From positions 34,931,001-34,995,000 of the forward strand of contig NC_068560.1 in NCBI RefSeq assembly GCF_022201045.2: 64,000 nt of DNA. Reading direction: 5' to 3'. Source of the DNA: Citrus sinensis (Eukaryota > Streptophyta > Magnoliopsida > Sapindales > Rutaceae). The notes below the pieces were generated by a model. The model saw only the letters and a list, made by a program, of their open reading frames with translations, was not told the origin of the DNA and did not search any database. A program made the position numbers and the translations under genes. Each line of letters begins with the position of its first letter. Position 1 is the stretch's first letter. Shown here piece by piece: positions 1 through 64,000 of the stretch.

Positions 1-1439
1 TGTGTGCAAGGAATTCAAAGGACCACATCAGACTCTCTAAAGATCCAATTCAAGTGCCTATGCTCTATTTCTATGTTTCAATCCCACAACAAAACAGCTG
101 ATGCTTAATGACAGAATTACAATAAATAAATAAATAAATAAGTAAAAATAAAATGAAAAATGAAAAATGAAGAAAGGGTGTTTGCAAATTCTTAACAGTC
201 CAGGAGGAGGTGGTTTCTCAGCATAATGGAAATAGAAAAGAGTAACCATTTATGACATTTTAAAACAAGACAAGATCAAGCTATGTTTCAAAATAGTAAG
301 CCTGAGTAATTTTCTTTTTTTTTGAAGCCTTCAGCAATTGAAGCTTCTTGAATGAGTTAGATGGTTTCCCATACATGTCAAAGCTAGCAGAGGCCGACTC
401 TCAATGTCTGGGTTATAAAAGCAAAACATCAGGTTTTGATGAACTCAGGGATCCCAGAAACAACTACTTTATTCAGAGCAAAACAAGCAAAGTGGGAAGC
501 AGAATAGACAAAGCGGTCAGACCTGCCAAATAGCTCACCCTCCTACCATACCAAAATCCATATATAACTCCAATGTAGGCACAATAGCAAGAATATAGAA
601 CCTCAACATGAGCTTTCACAGACATGCCTAGAGACGCTACCATTGTCAGTTCCCCACTCTCCCATCAATCCAAGGCATGTTGATGCCTTGCAACTTTATA
701 ATTCTAAACCTCAATCACGAAATGCAAGGATCTCTAAATGTTACTTTGCTTGTTCAACATATAATTGATTATGCTATTGTTAGCCACGCCATCAATAAAA
801 TATTAAAAAAAAAAGTAAAAAAAAAAAAGTGAAGAAACTTGATATCTCCATTCTGCTAATGAAATTACCCTCACGAGCCAAGCTTGTGCAGCACCTATTT
901 TCTTGTCCATGGCCACTTGCCGCATACCACCCAAGCCATGAAACATTAGTTAGGAGTAGGTTATAAGTATATGGGAAGTTTAGCAATTTCCATTTTCTTG
1001 AAACTTCACAATGTAATGGCTCAAGCTTTTGGTTTAAAAATGACTTGCAAGCCTCTTTAGTTATTGACCTATTCAACCCATATTAGCTAATTTCACGTAA
1101 ACTACTGACTATGAAGATATTTAACTTCGCAACTAAAGACAATAAAGAAATCTTAAATATTGATATTGAAAAAAATTAATTAATTCCCCCATCATATTTA
1201 AATGCTTAAATAGTACAAATTTTAATAACAACTTGATTTTTCAATTCAGTCAATAATATTAACCACGAAATTATACTCAATTATGCATTTTTCAAAGCAA
1301 CAAATAAGGACGGATTAAGTTGACATTCCCATTTCTAGCTAATCAAAGTAGCATAAGTTTCTATCAAAATGTTATCTTTCTTTTATTTTTCCTGGAATCC
1401 AAAACAGAAGATATTAAAGGGGTAAGAAAAAGTGCGGAC

Positions 1440-1613
1440 CTTTCTGTTAGTGGGAGTTGGGGGGCGAGTGATTGAGCTGATGGAGATGCTGATAGCGGGA
1501 AATGAAGAGGCCCATGATAGAGAAGTGAGTTTATCCGAACGAGTTGAGCGAATCAAGCGTGTTGACTCAGGGGAGATGTGCGAAGAAGAAGATGATATGA
1601 TGCAGGCCGCCAT
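1440..1613 (-). CDS. possible first exon of a plastid-targeted protein gene (weak)
   Basis: An open frame of 58 codons starts at ATG 1613 and ends at a possible GT donor just below 1440. The peptide begins MAACIISSSSSHISPES. It is rich in Ser, Thr, Arg and Pro and has almost no acidic residues, which is typical of a chloroplast transit peptide. Further down the minus strand there are exon-like pieces: about 848-895 (reads AMDKKIGAAQAWLVR in one frame, followed by a GT donor), and about 474-525 (after an AG acceptor, reads GLTALSILLPTLLVLL then stop, a possible single membrane segment). I could not join these pieces in one frame, so the gene model is unproven. It could equally be chance open sequence. 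Confidence 0.28.
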
Positions 1614-1978
1614 TAGTTTTGGGCTTCTCTAGCGGCAAGCGTCTCCACCTCTTCAGGCTTGTACGTTTGGATGAGCGTTTTGTTTTGTTTTTCACGTTTT
1701 AATTTTAAAAAAAAAATCATTAAAAAAATTAAAATTGTTCTTTCTAATTACCTAAAAGATTAAAAAAATAGTTATTTATATTTATTTAATTAAGAATTGA
1801 TTTTAGCGTACAATGTTGGTTGTGAAAAAAAAAATCTTTTTTATACATTTGCCAAAGACATTATCTTTTTTATCACTCAAGCCGATTCTAATTTATAAAT
1901 CAGTTTATCTTTATATTTATTTTTACGTACATAAACATATGTAATAAATTCAATCATCTCTTGAAATATAAATTGATT

Positions 1979-3334
1979 ATTTTTTAAGGATCCGCCTATG
2001 TTGCAACGGTTGTAACATACTCCAGTTTTTGTCTTTTGTAATTTAACAAATACTAAATTTCATTGAGCTCTTTATATTCATTTTTATTCATAAAATACTA
2101 AGAAATAATATGATACTTTCTACTTACATACATCATTAAAATTCTAATTAACACCTCACACTCTTCATATTTATTATTTTTATAAATATTAAAATATTTA
2201 TTTGGATTACATCCAAGACATATTAATCCACGTAAGACACTAATATCAACAAAAAGACAATAATACCCTTAAATTTATAAATTAAAAATAAAATTTAAGA
2301 TTTTTTATCTCTTTCCTCTCGCCTTCATCTCCATCATCATCACTTCTCACATTCATCTTCTTCCATCATCATGATCTTTATCTCCATCTCCATCTTCATC
2401 CTCACATATTTTAAACTTAAGGAATATTAATGAAATGACATTAATTCCCCTAAATGTTCTAAAAATTTCATGGCAATCACTTCAATTCTAAACTCAAATC
2501 GACTGCTTCTGTCAAAAGGAATTGTAAATTGTTTTGATGGGGATCTTCTTCGTTACTATGTCATCAAATCCCTTAGTTTCAGATCCAGTATTCCAAATCC
2601 TGATCCCAAACTTATTTAGCCTTCAAGCTAAAACTTTTGTCATGAGCTCAACAACTCCAATTTTAACTAGCGATAATTCAAGATTCTCTTCCAATCTCAA
2701 TTTCAAAGTCCAACAATCTGTATGAGTGATGATGGGTGGCCGTTCGTTTCCATTAATATTGACAAATCCAAATCATTTGCAAGTTTTGGTTGTTGCTGCT
2801 CTCTTTTTCATTATGGTGGGGCTGTTCTTCTTGTTGTTGTTTAGTGGACAAATAATTGGTCTCTAGCAAAAGTTTTTGGATCTTAATCATTTACTAATAG
2901 AGACAACAAAATCGTTATTCGCTGGACATGACACTCAACATTAGAACTCTGATTATTCACTTGTGACAATAACGGCGTTGGAGGTGGTGGCTCAGCGCAT
3001 GTAAGACGCTCCCATAGCCGATAAGTGGTTTTGTGGGGGAGATATTGTTTGTGTTGCTTGCGGTTTTTAAGCGATTTCAAACATGGTGGTGGGTCACGAA
3101 GGTTGATGGAGATGAGACTTAACAATAGCGTGCTTTTGTTGCTGGCTGTACTGGTTAACTCCATTTTCTTCCACCTTCGTCAAGAAGGATAATTTTATCT
3201 TTTTAAAACTCATGAACAAATTATAAATGAAAATAGTGTAAGGTGCTCAAGTAAATTTGACACTAATTAAATCATAAAAAACAAAAACAGGGGTATGCTA
3301 CAACTGTTGCAACATAGGCGGACCCATTTTTTAA
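1979..3334. mobile_element. non-autonomous Mutator-like element with 9-bp target duplication
   Basis: The element spans 1988-3325. Its ends are inverted copies: the left starts GGATCCGCCTATGTTGCAAC, and the right, read on the other strand, starts GGGTCCGCCTATGTTGCAAC. Similarity continues at a lower level for roughly 100 bp inward. The sequence ATTTTTTAA lies immediately outside both ends (1979-1987 and 3326-3334). This perfect 9-bp direct repeat is the size expected of Mutator-superfamily insertions. The 1.3-kb interior has only short frames (about 2537-2725 plus, 2883-3164 minus) and no transposase, so it must have moved with enzyme supplied in trans. Its mid-section has CT/CAT-rich stretches and could be captured host sequence, but I recognise no source gene. 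Confidence 0.8.
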
Positions 3335-4585
3335 AAATTATTTATGAATGCTTATAATAAATATCTCTTATTTATTATTTTGGTATTAGTTTTTTTTTTT
3401 AATAATGTTGTTGTCGTTGATGTTTTTTTCTTTCCTTTTTTTGGGTTATTATTATCATTATTATTTACAATAAAAGAGTAAACACATTTCGCATCGGTCC
3501 TCACCTCATTACGATTTATGGGCCTCGAACAATGACCATTACTTTTTTAAAAGGCCCAGATAGGCCCTCTCCTTTTGTGTCATCGCAATTCAATTTCAAC
3601 ATCACAATCACGAGAGACCAGTTAAGCTATTGAAAAGGAAAAGGAAACCAAATAGACTCCCACTTTTATCAAAAAATGGTCGCTTTAAGCCCGTTTGTCT
3701 CGTGGTCTTCCACTTAGAATTTCCTTTTTCTTTCTAAACTACGTAAATTTCACACAAGTCTCCCATATTTCGTTTAAATACAATGGAGCCTTAAATGATT
3801 CAAATTTCATCAACCCATCTTATATGTAATAAGCTAATCGAATAAATCCTACGATATTTTTTTTAAAAATATTTGAAAACTTATTGCTTGCTAAGTTTCT
3901 TTCGATTGTTAATTTCTAGGGTTGAAAAATGAAAATGTCATGAAGTATATTTTTATAAAAATCAACATTTTATGCATGTGAAAAAATAAGAAAAATTATT
4001 ATAATCTTTTCTTTTCAAAGAAAAATCTCATATCTATTCAAAAAAGTGTCGCATAGTATCAAGATATGGATTATAATCGTATTTACTTATAACCAAAAAG
4101 GAATTTAAGTGACACTTTTAAAAACGTATGTAATGTTTGAAGCTCGTATATAATTAAGAGAAATAGAATATACCTCAATGAAATTTGGTTTTTCCAAAAG
4201 TTTTCAACATCCGTGTGGTTGGTAAACGAGTGTGTGTCCGTCCCACTAACAAAGCTGGCGCTTTAATTCTCCAACAATCGAAATCCTTTTCTCTTCCTCT
4301 TCAGTTGCACATTCCATATTCACTCCTACTCAGTCAGACTCACTTACTTCAAGCTGGCAACAGAAACAGTCACGCGCCTCGGATCAGAAGTCACGTGCTG
4401 CAGTTAATTCCTTCAACCTCAAAATCAGAAAATTAAAAATCAATATTTCCATTGAATGTACTTCAAACACAAATAAAATTTCATTCAATTCTTCTTCAGA
4501 TCCTCACCATTCCCTAGGGTTTCGTAATTTGTAACTTTTAATTATCTGTAATTCATTTCAGTTCTTTCACTTGCTTACTTGCATC
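3335..4585. other. intergenic region upstream of the O-fucosyltransferase gene
   Basis: No gene is visible. TGGGCC-type motifs occur near 3518 and 3553. The last 150 bases before the ATG are pyrimidine-rich and probably hold the promoter and 5' leader. No convincing TATA box was found. Confidence 0.5.
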
Positions 4586-7500
4586 ATGCACGGACTAAGC
4601 CGCCTCGGCTCCGCCCGCTCCACCACGTCATCTCCGCCGTCCTCCCCCCGCTTCCGCCACGGCCGTAACAAGAACATAGCCGGAAGTCGTGTCGGCAGCG
4701 GAGGAGGAAAGCAGAATTTAGTTGAGAAACTGGTAGTCGTTTTGATATCGGCCGTGTTTAAACGCAAGGGCGTGCTGTTAGTGGCGCCGTTGTTGTACAT
4801 ATCAGTAATGTTACTGTACATGAGCTCGTTCGGCTTCGATGTTGTGGATTTGAAGAGTGTTGTTGTTGTGCGTAAGCGTGCGCCGCCTGGCTCCGTGTAC
4901 AGAAGTCCTCAGGTTTTTCAAAAGCTTTGGCCGTTTATGCAAGCGGAAGCTATTACTAACAATACGGTACAGTTATAAGCTTCATGCAATTTTTTTTCCT
5001 TTTTTTCATTGTTATTTATTTTCCTTAAGTTCATTTCTTGCATGTTAATGTACAGCTGAAGTAGATTTGACTGAAATTAAAAATGCTCAAATCAAAATCA
5101 TGCAGTTGATGACAGCGTGGAATTCGAAAGTGCACCAACCCTGGAAGCCTTGCGCCGACAGGAGTAATTCGAATGCAGGTTCAAAATTTTATCTGTTTTT
5201 CAATGTCGTTTCTTCACCGCCCGCCCGCCCCCGCCGCGCCCCCCCCCCCCCAAAATCGTGGAAACAATAGTATCGGAGTACTAGTAATTGTATTTACCTT
5301 ATGCTTGAGAGGCTGCAAGAAGCTAACTGCTGTTTTATGTTTTGAGATTCTCAGAATTGCCAAAATCAAATGGTTTCCTTATAATTGAAGCTAATGGTGG
5401 GTTGAACCAGCAACGCTTGTCGGTATGTTTTGGCTCTAGCATAAAATTTGTTCTCTTGATTCTATCAGTTGTAAGGAAATTGCAGCATGTTCTTATATGC
5501 ATGCTACCAAAATTATGTATTAGAGAATGTAGTTGCATATGGTTTGATTTGTTACAATGTGGTTCTCGCCATTCACTAGAATATGATCAAGATGCATGGG
5601 ATGGTGTATTAGATAATAATATACTTAATATTGTCCTAGATGGACATTTTGGGGCTTATTTTTGGAACTTTGAGATTTGACTTCATCTTTTGGTGGTTGT
5701 TCCTTATGGATTGTCAGATTAAGGCATCTGTCATCTAGATTCATTTATTACAGTAGGCATATCCTTCGAAACTAGCATTTACCAATTAATTGTTGCATGA
5801 AGAATGGGAATGATTGGATTTTGGATGCGTCTTGAAATGACTGCTAAACTATTTTTGCTAAGATTTTCTTACTGCACTCGTCCCTATTGCTTTCCTCTTT
5901 CTCTTGGTAAAATTATTTGGGTTTTGATGTTGAATAAGTTATAGCTATAAGACACTTCATTTTGTGTTGCATGAGCGTGGTTGTTTATTACTAACTTTCC
6001 ATATGAAAATATTGATTAATTGATCTAAATATTAAATTTACACTTGGTGCATATTGTTACATTTTAAATATACATTGCGAACTATAGGCTTGGTGTATAT
6101 TGTTACATTTTAAAAATATATTGCTAGTTATGGGAATGTTGTTGCAATAATAGGGCCAGATACGGCCTGCCAATGATACAAACTCAACATTCTATGCCTT
6201 GATAATAGGGGTGTCAACCTTCAAATTACATCTTTGATGTGTAACTTTTCTCTGTTTTATTTATTTGTTTATTTACAGATATGTGATGCGGTAGCAGTGG
6301 CAGGACTGCTGAATGCAACTCTTGTCATTCCAATTTTTCATTTAAATAGTGTATGGCGAGATTCCAGGTGATTATTGATACTGTTATTCTAAGACCTTAA
6401 GTCCTTAACCTCTTTTGTATCTCATTCTTTCCTCAGAAAAATATAATTCTTAGTTTCTTCTCAAACGTTGTTTTTTCAAACTACAAAAAGATGAGGGCCA
6501 AAATGATGCTTTAGTCTTTTGAAAAGATGGAGCAGTTATGGAGCAGTGCTTGTCCTCTTAATGTAAAAAATATCACCTATTTTATCTCATAATTTACTCG
6601 TTTAAGCCATATTTCTTAAACACATATATATTTAATTTTTTTCCTTTGAATTGCAAGATTTTTTAGTTTGACTTTATTCCTTACATTTTTCCTTTTTCTG
6701 AACAATTTGAAATTTTTGCAGCAATTTTGGGGATATATTTGATGAAGATTTTTTCATGCATGCACTTAGAAGTAATGTGAATGTTGTCAAGGAACTCCCA
6801 GAGGATATACTTCAACAGTTTGACCACAATATAAGCAGCATCGTGAATTTGAGAGTAAAAGGATGGTCCAGCCCAACCCATTATCTGCAAAAGGTACTGC
6901 CAAAGCTGCAGCAGCTGGGGTATGCATTCTTAACTCCAAATGTTTTAAATTGATCAATACTCTCCAAGAAGAAGCTAAATTATTGGGGATTTTTCTTTGA
7001 ACATCCCTTATTGCAATGACAATATCATTTCCCTACCAAATCAATTTAAATTGCATGTTTTTATTTGAGAAGCCAAATATTGGATTGTTATTATCATTTA
7101 ACATTTATTGGAAAAAGAAAAATGTTTAGGGTCATTTTTAGCACCATGAATCGTCTGATTGCTGATTTCAAGTAGATCATTATGGTAAGCTCTGCCATGC
7201 TATAGAGTTTTTGGAATTGTTAGTCATATATATGGCCCTTTATTGTTTACAGTGGTTACAACACAAAGTTGTTAACCATGGATCAAAAATTTGTTGACGG
7301 TTGGAATTGTGTGCGTAAAATTCAATCTTCAATCCACTTGCAATAATTTGGGGTTGAACCTTATTTCTAAATAGTTTTGTTAATGGAAGTTTATCTCATT
7401 TCTTTTCAACAAACATACAAATCCAAAGCTTATAGCCTCATTTCATGATGCAGGGCTGTGCGAATTGCACCTTTCTCCAACAGACTGGCTCAGGGTGTTC

Positions 7501-9256
7501 CTTCAAATATTCAGGGACTTAGATGCTTAGCCAATTTTGAAGCACTTAGGTTTTCTGAACCTATAAGAATGCTTGCTGAGAAAATGGTTGATCGAATGGT
7601 TAAGAATAGCTCTCAGAGTGGTGGAAAATATGTTTCAGTTCATCTTCGATTTGAAACGGTACCATACCTTTTCGATTTGCTACCATGGAAAGATTGTGGG
7701 TTATTTTATTTCCTCCTATTGCTGTATCCTTTATCATTTCTGAGTGTCGGTTTCCTTTTCTCTCAAGGATATGGTTGCATTTTCTTGCTGTGAATATGAT
7801 GGTGGGGAGGAAGAGAAACATGAAATGGATATTGCTCGAGAAAGAAGTTGGAGGGGGAAATTCAGGAAAAGAGGACGAGTAATAAGACCGGGTGCAAATC
7901 GTGTGGATGGAAAATGTCCTTTAACGCCATTGGAGGTGCTAAACTGCATTGAACTCTCTGCCCTTCCATCTATCAATCTACTTTTTAACAAATTTATTTT
8001 GATTTGGTTTCTTGTAAAATATGAATATCTACTTCTGAAACTATGTTTCGTCTTATTAAAGAACAAATTCCTCAAATGTTGTGCAAACACATTGCAGTTC
8101 CTTGTTATAATAACCGGATAAATTAAATGTTTAATAAAATCAAAATGCTTGGATTCTTTTGGATGCTCCGTCTTCACTGTATTTGGTTCTCCAGGTAGGA
8201 ATGATGCTTAGGGGCATGGGTTTTGATAACACCACCTCAGTATATGTTGCAGCAGGTAAGATTTATAAAGCTGAAAAGTACGTGGCACCACTTAGGCAGA
8301 TGTTTCCACGCTTAGAAACAAAGGACACTCTAGCTACTCCAGAAGAACTTGCTGCATTTAAGGTATCATATTTGCCATATTGGTGGTCTGTGATCTTTAC
8401 ATTGATTTAAAGAATAAAAATAACAATGCTAGGAACTTCTCGTTTGTAATACTCGAAGGTTCTTATATGTAGGGCCACTCGTCTAGATTGGCTGCTCTTG
8501 ACTATACAGTTTGCCTTCACAGTGAAGTATTTGTCACAACACAAGGTGGAAATTTTCCCCACTTCTTAATGGGTCATAGGCGCTACTTATATGGAGGACA
8601 TGCGAAGACAATTAAGCCTGATAAGAGAAAATTAGCTCTGTTATTTGATAGGCCAAATATCAGGTACATTGCTATTCAACTCCTGCAATTTTAAATTTTC
8701 ACTTCTGAGTCATTCGCGACACTGCTTGATTTGAGCAAGGGAGAAATCTTGTTTGCAAAAAGGTTGTGCTAAAAAACTAATCAAAATTTCATTTTGGTGC
8801 TTGCCAATGCCAATCTTACAGCTGATCTTTCTCATTCCATATTTGTAACATGGGGTAGGACCAATTGTTAACCCATTGGATCAATGTGCAAATGGTTGAG
8901 ATTAAATCTGACGCATCTAATTAATGCATAGTAATGCACCTTATTTTACGTACACTTGAGATTTAATCTCAGCCAGTGTAAAATATTATGTCTCCTTGAT
9001 CCAAACCTTATGTATGTGGATCTAGTAGCTTTTCGTGACAGCAATTTTGTAGTTTAATGATATTTTTTATCTACATCTGGCCAGATGGGATGATTTCAAG
9101 CGACAAATGAAAGATATGCTTTCTCACAGTGATGTGAAGGGAAGTGAGTTAAGGAAACCGAGTGCATCGCTTTACACATTTCCCATGCCAGATTGCATGT
9201 GTAAACAACCAGAAGCTTCAAATGAACACGGTAACACTAAGAAACTAACTTCATAA
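4586..9256 (+). CDS. O-fucosyltransferase family protein (GT106/PF10250 type), 10 exons
   Basis: Plant-specific GDP-fucose O-fucosyltransferase-like glycosyltransferase, expected to be a type II Golgi membrane enzyme; the exact acceptor is unknown and some family members make cell-wall pectin. Exons: 4586-4966, 5056-5178, 5355-5422, 6279-6367, 6722-6919, 7454-7658, 7768-7935, 8195-8362, 8473-8663, 9085-9256. The start is the ATG of [12 protein letters not shown]; a basic Ser-rich tail precedes one membrane helix (about residues 62-80). Family hallmarks follow: [15 protein letters not shown] near residue 175, VSVHLRFET ending near 355, then [41 protein letters not shown] and [18 protein letters not shown]. 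About 587 codons, a usual length. Oddity: exon 1 ends in phase 0 but exon 2 opens needing one base, so the standard splice shifts frame; an acceptor at 5105 restores it but drops about 17 residues. All later junctions are in phase. Confidence 0.9.
5239..5251. repeat. poly-C run in intron 2 of the O-fucosyltransferase gene
   Basis: Thirteen consecutive C follow a CCCGCC-rich stretch. This is unusual in such AT-rich intron sequence, and the length may be unreliable in the assembly. Confidence 0.8.
6041..6124. repeat. imperfect tandem duplication in intron 3 of the O-fucosyltransferase gene
   Basis: Two adjacent copies of a segment of about 45 bp share the core ATATTGTTACATTTTAAA, preceded by CTTGGTGCAT or CTTGGTGTAT. 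They lie inside the intron between 5422 and 6279, so this is a local duplication with no obvious function. Confidence 0.6.
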
Positions 9257-10485
9257 TACGGATATTGATTAAAGAAATTGTCACTAGAGTTTAGAAATTT
9301 TTATTTATCTGTAACTTATGAAGCATGATTCAACTAAACTCTAATTAAATTCTTTTGTTGTAGTGATGGGAGTGAAATTAGGTTATAATTCTTTGAAATT
9401 GATTGACTAAGCTACAATTTGTAGTTTCCCACTCGAAATTCATTGTATATGATTCAATTGATGTGAGTAAAATTTATTTGGACTGTGTATTCTATGATAC
9501 ATCTTGTTCTTAGTGGCTTATGACCATCAACGGCAACATCGATGGAAAGTCGAAAACTATGGGGCGTGGAGATAATTCAGTAGATTGGACTTTTTTTTTC
9601 GTTGTGCGGTGTTCCTTATCCGAAGTTCCATTTGCCATTTGTGTTTTGAAAGAATATAAAATCATGGGTGTAATTTTGTCCAGTGAGTACACATTGACAA
9701 TGATGCCGTTGAAATAGAGCACCAGTTTTAAGTGGCTCATGCCTTTGGTGAGGACGGATGGGGAAAACTATGCCCCCAGGAATTTCCTTAATTGATAAAA
9801 CTAATGAAAGATCAGCGACCATAAGAGTGGGTTATTTGCAAATTGCAAGGGTAGAAGACGTTTGCGATTCTGAAGAATGCTCTCTACTTTTGGAAATGAA
9901 AATCCACCTAAATAATATTGTATGTAATATTTCGTAAAACATGTTTATCAGAATAGAAAACTGTTAAACATGTTCACAAAAAATTATAACATGGAAACTG
10001 AAATCAAGAAAGATTGGTTCTCTATGGGACGGCATGTTTGGGAAAAAGAAGAAACGTGTACACAATTTCGTCAATTTTTTGAGTTGTTATACTTGATTTT
10101 CCAAAAATCATTCAAGGCCAAATATTAGTAGCTCAAATTTCGTGTACAAGTTGATGTGTGATCAAGCATTAATGAATAAAAAATAACATGGAGAGTAACT
10201 TCTACCACAAAAATATGTGATAAATTGTTATAGCACAAGAAAAATCAAGAAGATTATTATCCAATTTCAAACATTATCTCTATTCAACACATGGGAGAAG
10301 AGAGTGGAAAACACAAAAGGACAAAAGGACAAAAGAGAGAGTCGGGGAAAAAAAAGACAAAATAAAGTCCAAAAATGTGACGTAAAATCAAGAATACAAG
10401 AGATGTATTCTAGAATTTATGCAGCAGTAGATTGATGGAAGAAGCTACCAACCTACCCAAATCAATATTCAATGATTCAATCTAT
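9257..10485. other. intergenic region between the O-fucosyltransferase and MYB genes
   Basis: No gene is supported. Short open frames on both strands near 9510-9820 overlap one another and resemble no known protein. The region probably contains the O-fucosyltransferase 3' end and the distal MYB promoter. Confidence 0.5.
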
Positions 10486-10785
10486 CTCTCTCTCTTCTCT
10501 CTTCTCTCTCTTAATCTCAAATCAAACCACCTGTGAAATGTATGTATGCGTGTATACATGTATAATTTAATGTCTACCAACTTGGTCAAAATCTCATAAC
10601 GATCGAGTCTCTTGCCTTCTCTCTCTCTCTCTCTCTCTCTCTTCATATAAATGACAAGTCCCCATCTCTCGTGTTAAAAAAACTCTTTTACAAAACGAAC
10701 CGAACCCATCTCTCTTTTTCTTCATTTCATGTTGAGAAAAATTTAAAACAAAAATCAACTCTTCATCGTCATCATAAACAAGAAC
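10486..10785 (+). promoter_or_regulatory. promoter and 5' leader of the MYB gene: TATA box and CT tracts
   Basis: Pyrimidine tracts (CT repeats) lie at about 10486-10511 and 10616-10642. A TATAAAT box follows at 10646-10652, 134 bases upstream of the MYB ATG, so transcription probably starts near 10680. A five-codon upstream open frame (ATG near 10729) lies in the likely leader. CT-rich patches close to the TATA box are common in plant core promoters. That the upstream frame affects translation is only inference. Confidence 0.55.
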
Positions 10786-11923
10786 ATGGGACGTTCGCCT
10801 TGCTGTGAAAAGGCTCATACAAACAAAGGAGCTTGGACCAAAGAGGAAGACCAAAGGCTTATCGATTACATTCGTGCTCATGGCGAAGGCTGCTGGCGCT
10901 CTCTCCCCAAAGCTGCCGGTACATTTTTTTTTAATATATTTTTTTCCTTTCATTTTCTTCTTCTTAGTTTGGAAAAAAGAATATAAAAAAAGAGATTTGG
11001 AATATTGTTGATATATGTGTGTGTTTTAATAAATTACTCAGGATTGCTAAGATGCGGGAAGAGCTGTAGATTGAGATGGATAAATTATCTACGCCCTGAT
11101 CTTAAGCGTGGGAATTTTACCGATGAAGAAGATGAACTTATTATCAAACTACATAGTTTGCTTGGAAACAAGTAATTAATTAAACTTTTTCTATCTTTTT
11201 GTTATTATAATTTTTATTTGTTTAGGGGTAGGTTAATTTTAATTATTAGATCTAAGAAAAACTCTTTCTTTTTTCCTTTTTCCTGAGTGGGGGGTGTTTT
11301 GAATTTGTGTAATGTGCAGGTGGTCGTTGATAGCTGGAAGGTTACCGGGCAGAACAGATAATGAAATAAAGAATTATTGGAATACACACATCAAGCGGAA
11401 GCTACTTAACCGGGGCCTTGACCCTCAAACTCACCGCCCCCTCAACCAAATTCATAACCATAATAATTTCAACAAATACACTATTAATAATAATGAAGGA
11501 ATAATTCAACCCAAGAATTTGATCAAGCCCAAGTCAGAATCATCTTTCGACGATGATAACAACACCTCCACCACCAACAACAACAACTGCAGCACCAGTG
11601 GCATGACCGCTGATGAAGAGCCGCCACAAAATGTACAGCTACATCAACAAGAGCAAAAGCAAGTGCATAGCAGCACCCATTATCAAGAAAATCTCAACTT
11701 GGAGCTATCCATTGGACTTGCGCCTTCTAATTCTGCCCACTCAAGACCACTGCAGCAACGAAAACAGCCGCAGCAGCAGAAGCAGGTTGTTGACTACGAC
11801 AAGTCTTTTGAAGTGAAGCAAGCGGTTTGTTTGTGTTGGCAGCTGGGGTTTGGGAGAAGTGAACTGTGTAAGAATTGTACTCAAAATTCTAATGGGTTTC
11901 GCAGATATATTACAGGCCTTTAG
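10786..11923 (+). CDS. R2R3-MYB transcription factor, subgroup 4 repressor type
   Basis: Nuclear DNA-binding repressor related to the MYB4/MYB308/MYB8 group, which down-regulates phenylpropanoid and stress genes. Exons 10786-10918, 11042-11171 and 11320-11923 give 288 residues, with introns at the two classical R2R3-MYB positions. The R2 repeat starts [16 protein letters not shown] and R3 starts [17 protein letters not shown]3 contains the bHLH-interaction pattern [DE]Lx2[RK]x3Lx6Lx3R, here [20 protein letters not shown]. The C-terminal part carries an EAR-type repression motif, LNLELSIGL, and a small Cys cluster, [17 protein letters not shown], matching the C3 zinc-finger-like motif of this subgroup. 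The linker is rich in Asn, Gln and Ser. The end (FRRYITGL) does not match the usual C4 motif. The position in the gene order suggests an orthologue of At1g35515 (MYB8/HOS10), by memory only. Confidence 0.93.
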
Positions 11924-12523
11924 ATTAGATTCATGTTTTTTTTTTCCCCTTTTTTTCTCTCTAGGGTGGATGGGTTTTAAATAACTTAAAATGTATCTCA
12001 ATTAATTGATGGGCTAGCTCCAACATTTGATTACCAGCCAATGCAAAATCCAGGTAATTTCACAAGACAACGTGTTACGTGTATGCCGTTGCTGAGCCTG
12101 AGCTGACATTTTAGAAAATTTGCATAATTATTACTCCTTGAAAACTATCGAGTGGGTAGGTAGGTAATTATAGATTTGGTTGGACCTTCCACCTTGTCTT
12201 TTGCTTTGTACTATCTGGCGAGTGCATTGGGAACAACACTTATCTTCTTTTTTCTCTTTTCTTTTTTGAAAGGAACAGTTATCTTCTTTTGTTTTTCTTT
12301 AAACGACAGTGTTTTAGTCAGTGGTTCCTTCTTAATAACAGAGAACAGAGACCCGCCATTAAGTTATGATATGATTTTGATGTGAGGTAGTTGTACTTTA
12401 AAAGACGTAATATTAAAGTATTTAATAAATATTAATTATTTTGATATTAAAATTATGTCGATTTTTTTTATAGTATATTTATAATTTAAAAGTTAAAAAT
12501 TATGTTAATTTTTCGGGTCATAT

Positions 12524-12657
12524 TACAGTGTAATTATGGTATCGTATTATAATTACACCAGTTATTGAATCCACTCAAATGAGTGGAATCTACTTAAATA
12601 AGTGAGAATTCAATAATTGAGTATAACTGTGATACGGTATTACAGTTGCACCACAGT
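12524..12657. repeat. imperfect foldback (MITE-like)
   Basis: Two inverted arms of about 45 bp (12526-12570 and 12608-12655) pair at roughly three quarters of positions and converge on ATTGAAT/ATTCAAT. Between them sits a small perfect inverted repeat, CCACTC-AAAT-GAGTGG. It resembles a degenerate miniature transposon. No flanking duplication was recognised. Confidence 0.5.
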
Positions 12658-15265
12658 TTTATCCCAATTTTCCTTCTTCTTCATAATAACTATAAGTTAA
12701 AAGTTGTGACACTTTTAAAGCCGCTTAATTTCCTTCACTTACGCCACTAATTTTATGAGGAAAGAGAGTAAGTAGTATACTGACAACTTTTTTTTTTTCT
12801 CGAGAACATGATTATGCATTCATTAATCATTATTCAGAAACCAAATAGTGGTTTCCCATAATAATGTTTGAAGAGTTAGTAAGCAGTAACAATAACACTA
12901 AAAATAAAATTAGTAAACATAAGATATGACACCAGGGACTATCTATATCTGCTGTCATTCCCACATATAATATTGGCTGAGTCTATAATTTTTTGACATA
13001 AGTATATACCAAATGAATATGGAAATATTTTAAATGAGTAATACATTATGCTAGCTAGATATACAAAATTAGGATGCCAATTACCAAACAAAGTAAATGA
13101 TTAATATATAAAACAGCAAGAACATGGATGGATTCTCTAACCAAAACCTATACCTAATTTCTTGCTAAATATGACAATCAACCTAACATTCCAAATGCTA
13201 TTAGTATATTGAGTACGATCACATGTAATGTTGTATCATCACGCTATCATTTGATACTCACGTTCTATTCTATCTATGGGCCAATAATTTTTTTTAAAAA
13301 AAAAAACTTAGTAAAGAAGAAATTGTTATTAGGTTTCAATTAATTAAAAATTTGAAGGTCACATGTTTGGTATCGCATGATGATGATAGGTTCTCCCAGG
13401 AATGACGGATCCCCTTCTACCTAAAAGCACCCAACTCTACTAATTAGTATTTTGACAATTCTCTTCTAATAAATTGATTCAGCTTCTTCTAAGGGTACCA
13501 CACCATATAACCTCTTTAATATTACCTCTAAATAGTCTAGTAATTTCGATATATTTGTATTTCCCTAACTTAATCACACCTCTTTCTTTCTTATGATTTT
13601 TTGTTATGTAATTTAAGCAAAATCTCTCCTCAATCTAATGTGAAAAAGCAACATTAGTTTTTGTCTTTTTGAATCAATCCGTTTTCACAAGTACTGCTAG
13701 GTGTCTTGCTTGATCACAATATTAATGTGTGTTTTTCCGTGAGTTTAATTTATTGATATTTTAGGTGTAGGTGGCAAAAGATTCATTTTTATTTAAATCG
13801 TTAATTATGAATGAAATATAATAAATTACACGTATTTTATTGTTTTTATTTATATGCTATTATTGACTTATCTAGTATTTTCAACATTCAATAATTAACT
13901 TAAAATACGAGATAAATTGGTCATAAAGCTTTGCTTTTCGGACGTCTCTTCTTCAAGTTTTGCACACGTGGAATTGAATTACGAGTAGTAAGTTGCTACA
14001 CAACTTCGAGGAAGCATTCAAGTTAGAAGCTTTTGCATTAACATATTAACTATATATTATTATTATTAAGTCAACTCATTGGTCGTCAACAATTTACCTA
14101 GTTAACGAGTGAGTGAAATGTTATTTAGGAATCTTTTTTTTAATAAGCCTTAGTAAATATTAAATAATAATAATATAAAGAGAGAGCGAGAGAAGATCCG
14201 ATAAGAGAAGAGAAGAGAAGGAACATGTGAGATGTTTGGGAGGTGGGTAACCGAATCTCTGATGAAAATAATTTTGAAAAACAATTACAGTTGGTCATGT
14301 GCAAGTGCAGTGGGGTGTTTGATTTTGCAGGAAATTAATTCTCGATTGGTTGCGACTTGCAACAGGGATGATCCTCAACCACTATAACGACCAACGAATG
14401 CCTAGCCTAACACACACGACATGACGACATGAGCCAGTGTCTATTTAATTAATTAATATTAATTACGTGAAGTTCAACTTTGTTTTCCTTTTTTTTTTTT
14501 TTTTGTAAAATAAGGGTACTTCAAATTATTGGGTACTATAAATAATCATAAAGTATATGTCAAGTATTATACTTCTTACGTATTATTACGCAAATTCAGG
14601 CTGATATTAAACAAACTACTATTATTCTACGGCCGACAAATTGCACCTGGAGAGTTGACACAAACCGAATTTTTTAATAACGTTTTCTGCAAACAAAAAT
14701 TTGCCTCTTGATCTCGTCGTGTCTCAAAATTATTTGACCCAAATAGATAATCTCAAAAATCGGATAAAGAAGAAAAACGGTGGATTATAATGATAAACTG
14801 TGACGTTAGGAGACTGCAACCAACTACCTCTTCTTTGTCTTTTTATATTCATTCAATTATAATGACGGCTTCTACTTTTGAATTATTATTGTCATTTTTT
14901 CCTGATTTGGGTAAATATATATAAATTAGATTTGATTTGGACAGAAAGAAGAAGATAAACGGAAATTCAATCCAATCAAAATAATACAAAACAAAATTTA
15001 ATCTTCATCTAGAAGGTTGGGAAGGAGCCCAAACTTTACACTACACACTAACCCACAAATTTAATCTTTGTTATAGAGTCAAATTATCACAAACGGCATA
15101 ATTCCTAAAATACAAACCTGCGCATTCGACATTTCGTATAGTACTTTTTTCACGTGCATTATCATCAATCATTATTGTTATTATTTTTAATGGCAGCTGA
15201 GTGCCAACTCCGGCACAATTTTCGGAGAAGAAAAATATTTTTAAATCTTAACAATTAAATATTAG

Positions 15266-15309
15266 AAAATACATAGTAAAGCTGATATAGCAGCTTTACT
15301 ATGTATTTT
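15266..15309. repeat. perfect 19-bp inverted repeat with 6-base loop
   Basis: The arm AAAATACATAGTAAAGCTG (15266-15284) is followed by six loop bases and its exact reverse complement (15291-15309). It lies in otherwise featureless intergenic DNA. It could be a transposon relic, a transcribed hairpin or a recent palindromic duplication. Confidence 0.9.
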
Positions 15310-16974
15310 AAGATGACAATGACCTATTTTGACAGCTCTTAAGATAGAAATATTATCATCAAAGGCGAAGGCATGATTAGGAAAGAATTGGGCGTTGGGT
15401 TGGGTTGAGTGGGCAGTGGGGACAAAGCAATGTGAGAATAATAAATACAAGAAAGGCCAAAATGGATAAACTTGGAGCAGACAGATGGCAATCAGGACAC
15501 AGACAAATTGAGTTTGGTAAAGGTTGGTAGATTTTGCAACCACCCTCTGTCTCTTCCCATCAATTCCTCCTGTGCATGTGCAGTCTGTGCAGCAGCTCTT
15601 CTCTCTCTCTCTCTCAATTTTTATTTTATTATTTCAAAAATACGATATTCCCATCATTCTTTATTTGTTGAGTGATTTTCCATTTTCATCTCCTTTCCTT
15701 CAGCTTCAAAGTGAAGGGTTGATCCTCTCCACTTAAATACTTGAGATTAAGTAAACATTTGTTCTTATCATGTATTTAAAAACTTTAATTTAAATAACGA
15801 CATATTATATTAAGAAAAAGAATAGGATATTTTATTATTCGTCACGCATATGATCAGACTATAAAAATATATGGCTGATTCAATTGGTTAACTCTTTTGA
15901 GTTGACACAAGAAGTAATTTTTTTTTTTTTATTCACTTAACATCTAAAGGAAATAGATCAATTTTGTATAAATAGATTATGCACATGATTAAATATACAC
16001 CAAAATAGTATGACATGAGAAATACTTCTAGAAGTCTGGGCAAGAACAAGATCCACGCTGCCCTTACCTAACTCTTTTGGTCTTTGTGGCCCACTTATCG
16101 CAATGGAAATAAAGTCTATTTCTCTCTCTCTCTCTCTCTCTTTGTTTTTTTTTCCCCCCTCTCCCCAAAAATTGGCATCCGTGAATCATGATTGATGGTT
16201 CAAAGTGGAGGATTAACTTCGTGAAGTTATAATCGATATGACAAAAAGTAAAACAAAAATCAAAGGCTGCCGCAAACATTTATATTGGCGTTTGGCGTTT
16301 TACTTTTTTAGTGCTGTTGACCACTGTTTTTATTTGTAACAAGGCAGAAATACACAGGTGATGAAAAACGTTTTGTTAGATCAAATCCTCTCAAAACGGT
16401 TTTGAGAAATTCCTGTTGTTTTATTTTCATTTTACCCTTTACATAATATTTTTCTCAACGCCCGTTGTTAATTTTGGAAACATCTCAACGGCATATTCTA
16501 CTTGATTGATGTTTTTAATTGAGAGGCTTTTTGGAGGCCCAATCCTCAAATAGCGTAAGAGATATTATTCTCTACACACAGCACCAATGCATCCTCATTA
16601 ACACCCATTTACGGTTACCGCATGAGGCTGTTAGTTTAGAAGAAACATGGGGGACAGCAGAATTAAGAAAGCCCAATTTTAATACAACATTCAACTCCTG
16701 TCAAGCTCAAACAATTACAGCAAATTAGTAGGGGAAAGAAGGGTAGATCAAAAAGAAAATAAAACTTTTGGACATTAAGTCAGCATACTGGCAGAGCATC
16801 CATCAGTTATAGAACTCTCTCTCTACAGCTTCTGAAGGTTAAGGGTTAAAGAACCTTTTTTCACAAGCACTGGGGAACTATACACAATTGCCAGAAACAC
16901 ATCAGAACAAAACAAGATACCTCTCGACATGAATCTGGGATTAGGGGAAAACAATGGCCACTACTATAGTTGAA

Positions 16975-19900
16975 TTACTGCCCGGACATGACCGACATAG
17001 CTCGTCTGAGATCTAGAGATTTGAGGGCTGATTCTGGGAAATGTTTTCCATCTGGTAACCAGAATCCACCTTTATGAGGTAGCAAGACCTTGGCTTGGTT
17101 ACTCGTTGCAGCACATTCTTCAGCAGATTGATCTTCTTTCTTTTTCTTCACAAATTCGAAAAACTCAGCTACTTGGCGCGCATACCTTCACGAAAACCAA
17201 ATTATGGTATGTTAGCGCACAAGCATATGGAAACTAGGGTACACAAGATTACTGACTTGAAGCAAAAGACTACTAAACATAGCATGATGAACTTGGGGGG
17301 GTTATAAAAAAGGAACAGCATCAATCTTGGTGGGCAATGGATAACCCAATTTGGCACCTATTACAATTAGAAACCAGTTCTGCTAGAACACGTTTCCCCA
17401 CAAAAAGAAAAGGTCTTTACATGATTACATAATTCTGCAAACTTTGCTCCTCCTTTCCAACAGCCAGCTGGGAAGGAACCATTTATGTTGTATATGCAAA
17501 CTCTTCTCTTTCTCAGGATAATACTGAAGACCAACACCAATGCAGTAAATCTTAAGGACAAAAGGTCCAGCCAAATAAAAAAAAATTATTCTCGGAGTAC
17601 GCAGGTTGGGCAGGAAACAAGAAAAATCACAGTGGTCAAAATCAGAGTATCTCATACAACTAGCTAAAGTTTATGCATGCTTAACTTACTGGGCAAGCAG
17701 GGTGTGGGGACATATCAAAGAATTGGAGGGGAGCTCACATGATGCAGACAATGCCAGAGGCAGTAAAGAGATAGTGTGGAAGTAAATATGTACAAGAAAA
17801 TTTCATGACAATTAGTGATGCAGGGAACAATGTTCTAGGTTCTTGCAAATCATCCTAGAAAGCAACTTTCAGCACTATTCACACTAAAAACAACCCCAAA
17901 GAGTAATGTTGCATTGCAGGGGAGTGCAGTCAGAGATATCACCAAAAAAGATAAGGGTATTCTAGTACAATTAAGATTAGAAACTTAATAGGGAATATTT
18001 TCTTACTGTCTCTTTAAATCAATATCTCTGCTGAAATCGATGTTGGGTTCACAGTCAAGAACCAAAGCAGGAACCTGCACAGACCCGTAAGAAATTTAAG
18101 ATAAAAAATTCATTCAGGAAAACTACACGAATACAAGCAAACAGATTATAGATGATACCTTCTGAATGCTGGAATGCATATGTGGACCGTCCAAGTAGAA
18201 CACTCGATCTCTTATGTCAGGGTGTAAACCGTTGTCGATGTGCAGCGGAAGCTTACTAACAGCTAATACACCGTGATTACCACTTTCAAATGGGAAAAGC
18301 CAGTTCTCATGCTTTTCATGTAAGGAGCGGAGGTAGTCCAGACTGACCCCACCCTCTTCGGCTCTCTTCCGTAGCATCATTCTCTTATGACAAGTATCAG
18401 GACTTGCCCTAAGATAGATGAAACCATCTGGAATAAGCCCAGGCAAGACAGATACAACAGGATCGAACCAGGAGTCATAGATGCTGATCTCCATTTCATT
18501 CATATATTTTGCTTCATGGACAGCTCGGACAAATACCTATACGAAGTAACAATGAGAGAAAATAAATCATCTGGAAACTCTTAAAGCAGGTTTCTATTCC
18601 TGTTAAACAGGATCAAAAACAAAATGAGAAAGGAAAGAACTGCAAAGCTCCAGAGTCATTAATTTTAGTGATCACTAATCAATCAAAAGTTGCAAATTCT
18701 TACCATTCTGTCACTGAAAACGCTCCTCTCCATCAATCTAAGTGGCTTAATTCCACCAGATGACTCCCTCTCCTGCATAACCCTTGTAACAAAAACATAA
18801 TTCTGGAACGTATAGGCATACCTTTCAGGCGCGTCATAGTAAGCACCCAATATGTTGAAGTGATCAGGGCCAACATCCTGCCACTTATCAATGGGTTCTG
18901 GTACTATCTCAACAAGGTCACGCAGCTCAAGTGTTTCATTTGCAATTCTCTGAAGGAAAGTTGTCTTCCCGACACTAATATTCCCCTCAACACAGAAAGT
19001 GATTCTTTTCTTTGGAGCAGGCTTATCATCTGAGTTTGAATCCTTTAGTTCCTCATCCACACTGTCTTTGATGAAAGTTGTAATACTCTCAGCATGATTT
19101 TTATGAATAATCCCCACGGAACTCTGTAAATACTCAATCATCTTCTGACTAGCCTCCCAAAACTGCAAAGAAAGATGTACCAGAACACTTTGTCAGCACA
19201 GAACCGATGAAACCGAGAAACCAACTACCATATGAGAGTTCCCTCTGTTTCTCAAGCTACCAAAAGGTTATGGACTGCCTATGAACTAAACAAAACTAGC
19301 TTCTTAGTCAAATTCAAGGTTTTAACAATAAGGAACTGGCAATGAACACTCCGCCCTATTGTGCATCCCTACATACATGGCTCATTCTCAATTCAAGTAC
19401 ATAAACAAAATAAACTTTGCAAAGAAAAAACCTCTAAAGCCAAGCAAAATAGGAGTTGCAAACACAAATAAATTTTTTAAAAAATCAATAAACTATACAA
19501 AGAATAAACCTCTTAACCCAAAGCAGAATAGTAGATGCAAAACAAATTAAAAAAAAAAATCACGGTCCCAAGCATCATAATCGTCAAAGATTAAACATTC
19601 CCAGTAAACACCCACATTTACTTTGGCGACTAATATTTTCTACTAAGCAACAACTCTAATTAATTAACACTAGAAAAAGAAAAGAGGGGGGCAAAACGAC
19701 ACCTTGTCCTTGTACAGTTGCTTGAGTTCAGCAACATCTCCAATCCCATTATCCACAAGCTTCCTCAAATTCCTCGGCCCCACTCCCGGAATAGTCAACA
19801 AGTCCGGATTGCCCACCAACCCAGGAGCGGTACCGGCACCACCGCCGCGCCTTCTACTGACTTTGACACTGCTGCTAGTCTTATCTTCACTCTTTTCCTT

Positions 19901-20206
19901 CTGAGACTCAGACCCAGCAGCCTTCACTCCCTCACCGGCGGCCGTATGGAACCACGCCCTGCCCTCCCTCATCACCACCCACGACCGAGGAGGCGGCGGC
20001 ATTTTGAGGGAACACCGGGCGTAAAACCCAGCAGAAAGAGTGGATTTGCGAGCCAAGGTGGCAAAAGCGTCGGTGGAGAAAGAAGGCGTACAGGCGGCGG
20101 TGGAATGCATTATAAGCCTTCTGGGGTTAAAAGTGAAAGAAGAAAAGGAAGGGTTACAAGAGCAGAGAAGGGGCCCTTTTGGGTTTAGTCGCATGAGCTT
20201 CTGCAT
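16975..20206 (-). CDS. dNK: deoxynucleoside kinase with N-terminal helix-hairpin-helix-like segment
   Basis: Phosphorylates deoxyribonucleosides in the dNTP salvage pathway. Five exons (19703-20206, 18704-19162, 18159-18536, 18007-18074, 16975-17185) join without a frame break into 539 residues. The N-terminus (MQKLMRLNPKGPLL, then a Ser/Arg-rich stretch) looks like an organelle targeting peptide. Residues about 132-166 contain LLTIPGVGPRNLRKL, a helix-hairpin-helix-like element also remembered from plant homologues. The kinase domain follows: P-loop GNISVGKTTF (about 230-237), LMERSVFSDRM matching the ERS motif, YLRASPDTCHKRM, and the arginine-rich LID segment MLRKRAEEGG. The end is KSLDLRRAMSVMSGQ. 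Length is close to the remembered Arabidopsis protein At1g72040. The target organelle is not decided by sequence alone. Confidence 0.93.
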
Positions 20207-21885
20207 TTCTCAATTGCATTTCACTCTTTTTGTCTTTTCTTCGACTAAATACCGGGTAAAAAACAAACAGCTGCTAATGTAAGAGAGATAGACTCTGTTG
20301 GCGGGAAGCTGAACAGAGTTGGCTACTTTTGCTTCCTCTCTTTCTTTTTTAGGGTTTTGAAAGTGGAGACTGGCGAGAGAGGGTTTTTGTGATAAATAAA
20401 TACTTACTCGTTCTTTTATAATGATGATTCTGATTCACCGTCGCTGCTAAGAGAGGGATAATAATGATTTAGGGTTCCACTCTTTTCTTAATTTTGTTTT
20501 TTTTTCTTTTCTTTTAAAAAAAAAATTATTAGATTTATATGGATGGGAAATTATCATCTAGCTCCCTGTTCTTTCATGTCGGTAAACAATAACGTAGCTT
20601 GTCATGTTTTATTACATAGGAGTAGTGACTGTGTTGGGCACCTTCTAATTGTTTGCAAATTTTAACTAAAATTAGAAAAGCAATCATTTTTTTCTTTTAT
20701 TTTTTTCTGTTACAAGATTGTTAAAAAAAAAAAATCATTAAAAGCTTTCATTTTTACTATGAAAGATAATTTTTGTACAGACTTTGAATTAGTAAGAATA
20801 AGTGTTATGTGTTAATGTCATTAAAATAATTAATAAAAAATAAGATTATAAAATACATCTTGAGAGTTGAGATTATTATCTCTATAAAGACAGGCCTAAG
20901 CCTAAAAATGAGCATGTGCTGTATTTAATATTTATACAAAAGCACAATAAAAAAAAAAGTAAAAGAAATTTTGAAGAGCATATAAGAAGAGCTTCAAGCT
21001 GCCATCACAGAGGCTAGAGCTACATTGGCAGGGTCCCGGCGTATTTACACGATGAAACGTGATAAATTATGTCTTTTATTTTAAAAAATATATAAATAAA
21101 GGACTTGTGTGATAAAAATTCCAAAGGAGGTTTACTTTGCCCTTTTCTACGGGTGGTGAACTGGTGGACTACTGCCGCGTAGAGCCTGGAGCCTGGAGCC
21201 TGTCACAGATTTTTGTGGGTAAATACGGACAAAACAATTAATGCCTGCTTCTCAAAAGGAGAGATTGTTCCCTATGACACGTCGTCTTCTTAAAATTTAT
21301 GTTTATCATTTCATCACATGTTTTCTTATGATCTTGACCGTCGGATTTGCTCACTCCTTTATCAAAGGTATGTCCGAACCATATTTAATTTGAATTCCAC
21401 ACCTGCGTTGCACGTGTGTACTATTTTTTTTGACCTTTTGAGGGATCTTATATTTTTCACCCAACAGGATACAAAAAGATGGACATACATTAAAATATAC
21501 TCTGACCTATCATTGTTACGTGATTGTCCTAAAATGCAGGTGAAGTTACCAAAATAACATCCCTTGGAGGTCAGGGTTACCCCCTTACGCTTGCAAGGTT
21601 TATTCTGGATGATTTATAAATGTACGTACTATTCTTGATGCACTGGTGACTGATAAAATACAAAACAATGACTAAAAAACAATTCAACATAAATATTGTC
21701 ATTTCCTCTGTACATTTGAACTTTACACAATTCACTTCACTATATGGTCGATTACATATATTTCACATTTGTGTTTTCATCCCTTCGCGGGAACAAAAAA
21801 ACTAACGAAAGAACATAAATGCACCTTCTCTCACCGATAAATTACAACCTAAATTTTGACAGAAACTAGTTTGCCCTTGAAATTA
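20207..21885. other. intergenic: kinase promoter side and FANCM 3' side
   Basis: Both neighbours are on the minus strand, so this region holds the 5' flank of the kinase gene and the 3' flank of FANCM. Poly-A/T runs are frequent and no further gene or element was recognised. ACGTG-containing motifs near 21056 and 21411 are unremarkable. Confidence 0.5.
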
Positions 21886-24800
21886 CTATATCCCAAGATC
21901 GAATGATGGAGAACAATGAATATCGAGTTTTTGTAATTGTGATTGAGGAATTACCTCTTGTTCGTGTACAGAAAATTCTGACTTTTGCTTTAGAAGCAAG
22001 GCAGCATGTTCCTCTACAGCATCAAGATCAAGATTCTCATAAAATTGATCATCATCAATTGTTTCTCCATTTGCTTTGATGTTGTCACCTTGACCCTGCT
22101 GACATAAATTTTTCCCTGTATCCTCTGAGTGGAATGAGAATTCTGGCTCCAAGTTGATAGCAGGTGTAGACCCGGAATGATAATAACTTAATTTTCGTTT
22201 CCTATTTTCCAGATTTCTCTCTCTCTCTCGTATTAGATCGGTACTTGTGAAGGTTGCTGAGGTGGTTTGCTGTTGGATCGTTTGAATGGATTCTGAATTT
22301 CTGCAGGTAGACCGATTTGCAGACTTACTATGGGGCGTCTGCATAGAAATCAATGTCTTTCCTGAGGAACTTCCACTCCCAGTTATTCTGGTCATGGGAG
22401 TGGCAGAGTCAGGACTATACGTGAGAGAAAAATTCGGCTGCCTCACAACGGGTGATTGGCTGAGCAAAGAACGCCTATGGTAGGATTGGAATTAGTACTA
22501 GCAGCTTTACAATAGAACACCAAATAATGAACTTCATAGAGAAGAAATAGTAGAGGGTAACTTTACAGATTTTTTGCCATGAACCCAATAAAAAAGTGAA
22601 AAATAGAAAAAGCAAGGATATAGACTACTCTTTTGCGGGGGACTACTCAAACAGAAAAGTAAAATGAAAAGCAGAAACACACAGATACACTCTTCACCAA
22701 CACGTGTGTGCATGTGTGCGTGTGTGCGTGTGAGAAAGAGAGAGAGAGAGAGAGAGAGTAAAAACCTGTAAATAGCCATCATGTCAACTCCACTAGATTC
22801 AGCCTGTGTACTTGTTGCTGTAGGATTCATGCGGTCATCTATGAAACTATCATCATATGAATTGTTGTCCTCGTCATCTTCCTCATCATCAGATACTTCA
22901 GCTTCTGAGGACACCCTGAGAAGCAAGCAAACCGAGAGATTCCATGCTGTTACCATTTTTTAACCTCTAGGGGTTGAATTTAACATCACTTCGTTTCTTT
23001 ACGTATTTTGATATCATCATTCCAGCAAATTATGCTTTTAAATAAAAAACAGTGTAATTATAAGAACTTTGCAACATTCAATTGGAAACTCTGAGAATAA
23101 TCTTACTCGGCTTCCTCTTCAATATATTCTCTCATGTTGTCCATTGGCTTCTTTCTACCTGAATCCAGTCACAATCCAGTCACAATACATGAGTAATACC
23201 AAACCATAGTTCACTTTCAAAATTCTGGTTCTTCAACAAATGGGGTAAGTGATACAACACTAGTATACACAAGCCCTTATCTTCATAAAGCAAAAACAAT
23301 GGTAAAACAAGTCAGTCTCAGAATAGACAGACAAAAAATTAAAAGTTATGATTTTAGAAAGGATAAACAACTGGATATATCAAAAATAAACTCAGAATCC
23401 TAATAAATAGACTGAGAAACAAAGATACTAAGGAATAAACAGAAAACATAACAAGAGATAAAATCCAATTACCTCTGCCGTGCTTATTTTGGATAGGACT
23501 CATACCCAGAAAACGTCTTGCAAGGTTCACTACTGGAGCTACAGCATTTTCTTTCATATTTTCTGAATTCTTATTTTGTTCGCAATCTCGAACTTTGCGC
23601 AACCTTTTAAATTTCCGTGCTGGTTCAACATTTTCTGACTTGTCTCCAGAACTCAAACGCCAATCTCTGCTACAGCTACTGTTCGCAAGGTTTGCTAATG
23701 GAGTTTTGGTTTCTTCAGCAATTGGAGAAGTGGGGGAATATCCTCCTGCACTGGCAGTATGGTTCATTTTAAGCAAAGGAGTTTGAATTTTTTTATTAAC
23801 AGGAGAAATTGAGACATTCCCTTGGCTGGCTCTGACGTATTTACTGCACTTTTCAGTTTTCCCTAGACTTGCAAACTTGCTTGGCTGTATGGAACACAGT
23901 TTGACAGGTGAAGCCAGATCTGGATTTCTTCCTTTATTATTGGATGCCCCTACAAAATGAAAGTTTATTTAGAAAGGATTAGTCTACCCACATTAACTGG
24001 AGAACTTCTGAAACTACAACATCAGGTTAGATCTGCACCATTTTCATTAATAGGAGACTCTGGAACAACACCACTCTTGATCAAATTAGTCAGCCTGGGA
24101 CTGAGATCACTCTCTCTAAGATCATTATGGTGTTCATCATCTGGTGACAATGGTTCCTTGATTTCATTAACATCAAGTGTCTCGTCAGTAGTATCTTCTT
24201 CCCGTAACTGATTTCTCCTCAAAACTGGACTGTCAAGGATTTCCTCAAACCCATCAAGTGGTTTCTCCGGCAGGGCATCAGACCTGGAAAATCTAGATAT
24301 TGGGAGAGCACCATCTTTTATGCATGCGGCCTGTGAGGTTGTTAGTTCTTCAACAGCTTTAGATTGCACAGTAAGTTCATCATAGTTTTTATCAGAAGTC
24401 TTCAAAGGGGAAGAATCTTGCTTCCAATGATTTAGCAGCAGTGTATCAGGAGCCCTTTTTTTCTTAGAATGTGATAATTCTTTAAAAGGAAGTGCAGGGA
24501 CAGATATAATTAGGACCTTTCCTAGAGCATCAACCGAAATGAAATCAGAACCAAAAAGATAGGCGTGAGCTGCAGGACTTTTGCAACAGGATTGTGGCAT
24601 GCTATGATTCTCCTGGGTTCCCAAGGTCCTAGTTGATAGTTCAGAATCTGTCACTTTTTTGGTGCCATGGAAATTATCTGCAAAAAGATTTCAAGAATGG
24701 AAGTGACTTATAAATAACATAAAATTGCTGTGCTGCATGTGTCTAGACAACTGTTCCGTGTGGATAAGATCCAACGAAGTTAAAATGAAGAAACCAATGA

Positions 24801-27800
24801 AGCCTTCTTGAATACGAATTCAGTAAGACATGCAATTTTAGAAGTAAATGATAAATTACCTCGTTCATCAGTTTCACATGGTTCAACAGTTTGAAGACCC
24901 AAATGCTTATCTGAAGAGACCTCATCCTGAATCCATTGCAGAACAGCATAAGCAAACACAATACCAAATCATGCACAATGTTGTCTCACTCAAAAGACAG
25001 AGCAAACCTCAACAAAAGTTCTGTCATCTCTAGAAAAAGTTAATCCTTGCAAATGTTGCATCATGTCAATCAGCATCCCTGTCCTAAAAGAATGCATTAC
25101 TTTGTGCACTCTGGAGGGCAATGCTTGGAAGTGAGGAAAAGCAATAAGAGATGGTCTCCAAGTACTATCACTTGTGGGATGGAAATACTTGGCAATTAAA
25201 TCGGTCTCAGCAGCAGTTAATTTTTCTTTGAAAATAGGTGTCGTGATAGCATGATCATCTTTCACTTTCTTTCCACGAGAAACATATTGTTCAATTGACA
25301 GCTCAACAAATTGGACTTCTGGTTTGAAGATATGAGGAATCTAGAACCAAACATAATAGAATTTAAAGGATAAGTGGTTAATACTATAGCTGTAGATGAG
25401 ATGACCGAACTTTTTCTTTGAGAAGATCTCACCATCCTTGGGCTAGGATGGAAATCAAAGCTATTCATCCCCCCATTTCGCATGTGTTTTTTGATAGCCT
25501 TGCTGGTGGCTTGCTTTCGCATATAGCCCTTCAACTCTGACCCTTTACAAGCTAAAACTAGTAATACTTGTCAAAGAACCATGAAATAAGCATTCAAAAA
25601 AGTTGCTGAGGTGGTGAAAAAGAGATTTCGGGCATTGAAAAAGTTGCCTCTTGTTTATTTGTTTTTGTTATATATATATATATATATATAATGTTAAGCC
25701 ATATTTTCCCCTGAAAAAAAAAGTGCCTGATTAACCCTCATTCGGTGTGTTAATCAGATAAAAAAGGATATCAACTCTTCCATCATGCTTCCTTCCCGTT
25801 CTCCCCATTCGCTGGATCATTCTCAAAGGTGACACATTAGCATCAAAACATATCACAAGATTAACTTCCATTATGTCTAGGCCTTCTTCACCAATTGATG
25901 TGGCCACAATGACATTGTATCCACCAGCCCGAAATTTCTGTAAAAGAATGAAGTAAACCAACAGAAGGAGCTGAGAAAATCAACAAAAGTAGCATAGTTA
26001 CCTCCAGAACAGCCTGTTGAACCTTTTGTGACTGGCCTTTCAATGCTTTTCCTACGACAAATCGAAATAAAATGAAGTTTACAGATAGTTTCACCTCAGG
26101 TTTCGTACCAGGAAAGAATACTAAAAAAAAGAAAAGAAAACTCAAATAGGGGAAAAAATATGGAAGTGCAGAACTACAAACCTGAGCTTTGACCAATAAA
26201 TTCGGTTGCTTTAACTAAATCCCCAATAGTTGCTAATGCATTCATTATGTCCCTGAATGGGAGTACAATCGCCAAGGAAGTTTTCACTAATTTCAGATAT
26301 GCAAAATAGCCATCACAAACAAGTAAAATAAAGTAATGCTTTTGCACCTGACACTTCCTCTAAAATTTGAGAAAATAATAACTCTTGAATGTTTTGGATC
26401 CTTTGTTTCTGCAACCAGAAAATTCTCCATCACTTTCAATCATACTAAATTGTGAGATGTAAGACAAAAGACAAAAGGCCCTATGCATCAAGTAATGGCA
26501 TCAACATGATTTACAGGCAAAGAAATATGCAAACAGGTTCATTATAAAAAATGTGAATTACAAAAATCATTCCTTAAATCCTCATCTAACCCACCCACAC
26601 ACAAACAGCCCCCCCCCCCCCCCGGCCGCCACCCAAAAAAAAAAAAACCAAAAAAATGGAATGAAAGAACAACAAATAAAGTAAAGACAATAAAATTACC
26701 AGTTTGAATTATAACGTTTAATTGCAATATTTTCAAGAATTCTTAAATACACAACAGTATTTCCACTTCAGCAATAGGAGTACAAAATCTATGAAACAAT
26801 ATTCACTGAATGAGGAGTAAGATTATATGTCACATACTGAAATGATCAACCAGCACTTCTAACATTTTTGACAATTTGGGACTTTGTGCACCATGAGATA
26901 TACTTTGCTGCATTAAGAGCTTCACTTTCCTAATATCTTCATTTTTACTCATAAATCTCGCAAATGACCTGCAATAGTCAATTTCAGACACTTTTAGATC
27001 GTTTTAAAAATGGAATCAGCATGTTTAAATCATCAGCATTAATATGATGGACACAGCACTAACTACAGCCACATCAAAGCGCAAGTCAAAAAGTGAGTCT
27101 TAAACAGATCAAATCAAATATCCATTACTATCAACTCACTCCCAAGAAAATGTAGTATTGGTCCATGAACGATTTGGCTCTCAAATTAAATGGTATCAAT
27201 CAAAACTTTAAAAAAAGAAAAAGAAAAGTATGCCATGACCCAGATTAGAAAACAATAAAACCTCCACTCAAACAAAATATGGTACTTCAGTCAAAGACTA
27301 GACAACATATTCTTGTGGGTTTGAACAAATTTTCCAGTGCTAAACAGATTGATAATATAGTCATAGACTAACAAGAATAAGAGGTACAGATACTGGAATC
27401 TGTCTATACAGACAAAAATGGTGCCAAAGGCTGCAAAAGAACATACCCTTGTTTCAACTTTTCTTCCAGCATCTCATATGCTGGCCTTATTCCATGGCTT
27501 GAAAGAAGCCTACGGATGTGGTAAAGAGTAATAAGAGCTCCAAAATAAGCTTCCACTTCACCAAATTTAATTTGGGGGAGGTTTGGGGGAGGTGCTTGAC
27601 GAAATTTGTCCCTTGAATTTAGTAAATCAACTGGGCTCAACTGACCATTGACAATATGAAATGCAAGTAAGAAAACCAGAGAAAGAATTATCTCCTGCAG
27701 TACTAACTCAAAATCTACACAAAAATTTCAAGGTCTCAAGCAGCAGGTGAGGTAAGATTTCATTGGACACAATTTGATGAGTAGAATAACAACTAGAAAT

Positions 27801-30298
27801 GTTGAATTCAATCAACAGGATCAAGGAAACCTTTTCTGGTTTCAGACTGAGAGGAAGAGAAGGCAGGATAGATCTAGCAGTCTCCTAGAGTCAAAAGTAA
27901 GAAAATTCTGTAAAGCCTTACAGTTTGATAGTCTCTATTCTGTAGAAGCCCAATTGCTGAAAGCCTGGACGTGTATGGGCGTATTACTTCCCATATCCGA
28001 TTATTTATCTCTACTGCTTCTTGCCCCATTTCAACCTGTTACCATGGTACATATTAGAAACTAGAGTCACATAACAGATTCTAGGAGACATAAACCATTA
28101 TATACCTCGATCAATTCGATCTTCCTGTTGTGAACATATGAGCTGACATCCTGGTCACTTTCATTACGATATTCAAGCGTTGATATATACAAGTTATCGA
28201 TAATATGCTGGATAGTCTGCTGCTTTGCTGACCAGTTGCATTTAATGTCAGGATTTAAGATATAGCAGAAAAGTGTCATAAAACAAAAGCAGAAATTTGT
28301 TACTTACATCCTGGTGTTGCAGTCAAAGCCAATATTCTCAGCTGCACTGGTACAGACATCAACTATGAATTATATGAATCATTAGTATCTTGAACAGCAA
28401 ATATCTCCACAAGTAAATCCATAAAACTTACAACTGTGGACGGAATAATCAAGTGAAATTAACAAACACAAGAAAGATATGTAAAACAAACCTCACGAAT
28501 TGCTGTACAATATGCATAATTTCCCGTTGCTCGATGAGCCTCATCAATGACCAAACACACCAGGTATTTCATCAAACAAGTGCCTGCAAAAATTTGATTC
28601 ATGAACAAAAAATGATAATGAAACGCACTGCAGAAAATGATGCATGTACAGAGTCAATCACAAAAAACAATACTTTGTGCTAACACATTCACAATCACTC
28701 ATTTGCTTTCTGTAATCTATAAGGTACAGATTAACGAATCACCAGACTGAATATCCTTCTCCAGAACTTGTGGAGTAACAAAGAAAACTCTTTTTGTTTT
28801 CCAAAAGCTTGCTCTTTTCGTAGGACTTATCTGACCTGTCATATCAATGGTCCATTCCTGCAGTCACTTTGGTTGGAATCTTCTCAAAAAATGATAATAA
28901 TTCTTATCAAGCAAATTTCCAAATTAAAATACAATAATTGACCAAATCACTCAGTGATGAGAAGAAAATCAACATCTTACTTGTGGTATTCCTACAATGT
29001 TATGGCATGCCTCTATCTGTTGCATGACGAGAGGTCGAGAAGGAGCAGCAAAGACTATTTTCCCTGCCAGGAAGAGACCAAGCACAGCTGTTATATGCAG
29101 TCCGTGGTTGGCAAATGAGAGAACATGCTTTAAATTGATTATAAATAGCCATAAGAATTCTAATCTCTATTTATACTTTCTAAATACCGACACAGTTACA
29201 GTTAAAGCTTTGTACTAATTTAATTATATAGAAAATGAAGTGGTAAGTTGAAGCATTTAACATCAATAAGAAGAAACATAAAATTTTTGTTACCATCTGG
29301 AAACCATCTGAAGAAGTTATAAATGACAACGGCAGCAATAAGTGTTTTCCCAAGTCCTGTCGGCAATGCCACTAATGTATTTGAAAAAAGCGCCGTCTTG
29401 GTAATGGCAAATTGATAGTCACGAACAGGAACATTAACTAATGAAAAAGGAAATAAAAAATAAAATAAAATAAGAAAAGGAAAGATAAGTCATAAAAACA
29501 AACTCAGAGACAATCCTTTTGTATAATGGGCCACAAGATAGATCTTTGAATGATATCAAGGACATAATTTGCTGAAAAGCAAAGAAGATGCTAATTGATA
29601 TGCTTTGTTACCTATTTAACAGTAGAGAAATTAAATATAAATAAAATAAATAAAGTCATATTACCATCTTAAATAATCACTTGTATAACACGTATCCTCG
29701 ACAAAGGATATATTTGAAAACTAGTGATTTGCTTTTCAACATCCATTCGAAAAAATAAATTACAGTTTCAAATTGTTCATGAAAACCCAAACGCATTAAG
29801 CCGCATTTATAAAACAATTATATGATCCCACATTTCAAACAAAAGTAATTAGGGCATACAAAATGCAGGCATCTGATTAGGGAACAGTAAAAATTTAACC
29901 TAACTAACCTGGGTAAATCCAAGTTTTAGCTGCCTCAGCATCAATTTGAACGTGGCATAAACTCTCATCAAAGCTACTACCCTCATTGAATTCCTCAGTC
30001 CCTTGAGGCTTGGGACCCACATTTCCAAAAAATTTATCAAGCGTAGATTGCTTAGAAGTAGAAGGCTTTTTGTTAGCCTTAGAACATAAATTAAAATTAG
30101 TTGAGTTTGAAGTAGAGGGCTTTGAGCTTTGACACGCCGTATCGATTTCTCTAACAGCTGCTTCCCAATCAAATTCCTGTAAAGAGAGAGATGACCGAAG
30201 AATGGTAATAGAGAAAGAGAAAGAGATAAAAGAAGTCGAATCCGACTTACGTCGTCATCATCGCCGTTGATTTCGATGGGAATCTTGTTTGCAGCCAT
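21886..30298 (-). CDS. FANCM: FANCM-type DNA helicase/translocase, 23 exons
   Basis: Superfamily 2 ATP-dependent translocase that remodels branched DNA and, in plants, strongly limits meiotic crossovers. I rebuilt 23 exons from ATG 30298 to the stop at 21886; they join in one frame to 1,382 residues, near the remembered Arabidopsis size. Exons from the start: 30251-30298, 29909-30176, 29294-29437, 28981-29063, 28743-28857, 28492-28583, 28308-28362, 28106-28227, 27922-28035, 27447-27640, 26838-26968, 26348-26408, 26182-26252, 26002-26051, 25772-25937, 25433-25560, 25008-25340, 24860-24926, 24039-24677, 23473-23949, 23107-23158, 22766-22915, 21886-22474. Motifs: Walker A LPTGLGKT (130-137), DEAH (233-236), LTATPGS (263-269), [31 protein letters not shown] (558-565). 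QSTLDKFF (59-66) fits a PCNA-binding box. The tail is acidic and Ser-rich; no ERCC4 nuclease domain is seen, as known for plant FANCM. One intron appears to be AT-AC type. Confidence 0.95.
22703..22759. repeat. compound GT/GA microsatellite in FANCM intron 22
   Basis: Alternating GTGTGC units run into an uninterrupted AG repeat inside the intron between 22766 and 22474. It is probably length-polymorphic. Confidence 0.8.
25561..25771 (-). other. apparent AT-AC (U12-type) intron of FANCM
   Basis: On the minus strand the intron begins ATATCCTTTT, matching the U12 donor consensus ATATCCTT, and ends TATTAC. A branch-site-like TTCTTTGAC lies about ten bases before the end (consensus TTCCTTRAC, one mismatch). 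Splicing here joins GTTG to TAGTTTTAGC and reads [16 protein letters not shown], the sequence expected just after the QRMGRTGR helicase motif. A GT-AG alternative (donor GTTAATC at about 25738, acceptor near 25553) is in frame but replaces this conserved stretch with unrelated residues. The intron also holds a TA microsatellite (about 25670-25690). Confidence 0.75.
26609..26623. repeat. poly-C run in FANCM intron 11
   Basis: Fifteen consecutive C followed by GGCCGCC in an otherwise AT-rich intron. The length may be variable or mis-assembled. Confidence 0.8.
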
Positions 30299-31071
30299 TG
30301 ATTTGAGTTGAGCTGATTTTGACCTTTTGGAGAGAAATTGAAAGCGAAACCCTTGGGGAAGGGAAAGAGGCCACTGCGTTGGCGGCAAAACTTAAAAATA
30401 AACTCTTGATACATTATTATATCATTCCGTAAAATTAAAATTTGAAAAAATTGAATAATAACATTAAGACCCTTCCTTCTTGATGAATCACATAATAGAA
30501 CACAGTTTTCCGTTTTCTTTCATGTGTGCGCCCGTGAATACACAATCATTTTTTTCTTTTTTAAATAAGCAAACACATATTTGATTTTATTATAACGAAA
30601 AGCAAGACACATAGACACGTTGCAAACATATAGATATATACATTTACTCTATTACATGCGAATAAATTAGTTAAAAATATGATAATTTGTCAATCTTTAA
30701 GCTACTATTTATTGTAACTTACAATAAAAAAAATACAAAAATGAATAACATGTAAGCACGTCATGTAAAGACGATGTCTTATTTTTACCGTACTTCTGGT
30801 GACTGTAAGTTACATTAAATTAATAAGACCCTTGAAATATATTGACAAATGAAAAAATATTATACTAAAATATCTGTGATAGATATCACCGTCTAATTAT
30901 TATATAATCTGGGAGCATAGTTTATCACAAGCCCTAAGGGGTTCGTGGCCCTTATAGAATTTGAAAATTTTTTAGAGTTCGTAAATAAAATATGAAAAAT
31001 TAGGTATAAAAAGATTAATTTAACCTCTATATTCTTGACATATAACCTTTGTATATACGATAAGAATGTAA
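30299..31071. other. intergenic: 5' flank of FANCM
   Basis: AT-rich, no gene seen. It holds the FANCM promoter on the minus strand. The Pack-MULE insertion begins less than 800 bases upstream of the FANCM start codon. Confidence 0.5.
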
Positions 31072-31081
31072 TTTTATATTT

Positions 31082-31218
31082 GGGTAATTTTTAAAAACCT
31101 CCCCTGAGGTTCGAGGCTGTTGCAAGTAGATGGCCAAAATCATTTTATTTGTAAAAGACCCCCTACGTTTTTGTTCCGTTTGGTTGCCGTTTGGCTAATT
31201 AGGGGCGTTATTGACATT
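31082..31218 (+). repeat. left 137-bp terminal inverted repeat of the Pack-MULE
   Basis: Runs from GGGTAATTTTTAAAAACC to GGGGCGTTATTGACATT and pairs with 32254-32390 on the opposite strand with about five mismatches. Confidence 0.93.
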
Positions 31219-31400
31219 TTGTAATGTTATCAGAGACTTGTCGTTTTATTGTATTTAGCATAGTAACTTATCATTTTGAATGGGTCAAGTTCCTTTTTTA
31301 TCTCGTTTTATTTCTTCTCTCTCCTAAGTTCAAGTTCTTTCCCTTTATCTAGACCCCCAAACTCTCTCAATGGCTGGTGTTCTTAACTACACTAGTGAAA

Positions 31401-31668
31401 ATGGTTGCTCCTGCTACCTCGACCAACTTCATGGGGATGAAGCCGCAGTTGCTTGTGGAAGCATCGAAGGCTACTGGCTCTGTTCAGTTCTACGAGACAG
31501 CGTTTGGTGCTGTGGGGATTAGCCGCAACATGGAAACTAAACGAAAGGCTGAACAGGAGCTCAACTCCAGATTGCCGGCTCCACATTTCATGTCTCTGCC
31601 TTTTCCGATGATTTTGCTGCAGCTAAGAATATAGGAATCAAATGCGTCCTCTGCTTGGAGATTGAAAT
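31401..31668 (+). pseudogene. captured fragment of a glyoxalase/VOC-like protein gene
   Basis: From ATG 31401 the reading MVAPATSTNFMGMKPQLLVE continues into ATGSVQFYETAFGAV and [11 protein letters not shown]. This matches the N-terminal half of plant glyoxalase-I-like (VOC fold) proteins related to At5g48480, as I remember them. After AEQEL the homology moves to another frame, [18 protein letters not shown] then [17 protein letters not shown]. Some bases, including the expected PHI-SAE segment, have therefore been lost and the frame is broken. The C-terminal half of the domain is absent. It lies inside the Pack-MULE, so it is a transduplicated fragment and not a working gene. Confidence 0.8.
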
Positions 31669-31780
31669 GTTAATATGCCAGGTACTTGATTTTCTTCGAA
31701 GTTATAGTCATTCTGTTTCTGACCCACTAGCTCTTGTTACTTTTGTTCATGTGACGCTAACTCATTATCTGTTTGCGAAG

Positions 31781-32253
31781 GCTGTTGTTGCTGCTTGCAT
31801 TGGTGCTAAATTTGGAATTGATGGGAATCCTGGGGAGCTGCCGAAGTGGTATGCAATTGTTGTAGTGCTTTTCATCTGCATATACGTTGCTGGATTTGCC
31901 TGGTCTTGGGGTCCTCTTGGATGGTTGGTGCCTAGTGAATCTTCCCTCTCGAAATAAGATCAGCGGCACAGAGTGTGAGTGTTTCTATCAACATGTTGTT
32001 CACATTCTTGGTTGCACAAGTGTTCTTGAACATGCTGTGCCACCTCAAGTTTGGCTTGTTCCTTTTCTTCGCGTTCTTCATGCTGGTGATGTCATTCTTC
32101 ATCTACTTCTTCTTACCGGAGACCAAGGGAATTCCAATTGAAGAAATGGGTAGAGTGTGGAAAACTCATTGGTTCTGGTCTCATTATGTCGGTGAAGATG
32201 ATTTTGTCCCCGGTGGAAACGTGGAAATGCACAAAGGAAGCAATGCTACCAAG
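31781..32253 (+). pseudogene. captured fragment of a sugar transport protein (STP/hexose carrier) gene
   Basis: The reading [40 protein letters not shown] and [13 protein letters not shown] is the C-terminal half of a plant monosaccharide/H+ symporter of the STP family (major facilitator superfamily). After PSE the frame shifts: a single A appears lost where GAAATCTTC would encode the conserved EIF. The next frame continues [20 protein letters not shown] through [25 protein letters not shown]-like motifs and the first half of the transporter are missing. The fragment abuts the right terminal repeat. It cannot encode a transporter and is a transduplicated pseudogene. Confidence 0.88.
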
Positions 32254-32390
32254 AATGTCAATAACGCCCCTAACTAGCCAAACGGCAACCAAACGGAACA
32301 AAAACGTAGGGGGTCTTTTACAACTAAAACGATTTTAGCCATCTACTTGCAACAGCCTTGAACCTCAGGGGAGGTTTTTAAAAATTACCC
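32254..32390 (-). repeat. right 137-bp terminal inverted repeat of the Pack-MULE
   Basis: Reverse-complement partner of 31082-31218; its outer end reads GGGTAATTTTTAAAAACC on the minus strand. Confidence 0.93.
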
Positions 32391-32400
32391 TTTTATATTT

Positions 32401-33372
32401 TCACTATATAAAGTCAAAGTATTAATAAATAACAATAACAAAAAGTAAATTGCCAAGACCCACAATTTAAAAAGCGAGGTGTTAATAAAACTTAAGCCTT
32501 AACTTTTTTATTTTGCTTTTTATTTATTAATACTTGCAACAGTTTTAATTATGTAATTAACCATCAAGTTTTCATCTATCGTATTATCTCTTCATATTGC
32601 TTATTGTTAGGGCTTAATCTCATCCAATATCTTATAAGTAAAAATATTAAATAAATAATAAATCAAAATAGAGCAAGAATAAAAAATAATCATACAACAC
32701 AAGAATTTACGTTAAAAAAACTCTTTTACTAAAGAAAAATCATGGTCGCTAAAGGTAGAAAAAGAAAAATTCATATGTGAAAATTTTATTAAAATCACTC
32801 TACTATCTTTCTCACACCTAAAACTCTAATAACATTCAATCTCCCAATAATTCTATTATTTTTCTCACATTAGAAACTTTCTACTTGTTGAAAAATTGAT
32901 TATTGTGTTATTCAAACAAATGAACCCAATCTCCATATATATAATATTTATTTCTTGCAAGAGAAATATTTTTTTCCTTACACAAGTTATATTCCTCTTT
33001 GAATAAATTAAATCCCAAAGAAAAAATTACGTATTTTTTAAATAGGAATCCTCTTAAAAAAGAATTATCCTGAGAAATTTTTAATGAAAAATGAGACATA
33101 TTTTTTAAAACTTATATACTATTAAAACTTAAAAGATTTACCTCTTGGAGAAAATCCGAGGTCTATCCTTATATATAATCACATCGTTAAAATCAGCTTA
33201 TTTGTTACAACATTTGAAGGATAAAAGAGTAAATAATTGATTTTATTAACAAATTCTTAATGAAATCATACGGAAAAGACTATCACGGAAATAAACAAAA
33301 TCTGTATCTTTATTTTGATATTTTACTAGTATTTAGGTACCCAAATGTTATTATTCTACCAACCAGTCTAAA
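32401..33372. other. intergenic, AT-rich
   Basis: No gene or further mobile element recognised; short frames on the minus strand are composition artefacts. Confidence 0.5.
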
Positions 33373-33405
33373 TGGGCCGGGCCAAAGGTTCTAATCACCG
33401 GCCCA
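33373..33405 (+). promoter_or_regulatory. site II-like elements upstream of the mitochondrial protein gene
   Basis: TGGGCC at 33373-33378 and GGCCCA at 33400-33405 lie 100-135 bases before the ATG at 33507. TGGGCC/T 'site II' elements are known in promoters of plant nuclear genes for mitochondrial respiration, where class I TCP factors bind. Their position here fits a proximal promoter. Actual binding is inference. Confidence 0.55.
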
Positions 33406-33506
33406 CTCAACTTCAGCACGCTTTTGCAGAAACAAGCGCATACCCTATTGTGAAAAAAACACATCGTCTTTTCTACAACTGAGCGATAACGCAAGGAAAC
33501 GAAACA

Positions 33507-35049
33507 ATGGCGTTGAACAATGGGATCAGATCAGTCTCAAAGCTCCTCGCTTCCTCCCAATCGCTTGTGCCCAGTTCAGGTCTGTTCTTTTTCTTTATGG
33601 GTCTCCGATTTCCGTTGTATTTAGATCTGATCAGAGCTTTAATTTCTTTTTAAATCACATGATTAATGCTTCATTTTTCTAATTTATCTGTAAACCTTAA
33701 ACCTTTAGTTTTTTTTTTCGGTTATTACGCGAGATTGATGAATCTCCTAATTGGGTCTCGTTAAGTAATGGGTATTTAGTCTAACACAAGACTTGATTAG
33801 ATTCAACCTATTTTATGATGTTTTTAGAGTATTTTGGGGCCATATCTAGTTGTTAGCTTGCTTTTATGATATAGGTTTTGGACATTTCTAGTGAAAGTTT
33901 TGGTTTTTTTATTTCTTCCTCTGTTTTGGTTGGGTATAAGTGTGATATGCTATAATTTCTTTCTAATCTTTTGTAAATGTTCCAAATGACTTGGGATATG
34001 TTTGTGATTGAGGTGCAATTGATTTTTTTAACTTGGCTCATACAAGTCTCGAAATTTTGCTTGAGTTACTATGTTGAAATTTACAAATGATAGTGAAGCA
34101 AACTGTTTATAAACTGATTGGTTCATTTTCAGCATATTTGTTGTGTTGTGGACATATTATTGGTTTCCTGTCAAAAGACAGTTTAAAGTTTTGAACCTTA
34201 ACTCATTGGGAGAACATAACTTATGGCAATCGTTGACGGTTAAAACGAACTTCTTTGCTATCATTCAGTGTGTTCTTTACAGAGACGGGGCCAATTCTAT
34301 TTTAGGCTTCATTCCAGCCAACATTGGAGGATTGCCTGTGCAATATTAGTCTCTTGTGGGACTTTATTTTTGTGTCATAACTTGTCATGTTCTGTGGATA
34401 TTCATGTTGCTTTGCCATCTAAGTTTGTGTTCAACATCAAACTTATTTAACAATAGTGTTGCCATTATAGTTATATGGTAATCGTGGGACTTTGTTCATT
34501 GTACGGTATCTTTTGGAATATAAACTGTTTCTAGCTGTTGAAATATTTAATTAACCATTTTCCCTGATCGGATCACTTGTTACTAAATGGAATATGCATG
34601 AAAGCATGTGTATCAGTTATTGCGCTTAGCAGAGTTTTCTTTCCACCCTTTTTTTTTTTGGCACTGAGATAAATGTGTTAAGCTTGCTACTCTTTGGCAC
34701 AAATCTTTTTCAGAAAATTGTTTTCATCTCTGAGTTAAGCATGATTAACAAGTGGTTTTGTTTGCCTGAGACAATGCTTGTGATTGTCTTTTGTATTGGG
34801 TTATTGATTCCTTAAGTAACTTCTTTCCTAACAGTGAACAGGGCTTTCCACTCAACTGGAGTGAAGAGGATGGGGGGACATGGGCATGATGAACCATACT
34901 ACCTTCACGCCAAGCACATGTACAACTTGGACAGGATGAAACATCAGGGGCTGAAGATGTCTCTTGCTGTGTTCTCTGCCTTCAGCATTGGTGTTGGTGT
35001 TCCTATTTATGCTGTCATTTTCCAGCAGAGAAAGACTGCTTCTGGCTAG
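33507..35049 (+). CDS. small mitochondrial single-membrane-span protein (At1g72020-like)
   Basis: Two exons, 33507-33579 and 34835-35049, give 95 residues. The N-terminus MALNNGIRSVSKLLASSQSL is a mitochondrial presequence: basic, Ser/Leu-rich and without acidic residues, followed by RAFHSTG, a typical processing-site context. The mature part has a His-rich segment (MGGHGHDEPYYLHAKHMYNL), a basic stretch (DRMKHQGLK), one membrane helix (MSLAVFSAFSIGVGVPIYAV) and a short tail. It resembles the Arabidopsis protein At1g72020, which I recall as a plant cytochrome c oxidase-associated small subunit, possibly equivalent to COX7c; that assignment is from memory and less certain than the localisation. 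The 1.25-kb intron separates the targeting peptide from the mature protein. Confidence 0.85.
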
Positions 35050-37888
35050 GACTACTTATTTTCTTGGTTGCAATAACAAACAACTTTGAAATGTGTCTGT
35101 AGCAAACTGTTGCTATATTGGTGGTTTTAATGGATGGCAATTTCATAGTAAAAAGGCTTTCTGTCTTGTCTTTGCTGCAGGATGTTATCATTCTTATATC
35201 TTTAATGGGATTTTTTGCACTTTCATTTTGTAATAATTTATTGGGTTGGTGCTAAGTTTGATTGAATAATGAGTTCAAAGTTCAAACTATGCTTTGCTTC
35301 GAATGCTCTTATACAACCAACCATGTTTTTATTACTTATCTGAAGATTAGTGAATGTTAAATAATCAAACCCAAAGATTATGAAATCTTGGGACTGACGT
35401 CAAGAAAGCTTTTGACAAATGTTAAATTATCATCCATTTTTCACTTTGCATATACTATATGAGAATAGGACCAAGATATGTGTAGATCTTGATCACCTAT
35501 TTATGTATCACTAACAATATTTAAAGCGATACTAACAATATTTAAAGCGATAGATAAGCTCGAGACAAGAAAGATTCTATGATGTATTTACTTCTTGTTA
35601 TTTTTGTTAAAATTTTTGTTGTTATAAGTTTTTTAAAATAATAATAATAATTATTATTATATTATGATGAATAACAATAACAATAATAATAATTAAGGGT
35701 ACTTTATAGTTTGATATAATTCATTTCAATTGCAAGATAAAATAAACACTTCAATGGTAATACAACTCATTTTAATTCTAACATTACAATTCAACTAAAT
35801 ATCTTATCCTCATTCTCATTCATCATTCTTATTTCAGCTCGTTCTAATTTTAACTCATTCTATTATCAATTAGTAAATACAACATTAATTTATATGAAAG
35901 GGCTCAACCTTTTACTATTTTATTTACAACCTCAATACATCTACACGTATAAAAGGCCTCAAGAATGAACCCAACTAAAGGTTTTAACTATTAGCTATTG
36001 GAGAATTATTTAATTATAAGAAGACTTACCTAAGAGGTCAATCATTTAATAAATGAGAAGATTCGAGATGTGTTGGTTGTAATTATGTTTCTGGATAAGC
36101 TTTGCATACAAACGATTTGGTGGTGGCAAATTTAGTCAAAAGTTGTGGGCTGTTCAAGTTTGCTATCAATAGATTGTTTAAAAAAAAAACCAAAAAAAGT
36201 TTGCATCAATAATATAAGGTTTGAATTAATTATGGCCGGACATGTCAACATAATTTTGTCCTAATGGCTGCTGGAATATGTGGTATGAAATGATAATTTC
36301 ATTCTTTTACTAAATTTAATTCACCCAACCAATATAAAAACTTCAAATAGTTAGGAATATATACACTATAATCCATGTCATTTGTAATATTATAATATAA
36401 ACCACAGATTTTGAAATAGGCATTTACGATCTTTCATTTCATGACATGACATGACATGCACCGTAATGTTTAATTAATTTTTACCAATTCATCGGATCAT
36501 GCCATATAAATTTTTTATTCTAACTTTTTAGTAACAATATTTTAGTGTATGAACATTTATAAAAAGTGTTGATTTTAAAATTAAACAGTACATGTAGTAA
36601 TAATTTTATCGAACTTGTTTCAAATTCACATTATAAACACATGTAGAAAATTGCTTTAAGGAATAACTCGTATACAGAATGTCACCGGCAATCTCAGAAC
36701 TTTTTTACTTTCTAACCCAAAAAAAAATACAATGAAAAGCATAAATCGATCCTCATCTAAGTTTAATTAGCAAATGAAAATGACGAGTCACAAGAGAGAC
36801 TCGTCATGATTTACTTTTACCAGCCATGTCGTAGTATTCAATTTTTCACAATTCGACAGCCAATGAAGTGAACCCTATTCTCAAAACAAACTAAAGCTAA
36901 AAGGATACACAAAGTGATCCATAATTATCAAGACAAGTGGCTGCCTCTGTTTTTTCATTTCATATATTAATTTAGAAGAAGAGAAGGCTCTTACTTTCTT
37001 TGAGAGAATAATTGCTACTGGGAGAATCAAGCTGTATTCTTGTCTTCCATAAGCTTTATTTTATGATTATTGTCTGCTCATGAGATGAAAATAAAATAAA
37101 GATTCTTCTGTCGATGTTGTTGCTTGTAAGAAAGAGAAATATAAATAAGGAAAAAAAAAGTAAAATATATAGTTGTTCTTGTCCATCTCAATTTTTAAAT
37201 ATTTATTTCTTCACTATTTAAGAACCCAAAAAAAAAAAAAAAAACTATGTTCAATGCAATAACAATGAAATTAAACTCTATATAATATATACACAGGCTA
37301 CAACTCCCTCACATTCTATTGGCTAAAACGAGTTTTTGAAAGGCGTAGGCTGCATATGTCTGCATGTGAGAATTGTTCTATACAAATGGATGAGTTTTTT
37401 AATTCTTCAATTTGTTGCAAAATAATTTCTTATCAGAATTTTAAAAAAATGCAGAACAAGAGAAACATGCCGATACCACTGCATTTAATTTCTACACGTA
37501 TATTTAATTATTTAAACTATCGATGGAATATTTAACTTTTTTAATTTATGCTTAATTTCAACAGCTCAATATCGATCATCCAGAAGAAATGAAGACCTTG
37601 TGCATTGAACAAGTCGAATTACCTGTCAATACTTAACATTTAATCTCATCTCATCTCTGTACGTTTAACAACCAAGAGTAAACATGAAAAAGAAAACTGA
37701 TAGATTCTTTCATCAATTCCATCTGAATTGTACTCAAATCCCCCTTTTTTTTGGCGCATTTGAGCACAGACATGGCTGCTAAAACTCAACAACAGCTAGG
37801 CTTAAGTAAAAGTAAAGGAGAAGGGAAAAAAATAAAATATTTACAAGCACTGAGAAAATTAAAGCATATAAATGATTAATATAATTTA
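35050..37888. other. intergenic, AT-rich
   Basis: No gene supported. Contains a 22-bp tandem duplication (ACTAACAATATTTAAAGCGAT unit, about 35509-35551), ATT/TAT trinucleotide repeats near 35640-35695, and a CATGA repeat near 36439-36459. The right end is the 3' flank of the TCP gene. Confidence 0.5.
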
Positions 37889-38860
37889 TTAAGACTCTTC
37901 ATCTCCGCTATTACTGGCTTGAGTAGTCTGCTGATTATTATTGTTATTATTATCGTTATCATTATTATTTTCTTGACGATTTTGGCCAAAAATATTCATG
38001 GCCAAACCAGGAGCTCTATAAGCATTATTAGAGCCAACGCCACCACCCAAAACGCCCATGTTATTATTGAGACTCTCTGCAAGAACTCCTACCCCCAGCT
38101 GCTGCTGATGACCGCCCATTTGAACAGAACTCAGCCGGCCTAGACCCGAATAATGAGCGGGAAAAGTCCACATCTGTGCCTCCGGTAGCATCCAGAAGCC
38201 GTTGCCCCCATTAGAAGCAGCAGCCGGTGCCACTGCCCACATAGCAGCTGCAGGTGCCGCCACGGCAGCAGCTGCTGAAGCAGAAGAAGAAGAAGAAGAA
38301 GATGAAGAAGCACAAGCACTTGCTGTTGCTGCCGCTGTTTCATGAATATTATACAACAATTGTTGCTGCTGCTGCTGCTGAAACGCCCCACAAAAAAAAC
38401 CTCCACTATTAATGTTGTTGTTGGTGGTGTTGTTGTAAAGTGCCAAAGCAGCGGCGGCGCTGTGGAGTGATGATTTAGAAGCGGGCGCTGAAAGAGAGGA
38501 GCTGCCGCTGCTACGTAAAGAGATATTAAGAGTTGAAAAATTAGCAGGAATGGTGCCGGTGCCCGTGGTAGCTATAATGGCAGGCTCAGCTTGTTGCAGC
38601 AGCCACTCAATGGTTTCACCATCTGATTTGTGCCCTAATTCTCTTGTTAACTGAAAAACCCTAGCTGCACATACTGCCGGCATCCGTATCCGTCGCCCCC
38701 GGCCGTCCACTTTGGTGTGCCGGTCCTTTGACGGCTTCTTGGCTAGGGTTTTGGTAGCTGCTGAAACTGTACTTGTTGTCGTTGTTGTTGTATTAGGGTT
38801 TGAATTATTTGATGACGCTGTGGTTTGGTTGTTGTTGTTGTTGTGTTCCATTATTTTCAT
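37889..38860 (-). CDS. class I TCP transcription factor
   Basis: Nuclear plant-specific factor that binds GGNCCCAC-type sites and regulates growth. Single exon, 323 residues. The TCP basic helix-loop-helix domain spans about residues 43-98: [20 protein letters not shown], then [30 protein letters not shown]. The shortened basic region and the following [10 protein letters not shown] plus [11 protein letters not shown] are hallmarks of class I (PCF) proteins. The rest is low complexity: Asn/Thr-rich N-terminus, poly-Gln, poly-Ser and poly-Ala blocks, and an Asn-rich tail ending SNSGDEES. A second ATG three codons in could also be used. Neighbouring genes suggest the TCP22/TCP23 pair of Arabidopsis (At1g72010/At1g35560), by remembered gene order. 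Confidence 0.93.
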
Positions 38861-41811
38861 CTGGGGTTTTGCTTATTCAATTTTCCCAGATGCGAAGGAT
38901 CATATATAAATTTTCTTTGATCAGTTTCTTGGCAAACAAAAAATGATGGTTTTGGGGTTTGTTTGTTTGACTGGTGTGTGAGAGAGGAGAAAGAAGAGTA
39001 GGTGAGGGCAAGCAAGAAAGAAAGAAAGGGAAAAAGAAAATCAACAAATTAAAAGCTGAAAAAGAAAGAATCAAATTTATCAGAAGTGTGCACCCACAAG
39101 TGGGGGCCTCTGCCTCTGGCCATAAATTTCATTATTTGAATGATATAGACTTGCTATATCCAAACTTTATTTTTTTTTCTTTTTTTTTTCTTTTTTGTCC
39201 ACACATCCTTGTATGGATTTGATCATAATACACAGTGGTTGGCTAATTATTAACACTTCACTGCACTTTCTATAACTTTTCAAACTTTCCCCTTAAATTA
39301 TTAATCATGGGTTTTACATTTCAATTTTTCATTTTTTTTTTCTTGAGCATGTTGGAGCTCCATTATTACCATAAACTAAATCAAATATTAACATGCATTT
39401 TAACAAGGTCAATATTTTATTCAAGAGTACGTTTCAGTTTTCAGATTAATGGATGCATCACAAGATAAAATACAACATGTTTCCCTTAGACAGTGACTAA
39501 ATTGGACTTTAAGGTGTTGAAATATTGAATGATCAACTGAAAAAGAAAGGATAAATTTGATATTTTAGTGCATATATAAAGATCAAATTCATAAAACAAC
39601 AGATTGAGTCATTTTCTTCTCTTTCTTCTATTTTGGCCTGGCCTGCATGCTTTAACCTATCCAATAACTAATATGATTAAAATATAAATAATGCACGCGA
39701 GCACCATATCCTTTTGCTTTTTAATTTTCTTTTACTGCTTGGTGATTTTGATTTGGTTGACATATGACGATCATGCTGACGCCATATATAATCAAAGTGC
39801 TTCAACTAGACAACAACCTCTCATTTCTCACTCTCTTTTTTTTAAAAAAAAAATTTTCTATTTGTAATTTTTTTTTTTTTTGGGTTTCTTTCAAGACTGT
39901 GCGTGTGTTTGTTTCAGCAAAGTTTTGCAGTAAAGTTTGTGTGTGAGAGAAAATGGGACAAGAGGATGATTTGCAGGTTGCTGACAAATTAAAGAAATTT
40001 TGCTGCTGCAGCGAAACAACTACTTAAATGCATGCCATTATAATCTGATGGTCCATACAAAATATTAACTCTCTCAGGGTCCCCTACTCAACATTAATCA
40101 TTATAAGTTTCAATGATACTTTTCAGATTTCTCTCTCTCTCAAAGCGAGAAGGAAAAAAAAAAAAAAAGTGTCCACGTACCCTGTCTTTCATCACAAATT
40201 AATTTGAGTGCATTGCATGTTCTCATTTTTTTTCATATATTAAAGGAAAAAAAAATTCTAAAGGACCAGAATTCTCTGCCTTCTCTTGAGCTCAATGCAA
40301 TGAGGGTAATTGATACTTTTAAACTTATAATTGAATTAAAGTATATAAAACATGAGTAGAGTAATAATCTGAACATATAAATTTAGTACTTGAAACATTT
40401 AAGGTCCAAATCATCATTGTAGAAACCTTATACAATAGCCATCTCTCATGAATGTAAATTTATGATAGGTAAATGTACGGGTAGGTGAGAAAGTGATAAA
40501 CATGAATTTAAAAACAAAAAAGAAAGAAGCTGTACATGAAGCCATGGTTGGCAGGAGAAGCAAAAATAATGGACACCATTAATTCATGCTGGCACAGAGA
40601 GAGAGAGAGAGAGGCTCGACAGATAATTGGAAAGCGTATGGCTGATTGATAGAGCTCCGAAATTAAAAGATTGAGACAGCTCATACCGACATAACCCCCC
40701 TCATTCCCATTGGATTACAATACAAAAATGGGCATTTGTTTACAGTTGTTGCTGCTTGTTCTCTCGTTTTGCTTTTATTTCTGTGGGAAGTTTTCAAACA
40801 AAAACTATTCAAAAAGATTCTTCATGTTCATGGAGTAGCAACCATACCGGAGTAGCAGCCAGTCAACTCCAACCTTACATCACATTTTGTCTTTGCAAAT
40901 ATACTTGATCATCAAGTTGTGCAAAAGTTTAGACCAAGTCATAAAGCGCAATCCTCGTAACATTGTATGATTCTTTTTAGACTTTCATAGAAAAATGTTG
41001 TTGTTCCACAACTTACAAAATAGGCCGCGTATACCATTATTATCATTATTACAAAATAGGTTTCGGGAAGGATGAGGCCCGGCCCAAATTGGGCCTGGGC
41101 TTCGCCAAACCCGGCACAGACCATTTTCCACCCCCGGCAAGGAGAGGGAGAAAGGGGGCTACTAATGAATGATGATGAAAATAATAAGATTGTTTCTAGG
41201 TCTGTAACACTCCCATCTCACAAAGTACATACATAATAACAAGGATTGTTTCAATCAAGACCCAGAAAATGACTACAATGCTGGAAATTGAAAGCTTTCT
41301 ATTAGCACAAACAATTGAGCGGTCGTCAAAAGGTATTAGTTTCTCAATTTCTTTATAAACAGCTTTAATATGAAAACATAAGATCCACGTCACACTACTA
41401 GAATGCAAAGTTACAAAGAAAGTGAATTAACTGAGTTCAAGGATAAAGTTTATCCCTCTCCTTTAATCAAAGTCCTGGAAAATGGAACACAACTTAGCAT
41501 CGTTTTCGTCATCAACAGCTCATAGAGCTTAACAAGCATGGCATCAACAAGATGCCATTTCAAAATTTTAAACAACCAGCAAAATGCATCTTTTATTTTT
41601 GACGAGCAAGACTCAGTCTTATCAGATGCTATTGTACAAGTAAAAAAAAAAAAAAGAAAAAAAGAAAAAATATTCAATCAGACCTATGCGGATGGACACC
41701 AAAGAATAGTGGTATTATAATGAAAATTTTGAAGATGATCTGTTGTCTTACCGATGTTTTTCCTTCTCCCTATCCATTTTCAGCTACATTTTGCTTGCTC
41801 GCTTGCCCTTT
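38861..41811. other. intergenic: TCP promoter side and invertase 3' side
   Basis: No further gene is supported. A GA/AAG-rich purine stretch near 38975-39065 probably lies in the TCP leader or proximal promoter. GA microsatellite near 40596-40612. A GGCCC-rich stretch with GGCCCA and TGGGCC lies near 41078-41100. Confidence 0.5.
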
Positions 41812-44800
41812 TCAGCAATTCCAAGAAGATGATCTTCTGATCACTGGCTTCATCTGTTTGTCCTCCTCCAGGGAAATCATACCCAAGTGTGAGGGATCCT
41901 CCAACATCATCTTTGCCACCAGATATCCAGCAATTGACCATGTCTGATATTTCCTAGCCTGTTTACCAATATATCTACCAAGTTTCCCATCGTAATATTC
42001 AGGCCAGCAATCTTTTAGCATACGGGCCTCAGCCAGGTCAATTGCTCGTCTTGCAATTTGTGGACGTCCCGTTTTAATGCAAGCAGCCGTTAGCATCCAC
42101 AAAAGGACTGCATTCAGGGTGGAAAAAGCTTTAGTTACCATCAAATAGAAGAAAACAAAAGGGTCACCTAAGAGAAACAGTGTTTTCCTCAGCTTGATTT
42201 ACAGCATCAATAAATTCTTATCATACTTTCAAGAATCTTAGGCAACATCAGTCTGTAGCTAAACAGAAAAAAGGTTAATTGCAGAAATTTACAAGGAGTA
42301 ATAATCAAATTATCTTTCCTGGATCATCTAAATGATCGATGGCAACTGCTGACTATTTACAAAAGCCAATCATTATGTCCTCAAAAGCCAAACTAGTTAC
42401 TCTAAGTGCCTATTTGGTATGACTTATTTAAGAGCCATAAGGGCTTATTTAATCGTATAAGCACTTTTTAAATTTTTTTATAGTGTTTGGTTATTTTTAG
42501 CTCTACTAGCAAAATTTGAGCTAATTTACCTCTACTAGCAAAAGCCCAAAATTTGAGCTTTTGGGAGTAGAGGTTATAAAGCTTTTCTAAAAATATATAA
42601 TATAAAAAATATCACACTGTTTAATGGTTCAAAAGTGCGTTTTTTATTGACAACCAAATACCCAATGGCTTTTTGTCCAAAAGCTCTATTGGTATAAGCT
42701 CTACTGCTATAAGCTCTACTGTTATAAGCTCTATTTAATAAGTTGTACCAAACGGAGCCGAAAAGTCAACTTCACTGTATTTTGAATGATATTTACCCAC
42801 CAGCTTCGCTGTCATATAAAAATATACCTCAATTTCACATATTTCTATGAAAAAAAATAACCCGAACTGAAATGGAAAACAATGAAAGAGCTTTCTTTGC
42901 ATCATTTCATCAAAAATTGTTCCTCTTTGCATTGAAGTTTCAATTCAACTAAATTTTTTAAGAAGTAACAAACCTGGCCAAGAACCTCCATTATGGTAAC
43001 TCCATCTTGTATTCTTGGGATCACAACCAGTTACAATCCGCCATTCATGACTTTCTATAGCAGGATAAGCAATTTTTAGAGGCATTTCACCAACTAGTTC
43101 CTCCCATCGTACTTCAATAAGGTCCATAATAGCCATTGATTGTTCCGGAGTTGCAAGAGAAGATAGAATTGCAACACAGTTACCTAAAGCAAACCATCGA
43201 AAATCCATTCTTGCAGGACTCACATTGCCGATAAAATAGCCACCACGAATTGGCATAAAATCAAAAACCCAATCAGGGATCGAATCAGGAATGACATTAA
43301 ATTTATTTACCGCTGTATGAGAGTACTCCTCTGTTTTATATCTGTATATGTCATTTAGCTGTTGGAAGTCCAGCCAAAAGTAACTTCTCATATGATAACT
43401 CAAGGCATGCAAACGTTTAACTATTCTCTCAATAAATTCTTTTCCTTCAGCATCATGTTTCAACAATGACAAAGCGCATCTTAGAGCCATAAAGAAAAGT
43501 GCTTGAATTTCAATGGGATAACCATAAATACCCTGCAAAATACATATATGAAATTAAAGCGTTTGAGAAGGTAAAATTTCTTGACCCCTCAAAAGACACA
43601 AGGGAGCTCATCAAGAGGGACCTAAAGTCAAAAGTAATACTAAAAGTACTATAACAGTTTAGATAAAAACCTTTCCAAAAATTAGCAATGACTTTTATGT
43701 TTATAACAGGAGAACTAGATATGTAATAACTGCCAGTTGGCACACAAGCAAAATTAGCAATGACTTTTAGGTTTATAACAGGAGAACTAGATACGTAAAC
43801 ACCGCTGGTTGGAACACATGGAAAGCCACAAATTTTTAGGGCATCCTTTTGCCCTCACAATTAACATGGAGGGGGAATGGTCATTAATACTCATAACTTA
43901 TACTCCACTCAACAACCCTAAGTTTGACATACCATGATTCAAATTAAAAAAAAAAATGCCACAGAACTACCATCATACCAAGTTCTCGCATGAGACGTGA
44001 ACATCCAGACCTGATATCATAATTCAAAGCGTGAATAAGCAGTGAGTTTGTGATTGAATACACTCATTAACTAATTAGTCACACATTTCCTATGTCAATG
44101 CAGCTAGCATAGTTCTAGTCAGGAAACTCTAAGCAATGATTTGCAAAGTTAAATTGATTCCAGTTCACTTCATCTTGGCTCTAGAACAAAAAGAACAATA
44201 GTAGATGGTCCAATAACAGCAACACAAGCGAGTGCATGCGCAGCTGACACAAGGCTAAACAAGATCATCACGTAAAATTACCATTCTTCGATCAATCATT
44301 GAGCATCCATCAGCACAGAGCAGGGTTGGGAATGTATCAAATCCTTCAGACAGACAGAGAGCCAATATGAGCCTCATTCCCTTCTGACACTCAGGTGTCT
44401 CTGCCAGAGATAGATCCCCAGTAGACTTTGTATATGCACGAAGCAGAATAATCCACCAGAATCCAGAGTCAACTGGAGCAACTCTTCCTATTGCACTCTC
44501 ACCAAAATCTGCAATAATAGTATCTGTTTTCCGAACAGGATCGTGAAGAACTTTGAAGCTAGCAGGCATTGCCCCTTCGCCAAGCTTGAATCGGTCTATT
44601 CTTTTTTCCCATCCCTGAAGCTGCAGAGTCTTCAAGAGGAAGTTCTTCACTATATCAGGCTCGCCATTCATCAAAAACGCCAGAGCACTGGGCACAAAAT
44701 CTCGGACAAAGACCTAAATAAAAACAGATATTAAATTGAAACTAAGAATTTGAGTAACATGATTAAGCAAAGAATAATGGGCGATCAGAATTCAATATAA

Positions 44801-45457
44801 ATATTATAGTACTAACTTGGACACAAAACAATCAAAACTTAGATAGCCAAGCTATCTTCTGAATTTCAATTGGTGCTGATTACGCAATTCAATATATCGT
44901 TCGTTTTTGTGGAGTTATCATTTCATTTCTCACCATAGCATAGCTAAAATACACCTGAACTTCAAGGAAATTAATGTTTCCTCTCATATTTCATACAAAT
45001 CTCAAATCCAACAAACACCTCCAAAACCATAGCAAGTGTTCATTATATGCATAACAAAAAATTTTACCTGATCATAATTCAGAACCTCCTCAGAGGCATG
45101 ATCGTAAGCAGCAATGGTACCGACCGGCTGGCCCCTGAAATACACCAATGACCTTCTCAGAGCCTCCCACGCTTCTGCCACCATGGGGTGGGGCTCAAAC
45201 GAGTTCCTAGTTGAAGATACCGGCGTATCAAACCCAGACCTTCCGCCAGGTGAATAAGTGCTCTCATAGTTATCAACACCTCCACGTGTCAAACCAATCG
45301 AGAGCTCACTAAGCGACCTCTCATCAAATGATCTCTGCCTCTCGATATTAAGCCTAGGCTTATCAAGAAGCTTAGAGAGATCATAGTCATCCATTTCTGA
45401 GATTGAGCAATGTGAGCTTACATTTCTCAAACCCAACACCTCTTTTGTCCCATCCAT
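41812..45457 (-). CDS. CINV1: neutral/alkaline invertase (GH100), cytosolic type
   Basis: Hydrolyses sucrose to glucose and fructose at neutral to alkaline pH. Four exons (45068-45457, 44282-44713, 42974-43532, 41812-42107) join in frame to 558 residues, close to the Arabidopsis cytosolic enzyme. The N-terminus [20 protein letters not shown] lacks an organelle targeting peptide. A Ser-rich stretch with [13 protein letters not shown] resembles the phosphorylated 14-3-3-binding region known in CINV1. Catalytic-domain sequences include [37 protein letters not shown] (Asp near 212, the catalytic acid by analogy with cyanobacterial InvA), [38 protein letters not shown] and [18 protein letters not shown]. 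Intron 3 carries a MITE-like insertion and intron 2 a tandem duplication. Clade A-F versus G is not settled; gene order supports At1g35580/At1g72000 kinship. Confidence 0.95.
42406..42759. mobile_element. MITE-like element in invertase intron 3
   Basis: The left end GTGCCTATTTGGTATGACTT and the right end, read on the minus strand as GGCTCCGTTTGGTACAACTT, form an imperfect terminal inverted repeat of about 30 bp enclosing roughly 350 bp. The interior repeats AAGCTCTACTG(C/T)TAT motifs near the right end. GTTTGGTA-type ends are common in plant miniature transposons. No clear target duplication was seen, so the superfamily is open. Confidence 0.6.
43677..43824. repeat. 72-bp tandem duplication in invertase intron 2
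   Basis: The segment starting ATTAGCAATGACTTTTATG at 43681 recurs at 43753 with a few substitutions, covering the shared GTTTATAACAGGAGAACTAG. It is intronic and has no evident function. Confidence 0.85.
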
Positions 45458-46117
45458 TTCCCTTTTCCCTTCAAATTCGATTTACTTTGCAAATAATCAG
45501 TCTTTCTGTATCAAAATCAAAGATCTACAGAGCAAACAATTCAAGAACAAAACATAAGCATACACCCCAGAAGTGAAAAATGAACCAACTTAATCTAAAA
45601 CAAGACTTACAAGCACAGAACACTATTACAGATTTTTTTTTCTTTGTCCATTCAACCAATATTGCTGTTTTAGTAAAATACATAAAAGATAATAAATCAT
45701 TTATTGAGCAAACCTCCGAGCCAATTTGAAGACAAAATGACAATTATAGATTTACAAGCTGATGTGACTATTTCATTTGTCCTGTTTGTAATTAATTAAA
45801 ATTAAAAATTAAGGGGAAAAAAAGAAGAAAAGAAACAGTCAGCACCAAAATAGAAACTTTTTAACCAACCAACAAATAAGACTTACATTAACAATTTAAA
45901 AAAATAAACAACCACAGCTTTTTGTTAATTTTTCAGCAAACGCAAATGCTGTGTACATTATAGTCTAAAAGAAAAAAGCAATAAAAAAATTACGAACATG
46001 GATCAGGATCTATAATTTCAAAGGTCAAATTATTTAGCTTGATGAAAACTTTTGCTGTGTGGTTCAGATCTGAAAGCTCAAAAGAAAAATAAATATAAAA
46101 AACTAAGGAAGCGAACC

Positions 46118-46429
46118 TTAGAAAGCGAAAAACGAAGGAGAAAGAGAGTAAAATTTCCCCGGCGGTTGAAGTAATCGCCGGCGATTTTTCCGGTGAACGG
46201 TCGGCGAAAGCGAAGAGGAGAAAATGAAATTAATAGAGAGATAGAAGAAGAAAGGCAGAAAAAAAGAGCATGACTTTGAGAGCCCATATTTATAGTTAGA
46301 GAGCCAGACCAAAAACGAAGCAACGTTATAATTCCCCCGAATCTAAAACGTTGTAAGGCAGTTACCGGTAATAGCCGGTGACACTTTGAGAGCGAGCACG
46401 AGGGAAATTTGAGTACGGTCCACGTGGAC
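46118..46429 (-). promoter_or_regulatory. promoter and leader exon of the invertase gene
   Basis: On the minus strand a TATAAATA box lies at 46287-46294. Upstream, a 12-bp perfect palindrome GTCCACGTGGAC (46418-46429) contains a G-box core, CACGTG. Downstream, a CT-rich segment ends TTTCTAAG followed by GTTCGC near 46117. This looks like an untranslated first exon, spliced over about 0.6 kb to the coding exon that starts at 45457. G-boxes bind bZIP and bHLH factors; the regulatory role is inferred. Confidence 0.5.
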
Positions 46430-49400
46430 AAGATGACAGCGTTTCCGGGAAAAGTTTGATGAAATTTGCCTTTGGGTTTGACTGTCTGAACGGGGAACAT
46501 GCAACTTGTTTTATCCGTTTATAAGAAAAAATGAAAATTGGATTTTGGATTTATAATGGTAAGGAGTTAGGTGGGGATTTTTTTTATTCTTTTGTGGGAT
46601 TCAATTGAAATTTTATTCAGTGGACAGCTTAATTTAGGCTATCGAAGTTTTGGGAGATTTTAATTTAATTAATTAATTTGATATTTTCCACTTTTGTTTG
46701 TCGGGAAAAACATATAAAAAAAGAAGAAGATGCTTTTGACTTGTTATAGTTGTACGTGTGAATCTAAAATCTCCCACCCTTTTGCTCAAGTTTATAACGT
46801 TGCATTCAATTTTTAACTAGCTTCAACTCCAATCACTGAGTTAACTTGTTTTGGGTTTTTAACAAAGGAACCATTAACTGGTTTTGGGTTACAAGGGAAC
46901 CACAATTCCTCCCCCACCCCACAACAAAAAAAATTTTTTTTTTTTTTGGGTGTCTTTCAGTTGGTCCAAACAATTAGGACAAAGAAACTAACTAATCCAA
47001 TATTATGGGATATGCAAAAAAATATACCGCGGGGGGTTTGTTTATTAAATAAAGCATTAGTTCTTCATAAACAAAAATCCAGAACATGAGGAAGAATCTG
47101 GAGTTGAAAAAGATTATGTTTAAATGACTAGATTACCCTTCTTCAGAGAATCTTTCTCAAATCCACATTATGATCCCCACGTACCGATACAAAAAGACAT
47201 ATTTTTTTGTTCTCGCCCTTTTCTATTTTTGTTTTTATTGCTATTATTTTTAGGGTATTTTCATTTCTGCAAAATCGAGAACAAGATTACACATGTACTT
47301 ATTTTCAGAGGCAAGTTGATAGGCCAAAAGCCAAGGCATTGGTTCAACCGTTCAACTTACAGCTCGTTTCACGCGTGGGTGCATGCGCCACCTAACATGC
47401 GAGCGTGTACTTAACGTACGCGTTGGAACACGTTTATTGACTTTTCTTCTTTTTGTTTTAATTCCTGTTTTGATCATTTTCTAATTTTCCAGAGAATAAA
47501 ATAAAACATTATTTGATTTCGTCGTTCCCGTTGGTTAGGGTTTGGTCGAAATAGAGAAGCATTGCTTATTGTTATGAACCCAAATCAAGGTGAAAAGGGG
47601 GAAAAAAAAATCTATCTCTTGAGAATTTGAATTAAAAAAAAAATTAAGAAAATATATCATTATTATACGTTAAATACAATCAAAAGGTTATTCTTAATTG
47701 GAAAGGAGCACAAAGTTAAAATTGACTATTAAAAAACAATGTTGATATGATAGTTCAAAAATGGAAGCAAATAATGCTTGTGATCAATAAGATAATAAAG
47801 ATACAGGCATTCATTCAAAACTTGTATGTAATGGTCAGAATCAATTTATATGTTTCTGACCCCCAAAAAAAAAAAAAAAAAAGATAACGTAACTTTAATA
47901 ATGTCACGTACATAGAGTCACGCATTAAAGATTAATGGGCGGAAAAATTTTTAGTCTTTAATTATTCAATAAGTAAAAGATTAATTGCATAGGTAAAATG
48001 CAGTCATTTGCATTTTTTTTTTCTAAGATCAAGTAACAACACAAAAATTAAATTAAAGAGGATTTTGTAGTATAAAGTCAGAAACATGAGCGGCGTAATA
48101 AAAGCTCGTGTGCCGCTTGTAATATTTGTGTAATTCCAACTTTATAAAGAAATTAATTGATTTTTCTTTTATCTATAATTATTTACTCCCTAATTTATTA
48201 ATCAAAAAAACAATAATGATTAAGTTTTTATATCGTACCCCTAAATTTCATATATAATTATGTGGTATGTGAGAGGGGTTTTAAAGTGCTAAGCATCTTG
48301 TACCACCAATTGAACCAACCATTTTTTTTTTTTTTGGTTACAGTTAATTGAACAATTTTTAATTAGCATTTAATGAATAACACACATGAACCACTGACAA
48401 AGCTGGGTAATAAGCCACTTGTCTCAGATAAAGTTTGAGTTGTTCAAATGCTTCGATTGAAGAAGATTTTCTTGTACAGAAAGCACAAAGAATCCGGTTG
48501 CTGCAACATAATTTATACAGGTCTTAATTTAAAAAAAAAATTGAATAACTATTGTTTTCTTTTTTTCATTTAATACCTATACTCAATTACACATGTAATT
48601 GCTCTACTAAAAATTGTGGGCTATTTGCTTTCTACACCAATGACAAATAGCCTGAATAACATTTTTGTTAATAAAACAAAAATTAAACTAAACTATTTAT
48701 TAGTCATAAACGATTTTGAATAATAATATAGTAGAATACGAAATAGCCGTTTGCTAAGTTATATTATCTGTAATCTATGGCTGATATATAATACCGTAAC
48801 ATAATCAAATTGATTACTCTAAAAATCACATTGATATTTAAAATCATGATTATTTAGTCTTCAAATATTCTCAAAATCTTAATGTACTTAATAATTTTAA
48901 TTCATATAAATCATTACGTTATGATCAATGTAATTTCAACAAGTATCTAACTCGATCGTGTACTCCATTCAATAACTTGTTATTAAAAAAAATAACAAGA
49001 AATTATTCTAGAAGCTTTTAATGACTGGGCAGTGAGTCATATTTATAATAAACAATTGGAAGCATGAATTGTGCAATGAAAGTTTCAGAAAAAATTTCTG
49101 AAATTGAATACTTGTGATGAATGAACACACCAACGTCCAGAAGTATTATACAGCGTACGTGCCATTGCCATCATTCAAAGTTTATTCTTCTAAGGCATGC
49201 TGTTTGGGTAATCTTGGATTAGACAATTTATCACGTCAAAACATGATTGAGTATATTTTAATTGAAATAAAGGACACGTTTGGGGCAGCTCGCAGCTGCT
49301 CCCCAGGACAATTCTAGGGGAATATCTAAAATCCGATACGGTGCATTGTGTGCTTTTTTATGTTACCCCATGTACGTACCAAACCATTAATTAATTATAA

Positions 49401-49929
49401 TCTTATAATATAAGATACTTATTGCTTCTAATTCTAAACATAAAGAACCCAATGAACCCACTAACATCAGTCAATTTCATGCTAAATTAATACTAAAAAA
49501 TTATATCATTTTCAGTATCATTGAGACATTGACCAAATTATTATCATTATTATCATTATTATTATTTTGGATGAGAGGAATCCAATTGGATCTAATTAGT
49601 CAATAATTGAGATTTAAAAAAAATGAAAAAAATAAGTTTCCTTTTTTGAGGCATGAATTCCAGGAGCAAGATTTGATTATGAACGAGTGGAAATAATGAT
49701 CAAGTAATTAATCAATCAAGAGATGAAGCATAATGCACGATAAGTTAAGCTACCCTGTGCGTGAAAGAAAGAAAAAAAAATTAGTTTTTAAACATCCATA
49801 AGATTTTAATAAAATACATGCGCGAAGCTATATTTGCTTAATTCCGTAGAATTTATCGATTTTTTTTAATAATTAAAAAAGTTTCCTGTCTTGTAGCAAT
49901 AAATAGCATGAACGCGGAGAATTTATTAA
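46430..49929. other. intergenic, AT-rich
   Basis: No gene supported. Poly-A/T tracts dominate, and short frames (for example near 47124-47414 and 49114-49317) lack protein-like features. Confidence 0.5.
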
Positions 49930-50692
49930 GGTAGCGTTTATATTTTGGATTGGAGTGAGAATCCTAAGATTGAGAATGTGGAGTGGGAGTGGGAGTGGGA
50001 GTAAGAGTAGGTTGTTTACTTACATTGAAATGGGAAAATGGAATTGAAACCAGAATCCAATTTATGTGTTTACATTGTCTTGGATTGGGAGTAAATAGTT
50101 TTAAATTATAATTTTACCCTTATTTAAAGAATTATAATTTGTAATTAAAAAATTAATAAAAATATATATTTAAAAAATAAAATAAATATTTTATTATATT
50201 TGTAAATTAATAATAATTATCAATATTCTTAATTATGTAAATCATAATTTTTTAATTAATTTAAATTTAAATTATGTGAATAAAAATTATTAATAATAGC
50301 AACACAAATGAAACATTATTATTGATAATATAGTACAAAATTAATAATTTCGTAGAATAAAATATTTATTATTATTAATTAAATAAATAATTAATATTTA
50401 TTAAAATTAGTGTTTAATATTATTATTTTTAATGAATTTAATTTATAAAATAATATAATATTATTATTTAAATAAATATAATATTTATTTATTTTAATTA
50501 TGAGGGTAAAAAGGGAAGAGGGGGGAGTGGATTCTCAATCCCACTTCTCATTCCAAAATTAGGTGGAACCTACATAGTGAGAATCTTACTCTCCCCTTAA
50601 AAATAATAAGTAAATACTGAAGTGAGAGGAATTCACACTGTACACTCTACACTCTACACTCTACACTTCCACTCTAAAAAATAAACACAACA
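49930..50692. mobile_element. MITE-like element, copy 1
   Basis: Begins GGTAGCGTTTATATTTTGGA and ends CTCTAAAAAATAAACACAACA, an imperfect terminal inverted repeat (GTTTA/TAAAC core). The 5' end contains GTGGGA repeats, the middle is about 90% A+T, and the 3' end has ACTCTAC repeats. It is clearly related, in the same orientation, to 55980-56820. A flanking TAA on the left and CAA on the right could be a 3-bp target duplication with one change, hinting at the PIF/Harbinger group, but that is tentative. Confidence 0.7.
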
Positions 50693-50700
50693 CAAGCAGA

Positions 50701-51206
50701 GGCGGATGCAGCACATGACTAGTGGGGGCTCAAGCCCCCACTGGCAAAAAAAAAAAATTTTAAATAAAAGAATTTTTTTAATTTTTTAATTAACTCCATT
50801 AAATTTATTAAAATAGTCACCATAAAATTTAAACTTTGACTTTAAAAAAATATTAAAATATATATTTTAATTAAAAATAATGATAGCCTACTATTCAAAA
50901 TATTTTATATTCTAAAAAACATGGTTAATTCTTCCAATTTATATAATAATAGTAGAACGAATATTTTTAGTAATAAAACTCATGAATGATCATCTTTGGA
51001 ATCAAATGAGATAAGCGATAGTTTGGTTGTCTATATAAGAAACAATAAATTTAATAATATTAATAATAAGTCTATTGCATAACATTTTTAAAATATAAAA
51101 ATGCGTAGAGACTAATTATAAATATTTTATATATTCAAAATTTTAATTTTTTATATTTTATTATTATCTAATTTAGCCCCTAATAAATTATTTTTTTAGA
51201 TCCGCC
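50701..51206. mobile_element. short repeat element ending GGCGGAT...ATCCGCC
   Basis: Starts GGCGGATGCAGCACATGACT followed by GGGGGCT-CAAGCCCCC and ends TTTTTTTAGATCCGCC, giving a 7-bp perfect terminal inversion. The flanks ACACAAGCAGA and ACACAAGAGCAGA look like a target duplication with a 2-base difference. The interior is A+T-rich with no coding capacity. It sits directly beside MITE copy 1, suggesting insertion at its edge. Confidence 0.45.
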
Positions 51207-54200
51207 GTTGAACACAAGAGCAGATGAAGCTTCTTGTTCGTGTTGTGTCCATCCAATATTTCGATGTTTGACTGACAAATGCCTCAAAATAAAGGCTGTG
51301 GCTAAGTTACAGTACAGCCACTCTTGCACGGTAAAATGAAAAGTGGGGCACAAGTGGGGCCCACAGCATTTGGTGAGAGTGCTGTAAGGTACAGATTCTG
51401 TACCGTAGCATTCTCCCAAAATAAAAACACCGAAGGTGTGAGAAATTTTTGTTGATAAGAACGTGCTGTACAATTTTGACTGCAATGGACTACAGTCACT
51501 ACGCATGTTTTATTGTGCAAAATTGACGTTTGCATGAATTGTACGTAATGTCACGAGTCATCTTGAGCCTCCCAATGTCTTAGCTTTTTTTGTTAGCAGG
51601 TAATTACATTAATATTTATGATTAAACATATAATTAAGATTATAATAATACATTAAATTTTTTAAATATTTATCCAGATAAATAATTCTCGTAAGAGATT
51701 GATATTTATACTCTATTTGTATTTTGTAAGAAAAAAATATTATAAATTAATTTTACTCAATGTGTGAATTTTATTAAGGCAGTGGTTAAATTACGTAATT
51801 TATAACTTTCGTCAACCCAACAGTTATTATTAAAAATATGCATATAATTTTTATTATTTATACTTTATGTTATTAGTAGTGATTTTTAAATTAATGTACG
51901 TTACATAATTATATAACTTAACAAATTTCTTTTATTAAGATTCAGATGAAAAATATTCTACTCAAAACTATTGAGTTATTGACATTTTATGGTAAATTTC
52001 AACTCATGTTGATGACATAAATTATTAGAACTATAGTTGGACAAGAATTTTGTTTTATCTACTTTTTAAACCAGAATAAAACATTAAATCACATTTGAAA
52101 ATACAACTGTACATTGCCGACATGGCTTTGCACAACAAAATCTTTAAGACAATATAAAATATATTTTCATTCATGGAGTTTTGAATGGAGTCAGGTCAAA
52201 GTCTAGTTCGTGCGCTCGTGAGACTTCCCTAAGATCAAGATTATTACAGCAAAATCTTCGTTGTCATTTGTCGACTCCTAGGAATTTACCGGTGTCCCAT
52301 CAAAGCACCAATGGATACAGCAATTTTGGACAAAGATGATTTATCGGATATATGCATATTAAATATATAATTAATATTATTGTACTGAAATTTTTTTAAT
52401 TTTTGCAGTTAAAAAAAAACGTTGAGTCTCTATTTAAATAAACATAATATTTGTTATGGCACAATTTAAATGTCCAAGTTCATAATGAACCAGATCCATC
52501 AAAATTTTTATCACGTATAATATACACATTCAATCATTCACTTTAAACAATTTCGTTATTAATATGCAATTTAGGTTACTATTGAAATATCACACATGCA
52601 GAGTTATTTATTTATTTTTTAACATAAACATATGCACATTGTAAATTTTGAACTTGACCTTCAAATAGTGTTGTCTATGAACTTAATCATTCTTTAATCT
52701 TAAAAAGTCATATTTGAGTTACCTCGGAATCCATTTAGCATCATAATTAATGCTTAATTATTTGGTTTGAGCAACTTTCTAGGTGATATTATTTTATATA
52801 CGAAGAGTTTTACGTACGAAAGGCCGAATGTGCGAATTGATTATGAAATGAATCGCCTAGTGAAAAGGAACGAGCATAGAAAAAAGAAGAATTTCCACGT
52901 GGTAACATTTAAAAAATTTTTGTGCAATTTTTTAGGTTCAACTTTAAAGTTTATTCTGTAATACGCGTAGATATCTAATAACGTTTCACGAAAGTAGACA
53001 CATAAATTTCGTTTCATTTTGGACCATCAGTCGCGCGACTCCTCTGTTATTCATTTTTTCACGGAATTGATTTAAATATCGCGTGGATCTAAAAAATGGG
53101 GGAAAAGAGGAAAAACAAAAAAAAAAAGACACTCAAAGATATGTTTATTGTTACAAATAATCTAAAAACATAAATTATAACGGTGAGCGAGGGCCGTGTG
53201 AATGTAAAAACTATGAAGTGTGAATATTTATACAATTTTTTTTGTTGGATTTACAATTTTACAGTAGTATGAAATTTTTTTTTAAATGTTATAAAATTTT
53301 TGTACAATAATCTATTCATTTCACAATGTTGTAAAAGTCTTTCACACTATTGTCAAACTTTTAAATTTATATAAATATTTGTGCACTTATATAAAATATC
53401 GTGGGTCTATTTGTACATCATGTCGGGTCAATTTTGAAGTTCTCTTTTTTCATTACGTTACTAAAATAATATTAATCAAACTCATTTGGTTTAGTACAAA
53501 TTATTTAAAATGATGATTTACCAATCCCTCTTTTTTTTTTTGTTCTTTTTTTTTTCCTTGCGTAGTAAAAAGAAATTGAGTGTAATAGAAGCTTGCTTGT
53601 GAATGAGACTATAATCTAACACAAATTCAGGCGTAAAATTCCCTTGAAGAACAAACCAACCGACCACACGAGACATGATCCACGCTTTAGTTTTTTGGTT
53701 TAAAGATTTTATCCAACATTTTTCAATGAGTCTCCTTCTTGGTCTTTGAAATCTGAATGGTCAACGTAAATGGTGAAGTGGAGATCTTATCCATTTTGAT
53801 TGATATTAAAAGCCTTGAGATGCCTTCTATTAAGGGGAAAAAAGCACCGTGTTTCAGAATTTATGAAATTTCAATCCACCCGAAAGAAAAAAGAAAAAAG
53901 AAAAAGCATGGAATCTATGAAGCTTTTCATATACGTCAATATACGTTTGTTGTTTGAGTAGTTTTTGTTATCATTATTATTATCATCGTCATCAGCGTTT
54001 TATTATTTTGGTAAGAGTTGGTAGGCTATTGCTTGTATGTACAATTGAACTTCATAAAATATCAATAACAGCTCCAAGCATTTTAGATAAAATAATTAAA
54101 AAGGAATAGATTTTGTATGGGTAATAATCAGTTCAATCAATAATTTATCTCAAAATATAAAATATGGTTTTATTTTTCGTTTCTCTTTGTTCTTCAAATA

Positions 54201-55247
54201 TTGCGTTACAACTAAATTATAATTAAAATAAAAAATTTTATTACGACTTGTTTAAATGGCTATGCTGCTATGGTATAGCTTCTAAATATGCCCGTATTGT
54301 GTTGACAGGTGACCTCAAATTTTATTGAGTTTGCTTATAAATATTTGAAAGAGGATTTTACCTTAGTGAAATTTATCCTCAATACTTTTTAAGTGAACAT
54401 TTTGCACATAAAAAACCACTCGGAGAAATGGCTTTTAGACATACGGTATGGTTTTTCTTGGTTCTTATTTCGTAATAATTTTTTTTTTTCTAAAACATTG
54501 GTTTGAAATTTGAACTTTTTAGATTGTCGAAATGCAACTAGAAGCGATCTAAGGTGCAATTAGGCTAATGCAGTATCGAATGGAACCAGAGATATTTGAC
54601 ACCTAGATTCGGCCCACCAAAGCCGAAGATGGGCTGAATTTGGCCCAATAAGCGGATAACATTAAATTTTAATTAATTGATGGACCAACAATTTAATTGT
54701 ATTTAATATTTATTTTATTATTTAAAAAATATTACAATGTTTTAAAACCATATTTGATTTTGCAATGTGAAGACACCAACATGTCGTACGATTTTATAAA
54801 AGAGTAATGATTCAGCCACAAATTCTTGTACAAACTTATTTTGTACAAACTGACGTGGCATTAATTCATTACTCTTTATAGAAATATAACCGATATATCG
54901 TTGTACAATTTACAGGATAATGGATAGTCGTAGAATTTTCAATCCAAATTAAAAATTGGGGGACAAGTCACACAAATTTAAATAAACTAACAACGTGTCA
55001 CAGTTGTAAAATTTTTGCTCTGGAGTAATTTTATAACATATTAACAAAAAAGGATTATATAATTCTCGAACACCTAGCACCTTAAACTTGGTCAATTAGT
55101 TAGAGAAATAGAAAATACGTCAATATGGATAATATAATAATTATAGAATATATAAATACTGAAATCATATAGTTAACCCTCGATAGCATTGAAACCGAAT
55201 ACAACATCGATAACAAAACTCGTACCATAACAACTTAATTAAAAAAA
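51207..55247. other. intergenic, AT-rich
   Basis: No gene supported. Includes a small palindrome GGTACAGATTCTGTACC near 51388-51405 and a foldback at 54798-54880. Confidence 0.5.
54798..54880. repeat. 85-bp foldback, probable small MITE
   Basis: The left arm TAAAAGAGTAATGATTCAGC and the right arm (minus strand TATAAAGAGTAATGAATTAA) pair around a centre containing TTGTACAAACTTATTTTGTA. The whole unit could fold into one hairpin. A flanking TA is compatible with a TA target site. Confidence 0.6.
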
Positions 55248-55567
55248 TTAAGATTGCTTGGACAAAATAATTGACAGCCTTTGGAATGTAGATTCATCAC
55301 AAGGTAGTATAATTTTATTCTGCTTATTATGAAAGCCATACTCCTCGGCAGCTTTATCTAACAATTGCTGAAAGATTGGATTCTTCAAATAAGAAGTTGG
55401 AACCGTTTCGTTTCGGTGCCCCCGTAGACCACAAAGTGACCCTTTGGAGCTCTTGATCTTATTGCTTCATCTTTAACAATTTTATTCTTCGGCATGGTCG
55501 CCGAAAAGACAGAATAAAAGTTATTACAAGGGAAGTGTTTGAAGTGATCGATCGAGAGACAAGGCAT
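55248..55567 (-). pseudogene. SAUR (small auxin up RNA) family gene with frameshift
   Basis: The minus strand reads MPKNKIVKDEAIRSRAPKGH from ATG 55495 (an upstream ATG at 55567 adds 24 residues), then FVVYGGTETKRF, the start of the SAUR core. Within a few codons the frame hits a stop (55385). The rest of the core continues in another frame: VPTSYLKNPIFQQLLDKAAE, EYGFHNKQNKIILPCDESTF, QRLSIILSKQS, stop at 55248. The expected RFVVPTSYL is missing about seven bases, so the copy is broken unless the deletion is an assembly error. SAUR genes are single-exon, auxin-responsive, and encode small regulators of cell expansion that inhibit PP2C.D phosphatases. No intact neighbour copy is present in the window. 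Confidence 0.8.
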
Positions 55568-55979
55568 TTGAGTTTGAAAGAGATTGTGTAAGAGTAAGTA
55601 TATATAGAGGTTGTAAAGTGTGCCCCTAGTGGCTGGGGACGTTAAATTTTTTATCATGAGATTTGAGATAAGGTATGTAGAGAGAAAAAGTAACATGCAT
55701 GCATGCAAATTTGGCAGAAGATTGAGCTAAGTAGTAAGTACTGTCCTTGCGTACATGCTAAGTGCATACATACAAACACATGCACATGCAGAGAGATTAA
55801 GACTGAGCATGTGAGGTAATTCTTTAGTCGTTGATCTTATACCGCTTCTCCAAGGATGTATGAATGTCCGCATATAATAAAAACACGTACATAATTGAGG
55901 TTAATTATTACATACATAATTGAGTTTAGATATTGTAATAATCAAAACAGTGTTGTTTAGCCTTAAATGTAAACACTAA

Positions 55980-56820
55980 GGTAGCGTTTACTTTTTGGAT
56001 TAGATTGGGAATCTTGGAGAGTGGAAATCCTAGGATTGGGAGTGTGGAGTGGGAGTGGGAGTAGGTTGTTTACTTACACTGGAATGGAAGCATGGAATGG
56101 AAATCAGAATCCAATTTATGTGTTTACTTTGTCTTGGATTGAGAGTAAATAGTTTCAAATTACAATTTTATCCTTATTTAAAGAATTATAATTTTTAATT
56201 ACAAAACTAATAAAAAATATATTTAATGAATAATATTTAATTTATTATATTTGTAAATTTATTATAATTATTAATATTCTTAATTATGAACAATAAATTA
56301 TTAATTGTAATTTTAATATAAAATGAAATGTTATTTTATTTTATATAATTATATTAAATTTATTATTATATAAAATAATAATATAATATTATTTAGTACA
56401 AAATTAATATTTTCTTAGAATAAAGTATTTATTATTATTATTAAATAAATATAGTACTATTATTTTTAAAATAAATATAATAATATTATATTTATTAATT
56501 CTCTATTAATATAATAATAATATTTTAAAATAATTTTAACTTATAATCAATGTAAATTATTATTTAGTTAAATATAATATTATTTATTTTATTTTATTAA
56601 TTATAAAACATAAAATTAAAAAAAAGGGTAAAAATGGGAGAGGTGAGAGTGGATTCCCAATCTCACCTCCCCCAATGGGAGTCCCACTCCCACTCCCCAC
56701 TCCAAAAATGAGTGGGGCCCACGGAGTGGGACTCCCAATCCCTCCCCATTTTAAGTAAGTAAACGCTGGAGTGGGAGGAATCCACACTTCTCACTCCCAC
56801 TCCAGCAAGTAAACACAACA
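55980..56820. mobile_element. MITE-like element, copy 2
   Basis: Begins GGTAGCGTTTACTTTTTGGA and ends CTCCAGCAAGTAAACACAACA, related throughout its outer parts to 49930-50692, including GAATCCAATTTATGTGTTTAC and the GTGGGAGTGGGAGT repeats. A+T-rich centre. The trinucleotide TAA flanks both ends (55977-55979 and 56821-56823), a possible target duplication. No coding capacity. Confidence 0.7.
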
Positions 56821-59592
56821 TAAAATATTTACACATCTACAATCGAGGAGGAGTCGTTTGATTGTATGTAGCATCAATGCCTTTTCTTTCTTGGGGTTCG
56901 TGGTGTGCGGTTCAAATTACAATTTATGTGTCCAAAGTGTTGGGTTTTTAAGTCTAAAACATGCTTTTGTAGATTGTAATGTTCGAAATTCCAAGTCTAG
57001 CGGCGGCTTAAACTGCAAATCCAATTTGTCAACTTCAAAATCAAAAGTAAAGAAGAAAGAGTTTCATACAAGTATAGCATTTTTAATGTTCCTTTATAGA
57101 ACTATGAGAATTCTTATTTGTAAATTGTCAACTTTGGATCTATCCTATACATACTTCGATGTATAAGATCTAGTTAAATTTGAATCTTGTAAACGTCCGC
57201 ACTGGATAATGATTCCCCATGTGAAAGCTCTGCACGTATCATTTCGCAGTCACTCTTTTCGTTTCTCTTGCTAGCTAGCCAATGAGTAATGAAGGTTGTG
57301 GATTTTGGTTGCATGCATATTATGAGGCTCTGACTGAATCAAAACTTGTCCCATACCCTATACTATGCAAAATTTAATCATGCTATATAGCTACAGAAAG
57401 AGAAATGATGGAGTTGATCAGACAAAGCACCAAAAATCTACGGAAAAAGCATAAAGCAATAATTTAGTTGCAAGCGACTGAAGAAAATATTAGTACGCTG
57501 GCTAGATTACTTGCCTTTTAAGTAAAGTTTAATCACTTCCATATTTTTCTATCCATAATTATTCGAGAAGTTTTAGGTACTGTATATACACATTTTCTTG
57601 TAATTAGAAAGAACAGATTATTAAATATTCGACATCAGTGCAAAGTGCAAATGTTTGCATATTTTGAAATGCAAATGAGGTCGTAGTAGTTAATTAACTA
57701 TACAGTGCTGTCCATCTTGCTGCAAATTATATTTAATCCGTCGGACGTCACACTGACAAATTAATTCTGTCAATGAAATGCCCCGAGAATGAAGATGTAT
57801 TTGGGCGCGTTGAAAGAAGGTAGAATCAGAAGATGAACTTAATTATCAGTTTGGAAGTACTTGGAGTCAACAAGTTCAGAGTCCAACTCTAGACATTAGA
57901 TTGGGGCCCCTAGAAATTCAGACTAGTGAAGTTAAAGGCGCGAAAGACAACAAGTTTCATCATCTTGACAACCCCACTACAAAAGATTACAAAAAATAAA
58001 TAACCACATATATCAAAAGCACATTTATTCAACTAGTTAATAAGGGGGACCAAAATCAGACCGTGGATACATCATACTCTTTAATATTCAAATTTCAAAG
58101 AATCCAAGTAATAAGCCGTCGGCAACAACTTGTTACTTGAATTGGTTGACACTTCTTCCTTTCATCTATAAGGGATGGACGTTCAAGATCAAGTCTCTTT
58201 ATATTTATGAGTTAAAATTTTCTATCCGAATCAATACATATCTTTTAAATGTGAATCAATAATTTTGACCTCTTAAATCACCTATACGGATATTAATTGG
58301 GTATGTTATCTAATAGGATAATAATATAGCGTACATATGAGTAGAACTCATTATTAAAAATTAATTGGTAAGAAGTATGTAAGGAGAATGAGCAGAGTGC
58401 CTATATAACTCTCTATCGAGATTTAACTTAACATGTCGAATTTAGTTAACGTCTTACAATCCAACTGTATAGAATACAATTCATCCTAAAAAAAAAATGG
58501 ACTAGTAAGGTGAGAGAATGCTTGAAATTCTTATAAATCCACGTACCAAGTCTTAACTTAGTTTGTGGGACTCAAAAATTAGAGTTGTGACAAAAAATTA
58601 ATACACACACACACACAATAATTGGAAGAAATGGCACCGAATTAGAGATCGTGCCCTCCATGACGTGAAAGATAAGGGATGAACTATGACGTTATATGGA
58701 GTATTGACGGCGGACGAGAGAGAGGGAGAGTTTTGTCGAGCTAAAATAAATCTGCTTGCACATGGGAGTCGATAAGTCTTCAAGACTCCAACAATCCATC
58801 GTAAAACTCAATGACAATCACTCCACGTACGTGCTACAAGAACATATATAAAGTTTACCAGTTTTAATTCACAGTTGCTAATTTTGTAATGGAATCACGA
58901 TTTGGCACATTGAAGTTGATGGATAATTAGTACACGTTAAATGCAGACTAAGAGCGCTACTTTTTATTAAATGTTTCAGCGTATGGTTAAACCGCTATAT
59001 AATCAAACATAATTGCACAACATTTACGACTTACAAACATCAAACATTTCTATGATCTTTTACGCTAAAGAATTTATGTAAACAGTAATTACGGCTGCTT
59101 TGTGGAGTTTAATATTAATTTCTTCTGTTAAGGTACTTTTCAGCTATTGACAGGTGAAAAATATTGGGAAATTGGAAAAGTAATGCATTGGAAAGAAATT
59201 GCTAATTTGCCACCAGGTGTTTGGATAAAAAGAAAAGGAGATAAATTGGAGAAAATTAATCAAAAGACATGCAGATTACTGCACATGAAACATACAACAA
59301 ACTATAGTTTAAATTTGTAATTATATTAAACAATAGGGAGCTAAATGTTATTATCCCATACATGGACCATAATTTTCCCTTGATAGGACTATAATGTTAT
59401 TTAATTACACACCAACTCATTTGCCCCAGTTAACTTCTAGATCGGTTCTTTCGTCTTCACCCGACCAAAATTTTAGATCAAAACAAAAATGTAAGACGAA
59501 ATCAAAGCTGCAATCAACTCACAAAGTCAAAATCCCTGATATCTCTCTGGATTCAAAGAGAGAGAGAGAGAGAGAAAGAGAGAGAATCCATC
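56821..59592. other. intergenic: upstream region of the fucosyltransferase gene
   Basis: No gene supported. A GA-repeat tract at about 59558-59586 lies immediately before the FUT13-type start codon and is probably in its 5' leader. Confidence 0.5.
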
Positions 59593-61979
59593 ATGCAATT
59601 GAAGCCCTTAAACACATACACAACCACAATCATGTTATTTATCACATTCATAATCCTCTTCTTCACCGGCTTTCTCGAATTCCCCTCAATTTCCTCTTCA
59701 ATAATCCCCCAGCAACAACAACGACAACAACAACAACAACAACAATCCATAAACCCTAGTTCAAAACTACCCATAATTACCGAATCCAAGCCAGAACCCT
59801 TCACAAATCTGTTGGCCGCGTTCAAGAGGTGGGATTCTGAAGTGGGTTGTGCCCAGTTCAGAGACAAGCACAAGGGCTTGATCAATAATGGGGTAAAGAC
59901 TAATGGGTCTGGTTCGTTGCAGGAATTTAGTGGGGATTGTGGGGAGTTGAAAATGGAGCATGTGAGTGTTTTGGTTAAAGGGTGGACTTGGATTCCTGAT
60001 AATTTGGATAACTTGTATTCTTGTCGATGTGGGATTAGTTGTTTGTGGACTAAATCTTCAGTCCTTGCTGATCATCCTGATGCTTTGTTGTTTGAGTCCT
60101 CTACGCCTCCCCTTCAGGTATCGAAAATGATGCTTTTAGCCAATTCTTAAGCTTTGGTTCCTTGGAATTTCCGCCAGACTTAATTTTTAATTGCATCAAT
60201 TTTTTGAAATCTGAATGCTGAAATGGGGTTTGAGTTATAAATTTATAGTCTATGATGTATTTGTGATCTGCTTAATATGGACGAGGAATTTTGAATCAAA
60301 CAATTCAATTGATTTAGGGGATAGTGTGGACAGCAATGTGTACAGAAAATTTTCTAATTGTTATTGACCATTAGCATATAAGTAATATAACAGTGCTGGG
60401 CATGAAGAGAGCTGGGATGCCTGAAAATTGAGGAAAAGAGAAGTTATTTGAATTGGCTGTGAACTCTTTCTCCACTCATTAGCATGTTGCATGTGTGTTG
60501 TCTAGACATGGATATGGCTGTGGTTGTATAGAGACACGTGCATTTAAGTGGATGTCTGAATCATTTCCTTGGCCATAATTCCATTTTTTGATATGGCTTG
60601 TTCATGCTCAGTGAATGAATTTTATTGTTCGCATCTGTATTTTTAATTGCCTTGCTTCTTGCAACCCTTTTTTTTTTTTTTGGTGGTTGTCTAGTGTTGG
60701 GGATATTTGTGTTTACTTGAAGATAATGAGTTTTAGATGCTTTAGGTATTGCTGATGCATATTTTTGACTCATCAAATAAAGAATCCCTCATCCTTGTAT
60801 TCTTCATCTTGTCGTGAGACACTCTCTAAACAAGTTTTAATGATTAGAATGATCTACATCATCTTCCTTTCAGTGGTTTGAAATGTATGATTGACGACAA
60901 ATTTGGCAAATGTTAGAGATAAGGTAACATAGTCGTAAAGAGCACCTGGGCAGAGCTTGAATATAGCCACTAACCTGGCATCTTGACAACGTCTTATTTT
61001 AGAATACACCGGTCATTATCATCTTCACATTCTATCTGCGGTTATTGCCTCCAATCGTATTTCAAAAGCTCATGATTTGTACATGGTGATCTTTGCTTTA
61101 CAAATCATCCTAATTTTCCTTGAGTTTTCTAGAGACGCAATGGAGATCCACTTCGTGTTTACATGGAACTTGAGGCTGGTCGGAAGCGGTCAGGTTGTGA
61201 GGATATATTTATTAGTTATCATGCTGAAGATGATGTTCAGTCGACTTATGCTGGTGCGTTGTTTCACAATGGTCGAAATTATCATGTGTCCTCTTATAAG
61301 AACAATGTAAGTGTTGAGCTAATAGTGATCTGCTTCATTTTAACATTCTCTACTGATTTTTCTTTTCTGCCTATTGTATTTGTGACCTGACTTGTATCTT
61401 AATTTGAAGGATACACTTGTTTATTGGTCGTCCTCACGCTGTCTTCCTCGTAGAAATCAGCTGGCCAAAAGTCTCCTCAACTTGTTGCCCTACCATTCGT
61501 TTGGCAAGTGCTTAAACAATGTTGGTGGTCTAGACATGGCCCTTGCTTTCTATCCTGAGTGCGCAAATGATCCCAGTGTCACACCGAAATGGTGGGATCA
61601 TTTACATTGTGCCATGTCTCACTACAAGTTCGTACTTGCTATTGAAAACACCATGACCGAGAGTTATGTGACGGAAAAACTCTTCTATTCACTCGATTCT
61701 GGTGCAGTTCCCATCTATTTTGGTGCCCCTAATGTCTGGGATTTTGTTCCACCACATTCAATAATAGATGGGACTAAATTTGGCTCCATGGAAGAATTAG
61801 CTTCTTTTGTCAAGGCCCTTGCGGATGACCCTGTTGCTTATGCAGAGTACCATGCATGGAGAAGATGTGGCGTGTTGGGTAACTATGGAAAGACCCGTTC
61901 AGTGAGCCTCGACACGCTGCCATGCCGGTTGTGTGAGGCTGTTAGTAGAAAAGGTGGAAGAAACGCGAAAGCTAGGTGA
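59593..61979 (+). CDS. FUT13: alpha-1,4-fucosyltransferase (GT10), FUT13 type
   Basis: Golgi enzyme adding fucose to N-glycan antennae to make Lewis-a structures. Three exons, 59593-60117, 61133-61306 and 61410-61979, all in phase, give 422 residues. A short basic cytosolic tail precedes one membrane anchor (about 12-30, TIMLFITFIILFFTGFLEF), then a stem with a glutamine run coded by CAA repeats (QQQQRQQQQQQQ). The catalytic domain includes CGISCLWTKSSVLADHPDAL, RRNGDPLRVYMELEAGRKRS and the GT10 donor-binding motif FVLAIENTMTESYVTEKL (about 307-324), followed by SLDSGAVPIYFGAPNVWDFV. A Cys-rich end (CGVLGNYGKTR, LPCRLCEAV) fits the plant alpha-1,4 group. I choose FUT13 over core alpha-1,3-fucosyltransferases because of the size, exon number and gene order (At1g71990, remembered). 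Confidence 0.92.
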
Positions 61980-62713
61980 TTTATTCCCTTTTTTTTTTTT
62001 TCCCTCTCCTCTCCTTTTGTTAGGCATTTTTAATTGATTTGCTTCTGTTAGTAGAGAGATTGGTTAGATTTTGTGTTATAATTCAATGGGGACGATGAAA
62101 GGTGTATACAAGCTAAATTCTGACAGGTTATATTAAAAAAGAAATACAAATAACTTCAGATTTTTATAGTTTCTGTCAGTGAGAGAGACGCCGTCATATT
62201 TTATTTAAAGTGTAGAGCTACAAACTGTTTTACAATATAGGCGTCTATAAATTGATATGGTGCGAAGTGATTAGTTAAAAGGTAATAACAATTAATTTTT
62301 CTAATTATATAGGCCCAAAATGGTTTTATACAATCAATTTCTTTATGTAACGTCTGTTTGTATATGCATATCTGTACAAGTTGGTCAATAACAATACAGC
62401 TACAAATAGCTAGTAATAATAGAGATGCAAACAATTAATTACCAAACACACTGCATTTATTTGCAGTTAATTTATAAGCATTTTAAGGGCTTTCTCTCCA
62501 ATAATTAATTAACAATGCTTTTACCGCCACTTGGGCTATAGATTAATCATGTTGACAGAAATGGGATTATGGCTGTCACATATAATTAAAACAAAAGGCA
62601 AATGTAAAGTTAGTAGGTACATGGTTATGTCAAAAACTGCTTACACATAAAATAGTTGAAATTTCAGAATTAAAAAGCATCTAAAGTTTCCAGCGCTTTG
62701 CAACTACAATTTC
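61980..62713. other. intergenic between convergent genes
   Basis: Contains the 3' untranslated regions of the fucosyltransferase gene (plus) and the small-protein gene (minus). No other feature seen. Confidence 0.5.
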
Positions 62714-63466
62714 TCAAGCATCAGGTTTTGCAGAACTCTCCTCGCCATCATCTTTGTGGAACTTCATTACCGATGCCAATACTCCTGTATATTTTGGAGG
62801 TTTTGACTTGCGAACCCTTGGAACCTGTAAATCAACAAAAACAAATAAAGGTAGCAAGTCAAACCTCCCATATATATCTAGATTAAACAAAAACAAACTG
62901 ATATTTTCTTTTTCGAAAATAAAAAATGATGATGTGATTCTAAAAAATCACTTGAAAATAATTAATTACATTTTTTTTTTCATGCTACAGTTTTGGAAAC
63001 ATATGTTCTTTGATATTAAATTTTACTTTCCTTAAAAAAAAAAGCATTTTTAAAAAAAGACACTAGCTTTTCCTTGGGTTGGCTGCTTTGGATCTTCACG
63101 GTCTTCAACTCTGGAGGCCTATTCTTGAGATATTCTACCAATTGCTCATCATTCATGGCAGCTATCTCATCTGTCTGTTAAATATACACAAAATAAATAA
63201 ACCCCAAAAAAAAAAAAAATTTCAATCCTCAACAAAAACCCAGTAAAAGGATTAGAAATAAAGCTACACCAACTTTGAAAAACTGGGAAGAAGTAAGAAA
63301 TAAATTAAATGAGAAAAATTACCCAAGTTTTGAGATCTTGTATTTGTTTTTCCAATTCCTTTTCTTCGTTTTTGGCAAGTTCATTCTTCTCCTCCAGTGA
63401 AAGGGTCCTTGGCTTTAACTCCATCTTATTTTTCATCTTCTTCCCTTCCTTGTTAGCATCCGTCAT
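62714..63466 (-). CDS. small charged protein of unknown function, 3 exons
   Basis: Exons 63323-63466 (144 nt), 63064-63174 (111 nt) and 62714-62824 (111 nt) join exactly in phase 0 with GT-AG borders to 121 residues. It starts MTDANKEGKKMKNKMELKPR. Residues about 20-48 (LSLEEKNELAKNEEKELEKQ and on) are strongly charged and helical, possibly a short coiled coil. Next comes DEIAAMNDEQLVEYLKNRPP, then a basic Pro-rich stretch (VPRVRKSKPPKYTG), and the end VMKFHKDDGEESSAKPDA. No signal peptide or membrane segment. I do not recognise the family. The clean splice phases and protein-like composition are the main support; a nuclear or nucleic-acid-associated protein would fit the basic tail but is a guess. 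Confidence 0.6.
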
Positions 63467-64000
63467 TTGCTTATAATATATAAGACGAAAATATACAGAT
63501 GGTATAACAAAATCTAATTGATTGAAATTAATTAAATCAACTAATTAGCTAAAGACGCTGAAAATGCTGATGACAGTAATAATAATAATAATAATAAAAA
63601 CGAACGAACGTACATCATAATATACGTACATTTATAAGTAGGTTATGTATACAAACAGAAGAAACTTGTTATCTAGGCATTTGCTCACTGCCAAACACTA
63701 CACTTACATGAACTACTAGAACATAATTTAAAACTAGATTAGGTTAAAAATAAATTATGCGTCTTTATTTTAACTTATCCAAAAAATTATATCATGAATA
63801 TTTCTGATCTGATTACATCAAGAAACATTATCATGAGCAGAATATGTCATTTATGAAATTTTGGTGAGTTTATAATGGTATTACCGATTGATAAACTGGT
63901 AAATAATTAAAGAAAGAAAAGGAAAAGAAACAGAAAAGAAAAAAAAAAAAAAACTCTCAATATTTTGGAAATTATAGGAATTCAGTTTTTGAAACAAAGC
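63467..64000. other. upstream flank of the small-protein gene to window end
   Basis: AT-rich with an AAT trinucleotide repeat (about 63577-63597). No other gene is visible before the window ends. Confidence 0.5.

Follow-up and report, generated by a model that had tools for sequence, protein, structure and literature searches.

Element W, a gene-carrying transposable element located in a window of 64,000 nucleotides of the Citrus sinensis genome (C5:34931001-34995000, the whole stretch of DNA analysed), is very probably a non-autonomous Mutator-like Pack-MULE that was built stepwise, by retroposition of a glyoxalase/VOC mRNA into a MULE, spread of the resulting element, and later DNA-level uptake of the end of an STP sugar transporter gene. 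As judged from the sequences of its relatives, where the first step is seen, the mRNA of an At5g48480-like VOC gene (C2:22.745 Mb) would have been reverse-transcribed and inserted inside a MULE, presumably by a target-primed LINE-type enzyme. The VOC-bearing MULE then multiplied, with 12 VOC copies remaining, and in one lineage the STP end (C2:29.32 Mb), copied at the DNA level together with its intron, took the place of the 3' half, the right end becoming long and left-like, likely through template switching during gap repair or replication. Elements with the VOC-STP junction now stand at three places, the window included, and relatives took up more genomic pieces. Each of the three VOC-STP copies bears disabling lesions of its own, and most likely they have no host role now. 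Two gene-copying routes, retroposition and DNA copying, would have met in this single element.

Structure, family and coding capacity of the window element

W spans positions 31082-32390 of the window (1,309 bp), with the parts collected in Table 1. Comparison of its arms gives exactly five mismatches between the terminal inverted repeats, and an inverted-repeat search extends these arms to 31075-31218 and 32254-32397 (144 nt, 94%). The element is flanked on both sides by a perfect 10-bp target duplication and carries two gene fragments in the same orientation, for which Pfam, applied to three stop-free stretches, returned At5g48480-like_N (E 6.5e-15) and Sugar_tr (E 2.9e-8 and 2.3e-18). No transposase domain was detected by Pfam in these stretches, nor was any present among frames of at least 25 codons. 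W displays these features of Pack-MULEs: long terminal inverted repeats, a duplication of 9-11 bp, host gene fragments and no internal transposase.

A preliminary description of this DNA had given the inverted repeats, the 10-bp duplication, the absence of a transposase and the two fragments of equal orientation correctly to the base. Its proposal of a Pack-MULE with pieces of two unrelated genes is supported by the genome search that it suggested, which located the parents at two separate C2 genes, at 22.745 Mb for VOC and 29.32 Mb for STP. Both gene identities stood, but their extents had to be redrawn: the supposed N-terminal half of the VOC protein includes the 5'UTR and runs beyond the exon 1-exon 2 junction, and the supposed C-terminal half of STP corresponds to the last exon, the preceding intron and 17-18 bases of the prior exon. 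Several kb from W, the window also contains long frames on the minus strand (37889-38860 and 42945-45457), which look like those of a TCP transcription factor and of a neutral invertase.

Table 1. Parts of element W and its flanks, in window positions
Feature	Position	Strand	Basis
Left 10-bp target site duplication, TTTTATATTT	31072..31081	.	sequence
Left 137-bp terminal inverted repeat, with 5 mismatches against its right counterpart	31082..31218	+	arm comparison
Sub-terminal part of the MULE; alignment to VOC-less MULEs reaches element position ~196	31219..31275	+	
Left direct-repeat copy, TTGAATGGGT (most likely the target duplication of the VOC retrocopy)	31276..31285	+	
5' part of the VOC piece, most likely a retrocopy (At5g48480-like glyoxalase): 5'UTR, exon 1, start of exon 2	31286..31664	+	
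Landmarks of the VOC part	ATG 31370; exon-exon junction 31620/31621; common 19-bp deletion ~31558/31559	+	
VOC/STP junction, identical in three VOC-STP elements	31661..31668	+	
End of the penultimate STP exon	31664..31681	+	
STP intron, retained, GT...AG	31682..31780	+	
Last STP exon; 1-bp deletion near 31938 breaks the frame	31781..32258	+	
Right terminal inverted repeat; left-like over 137 bp, against ~83 bp in VOC-only elements	32254..32390	-	
Right 10-bp target site duplication	32391..32400	.	sequence

The genome searched comprises 299.7 Mb in 11 contigs. A 23-base terminus of W, allowing two mismatches at most, occurs at 870 places in it, as opposed to a single place for the reversed control, so the termini of W are not a matter of chance. 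The preliminary description had also advised a search for sisters. Two relatives have the VOC-STP structure of W: C4_19.98, with 93% identity in an alignment of 1,359 columns, and C4_19.51, with 95.7% in one of 1,186. When the whole of W was used as genome query, at least 96 matches were obtained (best 40 of 553 candidates scored), and 20 stretches were fetched, 14 of them with elements of its family; L007 and L014 are the same place, as are L008 and L015. With an end probe of 30 bases and target-duplication offsets of up to 2 bases, both ends and a duplication of 10-11 bp were recognized in 10 of the 14 family loci (nine perfect, one with one mismatch), and the probe missed one end in three loci and both ends in one (L023).

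The joined flanks of W gave at least 40 matches (best 40 of 54 candidates scored), two being the window itself. Counted by eye, 22 of the 38 non-self matches cross the insertion point by at least 10 bases on each side, element-free and at 69-79% identity, which suggests that W probably inserted into an old dispersed repeat. Only 4 of these 22 continue for more than 30 bases beyond that point, and 9 of the 16 other matches stop at 141-143, exactly where W is inserted, which would suggest that the repeat often has its end there. Insertion into a family element is seen at L014 (731-3184), where a VOC element (997-2339) lies nested in another member, each with its own perfect 10-bp duplication.

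MULE transposase domains are abundant in the genome (899 candidates, best 150 scored), yet none was found within 39.9 kb of W-type termini when 38 of the 150 scored domains were compared with the first 100 of the 870 termini. Inspection by eye of the longer frames of L029-L056 revealed no MULE transposase either, the only transposase domain scanned there being of hAT type (L054). No autonomous partner was found in these comparisons, and L029, 7.8 kb long and with MULE termini, holds two long frames that look like those of a copia retrotransposon.

Regarding coding capacity, the VOC frame of W is shifted by a 19-bp deletion common to all ten testable copies, and the STP frame bears lesions that differ among elements: a 1-bp deletion in W, premature stops in C4_19.98, and an 8-bp insertion plus a stop in C4_19.51. 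Since both frames of W are broken, a functional fusion protein was rejected and a chimeric protein from W is unlikely. In the STP exon, changes confined to a single one of the three copies amount to 7 synonymous and 13 non-synonymous ones, with ~78% non-synonymous expected if neutral, and the changes common to the three are 3 synonymous and 0 non-synonymous. These counts give no significant sign of protein selection on the VOC-STP copies, their numbers being too small to decide, and the three all-synonymous shared changes could reflect constraint before the copies split or a closer, unsampled parent.

W is most likely an inert passenger of no use to the host, and any effect on it would possibly go through RNA, as a hairpin or as small RNAs. 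It is rather improbable that W constitutes a functional non-coding locus whose fold-back transcript would yield small RNAs directed at its two parent genes, VOC and STP. The 137-bp inverted arms, the 97% identity of the STP fragment with its parent and the existence of several copies would suit such a role, and gene-carrying transposable elements are reported to be siRNA reservoirs in maize (PMC13317346). However, the retrocopy begins downstream of the parental TATA-like box and would thereby have brought no parental promoter, and a VOC part ~25% diverged from its parent would make a poor silencing trigger.

The VOC piece and its probable landing site

The VOC parent is a two-exon gene at C2:22745372, whose exons correspond to the Pfam families At5g48480-like_N and At5g48480-like_C; no second At5g48480-like gene of full length was found in the genome. 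Exon 1 of this parent shows relationship to Arabidopsis At5g48480, a protein of solved structure (1xy7, E 4.4e-19). PF22656 gave 13 genome matches (15 of 15 candidates scored), and the full domain is present only in the C2 gene (positions 1-59, no stop). The other 12 are truncated, ending at positions 29-45, and all coincide with element positions found by DNA.

The parental intron (L025 3738-4137, GTACGT...ACCAG) is gone in all eight copies that reach the junction, as assessed with a 29-base probe allowing up to 6 substitutions, and the remaining 4 of the 12 stop short of it. In L023 the loss is exact to the base, parent position 3737 joining 4138, and four other full-length copies show the same spacing at the exon border. 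The five copies that keep the VOC 3' end all display the 3'UTR followed by 9-15 A and then TTGAATGGGT. This repeat also stands, exact, before the 5'UTR in 3 of the 5 full-length copies, being therefore exact on both sides in them; of the other two, C3_0.09 deviates from it at 3 of its 10 positions, and in L023 no left end can be recognised. In C5_24.83 the direct repeat measures 13 bases (TTTGAATGGGTGA). The longest alignments start near parent position 3343, an approximate value in a stretch rich in C and T, ~30 bases downstream of a TATA-like TATAAAA read by eye at L025 3309, that is, where the start of the transcript would be expected.

The 19-bp deletion of exon 1 lies between two GCTC repeats, and its occurrence in the ten copies holding the region makes a single event the likely source of the VOC copies. 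In a tree of the VOC sequences, rooted at the midpoint for drawing only and not used for ordering events, the gene and L023 group together (100/99), and so do W and C4_19.98 (87/87). Neither the poly(A) nor the right TTGAATGGGT survives in W, whose 3' half was replaced, and hence the retrocopy case rests on its relatives. Taken with them, the VOC piece of W is most likely the 5' part of a processed retrocopy rather than captured genomic DNA. The preliminary description had spoken of two captured gene pieces, an expression that fits the STP piece, which keeps its intron, but not the VOC one, which looks like a retroposed mRNA copy.

The place of insertion was searched for with the sequence from poly(A) and repeat to the right terminus (best 40 of 112 candidates scored; 18 stretches fetched). 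Uninterrupted CATTTTGAATGGGTAATGATG was found in at least seven VOC-less loci (L038, L039, L040, L045, L046, L048 and L054), with the TTGAATGGGT part exact in five (L039, L040, L045, L046 and L048) and with one substitution in L038 and L054; a match in L047, lacking TTGAATGGGT, was set aside as chance. After it, all seven loci continue with sequence akin to the right part of the VOC elements. Only two of the seven, L046 and L048, display clear termini at both ends as well as a perfect target duplication, and since they share that duplication they probably represent one insertion. L054 has both termini and a one-mismatch duplication, L045 shows both termini weakly (19 and 21 mismatches in 60) and also a one-mismatch duplication, and L038 has the left terminus; in L039 and L040 no terminus was detected with the terminus probe used.

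On the other side, the VOC elements can be aligned to VOC-less MULEs over their left ~196 bases, past which the VOC-less MULEs have other content. To the left of TTGAATGGGT, the uninterrupted sites match the VOC elements, by eye, over CATTTT only, so that a deletion joining the left end to the site, either before or after the insertion, must be assumed. In L024 (1003-2427, C5:26663503) the left end is common up to GAATGGGTGAAG, and a methyltransferase-like piece follows (Methyltransf_29, E 6.4e-10).

Considering that (i) the intron is missing, (ii) the copy starts just past the TATA-like box, (iii) a poly(A) is present, and (iv) TTGAATGGGT is duplicated around the copy and occurs once in VOC-less relatives, the VOC mRNA would have been retroposed directly into the MULE. 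That a MULE captured instead, at the DNA level, a pre-existing VOC retrocopy with its flanks from elsewhere has just a slight probability. Pack-MULEs normally take DNA, as the STP, Sec15-like and other pieces illustrate within the family of W, and the left flank of the repeat, unlike the uninterrupted sites beyond CATTTT, would accord with such a capture. On the contrary, the sequence from the repeat through the right terminus is MULE sequence, uninterrupted in VOC-less relatives, and genome searches by DNA and by PF22656 found no VOC retrocopy outside this family.

The STP piece, the termini and later pieces

The STP piece derives from C2:29319920-29320519, which is 97% identical to W including the intron and whose frames match Sugar_tr. 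Identity to the parents is 74.6% for the VOC part versus 96.8% for the STP part, so retroposition looks older than the STP step. VOC-only elements run past W position 584 into VOC exon 2; W, C4_19.98 and C4_19.51 switch to the STP gene at that position, 17-18 bases before the intron. It is scarcely credible that both pieces were taken up in a single capture, as the one junction common to the three elements might suggest, and this was rejected on account of the VOC elements without the STP coding piece, five of them with a complete retrocopy end, and of the unequal divergence from the parents and intron content of the two pieces.

In VOC-STP elements the right end resembles the left one over 137 bp (90.8-96.4%), compared with ~83 bp for two VOC-only elements in which this was measured, a likeness suggesting that the right end was replaced by a left-like one. 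The element's own left end may have served as the template, or the replacing end may have come from VOC-less family members with long termini on both sides (L034, L037). No MULE terminus (up to 5 substitutions in 23 bases) was found within 9 kb around the STP gene that could point to a MULE there as source. In C4_19.98 (L009, near 1186 as oriented), 42 bases of the STP end are repeated before the right terminus, a repeat that W does not have, and W may be the recombination product between such repeats. An STP paralogue (93%) at C7:13578708-13589591 (L017, L018) is split by ~10.9 kb of other sequence within the stretch matching the last exon.

Near-identical terminal repeats had been read in the preliminary description as the mark of a recent insertion, a reading that did not hold. 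MULE terminal repeats, unlike LTRs, are not made identical at insertion. The left terminus of W in fact shows 98.5% identity to the right terminus of another element, C9_33.18, as against 96.4% to the right terminus of W itself, and the terminal identities of the three VOC-STP elements are 96.4, 93.4 and 90.8%. A recent insertion was consequently rejected as a conclusion from terminal identity, which is no insertion clock for W, and this case warns against dating insertions in such a way.

Relatives contain further pieces, and five other genomic places are represented after the VOC part within the family. In C4_19.51 the STP piece extends as far as the 3'UTR, and next to it comes a piece with 95% identity to C7:5.806 Mb. 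C9_33.18 and C4_0.39 have a shortened VOC-STP joint, with a 226-base STP part identical to that of C4_19.98, and their extra pieces correspond to C6:25.69 Mb and to a repeated cluster at C5:27.08-28.31 Mb. In C3_20.07 and C3_1.99 the VOC part is followed by 92 bases from the 3' side of the same STP gene, antisense, and then by ~670 bases from C5:31.70 Mb; one STP locus was hence used twice, in opposite orientations, in VOC elements. The 92 antisense bases near STP are located in L012/L013 and in L011 (3065-3155). No long frames were present in the stretches fetched from C5:31.70, C6:25.69 and C5:27.08, and the pieces from these three sources may therefore be non-genic.

Other contents occur as well between related termini. 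C6_4.42 (L022 1007-2399, C6:4418276) has both ends of the VOC-only elements and an interior Sec15-like N-terminal piece (Pfam E 2.2e-50). A MULE of the same terminus family at L037 (1021-2329, C2:22692420) holds an open frame of 270 codons with an alpha/beta hydrolase domain of carboxylesterase-like type (E 2.8e-42), and another at L052 (855-2227, C1:11891254) is a two-gene chimera in which a BPS1-like piece and a DYW deaminase piece run in opposite directions.

Comparison with known systems

Processed retrocopies, or LINE-mediated pseudogenes, are recognized by intron loss, UTRs, a poly(A), a flanking direct repeat and an empty site, and the VOC retrocopy family exhibits the same hallmarks. 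Unlike for ordinary processed retrocopies, the landing site of VOC lies inside a DNA transposon, which multiplied the copy. With its MULE termini, a duplication in the range of 9-11 bp, host gene fragments and no transposase, W is similar to the Pack-MULEs of rice and other plants, as these are outlined in PMC13317346 and PMC4858842. Chimeras of two parents are also known among them, representing 5-10% of the putative MULE-derived genes of Oryza in the account of PMC4858842. W departs from the usual Pack-MULEs in that one of its gene parts most likely entered as reverse-transcribed mRNA and not as captured DNA. CitMule is likewise a MULE of Citrus, but differs, in the description given of it, by 9-bp duplications, the absence of long inverted termini and the presence of a transposase (PMC4334395).

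Among the titles and abstract openings retrieved from a mostly open-access literature on Pack-MULEs, MULEs and retrogenes, none describes an mRNA retrocopy inserted into a MULE, which speaks only weakly for novelty. An intronless gene piece in a Pack-MULE can easily be taken for DNA capture or for intron loss. The VOC-STP family links two main routes of plant gene duplication, in a manner that any plant genome can be scanned for. It is conceivable, though doubtful, that MULE interiors act as general landing sites for retroposed mRNAs, combining intronless copying, cut-and-paste spread and serial 3' fusions, the VOC family being one instance.

The nearest case retrieved, the human ARF6 retrogene in MER20, a Pack-TIR, shares with the family of W the location of a retrogene inside a TIR transposon (PMC8277862). 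For ARF6 the route is left open by its authors, recurrent retroposition included, in the part of that account considered here; for the VOC MULE, the uninterrupted sites, together with the poly(A) and the repeat, favour retroposition. In contrast with ARF6/MER20 as there described, the VOC family is a plant MULE, multicopy, and with later DNA capture.
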